Positions 1-64,000 of a stretch of 64,000 nucleotides of DNA are shown one piece after another. The notes below the pieces were generated by a model, which searched no databases, was not told where the DNA came from, and saw only the letters and a program-made list of their open reading frames with translations. The DNA lies in NCBI RefSeq assembly GCF_900313025.1, contig NZ_OMPQ01000011.1:62001-126000 (forward strand), in the 5' to 3' direction. The stretch comes from Pseudophaeobacter sp. EL27. GTDB taxonomy: Bacteria; Pseudomonadota; Alphaproteobacteria; Rhodobacterales; Rhodobacteraceae. How positions within the stretch are numbered: the stretch's first letter is position 1; each line of letters begins with the position of its first letter. The translations under genes were made by a program, and so were the position numbers.

Positions 1-2
1 GT

Positions 3-788
3 GTGATCTGCGTGGCCTTTATAGTTGTCGCGGGATACTTTCTCTTCACGCTAAAAAGTCCACGCGAATTAGCGCTGGAGACCCTTTCGGAGGCCCAATG
101 GGCAACAGAAGGTGACGATTTAAGCATTCAACTGGACGACTGCCGGTTAGATATCTCCATCACTCAGGCTGGGGGAAACAACCTGCGCAGATCCCGTTTG
201 CTTACGGATCTCTCGGAATTCAGCCATAAGACTGTCAACATACGGCCACTCGAGGATGGGCGCGCGATCCTGTCGTTGATGCCAAAACCCATTTCAAATC
301 AACTGCTTTCATCGGCTCAAAGACTCTTGTCCAAAGTCCCACCCAGCATGCACGGCCTCAAGGGCCACACCCTGACCATGTACCGCAATGACGGCACGGT
401 CACTCAGAACGCCCCTCTCCCACGGGAGCAGGCAGGGCAATGGTCCAAAGCCGATCTACGCCGCCTTCTGGAACAGCCTAACGGCAAACTCACCTTTCAA
501 CTCAGAGCTCTCCTCCCCGACCCAGAACCAGGGCAGCCTGCGGCACAAATTCAACCTCACGCGGATGCCCCTGCCCTTTTTGACTTCATACTGGCCGTAG
601 AAGCCGATCCAACACTTGCCGGCTATTCCTTCAACCTGATCCACAACGGAGAAACAGCAGCGCGCGACACCCTGGTCCTTGGCGGCTTAGAGTTCCCGGC
701 GCAGGTTCGACTTACAGTCGCTTCGCAAGACCAAGCCCGCGAAACCGCAAAGGCCCTGCTAAGATATAGTCAAGCCAACTGCCGGTAA
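3..788 (+). CDS. Hypothetical membrane-anchored protein, probably cut by the window edge
   Basis: I do not recognise this protein. The open frame runs from the first bases of the window (a GTG at 3 is available but the true start may lie outside) and encodes 261 residues. The first 15 or so residues are a hydrophobic stretch (ICVAFIVVAGYFLF), consistent with one N-terminal membrane anchor, followed by a soluble, mixed-charge region containing a few cysteines. No catalytic motif is visible. It is on the same strand as the NIPSNAP-like gene 40 bp downstream, so co-transcription is possible. Real coding is supported by its length and by the clean 40-bp gap to the next gene. Confidence 0.6.
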   Translation: MICVAFIVVAGYFLFTLKSPRELALETLSEAQWATEGDDLSIQLDDCRLDISITQAGGNNLRRSRLLTDLSEFSHKTVNIRPLEDGRAILSLMPKPISNQLLSSAQRLLSKVPPSMHGLKGHTLTMYRNDGTVTQNAPLPREQAGQWSKADLRRLLEQPNGKLTFQLRALLPDPEPGQPAAQIQPHADAPALFDFILAVEADPTLAGYSFNLIHNGETAARDTLVLGGLEFPAQVRLTVASQDQARETAKALLRYSQANCR

Positions 789-828
789 ACCAACTCATCG
801 CAACCTTTCTACCTAGAGGAGCAAAACC

Positions 829-1161
829 ATGATTTTGGAAATGCGCCGCTATACGTTGAACCCCGGCCAGCGCGAGGCCTTTATCCGCTTCTTTGAAGAG
901 GTAAATCGCACCGCCCTGCGCGAGGCCGGCATGTTGGTTTTTGGCCCCATGCGTGATCTCGAAGACCCAAACAAGGTGCATTGGATGCGCGCTTTTGAAA
1001 GCCTTGAGCAGCGCGAGACAATCAAACAGGCCTTTTATGACGGGCCGATCTGGACGCAGGAGGTCGAACCCTTGGTGATGCCACTCATCGCCCATTATGA
1101 GGCTTCGGTGGTGGAAACCACCGAGGGTTTTGAAGGCTTTGCAGGAACCGCAACTCTCTGA
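829..1161 (+). CDS. NIPSNAP family protein
   Basis: The 110-residue product has the dimeric alpha-beta barrel look of the NIPSNAP family: the opening MILEMRRYTLNPGQREAFIRF (read in parts: basic-aromatic start, then a helix), a middle VHWMRAFESLEQRE segment and a C-terminal strand. Family members are small ferredoxin-fold proteins, often of unknown substrate. The ATG at 829 follows a purine-rich TAGAGGAG sequence ending about 7 bases upstream, a good ribosome binding site. Function beyond the family is not inferable from the sequence. Confidence 0.8.
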   Translation: MILEMRRYTLNPGQREAFIRFFEEVNRTALREAGMLVFGPMRDLEDPNKVHWMRAFESLEQRETIKQAFYDGPIWTQEVEPLVMPLIAHYEASVVETTEGFEGFAGTATL

Positions 1162-1203
1162 TCGCTCCTGAGCAGAAGCGCTTGCGCGACCTCAAACCGC
1201 TCT

Positions 1204-1236
1204 CATCATCTTTCTAAAAATATTCCCGCCGGAGGC
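1204..1236. repeat. Dispersed 33-bp intergenic repeat, copy 1
   Basis: The 33 bases beginning CATCATCTTTC and ending CCCGCCGGAGGC match those at 41821-41853 in 30 of 33 positions, with the last 19 identical. A weaker relative (CTTTCCATAAATATTC) lies near 49970. All copies are intergenic. The element is followed here by GC-rich hairpins. Confidence 0.7.
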
Positions 1237-1259
1237 ACAGGGGCGGCTTTGCCGCCCAA

Positions 1260-1293
1260 CAAAAATGAGCTGCCCCATGGTCTATGGGGCAGC
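1260..1293 (-). terminator. Rho-independent terminator of dapB
   Basis: A perfect 10-bp stem (1269-1278 pairing with 1284-1293, 5-base loop) is followed on the minus strand by a TCATTTTTG tract. It lies 8 bp past the dapB stop codon. Confidence 0.75.
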
Positions 1294-1301
1294 CTGTGGC
1301 A

Positions 1302-2111
1302 TTACAGGCCTAGCACATCCAGCATGTCATATTCGCCTGGTGCCTGCTCCAGCCCCCAAAGCGCCGCCTTTACCGCACCACGGGCAAAGATGGCGCGATC
1401 CGTTGCCATATGGCGCAGCACAATACGCTCACCAGCGGCGGCAAAAAGCACATCATGTTCGCCGACGATATCGCCGCCGCGTATGGCGCTGAACCCGATG
1501 TCCCCCCGTTTGCGTGCGCCGGTGATGCCATCGCGACCAGAATCGGAGACATCCGCCAGGTTCACCCCGCGCCCCTCAGCAGCGGCTTCCCCCAGCATCA
1601 GCGCGGTGCCCGAGGGCGCGTCCACCTTGTGGTGGTGATGGGCCTCAATGACTTCGATGTCAAAATCCTCATCCAGAGCCGCGGCAACCTTTTTGGTCAG
1701 CTGCACCAGCAGGTTTACTCCCAGGCTCATATTCCCTGCCCGGACCAAAACCGCGTGGCGCGATGCGGGTTCCAGCTGGGCAATCTGCGCTTCCGACATG
1801 CCGGTGGTGCCAATCACATGTACCGCCCGCGCCTGTGCCGCCAGTTTTGAAAACGCCAATGTGGCTTCGGGCGATGTAAAATCAATCACCGCCTGCGCTT
1901 TGGAGAAAGCCTCCAACGGATCATCGGTGACCACCACCCCAATCTCCGCACCACCCATGGCGGTGCCAAGATCCTGACCAACCCAAGCATGGCCCGCGCG
2001 CTCCACCGCGCCCACCAGCCGCGCCTTGTCGCTGTCCAGAACCGTCTTGATCAGCATCTGCCCCATCCGGCCAGAAGCCCCTGTAATCACGATGCCTGGT
2101 GTCTCACTCAT
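1302..2111 (-). CDS. dapB: 4-hydroxy-tetrahydrodipicolinate reductase
   Basis: DapB reduces 4-hydroxy-tetrahydrodipicolinate with NAD(P)H in the diaminopimelate/lysine pathway in the cytoplasm. The 269-residue length is normal. Visible motifs are the N-terminal nucleotide loop GASGRMGQ (about 11-18), VIGTTGMS in the centre, and the signature [15 protein letters not shown] with the catalytic His and Lys about residues 155-170. The ATG at 2111 gives the expected N-terminus. It is divergent from rbfA, with about 110 bp between the two starts, so this gap should hold both promoters. Confidence 0.95.
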
Positions 2112-2222
2112 TGCTGTGGTCCTCGTCTTTGCATGGATGGGTCGCTAAAAAACTCTGCTGGTTTTCTCCTACCCGCTTGGCGGTGACTTGGCAAAGGGCT
2201 GGTTTCACCTTAGATCCAAGAT

Positions 2223-2618
2223 ATGGCAAAGAACAAATCTCCTGAGGGGCGCGCCCCCTCCCAACGGCAGCTGCGCGTCGGCGAGCTGATCCGCCGGACC
2301 CTGTCCGAAGTGCTTTCACGTGGGGAACTGCATGACCCAGAGCTGAACCGCATGTCCATCACCGTGGGCGAAGTCCGGGTCACGCCCGATCTGCGCATCG
2401 CCACCGCCTATGTGCTGCCGCTGGGCGGCAAGGGGCAGGAGGATCTGCTGAAGCTGCTGGGCCGCAACAAATGGGAACTGCGCACCCTCGCCGGTAAGAA
2501 ACTGGGGATGAAATACACCCCGGACCTGCGGTTCCAACTGGATCTCACCTATGACCAGATGGACGCCACCCGGCGGATGTTGGAACAGGACGCGGTACGC
2601 CGCGACATCGAGGATTGA
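2223..2618 (+). CDS. rbfA: 30S ribosome-binding factor A
   Basis: RbfA binds the 30S subunit during late maturation of the 16S rRNA 5' region. The 131-residue product has the KH-like fold pattern: [14 protein letters not shown] near the N-terminus, [19 protein letters not shown] in the middle and [11 protein letters not shown] near the end. Length is normal. The last codons overlap the start of the next gene (TTG at 2615 spans the TGA stop), suggesting translational coupling. truB, a common partner of rbfA, lies 1.8 kb downstream on the same strand. Confidence 0.95.
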
Positions 2619-3358
2619 TCCGCCGGACCCTCATACTGCTGGCAGCCCTCTGGGCCGTGCCAGCGGTTGGGTCCGACAAGGGGGCGGTCAACTGTAGCGA
2701 CCTCTCCTTTGACGACAATCGCTACACGATCTGCGAAGTAGATGCGTCCCGGGCCCAGTTAAAGCTGTTCTTGCGCGACGACCAGAGCCAGGTCTTTGGC
2801 CATTTCTCCAGCATCGAAGAGGCGCTCAAACCTGAGGGCAAAGAGCTGGTCTTTGCCACCAATGCCGGGATGTATCATGCCAATCGCGCGCCTGTTGGTC
2901 TGTATATCGAAGACGGCAAGGAAGAGATGCGACTGATTCCCAACGCCGGACCCGGAAACTTTGGCCTGCTGCCCAATGGGGTCTTCTGTCTGCGTCAGGG
3001 CCGCGCCGATGTCTTTGAAACGCTGAGTTTTCGCGATTCCGGCACCCACTGCACCTCCGCAACGCAATCGGGGCCAATGCTGGTGATCGACGGTGAATTA
3101 CATCCGCGGTTTTTACCAAACTCCACCTCCCACTACATCCGCAATGGCGTTGGCACCTCCGCCGATGGCCGCCGGGTGGTCTTTGCCATCTCACGCAACG
3201 CTGTGACTTTCCATCAGTTTGGCAGCCTGTTCCGGGATCATCTGAATTTGCCCAGTGCGCTTTACTTTGATGGCAATATCTCGCGGCTGCACGCGCCGCA
3301 GATTGGGCGCTCTGACGCCGGGTTCATGATGGGTCCGGTTGTAGGAGTGGTGGAATAA
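2615..3358 (+). CDS. Phosphodiester glycosidase-like (NAGPA/DUF2233) exported protein
   Basis: The 247-residue product starts with a typical signal peptide ([18 protein letters not shown], then cleavage near residue 20). The body carries the NAGPA-domain pattern: [42 protein letters not shown], and a final [12 protein letters not shown]. Proteins of this family act in the periplasm or at the surface on phosphodiester-linked sugars, but the substrate here is unknown. The start is a TTG overlapping the rbfA stop. Four cysteines suggest disulphides, in keeping with export. Confidence 0.75.
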
Positions 3359-3361
3359 CCC

Positions 3362-4267
3362 CTAGTCCACCGGTGGCACACCCTGTGCTTCTAGCATCCT
3401 GACATCCACGTCCTCACGACGCGCTCCTGCTCGAAACTCATCATAATGAATGACATGCGTTGGCAGCCTTACTCCCCAGTCGTATTTGAACGGTGTCGGT
3501 GAGGGGCTTTTAGAGCCGCCGTTCTCATGGGTCTGGGCATAGGCCGTGACAGCAGCGGGCGTGCGCCCTTTACTCGCAAGGTAACGGCTGACAAAACTAT
3601 TGTAGATCCCGTATTTCAATCCCAGCTTGGGCCGCTTGTTGCGAAACTCTGCGGGCATAAAGGGTGTCTTGCGCTGGCAGATCAGCTTGCCATCCTTGAA
3701 CATCTGGAAATAGACGTTCTGCCCCTGGCGGCCATAATGGGCAAAAATGGCAATATCGTTCCATCGCCCCCGCCACGAAGCCAGAGATCCGATTTTACAG
3801 GTCTGCCCATCCGCAAATAGCAGATAAGGATTGTCATTGAGGTTGATGCTCCACATCGGCATCAGCCAGCCTTCGGCCTTGACCTGCCCCAGCATGGTGT
3901 TCGCCCGACCCAGGCTGACAAAATCCTTTGGCACCAGAACCGAATAGCCATACCAGACGCCCTGTCCCGGTTTTGAGAAGGCGTTTTTGGGGCGTTCTTT
4001 CATTTCCACCCGCCCACGATCCGTACTGCAATCATCCCAACCAGACGATCTGCCACAATCCCCGTGACGAATTTCAAACCTTTGCGCCCTGTCCCCGCGT
4101 CGCACAGGCCCTGCAACCATTGCATGACGGTAGCTTTGCCTGTGGGACAGAGTTTCCAAACGGACATTCTTCAACACGGAATTGCGCAGCGGGCGCTCCT
4201 TGGTCAAAGCCAATTCAGGTAGCAGGAAAGATGTAACGACAAATAGAGAAAGAAAAACACTACGCAT
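3362..4267 (-). CDS. Exported polysaccharide lyase-like protein
   Basis: The 301-residue product begins with a signal peptide (MRSVFLSLFVVTSFLLPELA). The body resembles the heparin-lyase I-like beta jelly roll family (PF14099): RFEIRHGDC, GRVEMKERPKN, VWYGYSVLVPKDF, LGQVKAEGWLMPMWSIN and a Lys/Tyr-rich LGLKYGIYNSF. It would cleave or bind an acidic polysaccharide outside the inner membrane. I chose the ATG at 4267 rather than one 15 bases upstream because it places the basic residue directly before the hydrophobic core. It converges on the glycosidase-like gene with 3 bp between the stop codons. Confidence 0.6.
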   Translation of the reverse strand: MRSVFLSLFVVTSFLLPELALTKERPLRNSVLKNVRLETLSHRQSYRHAMVAGPVRRGDRAQRFEIRHGDCGRSSGWDDCSTDRGRVEMKERPKNAFSKPGQGVWYGYSVLVPKDFVSLGRANTMLGQVKAEGWLMPMWSINLNDNPYLLFADGQTCKIGSLASWRGRWNDIAIFAHYGRQGQNVYFQMFKDGKLICQRKTPFMPAEFRNKRPKLGLKYGIYNSFVSRYLASKGRTPAAVTAYAQTHENGGSKSPSPTPFKYDWGVRLPTHVIHYDEFRAGARREDVDVRMLEAQGVPPVD

Positions 4268-4384
4268 AAAAGAACTCCACAAAATTCAGGTCAGCCTACA
4301 GAGCTGCCTTAGTTGGTCAATTACATTTGACACAACAGCATCCCTGAGCTACCCCGCGCGCCTCACAGGAATTTGGGGACGGAC

Positions 4385-5299
4385 ATGGCACGCAAACGCA
4401 AAGGGCGCGATATTTCTGGTTGGCTGGTGGTGGATAAACCCGCCGGGCTGACCTCTACCGCTGTCGTGAACAAGGTGCGCTGGGCGCTGGAGGCCAAGAA
4501 GGCCGGCCATGCAGGCACCCTGGATCCCGAAGCAACCGGCGTGTTGGCCATTGCCCTGGGCGAAGCCACCAAGACCGTTCCCTATATTACCGATGCGCTC
4601 AAGGCCTATACCTTTACCGTGCGGCTGGGACAGGCCACCAATACCGATGACGCCGAGGGAGAGGTTATTGCCTCCAGCGATCTGCGCCCTACAGATGACG
4701 AAATCAAAGCGGCTCTGTCGCCGTTTATTGGCGAAATCCAGCAGGTGCCGCCCAAGTTCTCAGCGGTGAAAATCGACGGGCAGCGTGCCTATAAACTGGC
4801 GCGGGATGGCGATGAGGATTTTGAAATCGCCGCGCGGCCTTTATGGGTCGAAGAGCTGGTTCTGGTAGACCGCCCCGATGCCGACCACGTCGTGCTGGAA
4901 ATGACCTGCGGAAAAGGCGGTTATGTGCGCTCCATCGCCCGTGATCTCGGCGCTGCTTTGGGCTGCCATGGCCATGTAAAAGTGCTGCGCCGTATCTGGT
5001 CCGGACCGTTTGACGCCGCCGATGGGCTGAGCCTCGAGGATGTGCTGCGGATGGAGCGCACCCCCGAGCTCGACACCTATCTGCGTCCGCTGGAAGAAGG
5101 CCTGGCAGATCTGCCCGAGCTGAAATGCACGCCGGAAGGCGCGGTGCGGCTGCGCAATGGCAACCCCGGCATGGTTCTGGCATCAGATGTAGAATATGGC
5201 GACGAGGCCTGGGCCTCGATTGATGGCAAGGCTGTCGCCGTAGGGATCTACAAGGCGGGTGAATTGCACCCCTCCCGCGTGTTTGTGCAGCCTGGCTGA
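4385..5299 (+). CDS. truB: tRNA pseudouridine(55) synthase
   Basis: TruB makes pseudouridine 55 in the T-loop of tRNAs. The 304-residue product has the N-terminal [13 protein letters not shown] motif, the catalytic-Asp motif [14 protein letters not shown], and the later [17 protein letters not shown] and [12 protein letters not shown] segments. The ATG at 4385 is preferred over an in-frame TTG at 4373 because of the GGGGAC stretch just upstream and the usual family N-terminus (basic residues, then SGWL). Confidence 0.95.
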
Positions 5300-5370
5300 G
5301 CAATTGTCTGGCAGGTTCGCTCATCGCAACGAGGCTTGCCAGACATCACTGGGACTGGCAGGACAGAGCC

Positions 5371-5877
5371 ATGATCACTCGCAGCCATACCAAGGGCGAC
5401 GCGCCCTCCACCGCGGTCTATTCCGATTGTGAGACTTTTCGCTATAGCCTCACCCGGGTCTGGGAGCCGACGGGCAAGCGGGTGATGTTTGTCATGCTGA
5501 ACCCCTCCAAGGCGACCGAGATACAGAACGACCCCACCATCGAGCGCTGTGAACGGCGTGCCCGGGCGCTGGGGTTCGGGGGCTTTCAGGCGACCAATAT
5601 CTTTGCCATTCGCGCCACCGACCCAAAAGTGATGCGCCAGGCTGCGGATCCCGAAGGTCCCGACAACAGGGCGGCGATCCTCACCGGGATGGATTGGGCT
5701 GATATGGTGATCTGTGCCTGGGGCACCCATGGGGTCCACCGGGATCAAGGGCCTGCTATTGAAACCCTGCTACGCAACTGCGGCGCGCCTCTGCATCACC
5801 TGGGACTCAGCAAACACGGCCACCCCAAACACCCGCTCTATATTGCCTATAGCCAGCAGCCTCTGCTGTGGGATTAA
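5371..5877 (+). CDS. DUF1643 domain protein
   Basis: The 168-residue product matches the DUF1643 family: FRYSLTRVWEP, VMFVMLNPSKATEIQNDPTIERCERRA, GFGGFQATNIFAIRATDP and a final LHHLGLSKHGHPKHPLYI. Family function is unknown; members are often in phage or accessory contexts, but here the gene is simply 71 bp behind truB on the same strand. The length is normal for the family. Confidence 0.85.
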   Translation: MITRSHTKGDAPSTAVYSDCETFRYSLTRVWEPTGKRVMFVMLNPSKATEIQNDPTIERCERRARALGFGGFQATNIFAIRATDPKVMRQAADPEGPDNRAAILTGMDWADMVICAWGTHGVHRDQGPAIETLLRNCGAPLHHLGLSKHGHPKHPLYIAYSQQPLLWD

Positions 5878-6054
5878 TGCATTTTTAACGGTGCAAAAAT
5901 CACGGTTAACGCTTCAAACCGTTGAAGATCCCAAGGAAAGTCGCATTAACGATGTTCCTGATTTGTTTGGATACAATTAAGCAAAATATGACAAACTGAT
6001 CATGGATCGGCGCGAAATCTGCGCCACATCCAGGTCAGTTTTGGAGAAGATGCC

Positions 6055-7149
6055 ATGTTATGGTTAGCGGGTCTTTTGGGGCTCATGGGGATTGGCGGTG
6101 CCGCCCTGCTGGATTTTGGCGATGATGTGGCGTCAGATGACACCAGCGAGGCCCAATCCACCGGCGGAGGCTCAGATCCAGACTCTATGCCCGATGCCCC
6201 AATCACCCCAGCCGATGAATTTCTGGATGGTGCGGCCAGCGGCTCCGATCAGGGGCTGGAGATTTGCGACTTTATTGATGTGGACGGGGGTGACTCCCCT
6301 GCGGACAGCGGTTCAGGCGATCTGCCACTCTTTGACGGCGAACAGCTGACTGGATCTGACCAAATAGATATCCTGAGCGGCACCGGAATTGGCGATAGCA
6401 TTTCCGGGCTGGGCGGGGATGATCAGATCCATGGCTATGCGGGCGGCGACTCCCTCGACGGCGGCGAGGGCGACGACAGGCTGCACGGCGGCAGCGGCAC
6501 TGACACTCTGACTGGCGGTGAAGGTTCGGACCTGCTGCACGGCGAATACGGCGACGATTCCCTAGGCGGCGGCGCTGGCGACGACAATCTCTTTGGTCAC
6601 TTTGGCGCCGATACTCTGCTCGGCGGCGCAGGTGATGATCAGGGCCATGGTGGCCAGGGGGATGATTCCCTGAACGGTGGCAGCGGCAATGATGCCTTCC
6701 ATGGCAATGACGGCAACGACAGCCTTCAAGGCGGTGCCGGCCAGGACAGCCTCTTTGGCGGCGTCGGCAATGATCTGGTCTGGGGCGCCGATGACGGAAC
6801 GCAGGTGGATTACCTCAATGGCGGCGCTGGCGACGATACTCTGGTTGCAGGCGCCGGAGATATCGTGACGGCGGGCGATGGGGCGGATGAAATCTGGGCC
6901 GAGGATCTGACCGGCAGCGGCGCGGCCGTGCAACTGATGGATTTTGACAGCGCCGAGGATCAGCTGGTGGTGTTTTGGAACCCCGATGGCGAGGCAGAGC
7001 CTGAGATCTCGATCGAGGCCGACAGCGACGATCCCAGCCAACAGGTCGTGCGCGTCAACGGGTCTGAGGTTCTGCGTCTCACCGGGGCCGAGGGGCTGAG
7101 CGCCGACGATATTGCCTTGGTCGATGCGCAACTCAACCTTTCCACCTAG
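6055..7149 (+). CDS. RTX-type calcium-binding repeat protein
   Basis: The 364-residue product opens with a hydrophobic segment (MLWLAGLLGLMGIGGAALLDF), followed by an acidic linker and then residues about 95-275 made of GGxGxDxLxG nonapeptide repeats. These bind calcium and form a parallel beta-roll in RTX proteins, many of which are secreted by type I systems. Unlike classical RTX toxins it starts with a membrane-like segment and no transporter genes are next to it. The N-terminal form (short hydrophobic start, then an aspartate-rich linker) is common in roseobacters. Substrate or partner cannot be inferred. Confidence 0.85.
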   Translation: MLWLAGLLGLMGIGGAALLDFGDDVASDDTSEAQSTGGGSDPDSMPDAPITPADEFLDGAASGSDQGLEICDFIDVDGGDSPADSGSGDLPLFDGEQLTGSDQIDILSGTGIGDSISGLGGDDQIHGYAGGDSLDGGEGDDRLHGGSGTDTLTGGEGSDLLHGEYGDDSLGGGAGDDNLFGHFGADTLLGGAGDDQGHGGQGDDSLNGGSGNDAFHGNDGNDSLQGGAGQDSLFGGVGNDLVWGADDGTQVDYLNGGAGDDTLVAGAGDIVTAGDGADEIWAEDLTGSGAAVQLMDFDSAEDQLVVFWNPDGEAEPEISIEADSDDPSQQVVRVNGSEVLRLTGAEGLSADDIALVDAQLNLST

Positions 7150-7384
7150 TTTCTGTAGCGCCGCCAGACCCTGCCCGACAGACCTAAAATTGCTCCGGTG
7201 ACCGCCCCAATGCAGGTCTTTACGCCGCTGATGCAGTTCTCCTTTGCCTTTTCTCCCATTACCGCCTATACGCCCGCATCTGCCTTGGATCTGGCAACAG
7301 ATTCGCGGCGGTGCTACTCCATGGGCCTGCGCTGGACGACATCCCGGCCTGTGCCATCACTCTAACCTTTTAAAGGAGACCCCG

Positions 7385-7654
7385 ATGTCGATCACAGCTG
7401 AAGAAAAAGCACGCCTGATGAAAGAATTCGCAACCAAAGAAGGCGACACCGGTTCGCCCGAAGTACAGGTTGCTATCCTCACCTCGCGCATCAACACCCT
7501 GACCGAGCACTTCAAAACCCACAAAAAAGACAACCACGGTCGTCGTGGTCTTTTGAAAATGGTTGCTCTGCGTCGTAAGCTGCTGGACTACACCAAAGGC
7601 AAAGATGTGGCCCGTTACCAGGACCTGATCAAACGCCTTGGCATCCGCCGCTAA
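7385..7654 (+). CDS. rpsO: Small ribosomal subunit protein uS15
   Basis: The 89-residue product is a full-length S15 that binds the central domain of 16S r[22 protein letters not shown], the helix [12 protein letters not shown] and the end [16 protein letters not shown]. The ATG at 7385 is preceded by AAAGGAGACC, a strong ribosome binding site. Codon use is biased as expected for a highly expressed gene. rpsO is usually next to pnp; here pnp lies 4.2 kb away. Confidence 0.98.
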
Positions 7655-7681
7655 GAATACCAATCCTTTCTGGATTATCAG

Positions 7682-7710
7682 CGCCCGCTCAAATCTGAGC
7701 GGGCGTTTTT
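7682..7710 (+). terminator. Rho-independent terminator of rpsO
   Basis: CGCCCGCTCA (7682-7691) pairs with TGAGCGGGCG (7696-7705) across a 4-base loop, followed by TTTTT. It is 27 bp past the rpsO stop. Confidence 0.9.
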
Positions 7711-7791
7711 CGTTTCGAATGAACTCGTCGGCTTGCATCAGTTGGGTTCAACATCTAGAAGCGAATGATAGGTTATAACATATGTGAATCC

Positions 7792-8088
7792 ATGCACTCC
7801 TCCCCTACCCGCCGCCGCTCCAAACGCAATCTTGGCGAAACCAGCGCAAAACGTCGCAAACGCAGCGAAGATCCCATGCTGGCCTATGATCAATTGCCAC
7901 GCGATCTTCGACTGTGGATCCAAAGCGCAAAACTGCCCTGGTCCCCCGCCTCCTGCCGCAGAGTCTGGCTCAAGACCAAAGCCAGAGGCGACAGTCTGGA
8001 GCAGACCCTGGCCAGCTTGGATCGTGCCGAAGCAGCAACACTAGCACGCGGCGGCAGGTCGAACGGAGTATCCAACTTCCCGGGCTAA
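7792..8088 (+). CDS. Small basic hypothetical protein, DUF6525-like
   Basis: The 98-residue product has a very basic N-terminus (TRRRSKRNLGETSAKRRKR) followed by MLAYDQLPRDLRLWIQSAKLPWSP and a C-terminal helix ending LDRAEAATLAR. This resembles small DUF6525-type proteins of Rhodobacterales that I recall with the same D-LP-LR-W pattern. I selected the ATG at 7792 over one at 7765. The end overlaps the convergent decarboxylase gene by 4 bp. Role unknown. Confidence 0.6.
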   Translation: MHSSPTRRRSKRNLGETSAKRRKRSEDPMLAYDQLPRDLRLWIQSAKLPWSPASCRRVWLKTKARGDSLEQTLASLDRAEAATLARGGRSNGVSNFPG

Positions 8089-9434
8089 CCTTTCGCCCCA
8101 ATCTGGACCAGCAGGTTCATCAATTGGTCCACATGTCGCTCCTCGGTGCGAAACGATGAGAGGCTGATGCGAAAGGCTGGGCGGTCCTGCCAGACCGTGC
8201 CACCAAACCACGAGGTACCACTGTTCTGAACTTGCGCCAGAATGGCCTGGGTGGCGGCGTCATCCTGGCCACGGACCAGAACCTGATTGAGCACCACACG
8301 ATTGAGCACTTCGAACCCTGCCTCATCCAGGGCGGCCACAATGCGGCGGGCCTGTTTATGGTGACGGTGAACCAATTCTGCCACGCCCTCCCGGCCCAGG
8401 CTACGTAGGGCTGCCCAGATTGGAATGCCACGCGCGCGGCGGGAAAACTCCAGGGTCAGGTTCTTTTGGGCCTCCGCCGAGGCGGTAGAATAGGCGGCAT
8501 CACTGTTCATCACCCGCGCCAGCGCCTGCGGTTCCCGGCAGATCGCCATTGCGCCATCATAGGGGGTGTTGAGCCATTTGTGACCATCTGTAGTCCAACT
8601 GTCAGCCTGCTCGACCCCCGAGGTCAGATGCCACAATTCCGGCGCCGCACGGGCCCACAGCCCAAAGGCCCCGTCCACATGTACCCAGGCCCCTGCCGCC
8701 TTGGCGCGGGGAATGATCGTCGAAAAATCATCAAACTCTCCAGTGTTGACCTCTCCTGCCTGCAACACCAGCAGGGTATTGGCGTCCATTTCAGGCAGCT
8801 GATCCGGGATTATCCTCCCCTTGTCATCTACCGGCGCCTTGATCACCCGGTTCCAGCCAAAGCCCAGAACCTGCAGCGCCTTTCGCACGGTGACATGAGT
8901 GCTGGCAGGCACCACCACCTTGACCTCTGGAGCGCCACACAACCCGTCATTCACCACATCCCAACCCTGCCGTGCCAACAGATCCGCCCGCGCCGCCGCC
9001 AAACAGCTGAGGCCACAAGCAGTGGCAGAGGTGCCAAAGGCCACGGCGCTGCTCCGTGGAAGATCCAGGATCTCCAGCAACCATTTGCTGGCTTGTTTTT
9101 CGATGGCATAGGCCGCTGGGCTGCCATCCTCAGTCGAGGCGCATTGATCCCAGGCAATCGCCAGACGTTCCGCCGCCGCAGCGACCGGCAGGCTGGCACC
9201 AATAACAAAGCCGAAATAGTTTGGCCCGTTGGAGGCAACAGTCCCGGGAGAGCCAAGATCATCCATCAGCGCGATGGTATCTGCGGCGGGATGACCCTGT
9301 TCAGGTAACGCCTCATCAAAACCTGCAAGTGCCGCAATATCCTGATCGGTGGGAAACACCCGGCGCGCATCGGCGCCCGATACATAGTCGCGGGCGCGCC
9401 TGTCGGCTTCCTGTAGCAACTGATCCTCGTTCAT
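8085..9434 (-). CDS. PLP-dependent group II amino-acid decarboxylase family protein
   Basis: The 449-residue product is a fold-type I PLP enzyme of the aromatic-L-amino-acid/glutamate decarboxylase family. The PLP lysine is in TTDGHKWLNTPYD, the aspartate that contacts the pyridine nitrogen is in WVHVDGAFGLW, and FGTSATACGLSCLAAAR forms the phosphate-binding region. Several such proteins act as decarboxylases or aldolases; the substrate cannot be read off. The ATG at 9434 is chosen (15 bases inside a longer frame). It is divergent from the ArsR regulator with a 58-bp gap, suggesting control by that regulator. Confidence 0.8.
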   Translation of the reverse strand: MNEDQLLQEADRRARDYVSGADARRVFPTDQDIAALAGFDEALPEQGHPAADTIALMDDLGSPGTVASNGPNYFGFVIGASLPVAAAAERLAIAWDQCASTEDGSPAAYAIEKQASKWLLEILDLPRSSAVAFGTSATACGLSCLAAARADLLARQGWDVVNDGLCGAPEVKVVVPASTHVTVRKALQVLGFGWNRVIKAPVDDKGRIIPDQLPEMDANTLLVLQAGEVNTGEFDDFSTIIPRAKAAGAWVHVDGAFGLWARAAPELWHLTSGVEQADSWTTDGHKWLNTPYDGAMAICREPQALARVMNSDAAYSTASAEAQKNLTLEFSRRARGIPIWAALRSLGREGVAELVHRHHKQARRIVAALDEAGFEVLNRVVLNQVLVRGQDDAATQAILAQVQNSGTSWFGGTVWQDRPAFRISLSSFRTEERHVDQLMNLLVQIGAKG

Positions 9435-9492
9435 GGCAGTCTCTCCCAATCCGAATCCATATCGGAAATGATCTATATAGAAGAATGACTAT
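9435..9492. promoter_or_regulatory. Divergent promoter/operator between decarboxylase and ArsR genes
   Basis: The 58-bp gap is AT-rich compared with its surroundings and holds the near-symmetrical stretch around ATATCGGAAATGATCTATAT (9460-9479). Its position between a metalloregulator-like gene and its divergent neighbour makes it the expected operator site, but no consensus can be proved by eye. Confidence 0.4.
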
Positions 9493-9819
9493 ATGAACAA
9501 GCCGCTCATCACCCACCTTGCCGCGCTGCGTGCGCTGGCCAATCCACACCGGGTTCAGATCATGGATTGGCTGCTGGACCCTGAAAGCCATTTCCCACCG
9601 CAACGCGATGGCGATCTGGTACTGGATGGCGTCTGCGTGGGCTTCATCACCGATAAAGTGGGGCTGAGCCAGCCGACAGTGACCAGCCATATGAAAAGCC
9701 TAGAACAGTCCGGGCTGGTGACCTCAAAGAAGATCAAGAACTGGGTGTTTTACAAGGCAAACCCAGCCGCCCTGCAACAAATTGCCGGCAGCTTCACCTC
9801 AGCCAGCGAGACGCTTTAG
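9493..9819 (+). CDS. ArsR-family winged-helix regulator
   Basis: The 108-residue product has the ArsR-type layout: ALRALANPHRVQIMDWLL, recognition helix LSQPTVTSHMKSLEQSGLV and a wing VTSKKIKNWVFYKANP. Only one cysteine (in GVCVGF) is present, so the classical CxC metal site is absent and the signal is likely not arsenite-type metal. Divergent from the PLP decarboxylase and convergent with the PACE efflux gene, whose stop codon region overlaps by 4 bp. I infer that it represses the decarboxylase and itself. Confidence 0.85.
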   Translation: MNKPLITHLAALRALANPHRVQIMDWLLDPESHFPPQRDGDLVLDGVCVGFITDKVGLSQPTVTSHMKSLEQSGLVTSKKIKNWVFYKANPAALQQIAGSFTSASETL

Positions 9820-10259
9820 TCCACTGCGGACCCGTTGGGCAGGGGCTGCAACGGGATCGGGAAGATCACATCATAGGCCCAGTTAAAGACAAAGGCATAG
9901 ACGAGGTAAAAGCCAGCAAAGCCAAGATCCATCATCAGGGCGGTCCACAGGTCGATCTGCAGATACCAGGCAATAAAGGGCAAGAGTACCGCCAGCAGTC
10001 CGGCCTCAAACAAGAGCGCATGAACAACGCGCAGCAGCGGCCATTTCCGGCTATGGCCCAGCCAGCGCATCATGGTGCGGTCAAAGCCCAGATTGAACAG
10101 ATAGTTCCACAGGGTGGCAATTGTCGCCCCGACCAAGGCCACTACGCCGATGGCGTGCATCTCCATACCAAAAGCCCAGGAGCCAATCGGCGTGATTGCC
10201 AACAGGCCAATCACTTCAAAACTCACCGCATGGCGGATACGGTCTGCCGTGCTACGCAT
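9816..10259 (-). CDS. PACE-family efflux transporter
   Basis: The 147-residue product contains four predicted membrane helices in the tandem layout of the proteobacterial antimicrobial compound efflux (PACE) family: RIRHAVSFEVIGLLAITP at the N-terminus with the conserved Arg-His and Glu, WNYLFNLGFDRTM after helix 2, RVVHALLFEAGLL in helix 3 and YDVIFPIP near the end. PACE proteins expel biocides and some diamines. The gene is adjacent to a PLP decarboxylase, which could produce an amine, so amine export is a plausible but unproved role. Confidence 0.85.
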   Translation of the reverse strand: MRSTADRIRHAVSFEVIGLLAITPIGSWAFGMEMHAIGVVALVGATIATLWNYLFNLGFDRTMMRWLGHSRKWPLLRVVHALLFEAGLLAVLLPFIAWYLQIDLWTALMMDLGFAGFYLVYAFVFNWAYDVIFPIPLQPLPNGSAVD

Positions 10260-10303
10260 GACGCGTCCCGAAGTTCCTAATCGTCACGACACTGGTCCCA
10301 AGC

Positions 10304-11428
10304 CTATGATTTCACTGCGACAGGTGTGCGCGGTGATTCCTGATGCTTGTCTTGATACATTTCAGCATCTGCCGAGGCAATAAAGGCATCCACATCCGGG
10401 AAATCTTCGGGCCCGGCTGAGACAACTCCGATACTGATCATGACCTTACCCCTAAAATCGTTTTTGACCCGCTCACGAAGCCTGGTGCCAAATTCGGTGG
10501 CCGTAGCAATGCCTGCGCCCGGAAGCAGCACGCAGAACTCATCCCCGCCATAGCGAAACGCAGCTTCGGAACTGTTGGCAACCTCACCAATCAGCTCCCC
10601 GATCCCCTTCAATATCTGGTCACCTGCAACATGGCCTTGGGTGTCATTGATCAGTTTAAAACCGTCCAAATCAGCAAAAAGAAGGGATAGCCGCCCCTTC
10701 CGTCGCTTGGCGGCCTTCAGCTCCTGTGTAACCGAAGCAAAAAACGCCCGCCGATTGCCCAACCCGGTCAGATCATCCATCAGGGCCAGCCTCTCGATCA
10801 GCTGCGTCCGCTCAGCCACTTTCTTCTCCAGGGAGCGTGAGTATTCGATCAACTCATTTCTGGCCAATTGAACTTCGGAAACCAGCCCTTGGATATAGGT
10901 ATCAAAAACAAATTGCAGATCGAATGAAAGCAAACGCCGCAGCGCCTCTGACGGGGCTTCACACTTGTTTGTTTGCGCAATGTGTTTGTTGAGAATGCAC
11001 TCCAAAACATAAAGAGACGACACATAAAGCTTGGGTGGAACGCCGATGCGGGCATGAACCTTACCGATCCTCAGCCGTGAGTTAACATATTCAGCGCCAT
11101 AGCTCCCTTGAAACAGGGTGATGATATACTCTCGCATGGCGCTGCGCAGACGTTGCAATGTTTCGGTATCCCCAATCAGAGACCGAATATGGGGCACAGC
11201 GGTCTGATTGACGTAGAATTCATCCACCACCGCCTGGGCAATGCGATACGATATCTCATTGAAAGACCTCAGTTCGGTTTCGTCATCCCGGCCAAACCTA
11301 AGAAGATCTTTGCGTTCTTGGATATCAATATCTGTGATCCCCAATTGCTCAGCAAGAGACCGCGAGATATTTTCGGTCCCGGGGTCTGAGGCGTTGAATT
11401 CCGAAAAGGTTCCTGATCTTGCCAGCAT
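10304..11428 (-). CDS. Globin-coupled sensor diguanylate cyclase
   Basis: The 374-residue product joins an N-terminal globin-coupled sensor domain (about 25-180) to a GGDEF domain (about 215-365). The heme-binding His is expected in the segment VHARIGVPPKLYVSS, where H125 matches the usual position. The cyclase signature YGGDEF (293-298) is intact, along with DDLTGLGNRRAF and FADLDGFKLIND. The usual inhibitory RxxD site ahead of GGDEF is not present. Likely function: oxygen- or redox-controlled cyclic-di-GMP synthesis in the cytoplasm. Confidence 0.88.
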   Translation of the reverse strand: MLARSGTFSEFNASDPGTENISRSLAEQLGITDIDIQERKDLLRFGRDDETELRSFNEISYRIAQAVVDEFYVNQTAVPHIRSLIGDTETLQRLRSAMREYIITLFQGSYGAEYVNSRLRIGKVHARIGVPPKLYVSSLYVLECILNKHIAQTNKCEAPSEALRRLLSFDLQFVFDTYIQGLVSEVQLARNELIEYSRSLEKKVAERTQLIERLALMDDLTGLGNRRAFFASVTQELKAAKRRKGRLSLLFADLDGFKLINDTQGHVAGDQILKGIGELIGEVANSSEAAFRYGGDEFCVLLPGAGIATATEFGTRLRERVKNDFRGKVMISIGVVSAGPEDFPDVDAFIASADAEMYQDKHQESPRTPVAVKS

Positions 11429-11866
11429 TTCATCACCGTTTCTCCGATGCGATTAGGGATCCATAAAAATCGCATTCCAATTAGGCCCCATGCGCAGCCG
11501 AATTTTACCCTCTAACGTGAAGCTATTTTGGAGATACACCTTAAAGGCGGAAAGATGAAAGAAATATTACCAACAATTCACCCTCCCGTCCCTGCATCTA
11601 AGCAAGAGCCTCAGCCCCCCATCCAAGGCGACCTTCACAGGCCTCTCACCAATGGGGCTCAGTCTCGCTTACTGGAGATCAGTTTCGCAGCCGGAAGCGC
11701 TTTTGCTTTCTTTTGTTGCCGTTCTGCTGTATGGGCGGCCTATCTGAGACACGTGCCTGGCCTCGGCACGCGAAAGCAAGATGTAAGAGGTCGGCGGCAA
11801 TGGGGCCGCTTTATGCAACGGGAGACCCGGGATCCGCCTGGGAGTGCTCCCATTTAGGATGCTGAC
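11429..11866. other. Intergenic region and 5' leader of pnp
   Basis: This 438-bp gap separates the divergent cyclase gene and pnp. It should hold both promoters. Close to pnp there are short hairpin-forming sequences (GGAGACCCGGGATCCGCCTGG and CTGGGAGTGCTCCCATT); in enterobacteria pnp is autoregulated through a leader hairpin, but no homology is claimed. An open frame at 11528-11857 crosses these structures and shows no protein features I trust. Confidence 0.5.
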
Positions 11867-13999
11867 ATGTTCAACGTTACAAAGAAATCGATGCAGTGGG
11901 GCGAAGAAACGCTGACACTGGAAACGGGCAAGGTTGCCCGTCAGGCTGATGGCTCTGTCATCGCCACACTGGGTGAAACCAGCGTTATGGCCAACGTGAC
12001 TTTTGCGCGTAAGCAAAAGCCAGGTCAGGACTTCTTCCCTCTGACAGTCCACTACCAGGAAAAATACTACGCCGCAGGTAAAGTGCCCGGCGGTTTCTTC
12101 AAGCGCGAAGCGCGCCCAACCGAAAAAGAAACACTGACTGCGCGCCTGATCGACCGTCCGATCCGCCCGCTGTTTGTGCCCGGCTTCAAAAACGAAGTTC
12201 TGGTGATGTGCACCGTGCTGAGCCACGATCTGGTCAACGACCCGGACATGGTTGCGATGATTGCCGCTTCCGCTGCGCTGACCCTGTCTGGCGCACCGTT
12301 CATGGGCCCAATCGCCTGTGCCCGCGTTGGTTTTGAGGATGGTGAATACATCCTGAACCCAACTGTTGACGACATGCAGGACCTGCGCCTGAACCCTGAA
12401 CAGCGCCTGGATCTGGTTGTTGCCGGTACCAAAGACGCGGTGATGATGGTTGAATCCGAAGCTTACGAGCTGTCGGAAGCAGAAATGCTCGGCGCGGTTA
12501 AATTCGCCCATGACGCTTTCCAGCCTGTGATCGACCTGATCATCTCCCTGGCCGAAGAAGCCGCAAACGAGCCCTTCGACTTTGCAGCGCCTGACTACTC
12601 GGAACTGTTTGAGGCCGTGAAAGCCGCAGGCGACACCGAGATGCGCGCCGCCTTTGCGATCAGCGACAAGCAAGAGCGCACCAGTGCTGTTGCCGCCGCC
12701 CGCGAAACCATCAAGGCAGCCCTGAACGAAGAGCAGCTGGACGACGCCAACCTTGGCTCGGCGATGAAGAAGCTCGAAGCTGGCATCCTGCGTGGCGACG
12801 TTGTCAAAACCGGCAAGCGTATCGATGGCCGTGCCACCGATGAGATCCGCGATATCGTTTCCGAGACCGGTATGCTGCCACGGACCCATGGTTCCGCCCT
12901 GTTCACCCGTGGGGAAACTCAGGGTCTGGTTGTGACCACTCTGGGCACCGGCGACGACGAGCAGTTTATCGACGCGCTGCACGGCAACTTCAAATCCAAC
13001 TTCCTGCTGCACTATAACTTCCCTCCCTATTCGGTTGGTGAAGTTGGTCGTGTGGGCGGCCCCGGCCGTCGTGAAATTGGTCACGGTAAGCTGGCATGGC
13101 GTGCGCTTCAGGCGGTTCTGCCTGCGGCAACCGACTTCCCCTACACCATCCGCGTGGTTTCCGAGATCACCGAATCCAACGGTTCCTCCTCGATGGCCTC
13201 CGTTTGTGGTGGCTCCCTGTCGATGATGGATGCCGGCGTTCCGCTGAAAGCACCGGTTGCCGGTGTTGCCATGGGTCTGATCCTGGAAGACGACGGCTCT
13301 TATGCGATCCTGTCCGACATCCTGGGCGACGAAGATCACCTGGGCGACATGGACTTCAAAGTGGCCGGTACCGAAGCAGGGATCACCTCTTTGCAGATGG
13401 ACATCAAGATCGCAGGCATCACGCCCGAGATCATGGAGAAAGCCCTGGAGCAGGCCAAAGCTGGCCGTATCCACATCCTCGGCGAGATGAACAAAGCGCT
13501 GTCCGGCGCTGCGGAATTCTCTGTCCACGCGCCCCGCATCGAGACCATGCAGGTGCCCACCGACAAGATCCGTGAAGTGATCGGTTCCGGTGGTAAGGTC
13601 ATCCGCGAGATCGTTGAAGTCTCCGGCGCCAAGGTCGACATCAATGACGAAGGCATCATCAAGATCGCATCGCCAAACGGCGACTCGATCAAGAAAGCCT
13701 ACGACATGATCTATTCGATCGTGGCCGAGCCCGAAGAAGGCAAGATCTACACCGGGAAAGTTGTCAAAATCGTCGACTTTGGGGCCTTCGTGAACTTCTT
13801 TGGCAAGCGCGACGGTCTGGTCCACGTATCTCAGATCGAAAACCGCCGCCTGAACCACCCTTCGGATGTTCTGAAGGAAGGTCAGGAAGTGAAAGTGAAG
13901 CTCCTGGGCTTTGACGATCGCGGCAAGGTGCGCCTGTCGATGAAGATGATCGACCAGGAAACCGGCGAAGAAATGCAGCCCGAGAAAAAAGAAGACTGA
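11867..13999 (+). CDS. pnp: Polyribonucleotide nucleotidyltransferase (PNPase)
   Basis: PNPase degrades RNA 3' to 5' by phosphorolysis and is part of degradosome-like complexes. The 710-residue product has two RNase PH domains (start [21 protein letters not shown]; second with [16 protein letters not shown] and [20 protein letters not shown]), a KH domain ([19 protein letters not shown]) and a C-terminal S1 domain ([17 protein letters not shown]). Length is normal. The ATG at 11867 follows TAGGATGCTGAC. Codon use is strongly biased, as for rpsO. Confidence 0.98.
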
Positions 14000-14025
14000 T
14001 TTTCAGCTTCTGAGGCAGTCAACAG

Positions 14026-14057
14026 GGCCCCGGTGGAAACGCCGGGGCCTTTCTTTT
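14026..14057 (+). terminator. Rho-independent terminator of pnp
   Basis: GGCCCCGG (14026-14033) pairs with CCGGGGCC (14042-14049), followed by TTTCTTTT. It is 26 bp past the pnp stop. Confidence 0.9.
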
Positions 14058-14082
14058 GGCAGGTAGGCAGCGCCTCACCGCC

Positions 14083-14595
14083 TCAAGATCCGTCAGCGTC
14101 GAGATCCTCTTCCACCATCCAGAGAGTCATTGCGACATCTGCTGCGCCAAGTTCAACAATCCGGTCCCTGTGCATCAACACACCCAACCCGTGCTCCTCA
14201 TCCCATGCGCAGCTAAACTCATACCCAACATAGGGAATACCGTCATTACTGATCTGGTGAACATTCACGCCGATCAGGTCTATCACCTGAACCAGGTCCT
14301 GCATGGTCTCCAGACTTGGCAAATCCTGTATATTTTCCTCAATGTCAAAATCCACAAAAAACTGCTGACGCAGGTCAGGATAGGCCTGGTAGATAGCGGC
14401 AAGAACATGGGGCTTTTGCTGCGCCAAATTTCTCTCCACCCAATCCGCAAGAGCCCGCTCATCAGCACGCAAAGGCGATTCATCCCGTCCTTCCGGGGCA
14501 AAGGTCAGCAGAATTGCAGTGCCGCCGGTGAATGCGGCCCAATCCTCTGACTGCAGCTGCGCTTGCCAGAAATATCGATCAAAGAAAAACTCCAT
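14083..14595 (-). CDS. Hypothetical acidic protein, DUF6985-like
   Basis: The 170-residue product has acidic composition and the pattern VNVHQISNDGIPYVGYEFSCAWDEEHGLGVLMH, which resembles DUF6985-type proteins; some members sit beside toxins as immunity proteins, but no toxin gene is next to this one. No membrane segment or signal peptide. It is convergent with pnp. Function unknown. Confidence 0.65.
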   Translation of the reverse strand: MEFFFDRYFWQAQLQSEDWAAFTGGTAILLTFAPEGRDESPLRADERALADWVERNLAQQKPHVLAAIYQAYPDLRQQFFVDFDIEENIQDLPSLETMQDLVQVIDLIGVNVHQISNDGIPYVGYEFSCAWDEEHGLGVLMHRDRIVELGAADVAMTLWMVEEDLDADGS

Positions 14596-14724
14596 AATTG
14601 CTCCCCGGAAATAGCTGTCTCATCAAAGTTTCCGGCATCTTGTCCGCGCCAATTGCATTCGGCAAGGGCGGGGCACTTGCTTGCGGCCCTTTCGCTGATC
14701 GGCAATTCCCGCTAAGCCATTGGC

Positions 14725-15438
14725 ATGCACTCGATGATCATTCATATGCCCGGCAGCAGCAACCGTGCCGCCAATGTGGAACACCTGTTGTTTTCGCTCC
14801 CCAAGGCCGAGGTGATCGAGGCCGTGAACGGCCGTGCGGTGGCAGCAGATCTCGCTGAGATCCTGCACCCGGGCGACCTGCACAGACCAAACTACCCCTT
14901 CCCGCTCTCCCCCGGAGAGATCGGCTGCTTCCTTTCACATCGGCGCTGTTGGCAACGCATTATCGATGCCGATTGGGACTATGCGCTGATTGTCGAAGAC
15001 GATCTGGCGCTGGAGCCTCCGCTTTGGCAGGATGCCCTCACGCTGATCGCGCAACAGGCCAGCCAAGAGAGCTTTATCCGCCTGCCCGCCAAACACCGGG
15101 AGATGCCAGCCTTACAAGTCAGCCAGCAGGGCGAAAGCAAACTGTTCCTGCCCAAGATGATCGGCCTGCAAACCGTCGCCCAGGTGGTGGGGCGCGCCGC
15201 TGCGAGGAGACTGCTGACAGCAACGGAGCATCTGGACCGGCCGGTTGATACCTTTTTGCAGATGCACTGGGTGCATGGGCAACCGATCCAGACGATCCTG
15301 CCCAATGGGGTGTCAGAACAGACAGAGGCGTTGGGTGGATCAACCATTCAAAAGCGCAAAACTGGCAGCAAGCTGAGCCGCGAATTCAAACGCGCGCTTT
15401 ACCGTGCCCAAGTGTCTGCACGACCTCAAAAAGCCTGA
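14725..15438 (+). CDS. Glycosyltransferase family 25 protein
   Basis: The 237-residue product shows the GT25 layout found in LPS or lipooligosaccharide galactosyltransferases: an N-terminal SMIIHMPGSSNRAANVEHL, the central LSPGEIGCFLSHRRCWQRII and the acidic metal-binding motif ALIVEDDLAL. The donor and acceptor are not inferable. It converges on an FkbM-type methyltransferase, another surface-glycan-linked family, so a role in surface polysaccharide decoration is plausible. Confidence 0.85.
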   Translation: MHSMIIHMPGSSNRAANVEHLLFSLPKAEVIEAVNGRAVAADLAEILHPGDLHRPNYPFPLSPGEIGCFLSHRRCWQRIIDADWDYALIVEDDLALEPPLWQDALTLIAQQASQESFIRLPAKHREMPALQVSQQGESKLFLPKMIGLQTVAQVVGRAAARRLLTATEHLDRPVDTFLQMHWVHGQPIQTILPNGVSEQTEALGGSTIQKRKTGSKLSREFKRALYRAQVSARPQKA

Positions 15439-15465
15439 GCCAGGCAGAGCGGGACCGGGTTGCGT

Positions 15466-16125
15466 TTATTTCCGGCGCCATTCCTCCCAGACAAAGGTAT
15501 AACACCAGACGCAGGCATGGGTTGCTTCGAGCTTTTCCCGAATGGCATCCCGCTGGAGGCTCCAGGAGGGATCAAAAAGATGAAACTGCACCTGAAGGCG
15601 TTTGATGCGATCAATCAACCCGTCGTTAATCAAACCAGGCAACAGGTCATATTCGCCGCCCTCGATATTGATCTTTACCAGATCAACCTCCTGCAGATCT
15701 GATGCCGCGAAGAAATCCGCAACAGAGCGCACCTCCGCCGTATAGGTCTGCCCCGGTTTTGCTCCAAAGGCGGATGATGCATCCGCAGAATCGCTCAGCT
15801 CTAGCTGACCCGGCTTTGATCCAATGGCGCACTCATGGATTGTGATATTTGAGTTGTCGGAAAATTTGTGGCGCAGCTCTTTCGCAAACTCCGGATGAGG
15901 CTCAAAAACGTGAATTATGGCCGAGGGACGAGTGGCAAGGACAACGTCACTCCACCCGCCTTCGTAACCGCCGATATCCAGAACCACAGGCTGATCGGGC
16001 AGATCATCATAAGTCAATAAATGGCTATCCGAGGCTTTATCAGCCTTCCAGGCCTTCATCGCCTTGTGCAGAGGAGCCTTCCACGGGTTCCGTTTGAGAT
16101 CGATCCAACGCTTAAGAGATGCCAC
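15466..16125 (-). CDS. FkbM-family methyltransferase
   Basis: The 219-residue product has the class I SAM-binding signature VLDIGGYEGGWSDVVLATRP with the acidic residue after the next strand in HVFEPHPEFAKEL, and VDLVKINIEGGEYDLLPGL, the FkbM post-III motif. These proteins O-methylate sugars or small molecules. Partner GT25 gene is 28 bp away in convergent orientation. The substrate is unknown. Confidence 0.9.
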   Translation of the reverse strand: MASLKRWIDLKRNPWKAPLHKAMKAWKADKASDSHLLTYDDLPDQPVVLDIGGYEGGWSDVVLATRPSAIIHVFEPHPEFAKELRHKFSDNSNITIHECAIGSKPGQLELSDSADASSAFGAKPGQTYTAEVRSVADFFAASDLQEVDLVKINIEGGEYDLLPGLINDGLIDRIKRLQVQFHLFDPSWSLQRDAIREKLEATHACVWCYTFVWEEWRRK

Positions 16126-16247
16126 CTGTTTTCCTCTTCCCGATCATTTAGAGCCACACCAAACCGGATAAGCATTTTTGCGACCAATGCCAACCAAACA
16201 GACGCCCGCAGAGCGCGGAGCACAGGTATCGGCGACCCAAACCACAG

Positions 16248-16290
16248 ATGGGCGGGTCATCCAACAGATGGCTGACCCGCCCATTTTGTT
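16248..16290 (-). terminator. Hairpin terminator after the peroxiredoxin gene
   Basis: ATGGGCGGGTCA (16248-16259) pairs perfectly with TGACCCGCCCAT (16273-16284). It lies 30 bp past the peroxiredoxin stop. The T-tract is better on the plus strand (TTTTGTT), so the assignment to the minus-strand gene relies on position. Confidence 0.6.
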
Positions 16291-16313
16291 CACTAGGTTT
16301 CTAGCACAGTGCC

Positions 16314-16964
16314 CTAGGTTGGCGCTTTGGTTTTGCGCAGATAGGGGAAGATGGTCTCAAACTCGCCAAACTTCGCCTTGGCATCCTCGTTGGACACCGT
16401 TGGTGGAATGATAACGTCCTCACCCGGCACCCAGTTCGCAGGGGTGGCAACACCCTTGCCGGACATCTGCAACCCGTCCAGCGCGCGCAGGATTTCGGCA
16501 AAGTTGCGGCCCACGGTCATTGGATAGGTCATCGACAGTTTCAGCTGCTTGTCGGGCCCAATGATAAAGACCGACCGCACAGTGGCACTGTCAGCAGGGG
16601 TGCGGCCATCGGGCAGATAGGCTTCGGCGGGCAGCATGTCAAAAGCTTTGGAAACCGCCAGGCCTTCGTCCGCGATGATGGGGAAACCAGCGGCGGCATT
16701 GCCGTATTTCTCGATGTCGCCTTTCCATTTCTTGTGGTCTTCAACACCGTCGACGGAAACGCCGATCACCTTGGTGCCGCGCTTGGCCCATTCGTCGTTC
16801 AGCTGCGCAACAGCCGAAAACTCGGTGGTGCAGACCGGGGTGAAATCCTTGGGGTGAGAAAACAGAATCGCCCAGCTGTCGCCGATCCAATCGTGAAAGC
16901 TGATCTCTCCCTGGTCGGTATCAGCTGTGAAATTTGGAACTACATCATTAATACGCAAACCCAT
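16314..16964 (-). CDS. 1-Cys peroxiredoxin (Prx6 type)
   Basis: The 216-residue product reduces peroxides through the cysteine in HPKDFTPVCTTEF (C45). The long C-terminal domain (VATPANWVPGEDVIIPPTVS) and the absence of a canonical second catalytic cysteine are typical of the Prx6 group. It starts with ATG at 16964, after a GGAGAC ribosome binding site. No dedicated reductase gene adjoins it. Confidence 0.92.
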   Translation of the reverse strand: MGLRINDVVPNFTADTDQGEISFHDWIGDSWAILFSHPKDFTPVCTTEFSAVAQLNDEWAKRGTKVIGVSVDGVEDHKKWKGDIEKYGNAAAGFPIIADEGLAVSKAFDMLPAEAYLPDGRTPADSATVRSVFIIGPDKQLKLSMTYPMTVGRNFAEILRALDGLQMSGKGVATPANWVPGEDVIIPPTVSNEDAKAKFGEFETIFPYLRKTKAPT

Positions 16965-17241
16965 GACGGTCTCCTTTTCCTGTCAAATCGCGCCTCCGAA
17001 ATCGGGGGCCTATCGCTATGCCGCAACGTTACAGTCCCATTTAGGAATGGCTAGCCCAAAAGACAATGTGCCTGGCCAATTGACCAGATCCCCGCCGATC
17101 CCAGTAGGCCGCAGCTTTCGCCTCAAATAATTTGATCAAATTATTGCACAAGACCGCTTGCCCCTCCGGAACCTCAGTGACACACTGTTGCCTGACTTCC
17201 GGCCTGCGCGTCGGATTCTGCGTCTGAACAGGAGACCGGAC

Positions 17242-18681
17242 ATGATTGAAAAACGCGACTTTTACATCAACGGTGCGTGGGTTGCCCCCGCACAGGCAAA
17301 TGACTTTGAGGTAATTGACCCCTCAACCGAAGAGGCCTGCGCGGTGATTTCGCTTGGCGACAAAGCAGATACCGATGCTGCCGTTGCCGCCGCCAAGGCC
17401 GCGCTGCCAGGCTGGATGGCCACGCCGGTCGCTGAGCGTCTTGCCCTGGTTGAGAAGCTGATCGAGATCTATGGCAAGCGCAGCGAAGAGATGGCCCAGG
17501 CCATGTCCGCAGAGATGGGTGCGCCCATTGATATGGCCCGCAGCCAGCAGGTTGGCGCTGGTAGCTATCACCTGCAAAACTTCATCCGTGCCGCCAAGGC
17601 CTATGAATTTGACGCGCCACTTGGCGACCACGCGCCCAATGACCGCATCATCCACGAGGCTGTGGGCGTTGCCGCGCTGATCACTCCCTGGAACTGGCCC
17701 ATGAACCAGGTGACGCTGAAGGTCGGCGCCGCTGCCGTAGCAGGCTGCACCATGGTTCTGAAACCCTCCGAGCAAAGCCCGCTCAACGCCATGCTCTTTG
17801 CCGAGATGATGGATGAGGCTGGCTTCCCCAAGGGTGTGTTCAACCTGGTGAACGGCGACGGTGTGGGCGTTGGCTCGCAGCTGACCGCGCATCCGGATGT
17901 GGATATGGTCTCCTTCACCGGGTCAACCCGCGCGGGTACCGCGATTTCCAAATCGGCAGCCGAAACCCTGAAAAAGGTACATCTGGAACTCGGCGGCAAA
18001 GGTGCCAACGTGATCTTTGAAGATGCCGATGAGAAAGCTGTGAAGCGTGGTGTGCTGCACATGATGAACAACACCGGCCAGAGCTGTAATGCGCCAAGCC
18101 GTATGTTGGTTCAAAAAGGCATCTACGATCAGGCCGTTGCCACTGCGGCCGAGGTTGCCTCCAAGGTCACCGTTCGTCCCGCCTCCGAGGAAGGCCGCCA
18201 TATTGGCCCCGTGGTGAATGAGCTGCAGTGGAACAAGATCCAGGATCTGATCCAGAAGGGCATCGACGAGGGCGCCAAGCTGGTTGCCGGTGGTACTGGT
18301 CGTCCTGATGGGTTGAACAAGGGTTTCTATGTGAAGCCCACGGTCTTTGCCGATGCCAACAATCAGATGATCGTGGCCCGTGAAGAGATCTTTGGCCCGG
18401 TACTGACGATGATCCCCTTTGAAACCGAAGAGGAAGCCATCGAGATCGCCAATGACACCCCCTATGGTCTGACCAACTATGTGCAGACCCAGGACAGCGC
18501 CCGTGCCAATCGTATGGCCCGTGTGCTGCGTTCCGGCATGGTTGAAATCAACGGCAAGTCCCGCAGTGCGGGCTCGCCCTTTGGCGGCATGAAACAGTCC
18601 GGCAATGGTCGCGAAGGCGGCAGCTGGGGTATCGAGGATTTCCTCGAAGTGAAGGCCGTCGGCGGCTGGACACCAGAATAA
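17242..18681 (+). CDS. Aldehyde dehydrogenase (NAD(P)+)
   Basis: The 479-residue product oxidises an aldehyde to the acid. The nucleotide-binding and catalytic features are visible: ITPWNWPMNQ, FTGSTRAGTAIS, the general base in LELGGKGANVI and the nucleophile in NNTGQSCNAPSR. It ends with GGMKQSGNGREGG, as usual. The ATG at 17242 follows AGGAGACC; a longer frame from 17158 reads into noncoding-like sequence. It is monocistronic with its own terminator. Substrate not inferable. Confidence 0.93.
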   Translation: MIEKRDFYINGAWVAPAQANDFEVIDPSTEEACAVISLGDKADTDAAVAAAKAALPGWMATPVAERLALVEKLIEIYGKRSEEMAQAMSAEMGAPIDMARSQQVGAGSYHLQNFIRAAKAYEFDAPLGDHAPNDRIIHEAVGVAALITPWNWPMNQVTLKVGAAAVAGCTMVLKPSEQSPLNAMLFAEMMDEAGFPKGVFNLVNGDGVGVGSQLTAHPDVDMVSFTGSTRAGTAISKSAAETLKKVHLELGGKGANVIFEDADEKAVKRGVLHMMNNTGQSCNAPSRMLVQKGIYDQAVATAAEVASKVTVRPASEEGRHIGPVVNELQWNKIQDLIQKGIDEGAKLVAGGTGRPDGLNKGFYVKPTVFADANNQMIVAREEIFGPVLTMIPFETEEEAIEIANDTPYGLTNYVQTQDSARANRMARVLRSGMVEINGKSRSAGSPFGGMKQSGNGREGGSWGIEDFLEVKAVGGWTPE

Positions 18682-18711
18682 AGCCTGTCTCGTCAGAGAC
18701 AGACACTATTG

Positions 18712-18742
18712 AAAGGTCGCCCTCCGGGCGGCCTTTCTTTTT
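18712..18742 (+). terminator. Rho-independent terminator of the aldehyde dehydrogenase gene
   Basis: AAAGGTCGCCC and GGGCGGCCTTT form an 11-bp stem with one G-U pair and a 3-base loop, followed by CTTTTT. It is 30 bp past the stop codon. Confidence 0.88.
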
Positions 18743-18998
18743 GCCTTTCCTTAGGCTTTGTCCCTCGGCTGATTACCCAGAACAAAGGGTCTGAAATCAG
18801 GCAAGGGCGCTCTCCCGCGTCCCGCCATTGTCCTGGCTAACGCCAGAACAGTGGCGGATCTTGGGCCGGGCGCCGCGCTAAAGCGCGGCGCCCGGCCCAA
18901 AGGGAGGAGAGCTTTCGCCAGAAAATCTCCGACGTGCGGGAGCGCTCCCTTTTCTGCGCAGCACTCCGGCTCAAACATCAGGAGAACTGTGAGTGCCC
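18743..18998. repeat. Intergenic region with a perfect 19-bp palindrome at 18861-18900
   Basis: The gap between the convergent aldehyde dehydrogenase and glyoxalase-like genes contains a perfect 19-bp inverted repeat (18861-18879 with 18882-18900) with a 2-base centre and almost pure G+C arms. There is no T-tract. I see no credible gene here; an open frame on the minus strand reads across the palindrome and looks non-biological. Confidence 0.75.
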
Positions 18999-19436
18999 TC
19001 AGGCAGGCCCTTCCACAATCAGTTGCGGCACCCCATCCGAAGTCTTCTGTACAGAACACCCATCCCAACCAATCACCCCTTTGACCCGCTGACGCAGGCT
19101 CGAGAAACTCTCGAACCGCACCACATCAACCGGGGTATCAAAATGCAGAGTAATCTGGCGGTTTTCTCCATCTCCCATCAAGGAAAGCCCGCGCAGCTCG
19201 CCAGTAAAGGCCTGGCCCAGGTAGCGTCCACGTACCCGGTCCCCAACCCGCAGCTGCAACCGATTGCCAGCCCGTGCCTGCAGGGTGTTCCAATCCCGCG
19301 CACCATATTGCTGCGCCACCAGTTCCAAGGACTTGGAATGGCCCACATCAACACCACTGTTGTGTAATTTCTGTCGCAGGCGCTTTGCCTGCAGCTTCAA
19401 CGCTTCCGTTGAAGGTACATTCGAAAAATCAGTCAT
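18999..19436 (-). CDS. Glyoxalase-superfamily (Glyoxalase_8-like) protein
   Basis: The 145-residue product has the N-terminal helical signature SVPSTEALKLQAKRL-type (here NVPSTEALKLQAKRLRQKL), SLELVAQQYGARDWNTLQA and a C-terminal small beta domain (QLRVGDRVRGRYLGQAFTGE). This pattern is annotated as glyoxalase-superfamily protein in many alphaproteobacteria, without known activity. The ATG at 19436 is chosen over an upstream one because the conserved part starts there. Confidence 0.75.
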   Translation of the reverse strand: MTDFSNVPSTEALKLQAKRLRQKLHNSGVDVGHSKSLELVAQQYGARDWNTLQARAGNRLQLRVGDRVRGRYLGQAFTGELRGLSLMGDGENRQITLHFDTPVDVVRFESFSSLRQRVKGVIGWDGCSVQKTSDGVPQLIVEGPA

Positions 19437-19711
19437 CTGTTTTCGTCCCAATAAGGGCACGCAATTCACGATGGGAGCCACATTGCCATCCAGCGCGCCA
19501 ATATTCTGAGCGATAGATGTCGTCTTGATCTTTTCAGGGTTTCACCATGACCCTCAAAGAGGGTTGCGGCAGGCAGGAGACCCAAACCTGACGCCTCGCT
19601 TACGGCAGTTCCCCCGATTCCGTCAAGCCTCATGTCCGGCACAAACACCACTTGACCTAAAGCCGGGTTTAGAAAGCACAGTGACAACTCCCCTCAAGCA
19701 AAGGCCTCAAG

Positions 19712-20236
19712 ATGACTTCACATGATCTCCAAAACCCTGCCCCCCAAAAGCCGCAAAATCAGATCTCCGGGACAATCGACGGGCTCTATGAGACACATCT
19801 TCCGGTCGCCGATCTCCCCCGCTCCCGTGCTTTTTATCAGGATATCCTTGGTCTGACCCTGGCCCATGAGCTGCCCCAGCGCCGGGTGGAATTCTACTGG
19901 GTCGGTAGCCCGGACAGTGCCATGCTGGGCCTCTGGGAGACGGGCAGCGCGCCACTTGGCATGCAGCTGCATTTTGCCTTTCGCATGGCAGCGGCAGATA
20001 TTCACAGGCTCTGTGACCAGCTCAGCCAGCGCGGCATTCAGCCCTTGGGGCTGATCGGAGAAAAGATCACCGAGCCCACCGTCATCGGTTGGATGCCTGC
20101 CCTATCGGTCTATTGCAAAGATCCCGATGGCCACTCAATCGAGTTCATCGCCAAACTGCCAGAACCGCCAGATCTGGGTTTCAGTCACGGCCCCTATAGC
20201 CGTTGGCAGCAGCGGGACAACAGCTCCCGCCCATAG
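19712..20236 (+). CDS. VOC-family (glyoxalase/bleomycin-resistance fold) protein
   Basis: The 174-residue product contains a single VOC domain: YETHLPVADLPRSRAFYQDILGLTLAHE at the N-terminus, LQLHFAF-type strand in the middle and VYCKDPDGHSIEFIAKLP at the end, including the metal-ligand positions His and Glu. Members bind small molecules or conjugate thiols. Substrate unknown. It is followed by about 110 bp before the fucosyltransferase-like gene. Confidence 0.8.
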   Translation: MTSHDLQNPAPQKPQNQISGTIDGLYETHLPVADLPRSRAFYQDILGLTLAHELPQRRVEFYWVGSPDSAMLGLWETGSAPLGMQLHFAFRMAAADIHRLCDQLSQRGIQPLGLIGEKITEPTVIGWMPALSVYCKDPDGHSIEFIAKLPEPPDLGFSHGPYSRWQQRDNSSRP

Positions 20237-20345
20237 TGTTTCGCACGCGAAACACCTGGTTGCCGCAGCAACTGGTCATGGGGTCAAAAGCACTCTATGC
20301 AGAGCAGACACCTGCAATTGTCTGCCATCTGATAAGGAACCCGCC

Positions 20346-21194
20346 ATGATCACTGCCCGTCTGCACGGTCGTCTCGGCAATCAGATGTTTCAATATGCGG
20401 CAGCCCGGGCGCTAGCACATCGGCTGCAAACCACCGTGGCGCTGGACAGCCGTGGTGCTGAACTGCGCGGAGAAGGGGTTCTCACGCGGGTTTTTGATCT
20501 CGACCTCGCGCCTGCCACCAAGCTACCGCCGCTCAAACAGCAGGCACCGCTGCGTTATGCGCTCTGGCGCGGGCTTGGGCTGGCACCGCAGTTTCGCCGC
20601 GAACGGGGGCTTGGCTATAATCCCGCCTTTGAGACCTGGAGAGACGACAGCTACCTGCATGGCTATTGGCAAAGCGAGAAATACTTCGACGGTATCGCGG
20701 ATCTGATCCGCACGGCCTTCACGTTCCCCGCCTTCAGCAATAGTCAAAATGCCGAAATGGCCGCGCGCATTGCTGCCGGGCCTGCAATTTCCCTGCATGT
20801 GCGGCGCGGTGACTATGTGGCATTGGCGGCCCATGTGCTTTGTGATCAGGCCTATTATGAGGCCGCCCTTGCCCGCATTCTCGATGACCTGCCTGGTGCG
20901 GCGCCAACCGTCTATGTCTTCTCGGATGATCCCGATTGGGCCAAGGCCAATCTGCCACTGCCCTGCGATAAGGTGGTTGTCGATTTCAACGGGCCGGAAA
21001 CCGATTTTGAAGACATGCGCCTGATGAGCCTGTGCAATCACAACATCATCGGAAACAGCTCGTTTTCCTGGTGGGCTGCCTGGCTCAACCGAAATGATCA
21101 AAAACGGGTGGCAGGGCCAACCAACTGGTTTGGCGACCCGAAACTCAGCAACCCGGATATTCTGCCCAGCGAGTGGCTAAAGGTCACGGCCTAG
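20346..21194 (+). CDS. Glycosyltransferase family 11 (alpha-1,2-fucosyltransferase-like)
   Basis: The 282-residue product has the GT11 N-terminal signature GRLGNQMFQYAAARALA, the donor-binding HVRRGDYV and the C-terminal NSSFSWWAAWLN. GT11 enzymes usually transfer L-fucose onto galactose in surface glycans. The ATG at 20346 is clear. Together with GT25 and FkbM genes 5 kb upstream it suggests that surface-glycan genes are scattered through this part of the chromosome. Confidence 0.9.
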   Translation: MITARLHGRLGNQMFQYAAARALAHRLQTTVALDSRGAELRGEGVLTRVFDLDLAPATKLPPLKQQAPLRYALWRGLGLAPQFRRERGLGYNPAFETWRDDSYLHGYWQSEKYFDGIADLIRTAFTFPAFSNSQNAEMAARIAAGPAISLHVRRGDYVALAAHVLCDQAYYEAALARILDDLPGAAPTVYVFSDDPDWAKANLPLPCDKVVVDFNGPETDFEDMRLMSLCNHNIIGNSSFSWWAAWLNRNDQKRVAGPTNWFGDPKLSNPDILPSEWLKVTA

Positions 21195-21225
21195 GCCGGA
21201 CGGCGCCAACAGAGCCATTGAGCTT

Positions 21226-21879
21226 TCAGAACGGCGCTTTGGCGCGGAACTTCATCGATTCACCACTGTCCGGGTGCTTGATCCGCAATTCCTCTGAATG
21301 CAGCATCATCCGAGGGTATTCGCGCGCATCGCCGCTGGCATAAAGCGGATCCCCCAGGATCGCATGACCCAGCGCCATCATATGCACCCTGAGCTGATGC
21401 GTCCGCCCGGTCTTTGGGACCAACCGTACACGGGTCTCCCCCTCCCCGTATTTCACCACGCGATACTCCGTGACAGAGGCTTTGCCGGTGTCATGACAGA
21501 CCATCTGCCGCGGGCGATTGGGCCAATCCACGATCAGCGGCAGATCAACCTCTCCGGCACGGGGTTCCAGATGCCCGGTCAGGCGTGCAACATAGGCTTT
21601 GCGCGTGGTCCGTTTTTCAAACTGCATCGACAGATGCCGCTGTGCATGGGGCGTCACCCCAAAGACCAGAATGCCCGAGGTATCCCGATCCAACCGATGC
21701 ACCAGCAGCGCCTCAGGAAAGGCGGCCTGCACCCGGCTCAGCAGGCAATCGGCCAGGTGTTCACCGCGCCCCGGCACGCTGAGCAAGCCGGCCGGTTTGT
21801 TCACCACCAGAATCTGAGCGTCATGATGCAGAATCTCCAGCGGATCCTGCGGCGGGGTATAGTCACTTGATACAGCCAT
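21226..21879 (-). CDS. RluA-family pseudouridine synthase
   Basis: The 217-residue product has the RluA catalytic motif LVHRLDRDTSGILVF, the preceding VVNKPAGLLSVPGRGEHL and the later PKTGRTHQLRVHMMALGHAILGD. Such enzymes modify 23S rRNA (U746) and some tRNAs; the short form, lacking an S4 domain, is closest to RluA itself, but the exact target cannot be decided. ATG at 21879 gives the usual N-terminus. Confidence 0.9.
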   Translation of the reverse strand: MAVSSDYTPPQDPLEILHHDAQILVVNKPAGLLSVPGRGEHLADCLLSRVQAAFPEALLVHRLDRDTSGILVFGVTPHAQRHLSMQFEKRTTRKAYVARLTGHLEPRAGEVDLPLIVDWPNRPRQMVCHDTGKASVTEYRVVKYGEGETRVRLVPKTGRTHQLRVHMMALGHAILGDPLYASGDAREYPRMMLHSEELRIKHPDSGESMKFRAKAPF

Positions 21880-22002
21880 GAGCGCCTGCCTACTGCGCCT
21901 TGCGACCCACGGCAAGTTCCCGTGACGTCGTGCTTGCCGAGATTGGGGAGGAAACGCAGAGTTCAGCTCAGCAATCATAATAGACGTTCAGGGAGAGAGA
22001 CC

Positions 22003-22413
22003 ATGCACCCAACCATTCTCAACATGCAGGAAGTTGTTGCCAAAGGCGACGAAGAGGCCATTCTGGAATTGCTGGCCGAAGATGTGACCTTCCTGCCGCC
22101 CACCTACTGGAAGACCTGGACAGGCCGTGAGCCCGTGGCCGCAGTATTGGGCCATGTTGGCAAGATCTTCTCGGAGTTTCGCTATCGCCGCATCATGGGC
22201 GAGGGCAAGGACTGGGCGATGGAATTCCAATGCAAGGTGGGGGATCTCGACACCGTGGGCGTTGATCTGATTACCCTGAATGACGCGGGGTTGATCCAGA
22301 ACTTTGAGGTGGTCATGCGCCCTTACAAAACAATTGGCGCCCTGCGCGATGCCATCAATGCGCGGGTGATGACCGATGCCCGCTTTTTGGAATTCCGCAA
22401 ATCCCTGAGCTGA
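22003..22413 (+). CDS. NTF2-like / SnoaL-type small protein
   Basis: The 136-residue product has the cone-shaped NTF2-like fold signature: a helical start (TILNMQEVVAKGDEEAILELLAEDVTFLPP), a GREPVAAVLGHVG segment, and strands ending with QNFEVVMRPYKTI. Family members act as isomerases, hydrolases or ligand binders. Start ATG at 22003 follows GGGAGAGAG. No partner is obvious. Confidence 0.8.
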   Translation: MHPTILNMQEVVAKGDEEAILELLAEDVTFLPPTYWKTWTGREPVAAVLGHVGKIFSEFRYRRIMGEGKDWAMEFQCKVGDLDTVGVDLITLNDAGLIQNFEVVMRPYKTIGALRDAINARVMTDARFLEFRKSLS

Positions 22414-22448
22414 CGCGAAAACGCCCCAATAAGGACTGCTGCTGTCTC

Positions 22449-23159
22449 ATGCTGGGCATCGACCAAATTCTGCGTCTGCCACTGCTGCCGTTGCTTCTGC
22501 TTCAGGGCATTTCGGTACGACGGCAGGCCCTGATCCTACCAGAACCGCGCGGGGCTCGGCAGGGCCGACAAGGGGACGGGCCCGCGCTGCGCCTGTTGAT
22601 TGCCGGCGACAGTTCCGCCGCCGGGGTTGGTGTTGAACAACAGACGCAGGCGCTGAGCGGTCAATTGGCGGCTCAGCTGGCATCCGCCTTTGAGGTGCAG
22701 TGGCAGCTGGAGGCCACCACAGGCCATAAAACCAGCGATACCATTGGCCGGCTCGCGGCCCTGCCCAAACAGCGTTTTGATGTGGTTGCCCTGGCGCTTG
22801 GCGTCAATGACGTGACCTCCGGCACCTCGCGGAAACAGTTTGCCAGACAGCAGAACCAGCTGATGCAGCTTCTGAACGATCGCTTTGCGCCAGACCTGAT
22901 TCTGGTCAGTGGGGTGCCACAGATGCAGCACTTCCCGGCCCTCCCGCAGCCCCTGGCCTGGGTTTTGGGACGACAAGCTGCCCGGCTCGACGGGGTGCTG
23001 ATCGCACAGGCCCAAGCGTACAGCACTGTGGTTCACTTCCCTTTTGAACTGCCCCGTGATCCCGCTCTGGCGGCCCGGGATGGCTATCACCCCAGCGCCC
23101 AGGCCTATCAGCTATGGGCCGAGATTCTGGCCTACCAGATCAAGGAGCATTTCACCTGA
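22449..23159 (+). CDS. SGNH/GDSL-family hydrolase
   Basis: The 236-residue product contains the serine motif LLIAGDSSAAGVG, the block III-like LALGVNDVTSGTS and the C-terminal DGYHPSAQAYQLWAE with the catalytic Asp and His. A hydrophobic N-terminus (ILRLPLLPLLLLQG) suggests a membrane anchor or signal sequence. Family members are esterases, lipases or peptidoglycan/glycan deacetylases. Convergent with the RarD-like gene. Confidence 0.87.
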   Translation: MLGIDQILRLPLLPLLLLQGISVRRQALILPEPRGARQGRQGDGPALRLLIAGDSSAAGVGVEQQTQALSGQLAAQLASAFEVQWQLEATTGHKTSDTIGRLAALPKQRFDVVALALGVNDVTSGTSRKQFARQQNQLMQLLNDRFAPDLILVSGVPQMQHFPALPQPLAWVLGRQAARLDGVLIAQAQAYSTVVHFPFELPRDPALAARDGYHPSAQAYQLWAEILAYQIKEHFT

Positions 23160-23165
23160 TCTCAC

Positions 23166-24071
23166 CTAGGTCGCCGCCTTGGAGCCCCTGCGGATCTGCC
23201 GGATCAGCGGGATCGAATAGATCACCAGCGCCGCCCAGATCATCGGGAAAGCGATCATTCTGGCACGGCCAAACTCTTCGCCAAAGACAAAGACCGCGAT
23301 CAGGAAGATCATCGTTGGCGCGATATATTGCAGAATTCCGATGGTCGAGAGCCGCAGCAGTTTAGCACCATTGGCATAGACAATCAGCGGCACCGCCGTC
23401 ACCAGCCCGCAGCCCATCAAGAGCCAGATGTCCGCGCCGTGAAAATGTGTCCCGCCAGTCGCTGACTGATAGACCAGATAGCCCAACGCCGGCGGTGTCA
23501 GGATCAGAACTTCGAGCATAAAGCCCTGATTGGGACCAACCGGCAGCTGTTTCTTGAAGAAGGCATAAAACCCCCAGCTCAGCGTCAGTGCAATTGCCAC
23601 CCAGGGTAACCGCCCGGCCTCGATGGTCAAAACCACCACTGCGGCAGCCGCCAGGGCAATGGCCACCAGCTGGGTCGGTGCCAGCCGCTCGCGCAGCAAC
23701 AGGGCCCCCAGGGCGATACTGAACAGCGGGTTGATGTAGTAGCCAAGGGCTGCATCCAGCGCATGGCCAGAAGCAATCGACCAGACATAGATCCCCCAGT
23801 TTACCGAGATCAATGCCGCCGTAACACAGGCCATGCCTAGGGTGCGCGGGCTTTTGAGCGCGGCGCGCAGATCCTTGGTTCGCCCCAGCAAGATCAACAA
23901 CAACCCCGCCACCGGCACCGACCAAAGCACCCGGTGCGCCACCACCTCAGCCGCCGGAATATGCGCCACCAGCTTCATATACAGCGGCAGAAACCCCCAT
24001 AGGACATAGGCAGAAATGGCAAATGCCAACCCCTGCGGGGTGTCGACATTCTCACGCGGTATCTGGGTCAT
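23166..24071 (-). CDS. rarD: RarD-type EamA permease
   Basis: The 301-residue product has ten predicted membrane helices in two EamA halves, with the RarD signature near the N-terminus (QGLAFAISAYVLWGFLPLYMKL) and VVAHRVLWSVPVA in helix 2. RarD-like proteins are drug/metabolite transporter superfamily members of unclear substrate. In the chromosome before insertion of the mobile element this gene would have followed gyrB directly, on the same strand. Confidence 0.88.
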   Translation of the reverse strand: MTQIPRENVDTPQGLAFAISAYVLWGFLPLYMKLVAHIPAAEVVAHRVLWSVPVAGLLLILLGRTKDLRAALKSPRTLGMACVTAALISVNWGIYVWSIASGHALDAALGYYINPLFSIALGALLLRERLAPTQLVAIALAAAAVVVLTIEAGRLPWVAIALTLSWGFYAFFKKQLPVGPNQGFMLEVLILTPPALGYLVYQSATGGTHFHGADIWLLMGCGLVTAVPLIVYANGAKLLRLSTIGILQYIAPTMIFLIAVFVFGEEFGRARMIAFPMIWAALVIYSIPLIRQIRRGSKAAT

Positions 24072-24410
24072 CTCGGCTCTCCTCTGACGCGCCTTTATGG
24101 CAGCTCAGGCAAAAAGAAGAAGTACAGTTTCTGTTACAGCCCCATCACCGTTGCTGATGGGAGGAGCGGATAGGCCTACAGTCTGGCTGGCTCGGGGGCT
24201 GGGTGCTCCATACCAGAACCTGCAGGCGGCCCTCCGACATCAACGCCGTCTACCGCCTCGCAGCAGGATTTGAAGAACATGTCTGCTATTTTTGGCGAGT
24301 TTCAGGACCTATTTGCCTATCCCGAAACTCGCCGAGATTCTTCAAAATGAGCGACTTTGAATGTCTCACGAACATTTATCGGCGTCACGAACAACCGTGG
24401 GGCATCCTAC
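24072..24410. other. Gene-free left flank of the mobile element
   Basis: The region upstream of rarD holds its promoter and what was originally the sequence downstream of gyrB. It contains a 10-bp perfect inverted repeat (GGCGAGTTTC at 24294-24303 with GAAACTCGCC at 24324-24333, 20-base loop) and, near the right edge, two TCACGAACA direct repeats 19 bp apart. No convincing gene is seen. Confidence 0.6.
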
Positions 24411-24411
24411 A
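24366..24411 (-). repeat. Probable end of a second, older transposon abutting the element
   Basis: Read on the minus strand from 24411 the sequence starts TGTAGG and then carries TTCGTGA at 21-27 and again at 40-46, a 19-bp period. This mirrors the architecture of the right end of the main element (TGTAGG, box, 19-bp period), but with a different box sequence. No second end or transposase belonging to it is seen, so it would be a remnant. A related GTTCGTGA occurs at 24550. Confidence 0.45.
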
Positions 24412-24415
24412 ATAA
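24411..24415. repeat. 5-bp target-site duplication AATAA, left copy
   Basis: AATAA directly precedes the TGTAGG left terminus, and the same five bases directly follow the right terminus at 37477-37481. A 5-bp duplication is what TnsB/TniA-type transposases of the Tn7, Tn552 and Tn5053 groups leave. Confidence 0.85.
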
Positions 24416-24440
24416 TGTAGGGCCGAACATAAACTTGCAC
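24416..24440 (+). repeat. Left terminal inverted repeat
   Basis: TGTAGG followed after 6 bases by CATAAACTTGCAC, an 11-of-13 match to the right-end box, with identical spacing. Confidence 0.8.
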
Positions 24441-24480
24441 TGTGTCGGCGCTTTTATTGAGGAAATTTCATCTTCATATC

Positions 24481-24517
24481 GCTAACTTTGCACTCAATCT
24501 TGACCATAACTTTGCAC
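24481..24517 (+). repeat. Subterminal transposase-binding-like boxes, left end
   Basis: GCTAACTTTGCAC at 24481-24493 and CATAACTTTGCAC at 24505-24517, 24 bp apart start to start. The second is identical to the right-end boxes. Both point inward in the same sense as the terminal box. Confidence 0.8.
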
Positions 24518-24520
24518 CCA

Positions 24521-24756
24521 ATTTTGGCGGCTTTCCAAGCGTTGCTAACGTTCGTGATCTGCGCATCCCAAAGGAAGCGAACGGCCCAAAGCCACCGCTG
24601 AGCGCTATTTTGAAATGCTGCAGTGCAGCTCACCCGATGCGGTCATTGCCCCGATGTGCAGCATTATTGGTAGCCAGAGGCCTGACACACGGAGTGTTCA
24701 GCCATTCGTAGCGGGTTTATTGCCTGCTATTAGCATATTTCCTTCGGCCTAAAACA
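24521..24756. other. Gene-free segment inside the left end
   Basis: Between the subterminal boxes and the thiolase terminator there is no credible gene. The stretch around 24561-24600 (GCGCATCCCAAAGGAAGCG and on) resembles debris often seen around insertion sequences, but I cannot name a source. Confidence 0.45.
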
Positions 24757-24787
24757 CAGCACATGCAGCAAGCGACTGCTGCATGTG
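24754..24787 (-). terminator. Terminator of the cargo catabolic operon
   Basis: CACATGCAGCA (24760-24770) pairs perfectly with TGCTGCATGTG (24777-24787) with a 6-base loop; on the minus strand the stem is followed by CTGTGTTTTA. It is 57 bp past the thiolase stop. Confidence 0.75.
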
Positions 24788-24843
24788 TCAGGTGGTCAAA
24801 AAATAGTCAGGCGATGTTCAACCTGAACCCATTTCACCAGATG

Positions 24844-26028
24844 TTAGGCGACTTCAAAAAGGGCAGCGACCCCCATGCCTCCGCCCACACACATAGACGT
24901 CACCACGTATTTTACGCCACGGCGTTTTCCTTCCAACAGGGCATGTCCAACCTGTCTGGCCCCCGTCATGCCATAGGGGTGGCCAATGGAAATCGCGCCA
25001 CCATTCACATTGTAGATCTTCGGGTCGATGCCAAGGTGATCACGACAGAAGAGAGCCTGACAGGCGAAGGCCTCGTTCAGCTCCCAAAGCCCAATGTCTT
25101 TGATGTTCAGACCGGCGTTCTTTAGCAACTTGGGAATGGCATAAATTGGGCCGATCCCCATCTCTTCCGGTGCGTTTCCTGCAACAGCCATGCCGCGATA
25201 AATGCCCAGTGGAGTGAGGCCCTGCTGTTCGGCCATTTTTCGGTCCATCAGCACACAGGCTGATGCTCCATCTGAAAGCTGGCTTGCATTTCCGGCTGTG
25301 ATCGAACCACCTTCGACAATCGCATTCAGCTGACCAAGTGTTTCGGCCGTGGTGCCCGGCCTGTTGCCTTCGTCCTTTGACAAGGTCACTTCTTCCAGGG
25401 TCTCTTCCCCGGTTTCTCGGTTCTTAACTCTCTTGATAGATGTGATCGGGACGATCTCATCGTCAAAGGCGCCAGCGTCCTGAGCCCGTGCTGTCCGCTC
25501 CTGCGAAAGTGCCGCGTATTCATCTTGGGCCTCACGGCTTAGCCCAAAGGTGCGCGCGACATTTTCGGCCGTCATTAACATCGGCATGTAAGCATGTTCA
25601 GATTGGGCGGTGACACTTGGGTCCTTTTCATCGCCAGCCCATTTCAGATATGCATTTTGCACTGCCGAGATATTCTCTTGCCCCCCTGCAACCGCAACAT
25701 CCTGCCCATCGACAATGATCTGTTTTGCGGCCGTCGCAATGGCCATCAGTCCCGAAGAACACTGCCGGTCGATTGTCTGACCTGCAACTGTGTTGGGAAG
25801 ACCTGCCGCCAATGCAGATAGCCTTCCAACATTCATCCCGCCTGTTCCGGCTGTCAAAACCGACCCGACGACAACATCTTCGATCAACGCGGGGTCTACG
25901 CCTGCGCGTTCAACCGCATGGGCAATGGCATGGCCCATCATGGTCGGTGATTTGATGTTGTTTAGCGCCCCCTTGAAGGCCACGCCAATTGGGGTTCGTG
26001 CAGTTGAGACGATAACGGCTTCTCTCAT
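24844..26028 (-). CDS. Thiolase (acetyl-CoA C-acyltransferase) of the element cargo
   Basis: The 394-residue product cleaves a 3-oxoacyl-CoA with CoA to acetyl-CoA and a shortened acyl-CoA. The nucleophile C90 is in QTIDRQCSSGLMA, the catalytic His in GGAISIGHPYGMTGAR and the second Cys in VTSMCVGGGMG. Length is normal. The ATG at 26028 overlaps the stop of the upstream hydratase-dehydrogenase gene by 4 bp (ATGA), so the two are translationally coupled and probably form one pathway. It is the last gene of the operon. The chain it acts on is inferred only from neighbours. It differs from the second thiolase in this window at 50140-51315. Confidence 0.92.
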   Translation of the reverse strand: MREAVIVSTARTPIGVAFKGALNNIKSPTMMGHAIAHAVERAGVDPALIEDVVVGSVLTAGTGGMNVGRLSALAAGLPNTVAGQTIDRQCSSGLMAIATAAKQIIVDGQDVAVAGGQENISAVQNAYLKWAGDEKDPSVTAQSEHAYMPMLMTAENVARTFGLSREAQDEYAALSQERTARAQDAGAFDDEIVPITSIKRVKNRETGEETLEEVTLSKDEGNRPGTTAETLGQLNAIVEGGSITAGNASQLSDGASACVLMDRKMAEQQGLTPLGIYRGMAVAGNAPEEMGIGPIYAIPKLLKNAGLNIKDIGLWELNEAFACQALFCRDHLGIDPKIYNVNGGAISIGHPYGMTGARQVGHALLEGKRRGVKYVVTSMCVGGGMGVAALFEVA

Positions 26029-28145
26029 GAATTTTCCTTTTTGGCATCGAAATGCTCTGCAAGTGTCACGCCAGAAGACACTAATTCTGTCAACAAACGC
26101 GCAGGCGTGAACCACATTTCACCGTAGGCACCAAGTGACTGTCGATAATGGTTCATTCGGTTCAGAACATGGGCCAACCCGATTTCATCGGCATAATGCA
26201 TCGGACCTCCACGCCAATTTGGGAAGCCATAGCCATTGGCCCAAATTAGATCACAATCACCGGGGCGCGTTGCGATGCCTTTTTCCAAGATCAAAAAACC
26301 CTCGTTGATCAGAGGATACAGGCACCGTTCAAGGATTTCCTGGTCGTTGATATCCCGGCGGGCCACGCCATGTTCTTCTGCAAGTGCGGCGCTTATTTGC
26401 GTGATCTCGGGGTCTTCGGCCCGTGTGCGGCCCTCATAGAGGTAACTTCCACGTCCGGTTTTCTGACCCAACCGGCCCAATTCAAACAACCTGTCCTGAA
26501 CCGCCTGATATGCCGGGTCATGGGCAATTTCATCTCGCCGTTCCTGACGCACGCGTGCGCCCACATCGACTCCAGCCAGATCTGCCATCGCGTGAATGCC
26601 CATGGCCATGCCAAAATTCTCGAGGACATCATCCACCTGTTTGGGGGTCGCCCCCTCCAGAAGCAGACGCGAGCCTTCGCGGAAATACGGCTCCAGCATC
26701 CGGTTTCCAACAAACCCGTAGCACACGCCCACCGTGACAGGGAGCTTTCGGATCTTCTTGGCGGTTTTGATGGCCGTCGCAATGACGTCAGCTGCAGTTT
26801 TGGCGCCACGCACCACCTCCAGCAACCGCATGATGTTTGCAGGGCTGAAGAAATGAAGACCAATCACATCTTCCGGACGAGACGTGACTGCGGCGATTTC
26901 ATCAATGTCCAATGTCGATGTGTTCGAGGCCAGTATGGCACCTTGTTTTGCATGTCGGTCCAAGTTTTCGAAAATCTGACGTTTGACATCCATGTTTTCA
27001 AACGCCGCCTCGATGATCAGATCGGCATCGCTCAGGTCTGCATAGTTAAGCGCCCCTGAGGCGTTAGACGAGAAGATCTGAGCGCGATCAGCACTCAGCC
27101 GTCCCTTGTCGACAGCACGTTGAAAATGCTGAGATATTTGATCCAACCCCTGATCCAGAGCGCCTTGTGTGGTTTCCAATAACGTGACCGGATACCCGGC
27201 CTGAAGAAAGGCGATGGCAATACCGCGTCCCATTGTTCCGGCCCCAATCACCGCGACCGATGCGATGTCACGTGGCCGGTCCGTGCGGGTAACGCCCGGA
27301 ACCTTGGTGCATTCGCGCTCAGCAAAGAACAGATGGCGACCCGCACGCGATTGCAGCGTATCCAACAATTCGGCAAAACCTGCTTTTTCTTGCGCCAGCC
27401 CCGCCGTGAGTGGCAATTCGCATGCGGCCTGAATCGAGGTCAGGCATCGCTGTGGAGCAACAAGATTTCGGGTTTTCGCCTCGATCCCGCGGCGGAATTC
27501 CGCAAGAAACCCCTTCGGATCAGGGTGGGTAACCTGCATGTCTGCGCAAATGCGCTTAGGCGCTTCCAGACGGGCGATTTCGGTGGCGAAATCCACAACC
27601 CGTTTATGAAAGTCCTGGTCGTTCTCGAACAGCTTGTCGACCACTCCGCACGACAGGGCAAACTCCCCGCTTACCGGGTCCCCTGACAGGATCATGCGTG
27701 TCGCGGCTTCTAATCCGGCAATCCGTGGCAGTCGTTGGGTGCCCCCAGCGCCGGGCAGCAGGCCCAGCTTGATCTCGGGCAGGCCCATCAGCGCATCTGG
27801 CGTCGCAACACGGTGGTCACAGGCAAGTGCGATTTCTAATGCCCCGCCCATCGCCGGGCCCGCGATAGCCGCGATAACCGGGATCCGACATGCCTCAACC
27901 GTCAGGCACAGGTCAGGCAGATCCGGCTTGTCCCACACGGCCCCTGTACGAAACTCTGCGATGTCGGCTCCTCCGCAAAAAAGCGGCAGGGCCGAGCGCA
28001 GAACGATAGACTGGATTTGGTCATCGGCATCCAACTCTTGAATGGCGGCCGATAGCGCCTTTCGCATTTTCAGGCCAAGGGCATTCACGGGCGGGGCGTT
28101 CAGCTCGATACAAGCGACGCCACCAATGCGTTCAATGAAAATCAT
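26025..28145 (-). CDS. Fused enoyl-CoA hydratase / 3-hydroxyacyl-CoA dehydrogenase
   Basis: The 706-residue product has an N-terminal crotonase domain (about 1-190) with oxyanion-hole and catalytic segments CGGADIAEF, AMGGALEIALACD and LPEIKLGLLPGAGGTQRLPR, in which both catalytic glutamates are present. A 3-hydroxyacyl-CoA dehydrogenase follows: NAD-binding VIGAGTMGRGIAIAF (about 295), catalytic HFFSPANIMRLLEVV, and two C-terminal dimer domains with GFVGNRML. The fusion resembles FadJ/FadB-type proteins, 706 residues being normal. It lies 11 bp behind the cupin gene and overlaps the thiolase start. It would hydrate an enoyl-CoA and oxidise the 3-hydroxyacyl-CoA. Confidence 0.93.
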   Translation of the reverse strand: MIFIERIGGVACIELNAPPVNALGLKMRKALSAAIQELDADDQIQSIVLRSALPLFCGGADIAEFRTGAVWDKPDLPDLCLTVEACRIPVIAAIAGPAMGGALEIALACDHRVATPDALMGLPEIKLGLLPGAGGTQRLPRIAGLEAATRMILSGDPVSGEFALSCGVVDKLFENDQDFHKRVVDFATEIARLEAPKRICADMQVTHPDPKGFLAEFRRGIEAKTRNLVAPQRCLTSIQAACELPLTAGLAQEKAGFAELLDTLQSRAGRHLFFAERECTKVPGVTRTDRPRDIASVAVIGAGTMGRGIAIAFLQAGYPVTLLETTQGALDQGLDQISQHFQRAVDKGRLSADRAQIFSSNASGALNYADLSDADLIIEAAFENMDVKRQIFENLDRHAKQGAILASNTSTLDIDEIAAVTSRPEDVIGLHFFSPANIMRLLEVVRGAKTAADVIATAIKTAKKIRKLPVTVGVCYGFVGNRMLEPYFREGSRLLLEGATPKQVDDVLENFGMAMGIHAMADLAGVDVGARVRQERRDEIAHDPAYQAVQDRLFELGRLGQKTGRGSYLYEGRTRAEDPEITQISAALAEEHGVARRDINDQEILERCLYPLINEGFLILEKGIATRPGDCDLIWANGYGFPNWRGGPMHYADEIGLAHVLNRMNHYRQSLGAYGEMWFTPARLLTELVSSGVTLAEHFDAKKENS

Positions 28146-28156
28146 GGTTGGAATCC

Positions 28157-28843
28157 TCAGTTAAGCTGTTGGGCAAGATCCTGTTCAATCTCAGCCCAAT
28201 CATCAAAGTGGATCACGTTGCAGCGTGAATTTATGTTCTCAAGCCAGACAAAGACCGAAATAAATGGTTTGTCATAGACACGGGTGGCATGAGGTTCGCC
28301 CGCAGCATTCCAAATCAGCGAACCGGCCGGGTAATCCTGCCAGTCTTGGGTCCCAAATCGCCAACCTGTTTTGTCCGATAGATTTAGATACAGCTCGGGT
28401 GCGTCATGGTTATGGTCCCGGTAAAGAGTGCGCGCGCCAAGCATGAAGATGCCTAAGTTAAAGTCCGGATGGTGATACCCACATGCATCAGGTCCGATGA
28501 GTAAACTGTGCAGGTTGCACTTTTTGTACCCGTCTCCCAGATCAGCGCCGGGAGGGTAGAATTGGGCATTGTCTTCGCGCCAGACCAGGTCATCTTTGGC
28601 AGCCGTCAGGCAATTCGCAATTTCATGTAATTCGGATGCGGAAATTCCTGAAATGGCATCTGTTAGTGTCTTATCATGACGGGTCCCTTGGGGAGGCGTA
28701 TCAATGAGTTGCTCGCCCGTCAGGTCCATTGTTGCCAGCTTTTCCAATGTCAGATCAACGCCGCGCACATCTTCGCGGTGGGCCTCCAAAAATTGGATGA
28801 TCGATTGGATAAGTGCTTGAATACGGGAATTTTTGTCTGTCAT
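28157..28843 (-). CDS. Cupin of the DMSP lyase family
   Basis: The 228-residue product carries a C-terminal cupin domain. Metal-site and catalytic residues are visible: H144 and H146 in RDHNHDAPELYL, E150, Y152, and H185 in AAGEPHATRV. The H-x-H-x3-E-x-Y ... H spacing is the one I recall for the cupin lyase DddK (and close to DddQ and DddL), in which the tyrosine acts as base in cleaving dimethylsulfoniopropionate to acrylate and DMS. The N-terminal half is helical, like the DMSP lyase family (PF16867). The ATG at 28843 overlaps the ligase stop by 4 bp. Unlike typical ddd genes it sits among beta-oxidation genes. It may act on a CoA thioester or another sulfonium or ammonium zwitterion. Confidence 0.75.
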   Translation of the reverse strand: MTDKNSRIQALIQSIIQFLEAHREDVRGVDLTLEKLATMDLTGEQLIDTPPQGTRHDKTLTDAISGISASELHEIANCLTAAKDDLVWREDNAQFYPPGADLGDGYKKCNLHSLLIGPDACGYHHPDFNLGIFMLGARTLYRDHNHDAPELYLNLSDKTGWRFGTQDWQDYPAGSLIWNAAGEPHATRVYDKPFISVFVWLENINSRCNVIHFDDWAEIEQDLAQQLN

Positions 28844-30444
28844 GATAATTTGTCCGAACGTGTTGAAATGTCCTGCCGTATGAGTTTTTTGTCGAGCTTG
28901 CCGACGCTGGTTTTGGGAAGCTGATCCACGAAGATTATGTCGTCTGGAACCGCCCATTTTGACAGTTCACCTACTTCGACGCGCGACTGGATTTCGTCTT
29001 TGACGCTCCTGCGTACGAGATCCGGGTCGGTCTCTTTTGCGATTTGGGCAACCAACACTGGTCTTTCCCCCCACTTTGGATGCGAAAGGCCAATCGCGGC
29101 GACCTCTTCAATACCTGCGCAAGATGATGCGATGTTTTCCAGGGCCAATGAGGATATCCATTCACCTCCGGTTTTGATCACATCCTTGAGACGATCTGTG
29201 ATCTGTAGCGACCCGTTTTCGCGGATGAAACCAACATCGCCTGTGTGCAGATATCCACCCGCCCAAAGATCTTCAGAAGCTTGTTCGACCCCCAGATAAC
29301 CCTGTGTCAACCAAGGCGCTCGGGCCACAACTTCGCCGGTTGTTTCACCGTCATGCGGGACGTCCTGCATATCCGGCGTCACAACCCGAAGGTCGACAAG
29401 CGGACCGGGAAAACCGGTTTGGGCCTGGACTTCGGGATCATCACTGGACAGGTCTGCCACAGTCAAAAACGGACAGGTTTCGGACATCCCATAGGCGGCA
29501 TGCAAGGATATCCCCTCCGCCGCCGCGCGATCCTGCAGACCGCGCGGCAAGGCCGCTCCACCAATGATGACTTTCCATTGGCGCAGATCTGTTTTTACGC
29601 ACAGAGGATCATCGAGCACCATTGACAATATGGTTGGAACGCAATGGGAAAATGTGACACCTTCGGAGGCAATCAACTGCAAAATTGTGTCAGGCGTGTA
29701 GCGCCCCGGATAAACCTGACGTAGCCCCAGCATCGTTGCCGCATATGGAAACCCCCATCCATGAACATGGAACAGGGGCGTCAGGGGCATGTAAACGTCG
29801 CCGCGATGAAACCCGGCATTCCCTGAGAATGAGCCAAACCCAGAGGTCAGACCCAGTGTATGAAGCACCAGTTGACGGTGTGTGTAACTTACGCCCTTGG
29901 GATTGCCCGTGGTTCCGGTTGTATAGAACAATGTTGCGGTTTGGTTTTCGTCAAAATCTGGAAAGTGAAAGCTGGTTGAGGCACCCCCAATCCAATTTTC
30001 ATATTCCTCACCATCTCCGATCGGAACAATAGTGATGTCGCGGTCAAAGCCTGACCTGATTTCATCAATTAGTGGCATGAAATCCTGATGCACCATAATC
30101 AGGTCCGGCTGGCCGTGATTGATCGTATAAAGGACCTGCGCAGGTGATAAACGGACATTGATGGTGTGCAGGACGGCGCCCATCATTGGCACTGCAAAGA
30201 AGCACTCAAGATAACGGTGTGTGTCCCAATCCATAACTCCGACACGCATTCCCGCACCAATTCCACTGCCCGTTAGGGTGTTGGCAAGCTGTGCGATACG
30301 CTTGTTGAGTTGCGCATAACTCAGTCGTGTATCGGTTCCGCTAACGATTTCCTGGGTAGCAGATACCAGCTTTGATCGGGTCAAAAGCTGTTTGATCAAT
30401 AGCGGGTAATCAGACCCTTTTGGTGTCGGTGATGTGGGAAGCAT
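28840..30444 (-). CDS. AMP-forming acyl-CoA ligase of the element cargo
   Basis: The 534-residue product activates a carboxylic acid with ATP and CoA. ANL-family motifs are visible: the P-loop YTTGTTGNPKGVSYTHRQ (about 174-190), YGMSETCPFLT, GYLHTGDVGFI and the C-terminal catalytic lysine in KTSVGKLDKKLIR. It resembles medium/long-chain ligases and the DmdB-type ligases of DMSP demethylation. It is the first gene of the four-gene cargo operon and is divergent from the LysR gene. The substrate is inferred to be the imported zwitterionic acid. Confidence 0.9.
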   Translation of the reverse strand: MLPTSPTPKGSDYPLLIKQLLTRSKLVSATQEIVSGTDTRLSYAQLNKRIAQLANTLTGSGIGAGMRVGVMDWDTHRYLECFFAVPMMGAVLHTINVRLSPAQVLYTINHGQPDLIMVHQDFMPLIDEIRSGFDRDITIVPIGDGEEYENWIGGASTSFHFPDFDENQTATLFYTTGTTGNPKGVSYTHRQLVLHTLGLTSGFGSFSGNAGFHRGDVYMPLTPLFHVHGWGFPYAATMLGLRQVYPGRYTPDTILQLIASEGVTFSHCVPTILSMVLDDPLCVKTDLRQWKVIIGGAALPRGLQDRAAAEGISLHAAYGMSETCPFLTVADLSSDDPEVQAQTGFPGPLVDLRVVTPDMQDVPHDGETTGEVVARAPWLTQGYLGVEQASEDLWAGGYLHTGDVGFIRENGSLQITDRLKDVIKTGGEWISSLALENIASSCAGIEEVAAIGLSHPKWGERPVLVAQIAKETDPDLVRRSVKDEIQSRVEVGELSKWAVPDDIIFVDQLPKTSVGKLDKKLIRQDISTRSDKLS

Positions 30445-30674
30445 ACAGGCGAAATCCTAACGTTCATTCGCCTACCAAATTGACATTGTACGGTGGGTAG
30501 AAGAACTGAAAGAAATTTTCGGTCGTCAAGGATTTCTAACCAATCAAAGCGCGCTGAAAATTGCATTTTTTCAGCCGAACGATATATGAGACGGTGAAAA
30601 ATCCTGACAGAGTTTCGCCCTACGTCAGCAAACCCCGCTAAGCGATGAACGTATTGGCCCAATGAAAAGGATCA
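30445..30674. promoter_or_regulatory. Divergent promoter region between ligase and LysR genes
   Basis: The 230-bp gap between divergent starts is AT-rich for this genome and is where a LysR-type regulator would bind to control both transcripts. I cannot point to a single T-N11-A palindrome with confidence. Confidence 0.5.
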
Positions 30675-31601
30675 TTGCTATTGCCCCATATCCCCACATT
30701 GGTTTCGCTCCGCGCCTTTGAGGCCGTCGCGCGACACAAGAGCTTTCGCAAAGCCGCTGACGAGATTTGTGTGACGCACGCGGCGGTCAGCCACCAGATT
30801 AAGGCGCTGGAGAAATCAATTGGTGTTCAACTCCTGGAACGCACAAGCCGGTCGGTTGAGCTGACCCCGGCAGGTGAACAGTACTATCCGCCGATCCGCG
30901 AACATATACGTGGAATAATCAAGGCTACACAGCGGCTTCAGGCACCAGAAGAACCGGACGTTTTGCTCGTTCAGTCATATGCCAGTTTCAATACGATGTG
31001 GTTGCAGCCCAGGCTGGCAGATTTCCTCCAAGACAATCCGAACACACGTGTCCGCATTATCTCAACCTTTGAAGACGGTGATTATGATATGCACCGGTTT
31101 GATGTTGGCGTGTTCAATGCGCCACCATTTGACAAGAGGTTTGACTACAGCCCTCTGTTTGAAACTGACATTTACCCAGTTTGTGCGCCCGAAGCTATGT
31201 CCCCATCAAGCACTGGACTATCGCTGGAAGAGTTAAAGAACTTCCTGTTGTTGAGTGTCCCGAGCACTTGGAACGAACCAGATGACTGGGACCGCTGGCT
31301 GGATGCGGCAGGTCTCAGTCGTGAATCCATGAAATTTGGATCGATCTTTGATAATTATCCGTTGGTTCGAGAGGCCGTTCTGAACAATCATGGGATCAGT
31401 GTTGCACGTGCGCCGTTTTGCGCGCGCGACCTTGAAAGAGGGCGTTTGATAAAGCCGTTCGATTTATCAGTGCCGGAGCCGGGGCAGTGGTATCTTGCGA
31501 CCCCAAAAGAAAGAACGCGGAACCCAAAGCACGAGACCTTCGTCGACTGGTTGTTCGAACAAATTGAAGCCGACCCAACCATGCGGTTCTTTCGCGGTTG
31601 A
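30675..31601 (+). CDS. LysR-family regulator (GcvA-like), likely activator of the cargo operon
   Basis: The 308-residue product has an N-terminal winged HTH (LVSLRAFEAVARHKSFRKAADEICVTHAAVSHQIKALE, about 8-45) and a type 2 periplasmic-binding-like effector domain (about 90-300). The pattern resembles the GcvA subgroup. The start is a TTG at 30675 (AAAAGG just before), or a TTG at 30681; no ATG fits. The gene is the only one on the plus strand of the element and separates the catabolic operon from the transport operon, which points to control of either or both by the imported substrate or a pathway intermediate. Confidence 0.88.
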   Translation: MLLPHIPTLVSLRAFEAVARHKSFRKAADEICVTHAAVSHQIKALEKSIGVQLLERTSRSVELTPAGEQYYPPIREHIRGIIKATQRLQAPEEPDVLLVQSYASFNTMWLQPRLADFLQDNPNTRVRIISTFEDGDYDMHRFDVGVFNAPPFDKRFDYSPLFETDIYPVCAPEAMSPSSTGLSLEELKNFLLLSVPSTWNEPDDWDRWLDAAGLSRESMKFGSIFDNYPLVREAVLNNHGISVARAPFCARDLERGRLIKPFDLSVPEPGQWYLATPKERTRNPKHETFVDWLFEQIEADPTMRFFRG

Positions 31602-31617
31602 TTGGATCGGTGCAACG

Positions 31618-32688
31618 TTAACGAATGTCGCCTGAGCGCGAAGCGTTTGCATGGGCCGGAACGAGAGCCTTGACCAGTTCCTTCATGTCCAGAAAACCGA
31701 CAGGGACGCCTTCAGAACACACACGATAGTTCTTTTGTGTGTCACCTTCCGATAGTTCGATAACGCTTTCGAGAGTCGCATTTTGATCGACTTCACCTGC
31801 GATGTGATCGCCATCTTCGCCAGGATGCATGATGGAACGAACACGTAATACTCTTGCCCGGTTGATGTCTCCGACAAAGTCCTCGATGTAGGGATCAGCT
31901 GGATTAAGCAGGATCTCTTGCGGCTCGCCTTGCTGCACCACTGCACCATCTTTCAAGATGACAAGGTGATCCGCCAGTTTCAACGCTTCGTCGAGATCAT
32001 GGGTGATGAACACGATAGTCTTGTGGAGTTCTGTCTGCAGCTCAAGCAGCAGGTTCTGCATATCGGTGCGAATAAGAGGATCAAGCGCCGAAAAAGCTTC
32101 GTCCATGAGCATAATGTCAGAATTGGATGCCAGGGCCCGCGCAATCCCCACACGCTGCTGCATGCCCCCTGATAGCTGATGGGGATAGTGTCCTTCAAAA
32201 CCGGCCAGCCCGACACGATCCAGCCATTTTGCCGCTTCTGCTTCACGCTCGGAGGTGCTTTCGCCGCGCACCTCGAGCGCCATGGCAGCGTTTTGCAGAA
32301 CCGTTCTGTGCGGGAACAGCGCAAATTTCTGAAAGACCATCGACATTTTGGTTTGCCGAAACTGCAACAACTCAGCCGAGGACAAGGTCAGGATATTTTG
32401 GCCGTCGATTTCTATTTCACCCGCCGTAGGTTCGATCAACCTGTTCACGTGCCGGATCAGGGTCGATTTTCCTGAACCAGACAGCCCCATAACCACGGTT
32501 ATTTCTCCGGCTTTCATATCCACGTTGATGTTCTGCAATCCAAGAACATGACCATGTTTTTGAAGCAGCTCAGCCTTTCCCATTCCTGCCAGAACATGCG
32601 GCAAAACTGTCTGAGGTGTTGCGCCGAATACTTTATACAGACCACGGATGCTAAGTTGTGTTTTGCGCGTCATATTTAGATCTCTCAC
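31618..32688 (-). CDS. ABC transporter ATP-binding protein, betaine/proline type (ProV-like)
   Basis: The 356-residue product is an ATPase of the quaternary-amine uptake group. Walker A GLSGSGKSTLIR, Q-loop VFQKFALFPHRTV, signature LSGGMQQRVGIARAL and Walker B DIMLMDEAFSALDP are intact, and a C-terminal CBS-like segment is present. The N-terminal FGATPQTVLPHVLAGMGKAELLQKHGHVLGL is typical for ProV. Start is the GTG at 32688 that overlaps the ProW stop (GTGA), or the ATG at 32673. Third gene of the transport operon. Confidence 0.92.
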   Translation of the reverse strand: MRDLNMTRKTQLSIRGLYKVFGATPQTVLPHVLAGMGKAELLQKHGHVLGLQNINVDMKAGEITVVMGLSGSGKSTLIRHVNRLIEPTAGEIEIDGQNILTLSSAELLQFRQTKMSMVFQKFALFPHRTVLQNAAMALEVRGESTSEREAEAAKWLDRVGLAGFEGHYPHQLSGGMQQRVGIARALASNSDIMLMDEAFSALDPLIRTDMQNLLLELQTELHKTIVFITHDLDEALKLADHLVILKDGAVVQQGEPQEILLNPADPYIEDFVGDINRARVLRVRSIMHPGEDGDHIAGEVDQNATLESVIELSEGDTQKNYRVCSEGVPVGFLDMKELVKALVPAHANASRSGDIR

Positions 32689-33716
32689 CCGTTTTCATGT
32701 GTGACGTTGATACGGGCAAGCGCCGCTTTGGTTGTGCGGTCAAGAACGACCGCAAGCAAGACTATCCCAAGACCGGCAATCAGGCCGACGCCCAATTCCA
32801 GATTGCGAATACCGCGCAAAACAAGAACCCCAAGGCCTGGTGCGGAAACGAGAGAGGCAATAACAACCATCGCAAGGCTCATCATGATGGTTTGGTTGAC
32901 GCCCGCCATGATATTGGGCAGAGCCAGCGGAATTTCGACACCCAAAAGCTTTTGTCGTGCATTCATCCCATAGGCATTTGCGGCCTCGATGACGTCCTTA
33001 TCAACAAGGCGAATGCCCAAGTCAGTCAATCGAATGACCGGAACAATGGCGTAAACAATGATCGCAATTCCGTAAAGTTTGCTTTCGGTCACCGAAAACA
33101 GGAAAATTAGAGGAATGAGGTACACAAAACTGGGCAAAGTCTGAAGCAGATCAAGCAGTGGAAGCATGACCCGCTGAAGGGGGTTCGACTTTGCCATAAG
33201 AATGCCGATCGGAACCCCCAGAATGACACATAGCCCGGTACAAACGAAGATGATCGACAATGTCTGAATGGCAGCGTCCAAGTGGTCTATGACCCCCAGA
33301 AACAGAAACGCGCAGGCAACAAAAATCGTGACGCCGACCGAGCGCGAGACGTACCAAGTCAACCAAAAAAGTGCCGGGAGCAAGATCCACCAGGGAACCG
33401 CTAGAAAGGCCCAAAGAGCACCATCCAAGGCCCAAGATAATGGCTGTGTCATCGGATCCAAAACGAATTTCATCGCATCTTTTGCCGAAAGGAATACGTC
33501 CTCCAAACCTGATGTCATGTCACGGGTTTGCGGAATTGCGGAACAGGATTCATGAAGATTGTCGAGGGAAGGAAAGGGAATGCCGCTGTTTGTCTCGGCG
33601 TTTGCTTCGCCTCTACTTTTTGCCAGCAGCTGCGCCATGCTCATCGGGCCATCGTTGCCCTCTCCACACCAATTTGTTAGGCCAAGCACGTCGAAAATCT
33701 TATCATAGAACGCCAT
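32685..33716 (-). CDS. ABC transporter permease, betaine/proline type (ProW-like)
   Basis: The 343-residue product has a periplasmic-loop N-terminal part (about 1-80) followed by six or so membrane helices and the BPD permease signature EAANAYGMNARQKLLGVEIPLALPNIMAGVNQTIMMSLAMVV, given here in part. ProW homologues form the channel for glycine betaine, choline, proline betaine, carnitine or DMSP. It overlaps the ATPase gene and lies 67 bp behind the binding-protein gene. Confidence 0.92.
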   Translation of the reverse strand: MAFYDKIFDVLGLTNWCGEGNDGPMSMAQLLAKSRGEANAETNSGIPFPSLDNLHESCSAIPQTRDMTSGLEDVFLSAKDAMKFVLDPMTQPLSWALDGALWAFLAVPWWILLPALFWLTWYVSRSVGVTIFVACAFLFLGVIDHLDAAIQTLSIIFVCTGLCVILGVPIGILMAKSNPLQRVMLPLLDLLQTLPSFVYLIPLIFLFSVTESKLYGIAIIVYAIVPVIRLTDLGIRLVDKDVIEAANAYGMNARQKLLGVEIPLALPNIMAGVNQTIMMSLAMVVIASLVSAPGLGVLVLRGIRNLELGVGLIAGLGIVLLAVVLDRTTKAALARINVTHENG

Positions 33717-33783
33717 CGGTCCCGCTTTCTTTTGTCAGGCTGGGGCATCAGGGGCGCCGCAAAGACGCCCCTGATCAATCAGA

Positions 33784-34755
33784 TCATTGCAACAGTGCAG
33801 CGAGGTTCTTACGTGCCGCATCGTTCAGCCATGAGCCCCAGACATCATTGTAGGTGGTCAGGAAATACACAGCACCTTCCTCGTAAGAGGCTTTGTTGTC
33901 TTCGACCCATGCCAGAGTTTCGCCCATCTGCGCATTGGTGAACGACAGATTGGTCATCAGTTCCGAAATTTCTACGTTGTCGGCCATGAAATCTTTGGAA
34001 AGAACTGTGGTTACGACACTTTGCGGATAGTTACTCAATGCTGGCGTTACACATTCCGCCGTAATGTTGCAGGTGTGTTTTGCTGGATCATGTGGGCCCA
34101 ATTCCACCAATGTCATCGGATATTTTCCAAGAATGGAAGACGGCGCCCAGTAGAAACCAAACCAAGGTTCTTTATCTTCAAAGGCCGTGGCGATTGAGGC
34201 AGCAAGCGTTTCACCCGACCCATGAACAAAATTGTCCAAACCCGCATCGATAAGCCCACTTGCCTTCAGTAGGTTGGTGTTCGCGTTGATAGAGACCCAA
34301 CCTTCGGGGCTGTTGTGAAATCGGTTCCCAACCAGCTCTGGATTTGCAACGATACCTTCGATAGTTGCCAGTTCAGGATGTTCCTCAACCAGATAATTGG
34401 GAACAAAGAACCCTTCCACCCCACCATCTGAAAGAACTTCGTTGACCGGAATGATCTTGCCGGAATCGACCAGCCCCTGATATGCAGGCGCTCCGTTGGT
34501 CCAAATCTCGGTCAAAATATCTGGCTTTCCAGTTTCAGCCACCGACGCCAGCGCAGGGATGCTACTTAGCGGGATAGTGGTGACGTCACACCCGTATCCT
34601 TCCTCCATCAAAAATTTCGACACGGCTGTCACGATTTGGGCCGATCCCCAGTCGCCTTGCATAATGGACACTTCACCGCATTCATTTGCTTGGGCCGCCG
34701 AGGCGGTGATTGCCGCTGCAAACACACACCCAAGACCCGCTGATACTTTGAACAT
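33784..34755 (-). CDS. Periplasmic substrate-binding protein for a quaternary ammonium/sulfonium compound (ProX/OpuAC-like)
   Basis: The 323-residue product begins with a signal peptide (MFKVSAGLGCVFAAAITASAAQA, cleavage after AQA). The mature part has the OpuAC-fold segments VSIMQGDWGSAQIVTAVSKFL, ILTEIWTNGAP and PWFGFYWAPSS. Several tryptophans and tyrosines are placed to form the aromatic cage that holds trimethylammonium or dimethylsulfonio groups in this family. No lipobox is visible, so it is soluble. The ATG at 34755 is preferred over an upstream one because it starts the signal peptide. It is the first gene of the transport operon. Confidence 0.92.
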   Translation of the reverse strand: MFKVSAGLGCVFAAAITASAAQANECGEVSIMQGDWGSAQIVTAVSKFLMEEGYGCDVTTIPLSSIPALASVAETGKPDILTEIWTNGAPAYQGLVDSGKIIPVNEVLSDGGVEGFFVPNYLVEEHPELATIEGIVANPELVGNRFHNSPEGWVSINANTNLLKASGLIDAGLDNFVHGSGETLAASIATAFEDKEPWFGFYWAPSSILGKYPMTLVELGPHDPAKHTCNITAECVTPALSNYPQSVVTTVLSKDFMADNVEISELMTNLSFTNAQMGETLAWVEDNKASYEEGAVYFLTTYNDVWGSWLNDAARKNLAALLQ

Positions 34756-35254
34756 TTCTTTCCTCCCTGTAATCGACGAAACGTGGACGGGGAAACGATC
34801 CAAGCCAGAATTCGCCTTGATTATAGCGATGATTAGTATCGACAAGCATGGGAGCGAAGAACTGAAAAGATTTTTGGATCATGTACAAATGATTACCAAT
34901 TGGGGCGTAGGGGACAAAGGCGAGTTTTGTGATTTTCGTTCCCACAAAGGCTTCCCAAATGTGAATTCTCAGCTGGAAATGCCGATGATTTTCGCCTCAA
35001 TCCAACAATGGCAGGAGGTGTCATCGTACACGAGGAGGTCCGGTTTGCGATAAACGCGAGCCTTCCACCGTACTGCAACACAAGTTAATTGGGACTCAAA
35101 CGGCCCTCTAATGCAACGCAGCATCTTGTGCTATGATGGACATTCGAAGGTCTGCATAGCCTCATCCATCCAAGAAGTTCGCACTTGCGGCGAACTTCCG
35201 CTTTCCACCCAACTTCAAAACGATGTTGAGCTTCCGAACAGTTTTGGCGAGTTG
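34756..35254. other. Gene-free region between importer and the HTH/membrane-protein pair
   Basis: About 500 bp with no credible gene. It holds the promoter of the transport operon near its left part. A TTTTGGCGAGTT 12-mer at 35242-35253 repeats one found at 24292-24302 outside the element, and CTTGCGGCGAACTTCCGC-like sequence resembles intergenic debris. No tRNA, hairpin terminator or attachment site is clear. Confidence 0.5.
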
Positions 35255-35485
35255 TCAGTTCTGGTGGTCACCATCATCTTCCACAAGAAGGCTCTTCTTA
35301 TCATCGAGGGGATCAAGAACTTGGTCGAGCTTCTCGAAAGGCGCGGTCTCATGAAACCGTTTTACAAGTTTGGGATCATCAACGGAATCCCGGCCGCGCG
35401 TCCAAACCAGCCAGGTGAAGTAGGCCACTGTCACTGCTGTCATCAAAATGCAAACGATCAAGAAGGCGGTTTCAAACAAAGTCAC
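35255..35485 (-). CDS. Small single-span membrane protein
   Basis: I do not recognise this 76-residue product. Residues about 5-27 form one hydrophobic helix (TAFLIVCILMTAVTVAYFTWLVW), followed by a charged, acidic tail (RFHETAPFEKLDQVLDPLDD). The ATG overlaps the stop of the upstream HTH protein by 4 bp (ATGA), a coupling that suggests both are real and expressed together. Lack of homology impression keeps the confidence moderate. Confidence 0.5.
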   Translation of the reverse strand: MTLFETAFLIVCILMTAVTVAYFTWLVWTRGRDSVDDPKLVKRFHETAPFEKLDQVLDPLDDKKSLLVEDDGDHQN

Positions 35486-36576
35486 TTTGATTTCTCAGCA
35501 ACAGGCGTGACCAATAAGTCGTCGAGCCCTTTTACAAGATCCGATAAAGCGACAAATACCCCACGAGTTGCCTTCCCATCTTGAAAGGCGCCGACAGTTT
35601 TAATGCCCTTTTCGTCTAATTTCTTAACCAACGATCGGGATGTGGTATCGAGCTGTTTGGCCAGAGATGACACCTGGACGTGTGTTGCTTGAAATGCAGC
35701 AAGTGCTTCAGGGGTGATAATTCTCGACAGACCTTGGGAATGGCTACCGAGGTCATGCTCTATCAAACCAGCGTCACACCAATGTGCAATACATTGCTCT
35801 TTCCAGCCTGTGATCCGGGCAACTTCTTGGACCGTCCATCCTTCACCGCAACGATGGCGTTTCAATATGTGTTGCACCTGCGTCTTGGGAAAAGTGAAGT
35901 CGGCGAGCTTTCCCGAAACACTGTCGAGGGCAGGTTTCAGTGCGCCCGTCGCCATCTTTTGATAGGCTTCGATTAAACCTGCCTTGTCCGTGGTGAAACG
36001 TAAATTGAGTTTGCGGAGCGTGACCGTTTCCCCGTCGAACGGAATTGCGGTATCGGCGATCCTTTGAACAAGCTTCTCAAGCTCTTGCTGAGCATGTTCA
36101 CCCCCCACAAGCGGCCCACGCCCTTTGGAAACGGTTGCTGCAAGGACGCCTGCCTCTTCCAGAAGTCGGTATTGGTTCTTTGACACGCCCAAGAACTCCC
36201 GGGTTTGGGTTTTGTCAAATACACCCTCCCGTTCAACCTTGATTTCTTCGGCAATATGCTTGGGGATCATTGTATGTCGGTGGCCAAAACCGCTGTAATC
36301 TACTCTCCCATCAACGAGGCCTTCCGAAACGGCGCTCACAAGGCGCTCAGCTCGGATCCCGATAAGCCGGGCAGCCTCGGCTGCCGAGATCCAGGAACGC
36401 TTGGACTGATCCGAAACCGCACCCCCAGCATATGGCCCATTGAATTGATCGGCGACGACGTTGTTCAGCGCACCGTGAAAGCTGGCAGCTCCGCATCGCG
36501 CAGTGGCTGTAGATAGACGCTGCGCAGGTTTTCCAACATCGTAGCCGTCATCGCGCTGCTCTGATGGACGCCGCAC
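35482..36576 (-). CDS. Multi-HTH DNA-binding protein, possibly a TniQ-type C-terminal remnant
   Basis: The 364-residue frame contains at least four helix-turn-helix-like repeats: WISAAEAARLIGIRAERLVSAV (about 62-83), KTQTREFLGVSKNQYRLLEEAG (about 120), WTVQEVARITGWKEQCIAHWC (about 250) and SLAKQLDTTSRSLVKKLDEKG (about 318). This arrangement reminds me of the C-terminal parts of alphaproteobacterial TniQ/TnsD proteins that pick target sites for Tn7-like and Tn5053-like elements, but no zinc-binding TniQ N-terminus is present. The first about 30 codons lie within a truncated ATPase gene read in another frame, so the true start is uncertain and the gene is probably a 5'-truncated remnant joined by deletion. 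Alternative: a stand-alone regulator. Confidence 0.45.
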   Translation of the reverse strand: MRRPSEQRDDGYDVGKPAQRLSTATARCGAASFHGALNNVVADQFNGPYAGGAVSDQSKRSWISAAEAARLIGIRAERLVSAVSEGLVDGRVDYSGFGHRHTMIPKHIAEEIKVEREGVFDKTQTREFLGVSKNQYRLLEEAGVLAATVSKGRGPLVGGEHAQQELEKLVQRIADTAIPFDGETVTLRKLNLRFTTDKAGLIEAYQKMATGALKPALDSVSGKLADFTFPKTQVQHILKRHRCGEGWTVQEVARITGWKEQCIAHWCDAGLIEHDLGSHSQGLSRIITPEALAAFQATHVQVSSLAKQLDTTSRSLVKKLDEKGIKTVGAFQDGKATRGVFVALSDLVKGLDDLLVTPVAEKSK

Positions 36577-36950
36577 ATCTTCCTCGATTTCAGCCGTCCA
36601 GATTTATCCGCATCACCATACGTCACTCTGAGAATGGCTTCAGCTTTTCCTGCACTATCGACCTTCAACCCGTGCAGGAAGTCCGCTTCATCGTCGAGAG
36701 ACAGTTCTTTGAAGATATAGTCGAAGACAATATCACCTGTTGCCGCGCCTCCCCTGGGAAGGTGAACGTCATCAACGCTGAAGCGCGGATATGGATCATC
36801 GGTCCCTGCGAGAAGTGACCTCAGAGCGTCAACAACAGCTGTCTTTCCGATATTGTTCGGGCCAACGATAATGTTTAACCCCGGCGCGAATTCTATCGTT
36901 GCAGTTTTTATGCGGCGAAAATTTTTAATCGAAAGTGATGCCAGATACAT
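36465..36950 (-). pseudogene. Truncated OLD-family/AAA-type ATPase, N-terminal part only
   Basis: The 161-residue frame starts like an OLD-family ATP-dependent nuclease: YLASLSIKNFRRIKTATIEFAPGLNIIVGPNNIGKTAVVDALRSLL, with Walker A GPNNIGKT near residue 31. It ends abruptly after LQPLRDAE (about residue 154), where full proteins continue for several hundred residues, including the Walker B and Toprim domain. Downstream of that point (about 36488) the sequence belongs to the multi-HTH protein. This is a deletion or insertion junction. OLD nucleases occur in phage-defence systems. Confidence 0.75.
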
Positions 36951-37432
36951 TTTGTCCCTTATGCGCCGTAACGTATTCCACTTGTGACGAATCAGCTTGC
37001 AATAAGCCCATGCGTTGCCTGAATCTTTTCAGAGATAGAATGGTATATTCAACCTTTCGTTGTGAACCCCCAGGGTTCCTCTCGAGACCCATTTTCCGCA
37101 AAAACTCGGCTATGAGCTCAGTTATTAGAGCGTCGTGGAGTTTACTGCAGAAGGCAGAACACCAGGTTGCGGGCCACGATTATCTTATTGGTAGAAAAAT
37201 TTCTAAAAAAAACCCCAGATCGAGGGGAGCTTGAAGGTGACAACGCCTAATGACTGTTCACCTTTCATAGAGATAGTTGAGTTGCTGCAAGTCAATTTGA
37301 GCTCAAGTGCTTGAGTTGATGCATTGTTTAGAGAATGGCCGTACTCCGCCCATTCTCACGAGTTCTGGACCTGCGACCTCCATCAATTTGAGGCCTGCCA
37401 TGGCCCGGTGTTCCTCAAACATTCCCGTCGGA
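36951..37432. other. Gene-free region inside the right end
   Basis: About 480 bp without a convincing gene, relatively AT-rich, containing the presumed promoter of the truncated ATPase gene. A short inverted repeat (GAATGG...CCATTC around 37334-37356) is the only structure seen before the terminal boxes. Confidence 0.5.
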
Positions 37433-37464
37433 GTGCAAAGTTATGCTCTAAGTGCAAAGTTATG
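37433..37464 (-). repeat. Two transposase-binding-like boxes, right end
   Basis: GTGCAAAGTTATG occurs at 37433-37445 and at 37452-37464, exactly 19 bp apart; on the minus strand both read CATAACTTTGCAC, identical to the left box at 24505-24517. Confidence 0.88.
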
Positions 37465-37476
37465 CCTAAACCTACA
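37452..37476 (-). repeat. Right terminal inverted repeat
   Basis: On the minus strand it reads TGTAGG, 6 bases, then CATAACTTTGCAC. Same layout as the left terminus at 24416-24440. Confidence 0.85.
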
Positions 37477-37481
37477 AATAA
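37477..37481. repeat. 5-bp target-site duplication AATAA, right copy
   Basis: Matches 24411-24415. One base separates it from the gyrB stop codon (37483-37485 on the minus strand). Confidence 0.85.
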
Positions 37482-37482
37482 C

Positions 37483-39915
<2,433 letters not shown>

Positions 39916-40044
39916 TTAGCTTTCCGAATTTATACGCAACTCGGTCCCGAATGTCACCCGCAGCGGGGCTTTTTCTTAGCCAGAAACCGCGCGGCGCCCC
40001 GGGTGAGCTGCAGGCCCCCAGATCGCGGGAATTCAGCGGTGAAA

Positions 40045-40680
40045 TCAGGTAAATGGCAACAGCAGTCCAACGCCGATCAGCAAGACGCCCGAGGTGAGAT
40101 TGAGCCGCCGCAATGCCTGCGGTGAGGACATTACCGCCCGCAGGGAATGCACCATTGCCGCCATCGCCAGGTTGCCCAATAGCGGCACCACAAAGGACAG
40201 GCAGATGATCACCGCAACATCGGTCCAGCCAAGCGCTGCGAGGTCGAAAAAGCCGGGCAGCAGCCCCATGTAGAACAGGATCGCCTTGGGGTTCCCCATG
40301 ATCACTGCCACCCCGGCGGCAAATCCAGCCCAGGCTCCGGGCCGGGTCAACGCCCGGTTCTCTGTCAGCTTTTGCCCGGCGTTGCGGATCACCAGAAGGC
40401 CCATGGTCACAAACATCAGACAGGCAACCCAGCGCAGCACCAGCATCACCTCGCTCAGGCTGGAGGCCAGCCAGGACATGCCGCCAATCGCAATCAGAGG
40501 CCAGATCAGGTCACCGACTGCCACGCCCAGGGCCAGGGGCCATGCCGCTTGAAATCCACCAGACACCGCCCGCGCCATCAAGGCCAGCCAAACCGGCCCC
40601 GGGGTCAGAAACAGGACGAACAGGGCGCCCGCATAAAGCACCAGATCCCAAACCGAAAGGCTCACAGCCCAGCCCGCCAC
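40045..40680 (-). CDS. LysE-family exporter
   Basis: The 211-residue product has six predicted membrane helices and the LysE/RhtB signature near the N-terminus (LFVLFLTPGPVWLALMARAVSGG) and VIMGNPKAILFYMGLLPGF after helix 3. Family members export amino acids or homoserine lactones. It sits between gyrB and recF, breaking the usual block, and is on the same strand. Confidence 0.9.
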   Translation of the reverse strand: MAGWAVSLSVWDLVLYAGALFVLFLTPGPVWLALMARAVSGGFQAAWPLALGVAVGDLIWPLIAIGGMSWLASSLSEVMLVLRWVACLMFVTMGLLVIRNAGQKLTENRALTRPGAWAGFAAGVAVIMGNPKAILFYMGLLPGFFDLAALGWTDVAVIICLSFVVPLLGNLAMAAMVHSLRAVMSSPQALRRLNLTSGVLLIGVGLLLPFT

Positions 40681-40708
40681 AGTATTTGCCCTGCCCGGGC
40701 AGCCTCGG

Positions 40709-41806
40709 TCACGCGCTCACCACACCGGACAATCCGTCCAGGTCATCCACTTTCAATAGCTGGGCACGCCCGTCAAATTCCGCAAAAAGTTCAGCGCCGG
40801 TGCCAGTCATCCAGGCCTGCGCCCCCAGCGCGCAAATCTCGTCGAATAATGCCGCCCGCCGCCCCGCATCCAGATGGGCGGCGACCTCATCCAGCAGCAG
40901 AATTGGCGGAGCCCCTTCACGGGCAGCCAGAGCACGCGCATTGGCCAGAATAAGCGAAACCAACAGCGCTTTTTGCTCTCCGGTAGAACAGGCCTTTGCC
41001 GCAATTCCTTTGCGCGCATAGGTTCCAATCAGATCGCTGCGATGGGGCCCAATCAGGCTCCGCCCCACCGCCATGTCCCGCATCCGGCCATCCGCCAGGG
41101 CCTGCACCAAATCGGCTTCGCTTACCGGCATTTCGCCTTCTGACTGAACCAGCTCCAGCTGCGCGGTGGGAAAGGCGGTCTCAGCGCTCTCCTGCGCCTC
41201 TGTCAAGCGCTGCACGGCTGCGCTGCGCGCGACATGAATGCGATGGCCTGCGGCCCCCATCTGCGCCTCGACCACCCGATACCAGGCGGCGTCACGTATT
41301 TGCTCCTTCAACAGCCTGTTGCGCTCGCGCATGGCCTTTTCATAGGTCAGTGTCGCCTCAGCATGGGTCGGATCAAAGCTCAAGGCGATCCGATCCAGAA
41401 ACCTGCGCCGCCCCTCAGCCGCTTCAACCCAAAGCCGGTCCATCACCGGCACCAGCCAGACCACCCGGCAGATCTGACCCAGTGCGATTTGGTTGGAAGC
41501 CTTGTTGTCGATCCGCACCTGGCGCGCGGCGCCCTCCTCGGACCAGGTCTCGATCTCATAGGCCTGATCCGGTGCCTGCAAGACCGCTTTCAACTTCCAG
41601 CCCAGACCTTCGGGACGGCGCACCATATCTGCAGCACTGGCGCGGCGCAGGCCACGCCCCGGGGAAAACAGCGACACCGCTTCCAGAATATTGGTCTTGC
41701 CGGCACCATTGTTGCCATGGATGGCCACCGGGCGCCCATCCAAATGCAATTCCGCCCGCAGATGCGAGCGGAAATGTGACAATGTCAAAGAAGTCAAAGC
41801 CAGCAT
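40709..41806 (-). CDS. recF: DNA replication and repair protein RecF
   Basis: RecF binds gapped DNA and helps load RecA. The 365-residue product has Walker A HGNNGAGKTNILEAV near the N-terminus, the signature SAGEQKALL-type motif (STGEQKALLVSLILANARAL) and Walker B PILLLDEVAAHLD. The ATG at 41806 is preferred because MLALTSLTLSHFRSHLRAELHL is the normal beginning. It lies 63 bp after dnaN on the same strand. Confidence 0.95.
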   Translation of the reverse strand: MLALTSLTLSHFRSHLRAELHLDGRPVAIHGNNGAGKTNILEAVSLFSPGRGLRRASAADMVRRPEGLGWKLKAVLQAPDQAYEIETWSEEGAARQVRIDNKASNQIALGQICRVVWLVPVMDRLWVEAAEGRRRFLDRIALSFDPTHAEATLTYEKAMRERNRLLKEQIRDAAWYRVVEAQMGAAGHRIHVARSAAVQRLTEAQESAETAFPTAQLELVQSEGEMPVSEADLVQALADGRMRDMAVGRSLIGPHRSDLIGTYARKGIAAKACSTGEQKALLVSLILANARALAAREGAPPILLLDEVAAHLDAGRRAALFDEICALGAQAWMTGTGAELFAEFDGRAQLLKVDDLDGLSGVVSA

Positions 41807-41820
41807 GGGGCTCGTTCCGG

Positions 41821-41853
41821 CATCATCTTTCCCCAAATATTCCCGCCGGAGGC
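41821..41853. repeat. Dispersed 33-bp intergenic repeat, copy 2
   Basis: 30 of 33 positions match 1204-1236. It lies between dnaN and recF, so it is transcribed if the two genes share a transcript. Confidence 0.7.
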
Positions 41854-41869
41854 CGTGCCCTCAGGCACG

Positions 41870-42991
41870 TTATACCCGCATCGGCATCACGACGTAGACG
41901 GCGCTTTCGTCGCTGCCTTCGCGCATCAAGGTCGGATCACCAGAGGAATTGAACATAAAGACCGCGTTTTCCCGATCCACCTGATTGGCAATCTCCAGTA
42001 GGTATTTGGCATTAAATCCAATCTCCAGACGTTCATCCGCATAGGCCACCGCCAGCTCTTCTTCGGCGGCACCGCTGTCGGGTGCATTGACCGACAGGAT
42101 CAGACGATCCTCTTCCAGCTGCAGCTTGACCGCACGCGAACGCTCGGATGAAACCGTCGCAACCCGGTCAACCGCCCGGGCAAACTCATCCGCGTCGACC
42201 TCAAGCCGACGGGTATTGCCTGCCGGAATGACCCGGGTGTAATCGGGGAAGGTGCCATCAATAACCTTGGAGGTCAGGGTGATATTTGGGGTGGCAAAAC
42301 GCACCTTGGTCTCGGAGACAGAGACCGCTATATCCATCTCATCATCATCCAGCAGCTTGCGCATCTCACCCACGGTTTTACGCGGCACGATGACGCCCGG
42401 CATATCCTCGGCGCCCATTGGCAGGGAGGCATCAATCCGGGCCAGACGGTGGCCATCGGTGGCAACACAGCGCAGCACCTTGCCGCCTTCAACCGCATCA
42501 GAAACATGCATGTAGACGCCATTCAGGTAATAACGAGTCTCTTCGGTGGAGATGGCAAATTTGGATTTATCAAACAGCCGACGCAGCATGGCGGCATTGG
42601 CGGTAAAATTCGAGTGATACTCGGAACTGGCCATAACCGGGAAATCTTCGCGCGGCAGCGTCGCCAGAGAAAAGTTCGACCGTCCGGCTTCAACCGTCAA
42701 ACGGCCAGTTGCCGCATCCGCGGTCAGCGTCACCAAGGCGCCATCCGGCAGCTTGCGCACGATTTCATGCAGCGTGGTGGCAGCGACCGTTGTGGCGCCT
42801 GCGCGCTCGACCTGAGCCGGGGCCTTGTCGACAACCTCGATATCCAGATCGGTGGCGCGAAACTGAGCCACCTCGCCCTCGGCTTCGATCAGAACATTGG
42901 CCAGGATCGGAATGGTATTGCGGCGCTCGACCACTGATTGGGCCTGTGCAACCGCCTTCAGGAGCGTGCCGCGTTCGATGCTGATCTTCAT
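41870..42991 (-). CDS. dnaN: DNA polymerase III beta sliding clamp
   Basis: The 373-residue product forms the ring that tethers DNA polymerase III to DNA. Three repeats of the clamp fold are visible; motifs include the N-terminal VVERRNTIPILANVLIEA, the central TDGHRLARIDASLP and the C-terminal YVVMPMRV. Length is normal. Followed by recF and preceded by the dnaA gene, 320 bp away. Confidence 0.98.
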   Translation of the reverse strand: MKISIERGTLLKAVAQAQSVVERRNTIPILANVLIEAEGEVAQFRATDLDIEVVDKAPAQVERAGATTVAATTLHEIVRKLPDGALVTLTADAATGRLTVEAGRSNFSLATLPREDFPVMASSEYHSNFTANAAMLRRLFDKSKFAISTEETRYYLNGVYMHVSDAVEGGKVLRCVATDGHRLARIDASLPMGAEDMPGVIVPRKTVGEMRKLLDDDEMDIAVSVSETKVRFATPNITLTSKVIDGTFPDYTRVIPAGNTRRLEVDADEFARAVDRVATVSSERSRAVKLQLEEDRLILSVNAPDSGAAEEELAVAYADERLEIGFNAKYLLEIANQVDRENAVFMFNSSGDPTLMREGSDESAVYVVMPMRV

Positions 42992-43312
42992 GTCGCTTTC
43001 CTCTTCGTCGCGCCCGTTCTGTCATGCCTGCTTTGCCAGAGCTATGGGCTGTCGCCCAGTCTATCACTGCGCAAAGGTCGGGACAGGTAAAGTAGCGGTT
43101 TGCCCCTCATGCACAAGGCTTTTTATAGAGTTTTCCAAGGGAATCTCAGCAGCGTCAAGGGGCTAGATCTTTCAATGGCCTGAAACCCGACCAATCGTTG
43201 CGGGGGAACCCGAACGCCAGTGTCGACGCCAGCCCGCAAGCCACAAAAAACGGCCCCGGAAATCCAGGGCCGCTTTGTTCAATATGACAGGTCGTCGAAC
43301 CAGGTTGTCAGA
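42992..43312 (-). promoter_or_regulatory. dnaA-dnaN intergenic region with dnaA terminator
   Basis: On the minus strand CGGCCC (43267-43272) and GGGCCG (43251-43256) form a hairpin followed by TTTTTT (43244-43250 complement), a terminator 40 bp after the dnaA stop. The rest should hold the dnaN promoter. I found no good match to the DnaA box TTATNCACA. Confidence 0.65.
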
Positions 43313-44770
43313 TCAGGATTCCAGCGACCGGCGCAGCATTTCCACATCTTCGGCGATCTGACCGTCAGTCGACTTCAGCTCCTCGATACGGCGCACACCA
43401 TGCATGACGGTGGTATGATCCCGCCCACCAAAGCGGCGGCCAATCTCTGGCAGACTGCGGCTGGTGAGCTTTTTACACAGGTACATCGCCACCTGACGCG
43501 GCCGCGCGTAGGAGCGCAGGCGTTTGGGGCCAACGATATCCGACATACGAATGTTGTAATATTCGGAGACCTTGCGCTGGATTTCCTCGACGGTGATCTT
43601 GCGCTCAGAGGCCCGCAGGACATCTGCCAGGCAGTCCTGGGTCAGATCCATGTCGATCTCGCGCCCAACCAAAGAGGCAAAGGCAAACAGCCGGGTCAGC
43701 GCCCCTTCGAGCACGCGCACATTGGTTGAAATCCGATGCGCCAGGAATTCCAGCACCCCATCGGCAATTTCCAGATCAGGATAGGTCTTTTGCTGTATCT
43801 GAACCTTGGTCTGCAGAATGCCCAGACGCAGCTCATAGTCTGTGGGGTGCAGATCTACCACCAGACCACATTGCAGACGCGATTTCACCCGGTCTTCCAG
43901 ATCCTTGATCTCACCTGGGGCGCGGTCAGCAGAGATAATGATCTGCTTGTTCTGATCCACCAGCGCGTTGAAGGTATGGAAGAACTCTTCCTGCGTTGAA
44001 TCCTTGCCGGCGATGAACTGAACATCATCCACCATCAGCACATCAACCGAGCGGAACAGGTGTTTAAAATCCATCATCTTGCGTTCACGCAGCGCCTGCA
44101 CAAAGCGGTACATAAACTGTTCAGCCGACAGATAGAGCACGTTCAGACCAGGGTTTTGCGCCGAGATCTCCCATGCAATCGCATGCATCAGATGGGTTTT
44201 ACCCAGCCCTACGCCGCCATAAAGCACCAGCGGGTTGAAGGTCACGGGGCCACCCTCGGCCACGCGGCGTGCTGCGGCATGGGCCAGCTCGTTTGGCTTA
44301 CCAACGACAAAATTGTCAAAGGTGAACCGCGGATCAAGCGGCGCGGCCTGCAGGGTATCCATCGGCGCAGCCGCCGCTGCCTTGCTGGACAGGGAAGAGC
44401 CCGCGCTTGCAGGGCGCGCCGTCTCCGGCCCGCCATAATCGCGGCCAGAGTTGGCATTGCCCGTGTCTTGCATCTCCGCAAAGGGTTCTGCGGGCTGTTC
44501 AACCTGACGCACAGGGCGCGCAGGCGAATTGGCAGCAACCCGAAAGGCCAGGCGTTGAACAGGTTCGCCAGACAGGCTGAACTCATGCAGAATCAGATCC
44601 GCAAAGTTCTGGCTGACGTAATTGCCCATAAAATTGGTTGGCACGTGAAACACGGCCACACCATCGTCTACCGAATTGAACTCAAGTGGTTCGATCCAGG
44701 TCGTAAAATTATTCTGGCCGACAGTCTTCAAAAGCCGTGTTCTGAGCTGTCCCCATTTTTCTTCCGTCAT
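43313..44770 (-). CDS. dnaA: Chromosomal replication initiator DnaA
   Basis: DnaA opens oriC and helps load the replicative helicase. The 485-residue product has the N-terminal helicase-interaction domain, Walker A GGVGLGKTHLMHA, Walker B DVLMVDDVQFIAG, and the C-terminal DNA-binding signature GGRDHTTVMHGVRRIEEL. Start ATG at 44770 gives the usual MTEEKWGQL start; an in-frame ATG 12 bases upstream is possible. A variable proline/alanine-rich linker precedes the AAA+ domain. Confidence 0.98.
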   Translation of the reverse strand: MTEEKWGQLRTRLLKTVGQNNFTTWIEPLEFNSVDDGVAVFHVPTNFMGNYVSQNFADLILHEFSLSGEPVQRLAFRVAANSPARPVRQVEQPAEPFAEMQDTGNANSGRDYGGPETARPASAGSSLSSKAAAAAPMDTLQAAPLDPRFTFDNFVVGKPNELAHAAARRVAEGGPVTFNPLVLYGGVGLGKTHLMHAIAWEISAQNPGLNVLYLSAEQFMYRFVQALRERKMMDFKHLFRSVDVLMVDDVQFIAGKDSTQEEFFHTFNALVDQNKQIIISADRAPGEIKDLEDRVKSRLQCGLVVDLHPTDYELRLGILQTKVQIQQKTYPDLEIADGVLEFLAHRISTNVRVLEGALTRLFAFASLVGREIDMDLTQDCLADVLRASERKITVEEIQRKVSEYYNIRMSDIVGPKRLRSYARPRQVAMYLCKKLTSRSLPEIGRRFGGRDHTTVMHGVRRIEELKSTDGQIAEDVEMLRRSLES

Positions 44771-45334
44771 GCTGCGCCTCATGCATCCCCAAAAACAAGC
44801 AGCGGCCTGTTTATCTTTCGCCTATCATTTCTTCGCACCCCTCTCGGAGCGGCTCTTCACCCATAGCTTCTGCGCCTGCGGACAGGGGTATCCTGACCGC
44901 ACTCCCTGACGGGGCAACGGATCGTCCAACAAAAAGTTACCAAACACGGCAGCTTTATCTTGATGCCAAAAAAACCGTTTCTGCACACAAATGAGACAAG
45001 ACCGCTGATTGAAAAATCCAATCCAGCAGAACACAGAATCAAAAGCAGGCAACCTAGCCTCTTATGAACCCCTGCGCCTTCAGCAACCTTGATGCCCGTC
45101 AAGATCACCCTGAGCAGCCTGTCCCCCCAGCGAGTGAATCGCTGTACATGTGGTAGCAATTTGCGAGGGGCAGCGGCAATGAAACTCTGATGTTGACTCA
45201 CGCTTTGCCCGCAAAGAATCTCTCGCAGCTGCAGCAGACATCAGTGAGATAGGGACAAAAGGAAAAGGCGCCGCAAAAATGCGACGCCTTCATTTTTTTC
45301 GATTTTCTGCTTGCAAGAAAATCCTGGCCGGGAA
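44771..45334. other. rpsT-dnaA intergenic region
   Basis: About 560 bp. On the minus strand an rpsT terminator (45264-45291) is at one end and the dnaA promoter at the other. I looked for clusters of DnaA boxes and for AT-rich unwinding sequence and did not find a persuasive origin. The region is only mildly AT-richer than the genes. Confidence 0.5.
45264..45291 (-). terminator. Terminator of rpsT
   Basis: AAGGCGCCGCA (45265-45275) and TGCGACGCCTT (45280-45290) pair with one mismatch; the minus strand continues TTTTCCTTTTG. It lies about 45 bp past the rpsT stop. Confidence 0.75.
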
Positions 45335-45598
45335 TCAACCCAGAGCTTTGACCCGTGCGGTCAGGCGGGAAACTTTCCGCGAAGCTGTGTTCTTGTGGTA
45401 GACGCCTTTGGTCACGCCACGCATCAGCTCAGGAGCGGCAAGGCGCAGAGCTGCGGTTGCATCTTCTTTGTTGCCGGATTCGATGGCTTCTTCAACTTTA
45501 CGCAGGAAGGTGCGGATGCGCGAACGGCGGGCTTTGTTTACTGCAAAACGCTTCTCGTTCTGACGGGCGCGTTTTTTTGCTTGGGGCGTATTTGCCAT
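45335..45598 (-). CDS. rpsT: Small ribosomal subunit protein bS20
   Basis: The 87-residue product is a full-length S20: [31 protein letters not shown], given here in two parts, with the typical basic N-terminus, and [28 protein letters not shown] at the end. S20 binds 16S rRNA early in assembly. Location next to dnaA is common in alphaproteobacteria. Confidence 0.98.
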
Positions 45599-45808
45599 GT
45601 CTCTGTGACCTTATCTTCGGGTTCATATTTCGTATATCGGCGCAAGCCAGCCAAACCCGGATCGGATCTCGGAGTGATTCTAGCCAAGCGGGCTGCACGC
45701 GCATGTATGGCTGCGGTCTTTACTGCGATGGGCTGCAAGATGCAAGCACATTGCCAAAAGACCTGATTTCAAACCTCGCAACATCAACCAGACTGCTACA
45801 AAGCAATC

Positions 45809-45836
45809 GGGGCCGCCCCCAAAGGACGGCCCCGAC
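45809..45836 (-). terminator. Hairpin after the enoyl-CoA hydratase gene
   Basis: CGGGGCCG (45809-45816) pairs with CGGCCCCG (45828-45835). It is 22 bp beyond the stop codon on the minus strand. The T-tract is weak. Confidence 0.55.
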
Positions 45837-45857
45837 ATTGGGGACTGGCCCCAGAAA

Positions 45858-46634
45858 TTACTTGTCGCGGAATTGGGCTTCGCGTTTTTCCAGGAAGGCG
45901 GCCATGCCCTCTTTCTGGTCTTCGGTTGCAAACATCGAGTGAAACACCCGGCGTTCAAACAACATGCCTTCGCTCAGCGGCAGCTCGTAGCTGCGATTGA
46001 CCGTTTCCTTGACCGCCATGACGGTAAGCTGGGATTTCTCGGCAATCTTCTGCGCCGCGCCCATGGCTTCTTCGATCAGTTTCTTGGCAGGCACCACCCG
46101 CGACACCAGACCGGCGCGCTCGGCTTCTTCGGCGCCCATGAAACGACCGGTGAGGTTCATATCCATGGATTTGGATTTGCCCACGAACCGCGTCAGACGC
46201 TGGGTGCCACCAATGCCGGCAACCACGCCCAGATTGATCTCAGGCTGGCCAAATTTGGCAGTTTCCGCCGCGATGACAAAATCACAAAGCATCGCCAGCT
46301 CGCAACCACCGCCCAGCGCATAGCCAGCAACAGCCGCGATGATCGGCTTGCGAATCGCAATGATGCGATCATTCACCTGGGCAAAGAGATTGTTGGTGTA
46401 GACATCAGTAAAGCTCATCTCCGACATCTCTTTGATGTCAGCGCCGGCGGCAAAAGCCTTTTCCGATCCGGTCAGCACGATGCAGCGCACCTTGTCGCTG
46501 GCGTCGGCTTCTTCCAGGGCAGTGCAAAGCTCACTCACGAGCGCTGCATTGAGCGCGTTCAACGCCTCGGGGCGATGCAGTTTGATTAGGCAAACGTGGT
46601 CCTGCACATCGACGTTGATCGTCTCATAGGCCAT
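45858..46634 (-). CDS. Enoyl-CoA hydratase
   Basis: The 258-residue product is a stand-alone crotonase: LHRPEALNALNAALVSEL, AFAAGADIKEMSEM (oxyanion hole), GYALGGGCELAMLCDFVIA with the first catalytic glutamate and FGQPEINLGVVAGIGGTQRLTR with the second. It hydrates short-chain enoyl-CoAs in beta-oxidation or amino-acid breakdown. The ATG at 46634 matches the usual MAYETI-type start. It is 63 bp after mutM on the same strand. Confidence 0.95.
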   Translation of the reverse strand: MAYETINVDVQDHVCLIKLHRPEALNALNAALVSELCTALEEADASDKVRCIVLTGSEKAFAAGADIKEMSEMSFTDVYTNNLFAQVNDRIIAIRKPIIAAVAGYALGGGCELAMLCDFVIAAETAKFGQPEINLGVVAGIGGTQRLTRFVGKSKSMDMNLTGRFMGAEEAERAGLVSRVVPAKKLIEEAMGAAQKIAEKSQLTVMAVKETVNRSYELPLSEGMLFERRVFHSMFATEDQKEGMAAFLEKREAQFRDK

Positions 46635-46697
46635 AATTGATGCTTTCATTGTTCCGTTCAGAACCGAGTCATTACCACGACAAACATCGCATTCAAG

Positions 46698-47549
46698 CTA
46701 TCTTTGACACTTGCCACAGTAGAAAGAGGATCGCCCCGACTGGGTGATTCTCGCAATAGTGCCACTGCATCCTTCCCGTCTGCAGGGCTCTGCCTCGCGG
46801 CCATATACATCAAAGCTGTGTTGAAAATATCCAAGCTCTCCATTGGCTTGGCGGAAATCCTTGAGCGAAGATCCCCCTGCTTTGATGGCATCCTCCAGCA
46901 CCTTTCGGATAATCGGAACCAGGCTTGCAACACGGGCAGCGGCGAGTTGTCCCGCTTTGCGTTTTGGTGAGATCCCGGCGCGAAAAAGAGCCTCACAGAC
47001 GTAGATGTTGCCCAGACCGGCGATGATTCCCTGATCCAGCAGGGCCGATTTCACCGGGGAGTTCTTGCCCTTGAAGGCGGCAACCAAGTGATCCTCATGG
47101 AAGTCATTGCCAAGGGGTTCTGGCCCTAGCACTTTGAGCAGTTTATGCTCCGCCAGCCCGGCTGTCTCGATCAGATCCATCGCACCAAAGCGGCGCGGAT
47201 CATTGAATGTCACCCGCGCGCCGTTCTCCATGTCAAAGACCACATGATCATGTTTCTCCGCCTTAGGGTGCTCATGTACAAATTGCCCCAGAGGATCGCC
47301 TGAGACCGTCATCCGCCCCGACATGCCCAGATGCACCAGTAGTGTCTCCCCCCGATCCAGCTCTGCCAGGATGTATTTTGAGCGCCGCCGCAGCGCTGTC
47401 ACGCGTGCGCCAGTCAAGCGCTCTGCCATCCGCTCCGGAAAGGGCCAACGCAGATCAGGTCGGTTCACCTGCGCCTGGGCAATCACCGCCCCCTCCATCG
47501 AGGGCTGTAATCCCCGCATCACGGTCTCGACCTCGGGCAATTCAGGCAT
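46698..47549 (-). CDS. mutM: Formamidopyrimidine-DNA glycosylase
   Basis: MutM removes oxidised purines such as 8-oxoguanine and cuts the abasic site. The 283-residue product starts [13 protein letters not shown] (P2 nucleophile after Met removal, E3 catalytic), contains the H2TH motif [20 protein letters not shown] and ends with a zinc finger, C-REG-C and C-GKC. The start ATG at 47549 is fixed by the PELPEVE motif. It is divergent from ubiE, with 96 bp between. Confidence 0.97.
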
Positions 47550-47645
47550 TACAGGACTCCTCACATGACAGTGACATATGGGCCGCATTGTGCCTGCCCT
47601 CCAAGGCCCTATAAGTGGGGCGATCCTCAGAAAACGGCAAGTCCC

Positions 47646-48398
47646 ATGGCAGACAGATCAGACAGCACCACGCATTTTGGCTTTGAAACCGTCCCCGAGC
47701 ATGAAAAGGCCGGGAGGGTGCAGGGCGTGTTCAATTCCGTGGCCTCGAAATATGACATCATGAATGACGTCATGAGCATGGGCATCCACCGGATCTGGAA
47801 AGACGCGATGATGGATTGGCTGGCACCGCGTCCCGGTCAGCGCCTGCTGGATGTGGCCGGGGGCACCGGCGATATCTCCTTCCGCTTTCTGAAACGCGCC
47901 GGTCACGGCCATTCCACCGTGCTGGATCTCACCGCACCAATGCTGATCGAGGGCCGCAAGCGCGCCGAAGCCGAGCAGATGGCCGATAGCCTGGATTGGG
48001 TCACCGGCGATGCCATGGCCCTGCCCTTCAAAGACAATACATTCGACGTCTACACCATCTCCTTTGGCATCCGGAACGTCACCCGCCCGCAAGAAGCCCT
48101 CAATGAGGCCTACCGGGTGCTAAAACCTGGCGGCCGCCTGATGGTGCTGGAGTTCTCGCAGCTGCCCAATGATGGCATGCAGAAGCTTTATGACCTTTAC
48201 AGTTTCAACGTGATCCCACGCATGGGGAAGATGATTGCCGATGACTACGACAGCTACCAGTATCTGGTGGAATCGATCCGCAATTTCCCCGATCAGGACA
48301 CCTTCCTGGAGATGGTGAAAACGGCGGGCTTTGCCAACGCAAAATACCGCAACCTGTCGCTGGGCATTGCAGCGCTGCATTCCGGCTGGAAGATCTAG
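47646..48398 (+). CDS. ubiE: Ubiquinone/menaquinone biosynthesis C-methyltransferase
   Basis: The 250-residue product performs the C-methylation step of ubiquinone synthesis with SAM. Motifs: [24 protein letters not shown] loop [31 protein letters not shown] and [12 protein letters not shown]. The ATG at 47646 starts the conserved part. The stop is 3 bp before the ubiB start, a typical ubiE-ubiB operon. Confidence 0.96.
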
Positions 48399-48401
48399 AC
48401 C

Positions 48402-49928
48402 ATGCGTGGTCCCCACAATATCATCCGCCTGATCCGCACTGGCGCCACCATGGTGCGCACCGGCGCCATGAATGTAGTGCTGGATGCCTTTGACGCACCG
48501 GCACCGCTGCGCATCCTCGCCTATACCCTGGGTTGGCCCTTTCAGTGGCTGGGCTACAAGGGCGACCCCCAAATGCCCCCGGCCACCCGCGCGCTAACAG
48601 CGCTGGGCCCGGCCTATATCAAGTTTGGCCAGGTGCTCTCGACCCGCCCCGATGTGGTCGGCGAGGACATGGCGCAGCAGTTGCGGGTGTTGCAGGATCA
48701 GCTGCCGCCCTTCTCCCGTGCCGAGGCCATGGCTGAGGTCGAGCGCGAACTCGGTCGTCCGGTCAACGAGATATTCTCGGAATTCAGCGATCCCATCGCC
48801 GCCGCCTCCATCGCCCAGGTGCATCGCGCCAGGCTGGTAGAGACCGGCGAGGACGTCGCGGTCAAGGTGCTGCGCCCCGGTATCGAACGCGCCTTTAACA
48901 AGGATGTGGACGCCTTCTATTTTGCCGCCCGCATTGTCGATCTCTTTGCCCCCGGCGCGCGGCGCCTACGCCCGATGGATGTGATCGAGCATTTCGACGG
49001 GGTGGTCCAGGGCGAGCTGGACCTGCGCCTGGAAAGCGCTGCTGCCTCGGAGTTTGCCGCCAATACCACGGGTGATACCGGCTTTCAGCTGCCACAGATC
49101 CGCTGGGAGCTCTCGGCCCGCCGGGTGATGACCATGGGCTGGGCTGATGGCACCGCCATTGGCGACAATGCAGCGCTGGACGCCGCAGGCCATGATCGCC
49201 GCATTCTGGGCGAGCGGGTCTTGTCACTCTTCCTCAATCACGCCCTGCGCGATGGCTATTTCCACGCCGATATGCATCAGGGCAATATGAAGGTCGCCGC
49301 CAATGGCGATATCATTGCCTATGACTTTGGCATCATGGGCCATATCGATGAATACACCCGCCGGGTCTATGCCGAGATACTCTTTGGCTTTATCAAACGC
49401 GACTACAAACGCGTGGCCGAGGTGCATTTTGAGGCAGGCTATGTCCCAGCCGACCAGGATGTCGATGAATTCGCCCGCGCCATCCGTGCTGTGGGCGAGC
49501 CGATCTTTGGCATGGATGCCAGCCATATCTCCATGGGCAACCTGCTCAACTACCTTTTCGAGGTGACCGAACGTTTTGGCATGGAGACCCGCACCGAGCT
49601 GATCCTGTTGCAGCGCACCATGGTGGTGGTCGAAGGCGTGGCCCGCTCGCTGGATCCGCGGATCAACATTTGGGAAGTCGCCCATCCGGTGGTCGAGGAC
49701 TATATCAAAAAGAGCATCGGCCCGCGCGCCGTGGTCTCGGATCTGATGAAAACCGCCAAGGTTCTGGCCCGCTTTGGCCCGCGCCTGCCAGCGCTGATGG
49801 AACAGGCGCTAATCGCACAGTCGCAGCCCCCTTCAAGTAATAAGACACCACCGACACGCCGACGCGCCGCCCTCTTGGGCGCTGTTGCCGGAGCCCTGGC
49901 AACACTCCTGCTGATCCAGATCTTCTGA
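48402..49928 (+). CDS. ubiB: Ubiquinone biosynthesis atypical kinase UbiB
   Basis: The 508-residue product has the ABC1/UbiB pattern: a KxGQ motif (IKFGQVLSTRPDVV), the Ala-rich nucleotide loop AAASIAQVHRARLVETGEDVAVKVLRPG and HADMHQGNMKVAANGDIIAYDFGIMG. Two hydrophobic helices at the C-terminus (LLGAVAGALATLLLIQIF) would anchor it in the inner membrane. It supports ubiquinone production, downstream of ubiE. Confidence 0.95.
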   Translation: MRGPHNIIRLIRTGATMVRTGAMNVVLDAFDAPAPLRILAYTLGWPFQWLGYKGDPQMPPATRALTALGPAYIKFGQVLSTRPDVVGEDMAQQLRVLQDQLPPFSRAEAMAEVERELGRPVNEIFSEFSDPIAAASIAQVHRARLVETGEDVAVKVLRPGIERAFNKDVDAFYFAARIVDLFAPGARRLRPMDVIEHFDGVVQGELDLRLESAAASEFAANTTGDTGFQLPQIRWELSARRVMTMGWADGTAIGDNAALDAAGHDRRILGERVLSLFLNHALRDGYFHADMHQGNMKVAANGDIIAYDFGIMGHIDEYTRRVYAEILFGFIKRDYKRVAEVHFEAGYVPADQDVDEFARAIRAVGEPIFGMDASHISMGNLLNYLFEVTERFGMETRTELILLQRTMVVVEGVARSLDPRINIWEVAHPVVEDYIKKSIGPRAVVSDLMKTAKVLARFGPRLPALMEQALIAQSQPPSSNKTPPTRRRAALLGAVAGALATLLLIQIF

Positions 49929-50000
49929 CAGGCACAAAAGGGGGCCGTCGAACACCGGCCCGCTGCATCAGCTTTCCATAAATATTCTGGGGTGAATGGC

Positions 50001-50064
50001 CCAGAGGGGCAAAGGGCCAGAGGGGCAAAGGGCCAGAGGGGCAAAGGGCCAGAGGGGCAAAGCC
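50001..50064. repeat. Four tandem 16-bp repeats CCAGAGGGGCAAAGGG
   Basis: Four head-to-tail copies at 50001-50016, 50017-50032, 50033-50048 and 50049-50064; the first three are identical and the last differs in its final two bases. Each holds GAGGGGC next to CAAAG, so the array merges into the following hairpin. Confidence 0.9.
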
Positions 50065-50077
50065 CCTCTTTCATTTA
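50051..50077 (+). terminator. Terminator of the ubiE-ubiB operon
   Basis: AGAGGGGC (50051-50058) pairs with GCCCCTCT (50062-50069), followed by TTCATTT. Two further hairpins of the same GGGGC-N3-GCCCC type follow to 50135 and may also stop transcription from the other strand. Confidence 0.7.
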
Positions 50078-50139
50078 GTCCTGCGGGGCAATGCCCCTCT
50101 TTTATCCAAAACTGTGGGGCAAAGCCCCGCCCCCAGTCT

Positions 50140-51315
50140 TCAGAGGCGCTCAATCGCCAGGGCAATGCCCTGACCGCCGCCGATGCACATGGTGATCAAC
50201 CCGCGTTTGCCACCGATGCGCTCCAGCTCATAAAGCGCCTTCAACGTGATGATCGCACCGGTCGCCCCCACCGGATGACCCAGCGCGATGGCACCACCAT
50301 TGGGGTTCACCTTGGCCGGATCCAGCCCCAACTCCTTGTTCACCGCCAGCGCCTGCGAGGCAAAGGCCTCGTTGCTTTCAATGACATCAAAGTCGCTCGC
50401 CTTCAGCCCGGTCTTGGCCAGGAGGTTCTGCACCGCTGGCACCGGGCCAATGCCCATGACCTCGGGCCGGACACCCGCATGAGCATAGCCCAACACCCGC
50501 GCCTTGGGTGTGTGTCCCGCCTTTTCTGCCGCCTCCGCCCGCGCCATGACCAGGGCCGCCGCGCCATCATTGATGCCGCTGGCATTGCCCGCAGTCACGC
50601 GGCCGTCTTTCTTGAACACAGCCCGCAGACCACCCAGCGCCTCCATCGAAGTGCCTTTGGGGTGCTCATCCATTTCAAACGGCACCATGTCGCGTTTTAC
50701 CTTGACCTCAACCGGGGTGATCTGGCTTTTGAAATAGCCCGCCTCGATCGCTGCCGCCGCGCGGGTCTGGCTGGCCAGGGCAAACTCATCCATCTCTTCG
50801 CGGGTGATCTCATGCTCATCCGCCACGTTTTCTGCTGTCACCCCCATATGGCCGGTACCAAAGGGGCAGTTCAGCGCCCCCAGCATCATATCAAGCGATT
50901 TGACATCGCCCATCTTCGCGCCCCAGCGCTGCTGCTGCATGATAAAGGGGCTGCGCGACATATTTTCGGCGCCACCGGTCAGGGCAAACTCTGCATCCCC
51001 CAGCATAAGCGACTGAATGCCCGAGACCAACGCCTGGGCCCCGGAGCCACAAAGCCGGTTCACATTCATTGCGGGCGTTCCATTGGGCACCCCCGCCTGC
51101 ATCGCCGCCACGCGGGACAGATACATATCGCGCGGCTCGGTATTGATCACATGACCAAAGACCACATGGCCGATCTGTTCCGGGTCAACACCAGAACGCT
51201 CCATCGCCGCCTTTGAGGCAACGGTTGCCAGATCGATAGGGGTGGTATTGGCCAGCGCGCCACCAAAGGTGCCGATTGCGGTGCGCGCACCGTCCAAAAT
51301 GACGATATCAGTCAT
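50140..51315 (-). CDS. Acetyl-CoA C-acetyltransferase (beta-ketothiolase)
   Basis: The 391-residue product has the nucleophile in NRLCGSGAQAL, the His in GGAIALGHPVGATGA and the second Cys in LITMCIGGGQGIA. The TDIVILDGARTAIGTFGG start and 391 residues match the PhaA/AtoB biosynthetic/short-chain group, unlike the 394-residue cargo thiolase. Convergent with ubiB. Divergent from the XRE-cupin gene; the two starts are about 120 bp apart, so the regulator may control it. Confidence 0.92.
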   Translation of the reverse strand: MTDIVILDGARTAIGTFGGALANTTPIDLATVASKAAMERSGVDPEQIGHVVFGHVINTEPRDMYLSRVAAMQAGVPNGTPAMNVNRLCGSGAQALVSGIQSLMLGDAEFALTGGAENMSRSPFIMQQQRWGAKMGDVKSLDMMLGALNCPFGTGHMGVTAENVADEHEITREEMDEFALASQTRAAAAIEAGYFKSQITPVEVKVKRDMVPFEMDEHPKGTSMEALGGLRAVFKKDGRVTAGNASGINDGAAALVMARAEAAEKAGHTPKARVLGYAHAGVRPEVMGIGPVPAVQNLLAKTGLKASDFDVIESNEAFASQALAVNKELGLDPAKVNPNGGAIALGHPVGATGAIITLKALYELERIGGKRGLITMCIGGGQGIALAIERL

Positions 51316-51436
51316 GATCTCTCTCCTCATGAGTCAGTTGCCGCTATTATGCAGCTGCAGCATCTCGCTGTCTGCCCCCGCTCCCATGAGACGTCCCGTC
51401 ATTGACAAATTGTCCCACAGCCCGCAGGACTCCGCT

Positions 51437-52003
51437 ATGACGGAAAATACAGACGATATCCTGACACTGCTCCCCGCCCGCCTGAAAGAGGCGCGCCGCG
51501 CCCAGGGCCTTAGCCTTGAGGCAGTGGCCAATCTCTCGGGCGTCAGCCGCTCGATGGTGAGCCAGATCGAACGCGGCGAAAGCTCCCCCACCATTGCCAC
51601 CCTGTGGAACCTCACCCGCGCGCTGCAGGTGGATTTTGCCGGCCTGCTGGAAGCTGGCGACCTGCAGGACCGGATCGAGGTATTGCGGGCGGTGGATGTG
51701 CCCAAGATCGAAAACATCGGTGAAGGCTGCCGCATCCGCATCCTGTCGCCCCCAGAGGAGGCCGGTGGGCACGAGGTCTATGACATCCGCTTTGACCCCG
51801 GTGGCGCGCTGAGTAGCCAGCCCCATACCCGTGGCGCTATGGAACAGCTGACCGTGCTGGAAGGCGAGATTGAGGTGACCTCCGGCAGTGCCAAGGATCA
51901 CCTGCAGGCTGGTGACACTGCCCGCTATGCCGCCGATGTGGGCCATGCGATCACCGCGCCGGGTGGCGCGGCACGGGTGTTTTTGATTGTGAAGAATGCT
52001 TAG
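51437..52003 (+). CDS. XRE-family regulator with a cupin sensor domain
   Basis: The 188-residue product has an N-terminal HTH (LPARLKEARRAQGLSLEAVANLSGVSRSMVSQIERGESSPT, about 10-50) and a C-terminal cupin (SSQPHTRGAMEQLTVLEGEIEVTSG, about 115-188). Members regulate amino-acid, polyamine or acetyl-CoA-related genes. The ATG at 51437 is selected because it opens the HTH domain directly; a longer frame upstream is not supported. Divergent from the thiolase gene. Confidence 0.9.
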   Translation: MTENTDDILTLLPARLKEARRAQGLSLEAVANLSGVSRSMVSQIERGESSPTIATLWNLTRALQVDFAGLLEAGDLQDRIEVLRAVDVPKIENIGEGCRIRILSPPEEAGGHEVYDIRFDPGGALSSQPHTRGAMEQLTVLEGEIEVTSGSAKDHLQAGDTARYAADVGHAITAPGGAARVFLIVKNA

Positions 52004-52014
52004 ATATCGATCCC

Positions 52015-52431
52015 ATGTATCCCCCTGATGAAGATCTCGCTGCCTTTTTAGAACTCCTAGAGCATTTGGAGTCCTCTTCTCCGCCGCATCGAAACGACGT
52101 CCTGCGAAAAAGACAGGCACGCCCAGATTACGCGGCAATGTCTGAAAACGAACTGGCTGATTTTTTCAAGTTGAAGCAACTAGCCCATACCGGAACAATT
52201 TTTGCGGACTTCCAGCAAAGGTTGGGTGAGAATTTCCCAGAAAAGACAAAAAACAACTTGGGCGAAAACGTCACCTATGTTCGCGGGCTCCTTCACGATC
52301 AGATCAAATATGGTACTAGGCCTGCCCCAGATTACGCTTCACGTATCGGGGTGCTACTGCGAAAGGCAAAGTTGAAAGATCTGAGTATGCGGTTTGAACT
52401 CGCGTACAGAAAGCATGTGGTAGATAGCTAG
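52015..52431 (+). CDS. Hypothetical soluble protein
   Basis: I do not recognise this 138-residue protein. It is charged and probably helical throughout (LAAFLELLEHLESSS, LADFFKLKQLAHTG), with no signal peptide, membrane segment or catalytic motif. The ATG at 52015 is 11 bp behind the XRE-cupin gene, so they are probably co-transcribed. Third-position bases are less GC-rich than in neighbours, which may mean recent arrival. Confidence 0.55.
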   Translation: MYPPDEDLAAFLELLEHLESSSPPHRNDVLRKRQARPDYAAMSENELADFFKLKQLAHTGTIFADFQQRLGENFPEKTKNNLGENVTYVRGLLHDQIKYGTRPAPDYASRIGVLLRKAKLKDLSMRFELAYRKHVVDS

Positions 52432-52753
52432 AATTCTCCGCTAGCCAAATTTGGTACACAAGCTGAGTGCCCATTAGAGCGGGTTGCGCGCTGTTCGAAA
52501 CCTTCTCCATTTCCCACTTTCACCCACCACTAGTGCCGCCCCACCTAGGCTGCGTTTTTCCTTTTCAGTTCCAAGGCCGGAATCCTGCCATGGTCTGGGC
52601 TGAAAGCCCGGACCGCGCCCACCCAGGGTCAGGCGCTCCCTTCCAGGATGCAATTCCATCTTCACGGATTTTTTTCCGAGATAGTGAAATCTCCTATTTG
52701 GGAATCTCATCCGTTATGATAGATGCGATTCCACGGATAAGGAGTTTCCCGCC
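52432..52753 (+). promoter_or_regulatory. Upstream region of kbl with a putative operator
   Basis: The 322-bp gap is gene-free. Close to kbl, ATCCGT (52709-52714) and ACGGAT (52733-52738) form an inverted repeat with an 18-base spacer, and a related TCACGGATTTTTTTCCG lies at 52663. Such sites suit a dimeric regulator, but the regulator is not identified. Confidence 0.45.
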
Positions 52754-53941
52754 ATGAGCACTGCATTTCTGAACGACATCTCTGAGACGCTCACCCAGAT
52801 TGAGGCCGATGGCCTCTACAAGCGGGAACGAATGATCACCTCCCCACAAGGGGGCGAGATCACGGTGGGGGACGAGCAGGTCATCAACCTTTGCGCCAAC
52901 AACTACCTAGGGCTAGCGGATCACCCCGACCTGATCAAAGCGGCGCGCGGCGTCATGGATGACAAGGGCTTTGGCATGGCCTCGGTCCGCTTTATCTGTG
53001 GCACCCAGGATATCCACCGGGAGTTGGAACAGCGCCTTGCCAAGTTTCTGGGCAAAGATGATGCGATCCTGTTTGCCGCCTGTTTTGACGCCAATGGCGG
53101 GCTGTTCGAGCCGCTGCTAGGTCCCGAGGATGCGATCATTTCAGATAGCCTTAACCATGCGTCCATTATTGACGGGGTGCGCCTGTGCAAGGCCAAACGC
53201 TATCGCTACCTCAACAGCGACATGAACGACCTCGAAGCCTGGCTGAAACAGGCCCGCGCCGATGGTGCGCGCCATATCATGATCGCCACCGACGGGGTGT
53301 TCTCGATGGATGGCTATCTGGCGAAACTGCCGGAAATTCGCGCCCTGGCGGATAAATATGACGCCGTGGTCATGGTGGATGACTGCCATGCTACTGGCTT
53401 TATGGGGCCAAACGGTGCTGGCACGCCGGATCACTTTGGGGTGGATGTGGATATCCTCACCGGGACTTTGGGCAAAGCACTTGGGGGGGCCATCGGCGGT
53501 TACATTGCCGGGCCGCAGCCAGTGATCGACCTGCTGCGGCAGCGGGCGCGGCCCTATCTGTTCTCCAATTCGCTGCCGCCCTCCATCGTTGCTGCGGGCC
53601 TTGAGGCCATCCGCCTTGTCGAAGAAGGCGCCGATCTGCGGGCAAAACTGTTTGAAAACACCAGGTTCTGGCGCGCGGGCCTGACGGAGCTGGGTTTTGA
53701 CCTCTTGCCGGGTGAGCACCCCATCGTGCCGGTGATGCTGGGCGAGGCACAGCTTGCCCAGGACATGGCGGCAGCCCTGTTTGACGAAGGCGTCTATGTT
53801 TCAGGCTTCTTCTTCCCGGTGGTGCCACGCGGGCAGGCCCGCATTCGCACTCAGATGAACGCCGCCCTCACACGGGACGAGCTGTCCCGCGCCCTAACCG
53901 CCTTTGGAAAAGTGGGTGAAGACCTGGGGATCCTCAAATGA
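52754..53941 (+). CDS. kbl: Glycine C-acetyltransferase (2-amino-3-ketobutyrate CoA ligase)
   Basis: The 395-residue PLP enzyme cleaves 2-amino-3-oxobutanoate with CoA into glycine and acetyl-CoA. Motifs: [51 protein letters not shown] and the PLP lysine in [17 protein letters not shown]. Length is normal. The final ATGA overlaps the next gene by 4 bp; kbl and tdh act in consecutive steps of threonine breakdown. Confidence 0.97.
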
Positions 53942-54981
53942 CCCGTGCAAACACCATGAAGGCGCTGGAAAAATCACACCCCACTGAAGGCCTGTGGATG
54001 GTGCAGGCGCCCGTGCCGGAGATTGGCCCGGATGAGGTGCTGATCAAGATAAACAAAACCGGCATCTGCGGCACCGATGTGCATATCTGGAACTGGGACG
54101 CCTGGGCCGAGAAAACCGTGCCTGTGCCGATGATCACCGGGCATGAGTTCGCGGGTGAGATTGTCGAACTGGGGCGCAACGTGACGGATCTGACCATTGG
54201 CCAGCGCTGCTCGGGCGAGGGACATCTGATCGGCCATCACTCCCGCCAAAGCCGTGCCGGGAAGTTTCATCTGGATCCAGAAACCCGCGGCATTGGCGTC
54301 AATGAACAGGGGGCTTTTGCGCAGTATCTGGCATTGCCCGCCTTTAATGTGGTGCCGCTGCCGGATGATATCCCGGATGACATCGGCGCCATTCTCGACC
54401 CATTGGGCAATGCAGTGCATACCGCGCTCAGCTTTGATCTGGTGGGCGAGGATGTATTGATTACCGGCGCTGGCCCCATCGGCATCATGGCCGCCGCCGT
54501 CGCCCGCCACGCCGGGGCCCGCCATGTGGCCATCACCGATATCAACCCCGGACGGCTGGAACTGGCGGCACAGGTCGCCAATGTGCGCCCTGTCAATGTC
54601 GCCAAAGAAGATCTGAATGATGTGATTGCTGAACTTGGCATGACCCAGGGTTTTGACGTGGGGCTGGAAATGTCGGGCAACCAGCGCGCTCTCGATCAAA
54701 TGGTTGAGGCCCTGGTCATGGGCGGCCGCATTGCATTGCTGGGCATCCCGCCGGGGAAATCCCCGGTCGACTGGAGCCGCATCGTGTTCAAGGCGCTGAC
54801 GCTCAAAGGTGTCTATGGGCGTGAGATCTTTGAAACCTGGTACAAGATGATCGCCATGTTGCAAAACGGCCTGGATGTAAGCGCGGTTATCACCCATCGG
54901 TTTGAGGTTGATGACTTTGCCAAGGGGTTCGCCGCGATGAAATCAGGCAATAGCGGCAAGGTGGTTTTGAACTGGAGCTAG
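53938..54981 (+). CDS. tdh: L-threonine 3-dehydrogenase
   Basis: Tdh oxidises threonine to 2-amino-3-oxobutanoate using NAD+ and structural/catalytic zinc. The 347-residue product shows the zinc ligands in [14 protein letters not shown] and [15 protein letters not shown], and the NAD loop [20 protein letters not shown]. The start overlapping kbl by 4 bp (53938) implies coupling; an in-frame ATG at 53956 gives the 341-residue form and matches the E. coli start better. Confidence 0.97.
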
Positions 54982-55187
54982 GCGCCTTGCAGAGGCAGGG
55001 GCTGATTTGATCCCTAAATCAAACAATGATCGGCGACATACTCAAAGGCAAAGTAATCATACCCCACAATCACTCGTAACCAGGTCGCCGATCACTCAGT
55101 CAGAGTAGCGGAAATTCCTTTATCAAATATGTGCAAACTGCGCACAATCTGGAATTTCCACGCACCTTCAATGGGTTTACTGTCGGT
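54982..55187. repeat. Intergenic inverted repeats between tdh and the phosphatase gene
   Basis: TGATCGGCGAC (55027-55037) has its perfect inverse at 55084-55094, and GGAAATTCC (55110-55118) its inverse GGAATTTCC at 55151-55159, enclosing TGTGC/GCACA. The genes converge here. No T-tract or known RNA is seen. Confidence 0.55.
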
Positions 55188-55919
55188 TCATGCCGGCAAA
55201 AGCGGCACACGCCCCTCTTTCGACAGGACCCAGCACTGGCGGCCTTCAAACACTGCTGCGGTCAGGGGGCGGCCAAAACCGGCGCCAGAATCTAGGTTGA
55301 TCCGGTTGCCGCGGTGTTCCGGCGCGGGGATTTGCGTATGCCCATGCACCACCATCCAGGGGTGTTCTGTCTGATCCTTTAGGAACTCCTGACGGATCCA
55401 GATCTTGTCATCCTGGTTTTGATCTTCCAGAGCGACACCGGGACGAATGCCGGCATGTACAAACAGCAATTCTCCCTCCTGGTGATAATCCGGCAGCCTT
55501 TCCAGGAAGAGGCGGTGATGCGCGGGCACCGCCTGTTGCGCCTCGGCGTGCAGCTCATAGATGCGAATGCCATCGGGCACCTCAACACCATAAGATTGCA
55601 GCGTCTCCACCCCGCCGATGCGATCATGCAGCCAGTGATAGCCCACCAATAGGCGCGCGTCATTGCGCGGGTAGTCCTCCATGAACATCGAAAACATCCG
55701 GTCGTGATTGCCTAAGAGACAGACCCAATTGCGCCCCTCATCCCGGCCTTTCGACAACAGCTCGATCACCCCGCGCGAGTCAGGCCCGCGGTCGGTGTAA
55801 TCGCCCAGGAAAACCACCCGCGCCTCCGGCCCGCCATCCGCCTTGATCCGTTCCAGCGCCTCCTCCAGCATTTCAAGCTGGCCGTGAATATCTCCAATTG
55901 CGTAGATCGGTTGGGTCAT
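55188..55919 (-). CDS. Metallophosphoesterase (serine/threonine phosphatase-like)
   Basis: The 243-residue product carries the two-metal phosphoesterase motifs: GDIHGQLEML, GDYTDRGPDSRGV, LLGNHDRMFSM, FVHAGIRPG and VHGHTQIP. This order is that of PPP-type phosphatases (similar to PrpE/PphA-like and ApaH-like proteins). The ATG at 55919 gives the normal TQPIYAIGDIHG start. Substrate unknown: a phosphoprotein or a nucleotide. Confidence 0.9.
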   Translation of the reverse strand: MTQPIYAIGDIHGQLEMLEEALERIKADGGPEARVVFLGDYTDRGPDSRGVIELLSKGRDEGRNWVCLLGNHDRMFSMFMEDYPRNDARLLVGYHWLHDRIGGVETLQSYGVEVPDGIRIYELHAEAQQAVPAHHRLFLERLPDYHQEGELLFVHAGIRPGVALEDQNQDDKIWIRQEFLKDQTEHPWMVVHGHTQIPAPEHRGNRINLDSGAGFGRPLTAAVFEGRQCWVLSKEGRVPLLPA

Positions 55920-56053
55920 CAATTTGGCTCCAGGTTTGCGTGTCTCATTTGTGGTCAAAAACAGCCCAATTAGAAAGAGCCCTTTGCAGAAGCAAAGAAC
56001 CCTTTTTTCGGTTTGGTAAGCGCGGCGAACGTCTTGTGATGCCTAGAAGTGGA

Positions 56054-56647
56054 TCAAACCAATTCTTCTGCGTTGCGAATGATTTTACCCGCCAACCCGT
56101 AGTTAATAGCCTCTTGTGCCGTCAGCCAAAAATCACGCGCGGTGTCTGCTTCAATTTTTTCCGGAGTCTGGCCCGTGGCCTCAGCAAATAGCAGATCAAA
56201 GCGCTGGCGCATGATTTTGATCTGTTCCGCCTGTATCAACATGTCGCTGGCCTGCCCGCCAATCCCTCCAGAAGGTTGATGCAACAAAAACCGGGTGTTG
56301 GGCAGGCAATAGCGGTTTTCCTGTTTGGCACCAACGTAGATCAAAGCCCCGGCACTGGCGACCCAACCGGTGCCAATTGTGCGAACTTTTGGCCGAATGA
56401 AACCGATGACGTCATGTACCATGTCGCCGCTTTCCACATGGCCGCCTGGCGAGGAAATAAACACATTGATCGGATCATCGCTCTCTTCGGCCAGGGCCAA
56501 CAGATGTGCCACCGTTCGTTGCGCCAGCTTATCGTTGATTTCACCTGCAACAATCACCGTGCGGCTTTGAAAAAACAACGCGTCGACTTTGCCCGTTCCG
56601 AGACGGGCCTCATGCTTTTCTGTGTCGTCCAACATTTTGGGAACCAT
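56054..56647 (-). CDS. ClpP-type serine protease (ClpP paralogue)
   Basis: The 197-residue product has the ClpP fold with an intact triad: S98 in GWVASAGALI, H123 in RFLLHQPSGG and D172 in TARDFWLTAQEA. It differs from canonical ClpP near the serine (ASAG where ASMG is usual) and in its short N-terminus lacking the classical gate sequence. No clpX or other AAA+ partner is adjacent. It is probably a second, diverged ClpP that forms mixed or specialised barrels. Confidence 0.88.
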   Translation of the reverse strand: MVPKMLDDTEKHEARLGTGKVDALFFQSRTVIVAGEINDKLAQRTVAHLLALAEESDDPINVFISSPGGHVESGDMVHDVIGFIRPKVRTIGTGWVASAGALIYVGAKQENRYCLPNTRFLLHQPSGGIGGQASDMLIQAEQIKIMRQRFDLLFAEATGQTPEKIEADTARDFWLTAQEAINYGLAGKIIRNAEELV

Positions 56648-56780
56648 AATTTCCTCCTCTTCTGCTTGAAGCTATCCGCAGCTAAAAGCATAGCAGCAGA
56701 AACATCGCGCAATCACAAGGGGCGCAAAAAAGAGGACCACCCTAGAGTGATCCTCCTCAAAAGCGAACAGTACTGTTTGA

Positions 56781-58376
56781 TCAGACCACGTCGAACTGCA
56801 GTGGTTTGATCTGGTTGAACATGTCGGTCTCGGCCAGTTTGGCGCGGGCATCTGCAGGCACTGGCTCGTCCACATAGAGCAGCGCGATGGCTTCGCCGCC
56901 AGCACCGGCACGGCCCAGGGTAAAATTGGCGATGTTGACGCCGTGCTCACCCATCGTCTGGCCCAACGCACCAATGATGCCGGGAACATCGTTGTTGGTG
57001 GTGTAGAGCATATGCGCACCGACCTCGGCATCGATATTGATGCCCTTAATCTGGATGAACCGGGGTTTGCCATCTGAGAACACCGTGCCAGCAACCGAAC
57101 GCTCGCGCTTTTCGGTCACGGCGGTGACCTTGATATAGCCATCAAAGGCACCGGATTTGTCCTGGTTGGTGGTGGAGATCTGGATGCCACGTTCCTTGGC
57201 CACCACAGGGGCGGAGACCATGTTCACATCCGGGTTCACCTTTTTCATGATGCCGGCCACAACCGCGCAGTTCAGTGCGTCCAGGTTCATCTCGGCGGCA
57301 ACACCATCATATAGGATGTTGATCGCCTTGATCGGCTCATCGGTCATCTGACCGACAAATGCGCCGAGGTGCTCTGCCAGCTTGATCCAGGGGCCCATGA
57401 CCTTGGCTTCTTCGGCAGTGACGCTTGGCATGTTCAACGCGTTTTCAACAGCGCCGGTCAGCAGGTAGTTGGACATCTGCTCCGCCACTTGTAGGGCGAC
57501 GTTTTCCTGCGCCTCGGTTGTGGCCGCGCCCAGGTGAGGCGTGCAGACCACGTTGGGCAGGTTGAACAGGGCGTTTTCCTTGGCGGGCTCCTCAGAGAAC
57601 ACGTCAAAGGCAGCGCCAGCGACATGGCCCGATTGCAGGGCTTCGGCCAGAGCTTCTTCGTCCACCAGGCCACCACGGGCACAGTTGATGATACGCACGC
57701 CTTTTTTGGTTTTGGCCAGGTTTTCACGGCTCAGGATATTGGCGGTGGCATCGGTGAAGGGCACGTGCAGGGTGATGAAATCAGCGCGGGCCAGCAGATC
57801 GTCCAGTTCGACCTTTTCAACGCCCATCTTGGCAGCGCGTTCTTCACCGAGGAAGGGGTCATAGGCCACGACCTTCATCTTCAGCCCACGGGCACGGTCA
57901 CAGACGATGCCACCAATATTGCCGGCGCCAATGACGCCCAGCGTTTTATTGGTCAGCTCGGTGCCCATGAACTTGGACTTTTCCCACTTACCCGCATGGG
58001 TCGAGGCAGAGGCCTCGGGGATCTGACGCGCCACGGCAAACATCATCGCGATGGCATGTTCGGCGGTGGTGATCATATTGCCGAAGGGCGTGTTCATCAC
58101 GATCACCCCTTTTTTCGACGCGGCCTCTTTGTCGATATTGTCGGTGCCGATGCCGGCGCGGGCGATCACTTTGAGGTTGGTCGCATTGGCGAGGATCTTT
58201 TCCGTCACCTTGGTCGCCGAGCGGATGGCGAGGCCGTCATATTCGCCGATCACTTCGGCCAGCTTGTCTTTGTCCTTGCCCAGATCGGGCTGGAAGTCGA
58301 CCTCGATGCCGCGATCGCGGAAGATCTGCACGGCGGCTTCGGAGAGTTTGTCGGAGATGAGTACCTTGGGAGCCAT
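56781..58376 (-). CDS. serA: D-3-phosphoglycerate dehydrogenase
   Basis: SerA oxidises 3-phosphoglycerate in the first step of serine synthesis. The 531-residue product belongs to the long form: an N-terminal substrate/NAD domain (GVIGAGNIGGIVCDRARGL, ARGGLVDEEALAEAL), an intervening domain and a C-terminal ACT domain (DVPGIIGALGQTMGEHGVNIANF). The ATG at 58376 gives MAPKVLISDKLSE. serC is the next gene upstream on the same strand, 125 bp away. Confidence 0.97.
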   Translation of the reverse strand: MAPKVLISDKLSEAAVQIFRDRGIEVDFQPDLGKDKDKLAEVIGEYDGLAIRSATKVTEKILANATNLKVIARAGIGTDNIDKEAASKKGVIVMNTPFGNMITTAEHAIAMMFAVARQIPEASASTHAGKWEKSKFMGTELTNKTLGVIGAGNIGGIVCDRARGLKMKVVAYDPFLGEERAAKMGVEKVELDDLLARADFITLHVPFTDATANILSRENLAKTKKGVRIINCARGGLVDEEALAEALQSGHVAGAAFDVFSEEPAKENALFNLPNVVCTPHLGAATTEAQENVALQVAEQMSNYLLTGAVENALNMPSVTAEEAKVMGPWIKLAEHLGAFVGQMTDEPIKAINILYDGVAAEMNLDALNCAVVAGIMKKVNPDVNMVSAPVVAKERGIQISTTNQDKSGAFDGYIKVTAVTEKRERSVAGTVFSDGKPRFIQIKGINIDAEVGAHMLYTTNNDVPGIIGALGQTMGEHGVNIANFTLGRAGAGGEAIALLYVDEPVPADARAKLAETDMFNQIKPLQFDVV

Positions 58377-58501
58377 TTTGAGCATCCTTTTAAGCGGGGG
58401 CCGGAAACGCGATAGGGCAGCGACCGACCGAGGGTGGGGGCGAAGCGCCCGCCCGTGGGGGCGGTTGGGCGCTGCCCGACCTATCGGTCGGGCAAAAACG
58501 T
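58377..58501. repeat. serC-serA intergenic hairpins
   Basis: The gap has a palindrome GCCCGACC (58474-58481) with GGTCGGGC (58486-58493), and GGGCAGCGACCGACCGAGG-like sequence at 58415. They could stop or slow transcription between serC and serA or shape mRNA stability. The T-tract is absent after the stem on the serC strand. Confidence 0.55.
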
Positions 58502-59647
58502 TTAGCCTTGAGCGGCGATTTCGGCCTCAAAGGCCCAGGCAAGCCAGGGCAGCATGGCCTCGATGTCGGCGGTCTCGACCGTGCCACCGCACCAGATCCG
58601 CAGACCGGCAGGCGCGTCGCGATAGGCGCCGATGTCCAGCGCGATGTTTTCCGCTTCCAGACGTTTGGCCACAGCCTTGGCAAAGGCAGCACCATCCTGA
58701 ATGCGGGTATCGGTGAACTTCAGACAGACCGAAGTGTTGGAGCGCGTCGCGTCGTCCTCGGCTAGGTTGGCGATCCAAGGATTGGCGGTGCAGAAATCAA
58801 ACACAGCCTGAGCATTGGCGTCAGCACGGGCGATCAGACCCTCAAGGCCACCAACCGAGCGGGCCCAGTCCAGCGCAAACAGATAATCCTCAACCGCCAG
58901 CATCGAGGGCGTGTTGATGGTGGCACCGGTAAAGATACCCTCGATCAGCTTGCCGCCTTTGGTCATGCGGAAGATCTTGGGCAGCGGCCAGGCCGGGGTG
59001 TAGCTTTCGAGCCGCTCCACCGCGCGGGGGGAGAGCACGATCACACCATGGGCTGCTTCGCCGCCCAGAACTTTTTGCCAGCTGAACGTGGTCACATCCA
59101 GTTTGTCCCAGGGCAGATCCATCGCAAAGGCTGCAGAGGTGGCATCGCAGATGGTCAGGCCGGTGCGGTCATCCGCGATCCAGTCCGCATTGGGAACCCG
59201 GACGCCGGCTGTGGTGCCATTCCAAGTAAAAACCACATCATTGTTGCAATCAACCGAGGCCAGATCGACGATCTGACCGTAATCAGCAGTTTTCACCTCG
59301 GCGTCGATTTTCAGCTGTTTCACCACATCGGTGACCCAGCCCGCGCCAAAGCTTTCCCAGGCCAGCATCTCGACCTTACGCTGCCCCAGCAGCGACCACA
59401 GAGCCATTTCAACCGCGCCGGTGTCAGACGCAGGAACGATGCCGATACGATAGTCAGCGGGGATGCCCAGAACTTCGCGGGTGCCTTCGATGGCATCCTT
59501 CAGCTTGGCCTTGCCAACAGCCGCGCGGTGGCTGCGACCCAGGGGGGCGTCGGCCAGTTTGAACAATTCAAATGTAGGGGGTTTGGCACAGGGGCCAGAG
59601 GAAAAACGCGGGTTGGCCGGCCGCGTAGCCGGTTGCTGAGTAGCCAT
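58502..59647 (-). CDS. serC: Phosphoserine aminotransferase
   Basis: The 381-residue PLP enzyme transaminates 3-phosphohydroxypyruvate to phosphoserine. The start [15 protein letters not shown], the central [28 protein letters not shown] (in part) and the PLP lysine in [16 protein letters not shown] show the alphaproteobacterial form. The ATG at 59647 has an AAGG box 8-12 bases upstream. A structured RNA precedes it. Confidence 0.96.
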
Positions 59648-59661
59648 AGATGCTATCCTTA

Positions 59662-59689
59662 CAGATATCTGCCCTTCGTTGGGGAAGGG
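59662..59689 (-). ncRNA. serC-leader-like structured RNA element
   Basis: On the minus strand upstream of serC, CCCTTCCCCAACGAAGGG (59672-59689) forms a 5-bp stem and CAGATATCTG (59662-59671) a perfect self-complementary stem that ends just before the AAGG box. Two small hairpins immediately before the serC ribosome binding site are the layout of the serC RNA motif described in alphaproteobacteria (Rfam serC). I match by layout, not by alignment. Confidence 0.5.
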
Positions 59690-60051
59690 TGTCCCGCCGC
59701 TAGAGCTAGGGGGGGATGATCCGGGGCGCAACCACCTAAATCACCAACAAGCGCCGCTTTGATAGATTTTTACGACACCCAATGACGCCTTTCGGAAACT
59801 TCCTTACCAAGGCCTCAACACTCAACGCCCCAGACCTGCGCAAGTTTCCCCCTGTACCCAACCAAGGCCTGCATCCTTCTGTCGACATCTGCATTGCCAT
59901 GTCCGACGAACCGCTATCAGCCTCCAGGCAGTCCCCAGGGATTAGCGGCGACCTCTGGACGCAGAACAGTCATGAGGCCTCTCTGAGGGCTGGCTCCTTG
60001 TGGCCTCTGCCGCTATGAGGGCGCGACCCACGCGACAGATGGAACTGCCAA
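59690..60051. promoter_or_regulatory. Divergent region between serC and serB
   Basis: About 360 bp without a credible gene. It holds the promoters of serC (minus strand) and serB (plus strand). An open frame at 59782-60018 has no protein-like features. Confidence 0.5.
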
Positions 60052-60927
60052 ATGTATATCGTCACGCTGCTTTGCAACCCTGCCAAACCTTGTCTCGACC
60101 CCGCCCTGGTCGACTCGCTGCGCAATGCCTGGGGTGGCGGCGAGGCAACCTGGCTTGCGCCTGATATTGCAGCGGAATTCCCGCTTGATACCCAGCCGGA
60201 AAACCAGTGGCAGGTCTGGGAAGACCTTCAGGATCTCGGCGTTGATCTGGTTCTGCAACCTGTCAGCAACCGGCGCAAAAAGATGCTGTTGGCCGATATG
60301 GATTCGACCATGATCGAGCAGGAATGCATCGACGAGCTGGCCGAAGAGGCCGGGGTTGGTCCCCGGGTAAAAGAAATTACCGCCCGCGCCATGAATGGTG
60401 AATTGGATTTTGACGGCGCCCTGACAGAGCGGGTCAGCCTGCTAAAAGACCTGCCCGAAAGCGTCATCTCGCAGGTTCTCGACACTCGCATCTCGCTGAT
60501 GCCTGGCGGGCCGGCCCTGCTGGCTACCATGAAGGCCGATGGCGCCTATGCCGCTCTGGTCTCCGGTGGTTTCACCGCCTTCACCGCCCGCATTGCCGAT
60601 CAGCTGGGCTTTGACGAGAATCGCGCCAATACGTTGCTGGTCGAGGATGGCAAACTGACCGGCAAGCCCGGCCTGCCGATCCTGGGCCGTGAAGCCAAGG
60701 TGCAGGCACTGGAGCAAATCACCGCGCGCCTAGGGATTAGTGAGGCAGATGTGATGGCGGTCGGCGATGGCGCCAATGATCTCGGCATGTTGCTGCGGGC
60801 CGGATCCGGCGTGGCACTACATGCCAAGCCCTCCGTCGCGGCGCAGTGCCAGATCCGCATCAACCACGGTGACCTGACCGCGCTGCTGTATATTCAGGGC
60901 TACGCCCGCGACGATTTCAAAGGATAG
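60052..60927 (+). CDS. serB: Phosphoserine phosphatase
   Basis: SerB removes phosphate from phosphoserine in the last step of serine synthesis. The 291-residue product has an N-terminal ACT-like region followed by the HAD core: LLADMDSTMIEQECIDELA (nucleophile Asp), ALVSGGFTAFTARIAD and VMAVGDGANDLGML. Together with serA and serC on the other strand it completes the pathway locally. Confidence 0.96.
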   Translation: MYIVTLLCNPAKPCLDPALVDSLRNAWGGGEATWLAPDIAAEFPLDTQPENQWQVWEDLQDLGVDLVLQPVSNRRKKMLLADMDSTMIEQECIDELAEEAGVGPRVKEITARAMNGELDFDGALTERVSLLKDLPESVISQVLDTRISLMPGGPALLATMKADGAYAALVSGGFTAFTARIADQLGFDENRANTLLVEDGKLTGKPGLPILGREAKVQALEQITARLGISEADVMAVGDGANDLGMLLRAGSGVALHAKPSVAAQCQIRINHGDLTALLYIQGYARDDFKG

Positions 60928-60933
60928 CCCCAG

Positions 60934-61692
60934 ATGCTTGAAGTAGGGATCGAGACCCTGCTGCTCTTGATGGCGGCAGGCTTTGTTGCTGGGTTCATCG
61001 ACGCCGTTGCTGGCGGCGGTGGATTAATCACTGTGCCTGTGCTTTTGCTGGCCGGGGCCAATCCGGTGACGGCTCTGGCCACCAATAAGATCCAAGGCCT
61101 GTTTGGCGCTGCAACAGCGGCCCGCGCCTATGCCAAAGGCGGCCATGTGAACCTGCGCGAACAGGCTGGTTCAGCCTTCATTGCCTTTGTTGCATCTATT
61201 TTTGGCGCGCTGTTGATCACCGTCCTGCCCACGGGCTGGATCCGGCTGATTCTGCCAGTACTGCTCATCGGTATTGCCCTGTTCTTTGCCTTCAAGAAGG
61301 GGCTTGGCGATCAGGACCGCGCCCGCCGCCTTAGCCCCGCTCTCTTTGCTATGACCATGGTGCCACTCTGCGGTGCCTATGATGGGCTTCTGGGGCCAGG
61401 GGCTGGCAGTTTCTACATGCTCGCATTTGTTTCACTCGCGGGCTACGGCATTCTCAAGGCGACAGCCCATACCAAACTGCTGAATCTGGCCTCCAATGCC
61501 GGGGCGCTCTGTGCCTTTGCCCTGGTGGCGACGCCCTGGTGGATCACCGGGCTTTGCATGGGGGTAGCGCAGATTGCCGGCGCGCAGACCGGGGCGACCC
61601 TGGCCCAGACCAAAGGGGCCGTTTTGATCAAACCCCTGCTGGTGCTGACCTCCCTCGCGCTGGCCTCCAAACTGATCTGGGACTTGTTGTAA
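60934..61692 (+). CDS. TSUP-family (TauE/SafE) permease
   Basis: The 252-residue product has about eight predicted membrane helices and the TauE/SafE signature GFIDAVAGGGGLITVPVLLLAGANP near the N-terminus and again LLGPGAGSFYMLAFVSLAGY in the second half. Family members move sulfonates, sulfite or organic anions. It lies 6 bp behind serB, so it is probably in the same transcript. Substrate not inferable. Confidence 0.9.
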   Translation: MLEVGIETLLLLMAAGFVAGFIDAVAGGGGLITVPVLLLAGANPVTALATNKIQGLFGAATAARAYAKGGHVNLREQAGSAFIAFVASIFGALLITVLPTGWIRLILPVLLIGIALFFAFKKGLGDQDRARRLSPALFAMTMVPLCGAYDGLLGPGAGSFYMLAFVSLAGYGILKATAHTKLLNLASNAGALCAFALVATPWWITGLCMGVAQIAGAQTGATLAQTKGAVLIKPLLVLTSLALASKLIWDLL

Positions 61693-61736
61693 AGGGATCC
61701 GGCAGACCCGGCCCCCTTGCCGGAGACAACTGCGCA

Positions 61737-62066
61737 TCAGCTTGGCAATGCAGCCTGCCAGAGAACAATGACAAGCAATGCAAAAATGACCGCCGGACCA
61801 ATCGACTGCAGGGTTTCGTGATGGTGCAACAGAGTCAAATGTACAGCCGACATAACCCCCATGCCCAGTAGCGCGCCCCAGCCAATGCTCGCCGGAAAGA
61901 GCAGGAGAAGCGCCACTGCCAGTTCCAGCACCGCAGTCACATAGCGAAACCAGCTGGGGTAGCCCCAACGCGCGTATTCCTCGCGAATCTTTTGCGGGCC
62001 ATAGCCATTGGTGAAGGTGCCAATCAGGAAGAAAACGCTTAGAAACCAGATCAGAGCTTGGATCAT
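61737..62066 (-). CDS. DoxX-like small membrane protein
   Basis: The 109-residue product has three to four predicted membrane helices and the DoxX-like pattern GYGPQKIREEYARWGYPSWFRYVTAVLELAVALLLL. Such proteins may be subunits of thiosulfate:quinone oxidoreductase-like complexes or act alone, function mostly unknown. Convergent with the TSUP gene. Confidence 0.8.
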   Translation of the reverse strand: MIQALIWFLSVFFLIGTFTNGYGPQKIREEYARWGYPSWFRYVTAVLELAVALLLLFPASIGWGALLGMGVMSAVHLTLLHHHETLQSIGPAVIFALLVIVLWQAALPS

Positions 62067-62386
62067 GTCGTGTACTCATCTTTCGAAGTGTTCGAGGATG
62101 CGTACAAGAAGCCCGTCTCGGGACCACAAGCGCGCGCCCCCGAAAAGTTAAGGGCACGCCGTGGTCTTGCAGAACCAACCTGATGATTGGCGCAGGAATC
62201 ACCACCCTGCTACTCTGTTTTTGGCTGGTTGCGACCTAAGTATTCCTGAGAGGAGCGTCAAGATAGAATGCTCAGTCGGAAGGGTGTTACAGAAATTATA
62301 TATTCGCTTCAATATGATGCATGCCCGATCGCCGGGTTATCGGGCGTAAATATTTAACCTTTTCTTTAATTAACTTTTTGGTTAAC
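62067..62386 (+). promoter_or_regulatory. Promoter/operator of the ArsR-SRPBCC-YCII genes
   Basis: About 320 bp. The last 60 bp before the ArsR start are unusually AT-rich and contain TTAACC (62354-62359) and GGTTAA (62380-62385), an inverted pair that suits autoregulation by the ArsR protein. The remainder, towards the DoxX gene, has no clear feature. Confidence 0.5.
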
Positions 62387-62728
62387 ATGAGATTCATGAC
62401 ACCTCTTCTAAAAACCTTTTCGGCATTGGCAGATGAAACCCGCATGACCATTGTGGAACAGCTGATGCAACACGGGGAACTCCCTGCCGGGGAGCTGGTG
62501 CGCGGGGCCAGCATCACCGCGCCTGCAATTTCCCGCCATCTCAAGGTGCTGCGCGAGGCCGGGCTGATTACCCAGCGCGCCGAGGGCACCAAAAGGCTCT
62601 ATTCCGCACGTCCCGAAAGCCTGCAGCTGATCGCGGACTGGACCCAATCGCGCCGCGCCTTCTGGGACAGCAGTCTGGATCGGCTGGAGGCGGCGCTTCT
62701 GGACGAAACCAATACCGGAGGATTTTGA
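62387..62728 (+). CDS. ArsR-family regulator
   Basis: The product of about 113 residues has the winged-helix form of the ArsR group that pairs with SRPBCC proteins: TFSALADETRMTIVEQLM, ITAPAISRHLKVLREAGLI and RAEGTKRLYSARPES. No metal-binding cysteine pair is visible. Start is ATG at 62387 or 62396. Its stop is followed at once by the next ATG, so the two genes are coupled. Confidence 0.9.
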   Translation: MRFMTPLLKTFSALADETRMTIVEQLMQHGELPAGELVRGASITAPAISRHLKVLREAGLITQRAEGTKRLYSARPESLQLIADWTQSRRAFWDSSLDRLEAALLDETNTGGF

Positions 62729-63169
62729 ATGAATGACGCCTTGAGTGAGGTGCAGCTCGACCGCAGTTTTCCGGTCAGTCCCGAAAGACTGTTTGCCTGG
62801 GTCACCCAGGCGGACAAGCTGATGCAGTGGTGGGGACCAGAGGGCATCGACGTCTTTGATCACGCCCTGGATTTGACCCGCCCCGGCGCCTATTTCGCCA
62901 AGATGCGGGGCGCCGAGGGACAACAGTATCATATCTCCGGGCAGGTTACCCATGTCACCCCGCCCCGCTCCGTGGGCTTCACCTGGGCCTGGCACGACGA
63001 AACCGGCCAGCGCGGCGCCGAAAGCCATGTCATCTTTACCGTTGAGGCCGAAGGCCAGGGTGCCCGACTGCGCATCACGCACCGCGACCTGCCCAGTCCC
63101 GAAATGGCCGAAAGCCATGCCAAAGGCTGGACCTCTACGCTCAATAAACTTGCCACCCGGATTTCCTGA
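62729..63169 (+). CDS. SRPBCC (AHSA1-type START) domain protein
   Basis: The 146-residue product has the helix-grip fold pattern of the AHSA1-like group: VQLDRSFPVSPERLFAWVTQADKLMQWWGPEG, then SVGFTWAWHDETGQRGAESHVIFTVEAEG and AKGWTSTLNKLATRI. Family members bind hydrophobic ligands. It almost always follows an ArsR regulator, as here, and is the likely controlled gene. Confidence 0.9.
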   Translation: MNDALSEVQLDRSFPVSPERLFAWVTQADKLMQWWGPEGIDVFDHALDLTRPGAYFAKMRGAEGQQYHISGQVTHVTPPRSVGFTWAWHDETGQRGAESHVIFTVEAEGQGARLRITHRDLPSPEMAESHAKGWTSTLNKLATRIS

Positions 63170-63211
63170 ACCAGATTTTCTACGACCCCTCCGCAACCGA
63201 AAGGACAGACT

Positions 63212-63526
63212 ATGCCTCAGTTCATTTTTGCCTATCACGGTGGAAAAGCCCCCGAAACGCCCGAGGAAGGCGCCGCTGAAATGGAGGCCTGGAAGACATG
63301 GATGGGTTCCATGGGGACCGCTCTGGTGGTTCCGGGAAACCCGGTTGGGCTCTCAAAAACGGTCAGCGCCTCGGGAATTGCCGACAACGGCGGCGCCAAC
63401 CCGCTCTCCGGCTATTCCGTGGTCGAGGCCCTAGATCAGGAGGCGGCCTGCGCCATGGCCAAGGGCTGCCCGATGGTCATCAGCGGCAATGGCTCTGTTG
63501 AAGTGGCCGAGATGGTCTCGATGTAA
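63212..63526 (+). CDS. YCII-related protein
   Basis: The 104-residue product has the ferredoxin-like YCII fold: MPQFIFAYHGG, EMEAWKTWMGSMG, SGYSVVEALDQEAACAMAKGCP and a final strand VEVAEMV. Often found behind ArsR and SRPBCC genes. Start ATG at 63212 follows GAAAGGAC. No enzymatic function is established for the group. Confidence 0.85.
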   Translation: MPQFIFAYHGGKAPETPEEGAAEMEAWKTWMGSMGTALVVPGNPVGLSKTVSASGIADNGGANPLSGYSVVEALDQEAACAMAKGCPMVISGNGSVEVAEMVSM

Positions 63527-63549
63527 TTGTCTAAACAGGTCTAAACACA

Positions 63550-63583
63550 AACGCCCGCTTCAAACTCGAAACGGGCGTTTTTC
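63550..63583 (+). terminator. Terminator of the ArsR-SRPBCC-YCII group
   Basis: AACGCCCG (63550-63557) pairs with CGGGCGTT (63572-63579), followed by TTTTC. It lies 24 bp past the YCII gene. Confidence 0.85.
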
Positions 63584-63608
63584 TTTCATCCGATCAAAGC
63601 AATTGAGA

Positions 63609-64000
63609 TCAGAATATCATCTCAGCACTTGGCCGCAACGCGCCGCAATCAACGCCACGCCGGTTCAGCAAAGGCGCATTGATGTATTTCCGGGTTTCGG
63701 GATGATCCGCATCCAGCACCCCCAGCCCCACCAGGATCGAGGCAATGACACATTCGCTGGCGCGGGTAGCGCCATCGACAATCTTGACCGCTACGCCCAG
63801 CTTCTTTTCGGGAATGATGGCAATAAACACCGCTTCGGCTCCGGTTTTCACCGCGACCTTGCCGCCCATGGCCCGCATCAGATTGGTACAGGCGCGTGTT
63901 TCACCCGCCACCAGCTCAGGATGGGTCGCCATGGCAGAGGCCAGCTGCGCCGCCGCATCCGAGGCCCGGTCTGATCGATCCGCCGCCGAGGCAAACCAGG
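63609..64000 (-). CDS. Asparaginase (rhizobial type II-like), C-terminal part
   Basis: The frame enters from the right edge of the window and ends at 63609; about 130 residues are visible. Segments such as HPELVAGETRACTNLMRAM, KLGVAVKIVDGATRASECVI and KYINAPLLNRRGVDCGALRP match the C-terminal half of the Asparaginase_II family (PF06089), whose rhizobial member hydrolyses asparagine. The N-terminal part lies beyond the window. Confidence 0.8.
   Translation of the reverse strand, partial: WFASAADRSDRASDAAAQLASAMATHPELVAGETRACTNLMRAMGGKVAVKTGAEAVFIAIIPEKKLGVAVKIVDGATRASECVIASILVGLGVLDADHPETRKYINAPLLNRRGVDCGALRPSAEMIF

Follow-up and report, generated by a model that had tools for sequence, protein, structure and literature searches.

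A probable non-autonomous derivative of a Rhodobacteraceae Tn7-like lineage at the 3' end of gyrB, with a putative DMSP operon as cargo

Chromosomal attachment genes of Tn7-like elements include glmS, yhiN, comM, parE, and tRNA genes (PMC11406308, in part). Among Tn7-like islands at fixed chromosomal genes are Tn6022/AbaR at comM and Tn6230 at yhiN, and the type I-F3 element Tn7017 has a TniQ-targeted parE site (PMC11406308, in part). Tn7 itself (TnsABCD, attached at glmS) makes a 5-bp duplication, has several boxes per end, inserts in one orientation just past the stop codon of a conserved gene, and possesses a selector in which the TniQ domain is joined to a long C-terminal part (partly PMC11406308, in part; partly general knowledge).

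Here we describe an element next to gyrB in a 64,000-nucleotide stretch of the genome of Pseudophaeobacter sp. EL27 (the window), together with its relatives at the same gene. The genes gyrB and parE are paralogues. The gyrB elements share all the above features with Tn7, but differ from it in the target, gyrB, with insertion 5-6 nt past the stop, and in their end boxes. They resemble Tn7017 in the predicted TniQ targeting of a gene for a type II topoisomerase subunit, and differ in the target being gyrB and in the absence of a CRISPR-like array from four gyrB elements by a crude check; from Tn6022/AbaR and Tn6230 they differ in the target genes, and gyrB stays intact where comM is inactivated (PMC11406308, in part). 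We estimate a probability of roughly 87% that the window element derives, in decayed and non-autonomous form, from a Rhodobacteraceae Tn7-like lineage using the gyrB 3' end as its attachment site, the family being judged by the named relatives of the element.

Borders and content of the window element

The ends of the element and their surroundings are as follows.

24282-24412, minus strand: remnant of an older sister element (its gyrB-proximal end), now beyond the distal border (sequence comparison)
24411-24415: target-site duplication AATAA, gyrB-distal copy (read directly)
24416-37476, minus strand (drawn in gyrB orientation): complete element, 13,061 bp, borders read directly
24416-24440, plus strand: gyrB-distal terminus TGTAGG-N6-CATAAACTTGCAC, box at 24428-24440 with 2 mismatches
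24481-24493, minus strand: internal end box, 2 mismatches (box scan)
24505-24517, minus strand: internal end box, exact (box scan and genome search)
37433-37445, plus strand: internal end box, exact (box scan and genome search)
37452-37476, minus strand: gyrB-proximal terminus TGTAGG-N6-CATAACTTTGCAC (read directly; pattern search; layout in other genomes)
37477-37481: target-site duplication AATAA, gyrB-proximal copy (read directly)
37483-39900, minus strand: gyrB, presumed attachment gene, intact, stop codon at 37483-37485 (recognised by eye)

The element opens with TGTAGG at 24416, closes with CCTACA at 37471-37476, and begins 6 nt past the gyrB stop codon. It thus displays two traits of Tn7-like elements, TGT...ACA termini with several boxes at both ends and a 5-bp target-site duplication (AATAA on both sides). 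The first-pass annotation, which had described a complete, exactly bordered element with a 5-bp duplication and multiple Tn7-type boxes at the gyrB 3' end, was correct to the base; its count of 17 agreeing positions in the 25-base termini was reproduced by eye, and the additional identical boxes were recovered exactly where it had placed them. In the window scan, the box GTGCAAAGTTATG has exact matches at 24505 (-), 37433 (+), and 37452 (+). These are the only three copies in the 4.55-Mb genome (reversed-pattern control, 0), and as all of them lie at the element ends, chance boxes were rejected. Two-mismatch boxes were found at 24428 and 24481. At up to three mismatches, the window contains 17 boxes against a shuffle mean of 13.7, and 26 of 100 shuffles reach 17, which is not above chance; hence only the exact and end-located boxes carry weight. 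The end layout is seen again in other genomes. Of 295 family genomes searched for the exact two-box pattern, the window genome alone contained it. Eight two-ended elements were examined; six have an exact direct 5-bp repeat, while it is imperfect in G414 E2 and inverted in G073.

The empty site that had been predicted was not seen: the flank at the far border is instead a relic terminus left by an older sister element, matching an intact one at 78% across 135 bp. Fifteen gyrB loci from the window genome and its nearest relatives were examined, and two congeners (L036, L037) have no element after gyrB. None of the 15 loci showed the arrangement that the first-pass annotation had set against its own reading, with these genes lying between gyrB and rarD but no boxes.

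The interior of the element consists of cargo genes and machinery remnants.

24844-26115, minus strand: thiolase (cargo)
26025-28145, minus strand: enoyl-CoA hydratase/3-hydroxyacyl-CoA dehydrogenase, FadJ-like (cargo)
28157-28957, minus strand: DMSP lyase-family cupin (cargo; PF16867; PDB 5cu1 'DMSP lyase', E 1.7e-6)
28840-30444, minus strand: acyl-CoA ligase (cargo)
30675-31601, plus strand: LysR-family (GcvA-like) regulator (cargo)
31618-32688, minus strand: ProV-type ATPase (cargo)
32685-33716, minus strand: ProW/ChoW-type permease (cargo)
33784-34845, minus strand: betaine-type substrate-binding protein, OpuAC (cargo)
35482-36485, minus strand: tniQ remnant encoding the last ~335 of the ~620 aa of a TniQ/TnsD-type target selector, after deletion of the N-terminal TniQ domain
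36465-36950, minus strand: gajA-like remnant, residues 1-154 corresponding to positions 1-154 of the 588-position Gabija GajA model (E 2e-64)

The cargo is a putative operon for uptake and cleavage of DMSP, a common marine sulfur compound; we infer the use of DMSP. A deletion scar near 36485 joins the truncated gajA-like gene to tniQ. The tniQ remnant, retained from profile position ~261 and sharing 67% identity with the Ruegeria sediminis TniQ (620 aa), comprises only the C-terminal half of the target selector, whereas relatives have a complete TniQ; its AlphaFold model is poor (mean pLDDT 42). The earlier statement that the element encodes no machinery is contradicted by this 3' half of tniQ. 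The TnsA endonuclease gene is absent from the window copy, as are the TnsB/TniA transposase and the TnsC/TniB AAA+ regulator, both of which are present in L010, G192, G414 E1, and G358. Since TnsB/TniA is missing, the window copy is filed only as a non-autonomous derivative.

Recurrent insertion at gyrB and intact relatives

The first-pass annotation had the location right but was incomplete on it: gyrB is a recurrent rather than an incidental site, and the gyrB position of the element is not random. Of 394 family genomes, 41 have the motif TGTAGG 4-7 nt past a gyrB-like C-terminus, as against 0/394 with the reversed control. Thirty of these loci were fetched and checked, the other 11 being counted on the pattern alone; 29 of the 30 are gyrB, 24 of them with a spacing of 5 nt and 5 with one of 6 nt, and the remaining locus (L083), which is not gyrB, was dropped from the count. 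The end pattern with up to two mismatches was found in 10 of 394 genomes (reversed control, 5 genomes). The four matches not tied to gyrB (L018, L019, L020, L022) were left out; the 16-19 kb examined next to L020 and L022 contained neither gyrB nor machinery. At the class level, the gyrB pattern occurred in 3 of 385 genomes, the window genome and two loci without gyrB by tblastn (reversed control, 4/385).

One could argue that TGTAGG after gyrB is a host terminator or regulatory site rather than a transposon end, the more so as a TniQ of the window-remnant clade is present in just 4 of the 41 motif genomes (G000, G298, G192, G073). Such a host feature is highly improbable, as the motif is missing from 9 of the 15 gyrB loci of the window genome and its nearest relatives, six elements pair it with a distal end in inverted orientation and are flanked by exact direct 5-bp duplications, and the boxes that follow it differ from copy to copy.

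Three intact elements at gyrB, all in one orientation and with exact 5-bp duplications, encode TnsA-like, TnsB (TniA), TnsC (TniB), and TniQ proteins in this gene order.

G192: gyrB element of 27.7 kb, duplication GGCCT
G358: gyrB element of 25.1 kb, duplication GGCGA (outside the 41-genome set)
G414 E1: gyrB element of 25.5 kb, duplication TCGCT

The TniA profile matches TnsB of Tn6677 (9e-38) and of Tn7 (4e-14), and for TniQ there are matches to solved TniQ proteins and a weak one to TnsD (E 0.004). The gene preceding tniA in the relatives encodes a TnsA-like protein with invariant PDF and E-x-K residues; these proteins match no Pfam model and, by sequence, no solved (PDB) TnsA. The whole genomes of G192 and G414 have one TniQ-domain match each. 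The closest complete TniQ belongs to the R. sediminis element (L010), which has the same end boxes and an 82% identical distal end and, unlike the window copy, the complete TnsA-like-TniA-TniB-TniQ set; no gyrB was found within the 51.9 kb read, nor was a second end. Insertion is site- and orientation-specific at a conserved gene, as for other Tn7-like elements, the exceptions being L010 and G073.

The Tn5053/Tn402 family is likewise characterized by TniA/TniB/TniQ, a 5-bp duplication, and repeated end boxes. Assignment of the window element to this family on the strength of these common features is nevertheless very unlikely: the intact relatives have a TnsA-like gene, a long TniQ, and a chromosomal gene as their site, and among solved proteins TniA finds its best matches in TnsB of Tn6677 and of other Tn7-like elements. 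Guide-RNA targeting was rejected on a crude check of repeats and gyrB matches only: the window, G358, G192, and G414 E1 contain no 20-mers repeated at 45-90 spacing, and the longest stretch from the last 200 bp of gyrB that recurs inside an element is 13 bases.

Complete TniQs of the window-remnant clade were found in 2 of 394 family genomes, both inside gyrB elements. When the R. sediminis machinery was compared with 21 gyrB-side regions (three shorter than 7 kb, and the G192 machinery falling just outside its piece), 20 had no TnsA, TniA, TniB, or TniQ match. This result and the rarity of a complete cognate TniQ relative to the 41 genomes with TGTAGG ends weigh against the preferred reading and suggest that many of these ends either are remnants or owe their position to machinery that is more divergent.

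A second copy and the loss of the machinery

The DMSP-cargo element is also inserted at gyrB in Paenihalocynthiibacter styelae, and the two copies are 96-97% identical over 11.4 kb. This likeness might reflect common ancestry of a genomic island or its transfer by homologous recombination at gyrB, with incidental boxes, given that gyrB is a conserved anchor and that the content after it varies among relatives. It is the most improbable of the readings considered: identity is only 74-77% in gyrB itself, the duplications differ (TTATT in the window, i.e., AATAA on the other strand, and TTTTC in P. styelae), and so do the distal flanks. Movement of the island by recombination is contradicted by these observations, which indicate independent insertion after horizontal transfer.

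The first-pass annotation had proposed mobilisation by Tn7/Tn552/Tn5053-type machinery, probably in trans. The Tn7-type part is retained. A mini-transposon mobilised by a helper that shares its end boxes would account for the two exact-ended copies in different genera, both without tniA and tniB, and for the search of the window genome for TniQs of this clade, in which the remnant was the only match. We regard it as unlikely, because the copies have lost their machinery by different deletions: P. styelae retains TniQ from profile position ~495 and a TnsA-like gene, while the window copy retains TniQ from ~261, which fits separate losses after insertion better.

As to possible helpers, another TniQ of the window genome (contig 11, L008) was rejected, since its similarity to the remnant is not significant (E 0.37), it belongs to a different TniQ group, and no exact box is located nearby. 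A TniB family search of this genome gave four weak matches and is uninformative, as 13 of 14 control genomes were also positive. In plasmid records, tblastn with the TniQ remnant gave no match; whole-element DNA gave partial matches to 5 of 72,556 records, the best covering 44% of the query at 79.5%, and none covered >80%.

Proposed course of events and significance

Under the preferred reading, of a Tn7-like lineage attached at gyrB, intact members encode TnsA-like, TnsB (TniA), and TnsC (TniB) proteins and a TniQ of ~600 aa. TniQ may act at gyrB much as TnsD does at glmS: its C-terminal part would bind the conserved 3' coding sequence of gyrB, and its TniQ domain would then recruit TnsC, followed by TnsA/TnsB. 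Presumably by cut-and-paste chemistry, the element would be inserted 5-6 bp past the gyrB stop in a single orientation, generating a 5-bp duplication and leaving gyrB intact. The window copy probably brought in the putative DMSP uptake and cleavage operon, and a later internal deletion would have removed tnsA, tniA, tniB, and half of tniQ.

In the literature searched, gyrB was not found named as a Tn7-like target, and this gene would join the few chromosomal genes at which Tn7-like elements are known to attach; three intact gyrB elements are available for direct tests. The fixed site makes such islands easy to list in any family genome by reading the sequence after gyrB. We see about even odds for a broader proposal, in which an undescribed, widespread Rhodobacteraceae Tn7-like lineage homes to the gyrB 3' end via its own TniQ/TnsD, stacks there in tandem when end boxes differ enough (as in the window and G414), and is a main entry route for defence genes and for marine catabolic operons, that for DMSP cleavage among them. 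For the putative DMSP breakdown operon, the element would provide an exactly bordered physical mechanism of horizontal movement between marine genera.

Borders and contents of the window element

Both borders of the transposon are read directly in the window. On the distal side, AATAA (24411-24415) is followed by TGTAGG... from position 24416, and on the gyrB side ...CCTACA (37471-37476) is followed by AATAA (37477-37481), the element measuring 13,061 bp. Searching the 4.55-Mb genome for the exact 13-base box gives three copies, none of them more than about 100 bp from an end of the element. The gene names gyrB, rarD, and clpB were assigned by reading open reading frames.

Features of the window element and its flank, contents in order from the gyrB side
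37483-37485, minus strand: gyrB stop codon
24416-37476, minus strand: the element, containing
1: GajA-like (Gabija) ATPase, first ~154 aa
2: deletion scar near 36485
3: TniQ, C-terminal ~335 aa
4: betaine-type ABC transporter
5: LysR regulator
6: acyl-CoA ligase
7: cupin, DMSP lyase family
8: FadJ-like enzyme
9: thiolase

Judging by its gene families, the cargo may provide DMSP uptake and cleavage. Three plasmids, two from Leisingera and one from Phaeobacter, carry related operons (~79% identity, 42-44% of the element covered). At 36465-36950, the truncated GajA-like defence gene abuts the tniQ remnant at the deletion scar.

Relatives with the same TniQ and the copy in Paenihalocynthiibacter styelae

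With the remnant of TniQ, the target selector, as a query, three loci were retrieved from GTDB genomes. The Ruegeria sediminis locus encodes a TnsA-like protein and a TniA carrying a Mu transposase C-terminal domain, as well as TniB and a TniQ of 620 aa, the latter with the TniQ domain at its N-terminus; the same boxes come after tniQ, and its distal end is 82% identical over 68 bp to that of the window element. Within the 51.9 kb read there, neither gyrB nor a second end was found. The second locus, from P. styelae, contains the same DMSP cassette, likewise directly after gyrB. The third is an element of 10.5 kb in an uncultured Aliiroseovarius (genome G414); its ends are the same, tniQ persists in it as a remnant, and among its cargo are genes for a Rieske oxygenase with its reductase and for a lyase. 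Across 394 genomes of the family Rhodobacteraceae, the TniQ profile matched five: TniQ is complete in G192 and G358, both at gyrB, a remnant at gyrB in EL27 and P. styelae, and interrupted in G073. A second TniQ of EL27, complete and from a different group, is located close to the end of contig 11 (203 kb).

The P. styelae and window elements align in one stretch of 7950 bp at 96.9% identity and in another of 3482 bp, which contains the distal end, at 96.2%; for gyrB DNA the figure is 74-77%. Read in gyrB orientation, the P. styelae element is flanked by a TTTTC duplication and that of the window by TTATT, and the distal neighbour is a clpB-like gene in the former, whereas the rarD side occupies this position in the latter. 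The P. styelae element is split over two contigs, one for each end, and the junction across it is inferred because both contigs stop at one and the same position in the fadJ-like gene. Neither copy retains tniA or tniB, which were lost by deletions that differ between the two, and in P. styelae a stop interrupts the tniQ remnant. This comparison shows that the DMSP element was inserted at gyrB independently in the two genomes.

Intact and stacked elements at gyrB

Three intact elements at gyrB have machinery genes for a TnsA-like protein, TniA, TniB, and TniQ, all in one direction and pointing away from gyrB.

Intact elements at gyrB, with exact 5-bp duplications
G192: 27.7 kb, GGCCT
G358: 25.1 kb, GGCGA
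G414, first element (E1): 25.5 kb, TCGCT

A three-protein TniA profile matched TnsB of Tn6677 (9e-38) and Tn7 (4e-14), and the TniQ profile matched solved TniQ proteins and, weakly, TnsD. Among the genes carried by the G358 and G192 elements are defence-like and transporter genes. In one G358 segment (L151, 3309-14004), a helicase-nuclease and a protein matching the candidate defence family PDC-M26A were observed; four of its five large open reading frames had no Pfam match at 1e-6. There are exceptions to this layout. The G073 machinery faces gyrB, and the element is flanked by an inverted instead of a direct repeat, as if a segment had been inverted. The duplication of E2, the second G414 element, is imperfect. 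When R. sediminis proteins were compared with 21 gyrB-side regions, 20 gave no machinery match, and a TniQ family search found no match in 12 of 26 genomes.

In G414, E1 and the Rieske oxygenase-type element follow gyrB in tandem and differ in box type. In the window, the stretch 24282-24412, past the distal duplication, matches part of the locus holding the gyrB-proximal end of E1 (L139; 135 bp, 78% identity) and the gyrB-side end of G395 (125 bp, 76% identity). It is thus what remains of the gyrB-proximal end of an older sister transposon that held the site first, and it now lies beyond the present distal border. Box types are clearly unlike between the stacked elements in both G414 and the window. 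This might fit target immunity restricted to like ends, a weak suggestion, since in G358 the distal duplication is followed by a further TGTAGG end whose box differs less, and G200 has another such second end.

gyrB as a recurrent insertion site in Rhodobacteraceae

We compared 15 gyrB loci, from EL27, 11 congeners, and three other family members. TGTAGG (TGTAAG in one, L044) occurs 4-6 nt past the gyrB stop in six of them and is absent from nine. In two loci with no element (L036, L037), gyrB runs into the rarD side of the window at 86% identity.

Attachment sites named in a 2024 review of Tn7-like elements are glmS, yhiN, comM, parE, and tRNA genes (PMC11406308), and the term "gyrase" is absent from it, as from a Tn7 cargo survey (PMC8649781); "gyrB", "gyrase", and "parE" are absent from "Modularity and diversity of target selectors in Tn7 transposons" (PMC10293859). 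In PMC12452197, gyrB is a phylogenetic marker. A full-text literature search covering the main texts of mostly open-access papers, and judged on titles and abstract starts, yielded no gyrB target of Tn7-like elements, TniQ, or TnsD; nor did any title or abstract start describe one for Tn7-like elements in Rhodobacteraceae or for genomic islands "downstream of gyrB".

Among the 394 family genomes, TGTAGG 4-7 nt past a gyrB-like C-terminus was found in 41, and the reversed control in none (0/394). The spacing among the 41 matches listed is 5 nt in 33, 6 nt in seven, and 4 nt in one. All but one of 30 fetched loci are gyrB, the exception being the 4-nt match; in these 29, TGTAGG follows the stop at 5 nt (24) or 6 nt (5), and duplications and boxes differ among them. 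At the class level, the pattern matched 3 of 385 genomes and the control 4 of 385. The three are EL27 and two genomes whose matching loci show no gyrB by tblastn; therefore, as judged by the TGTAGG/gyrB pattern, the phenomenon is seen only in this family.
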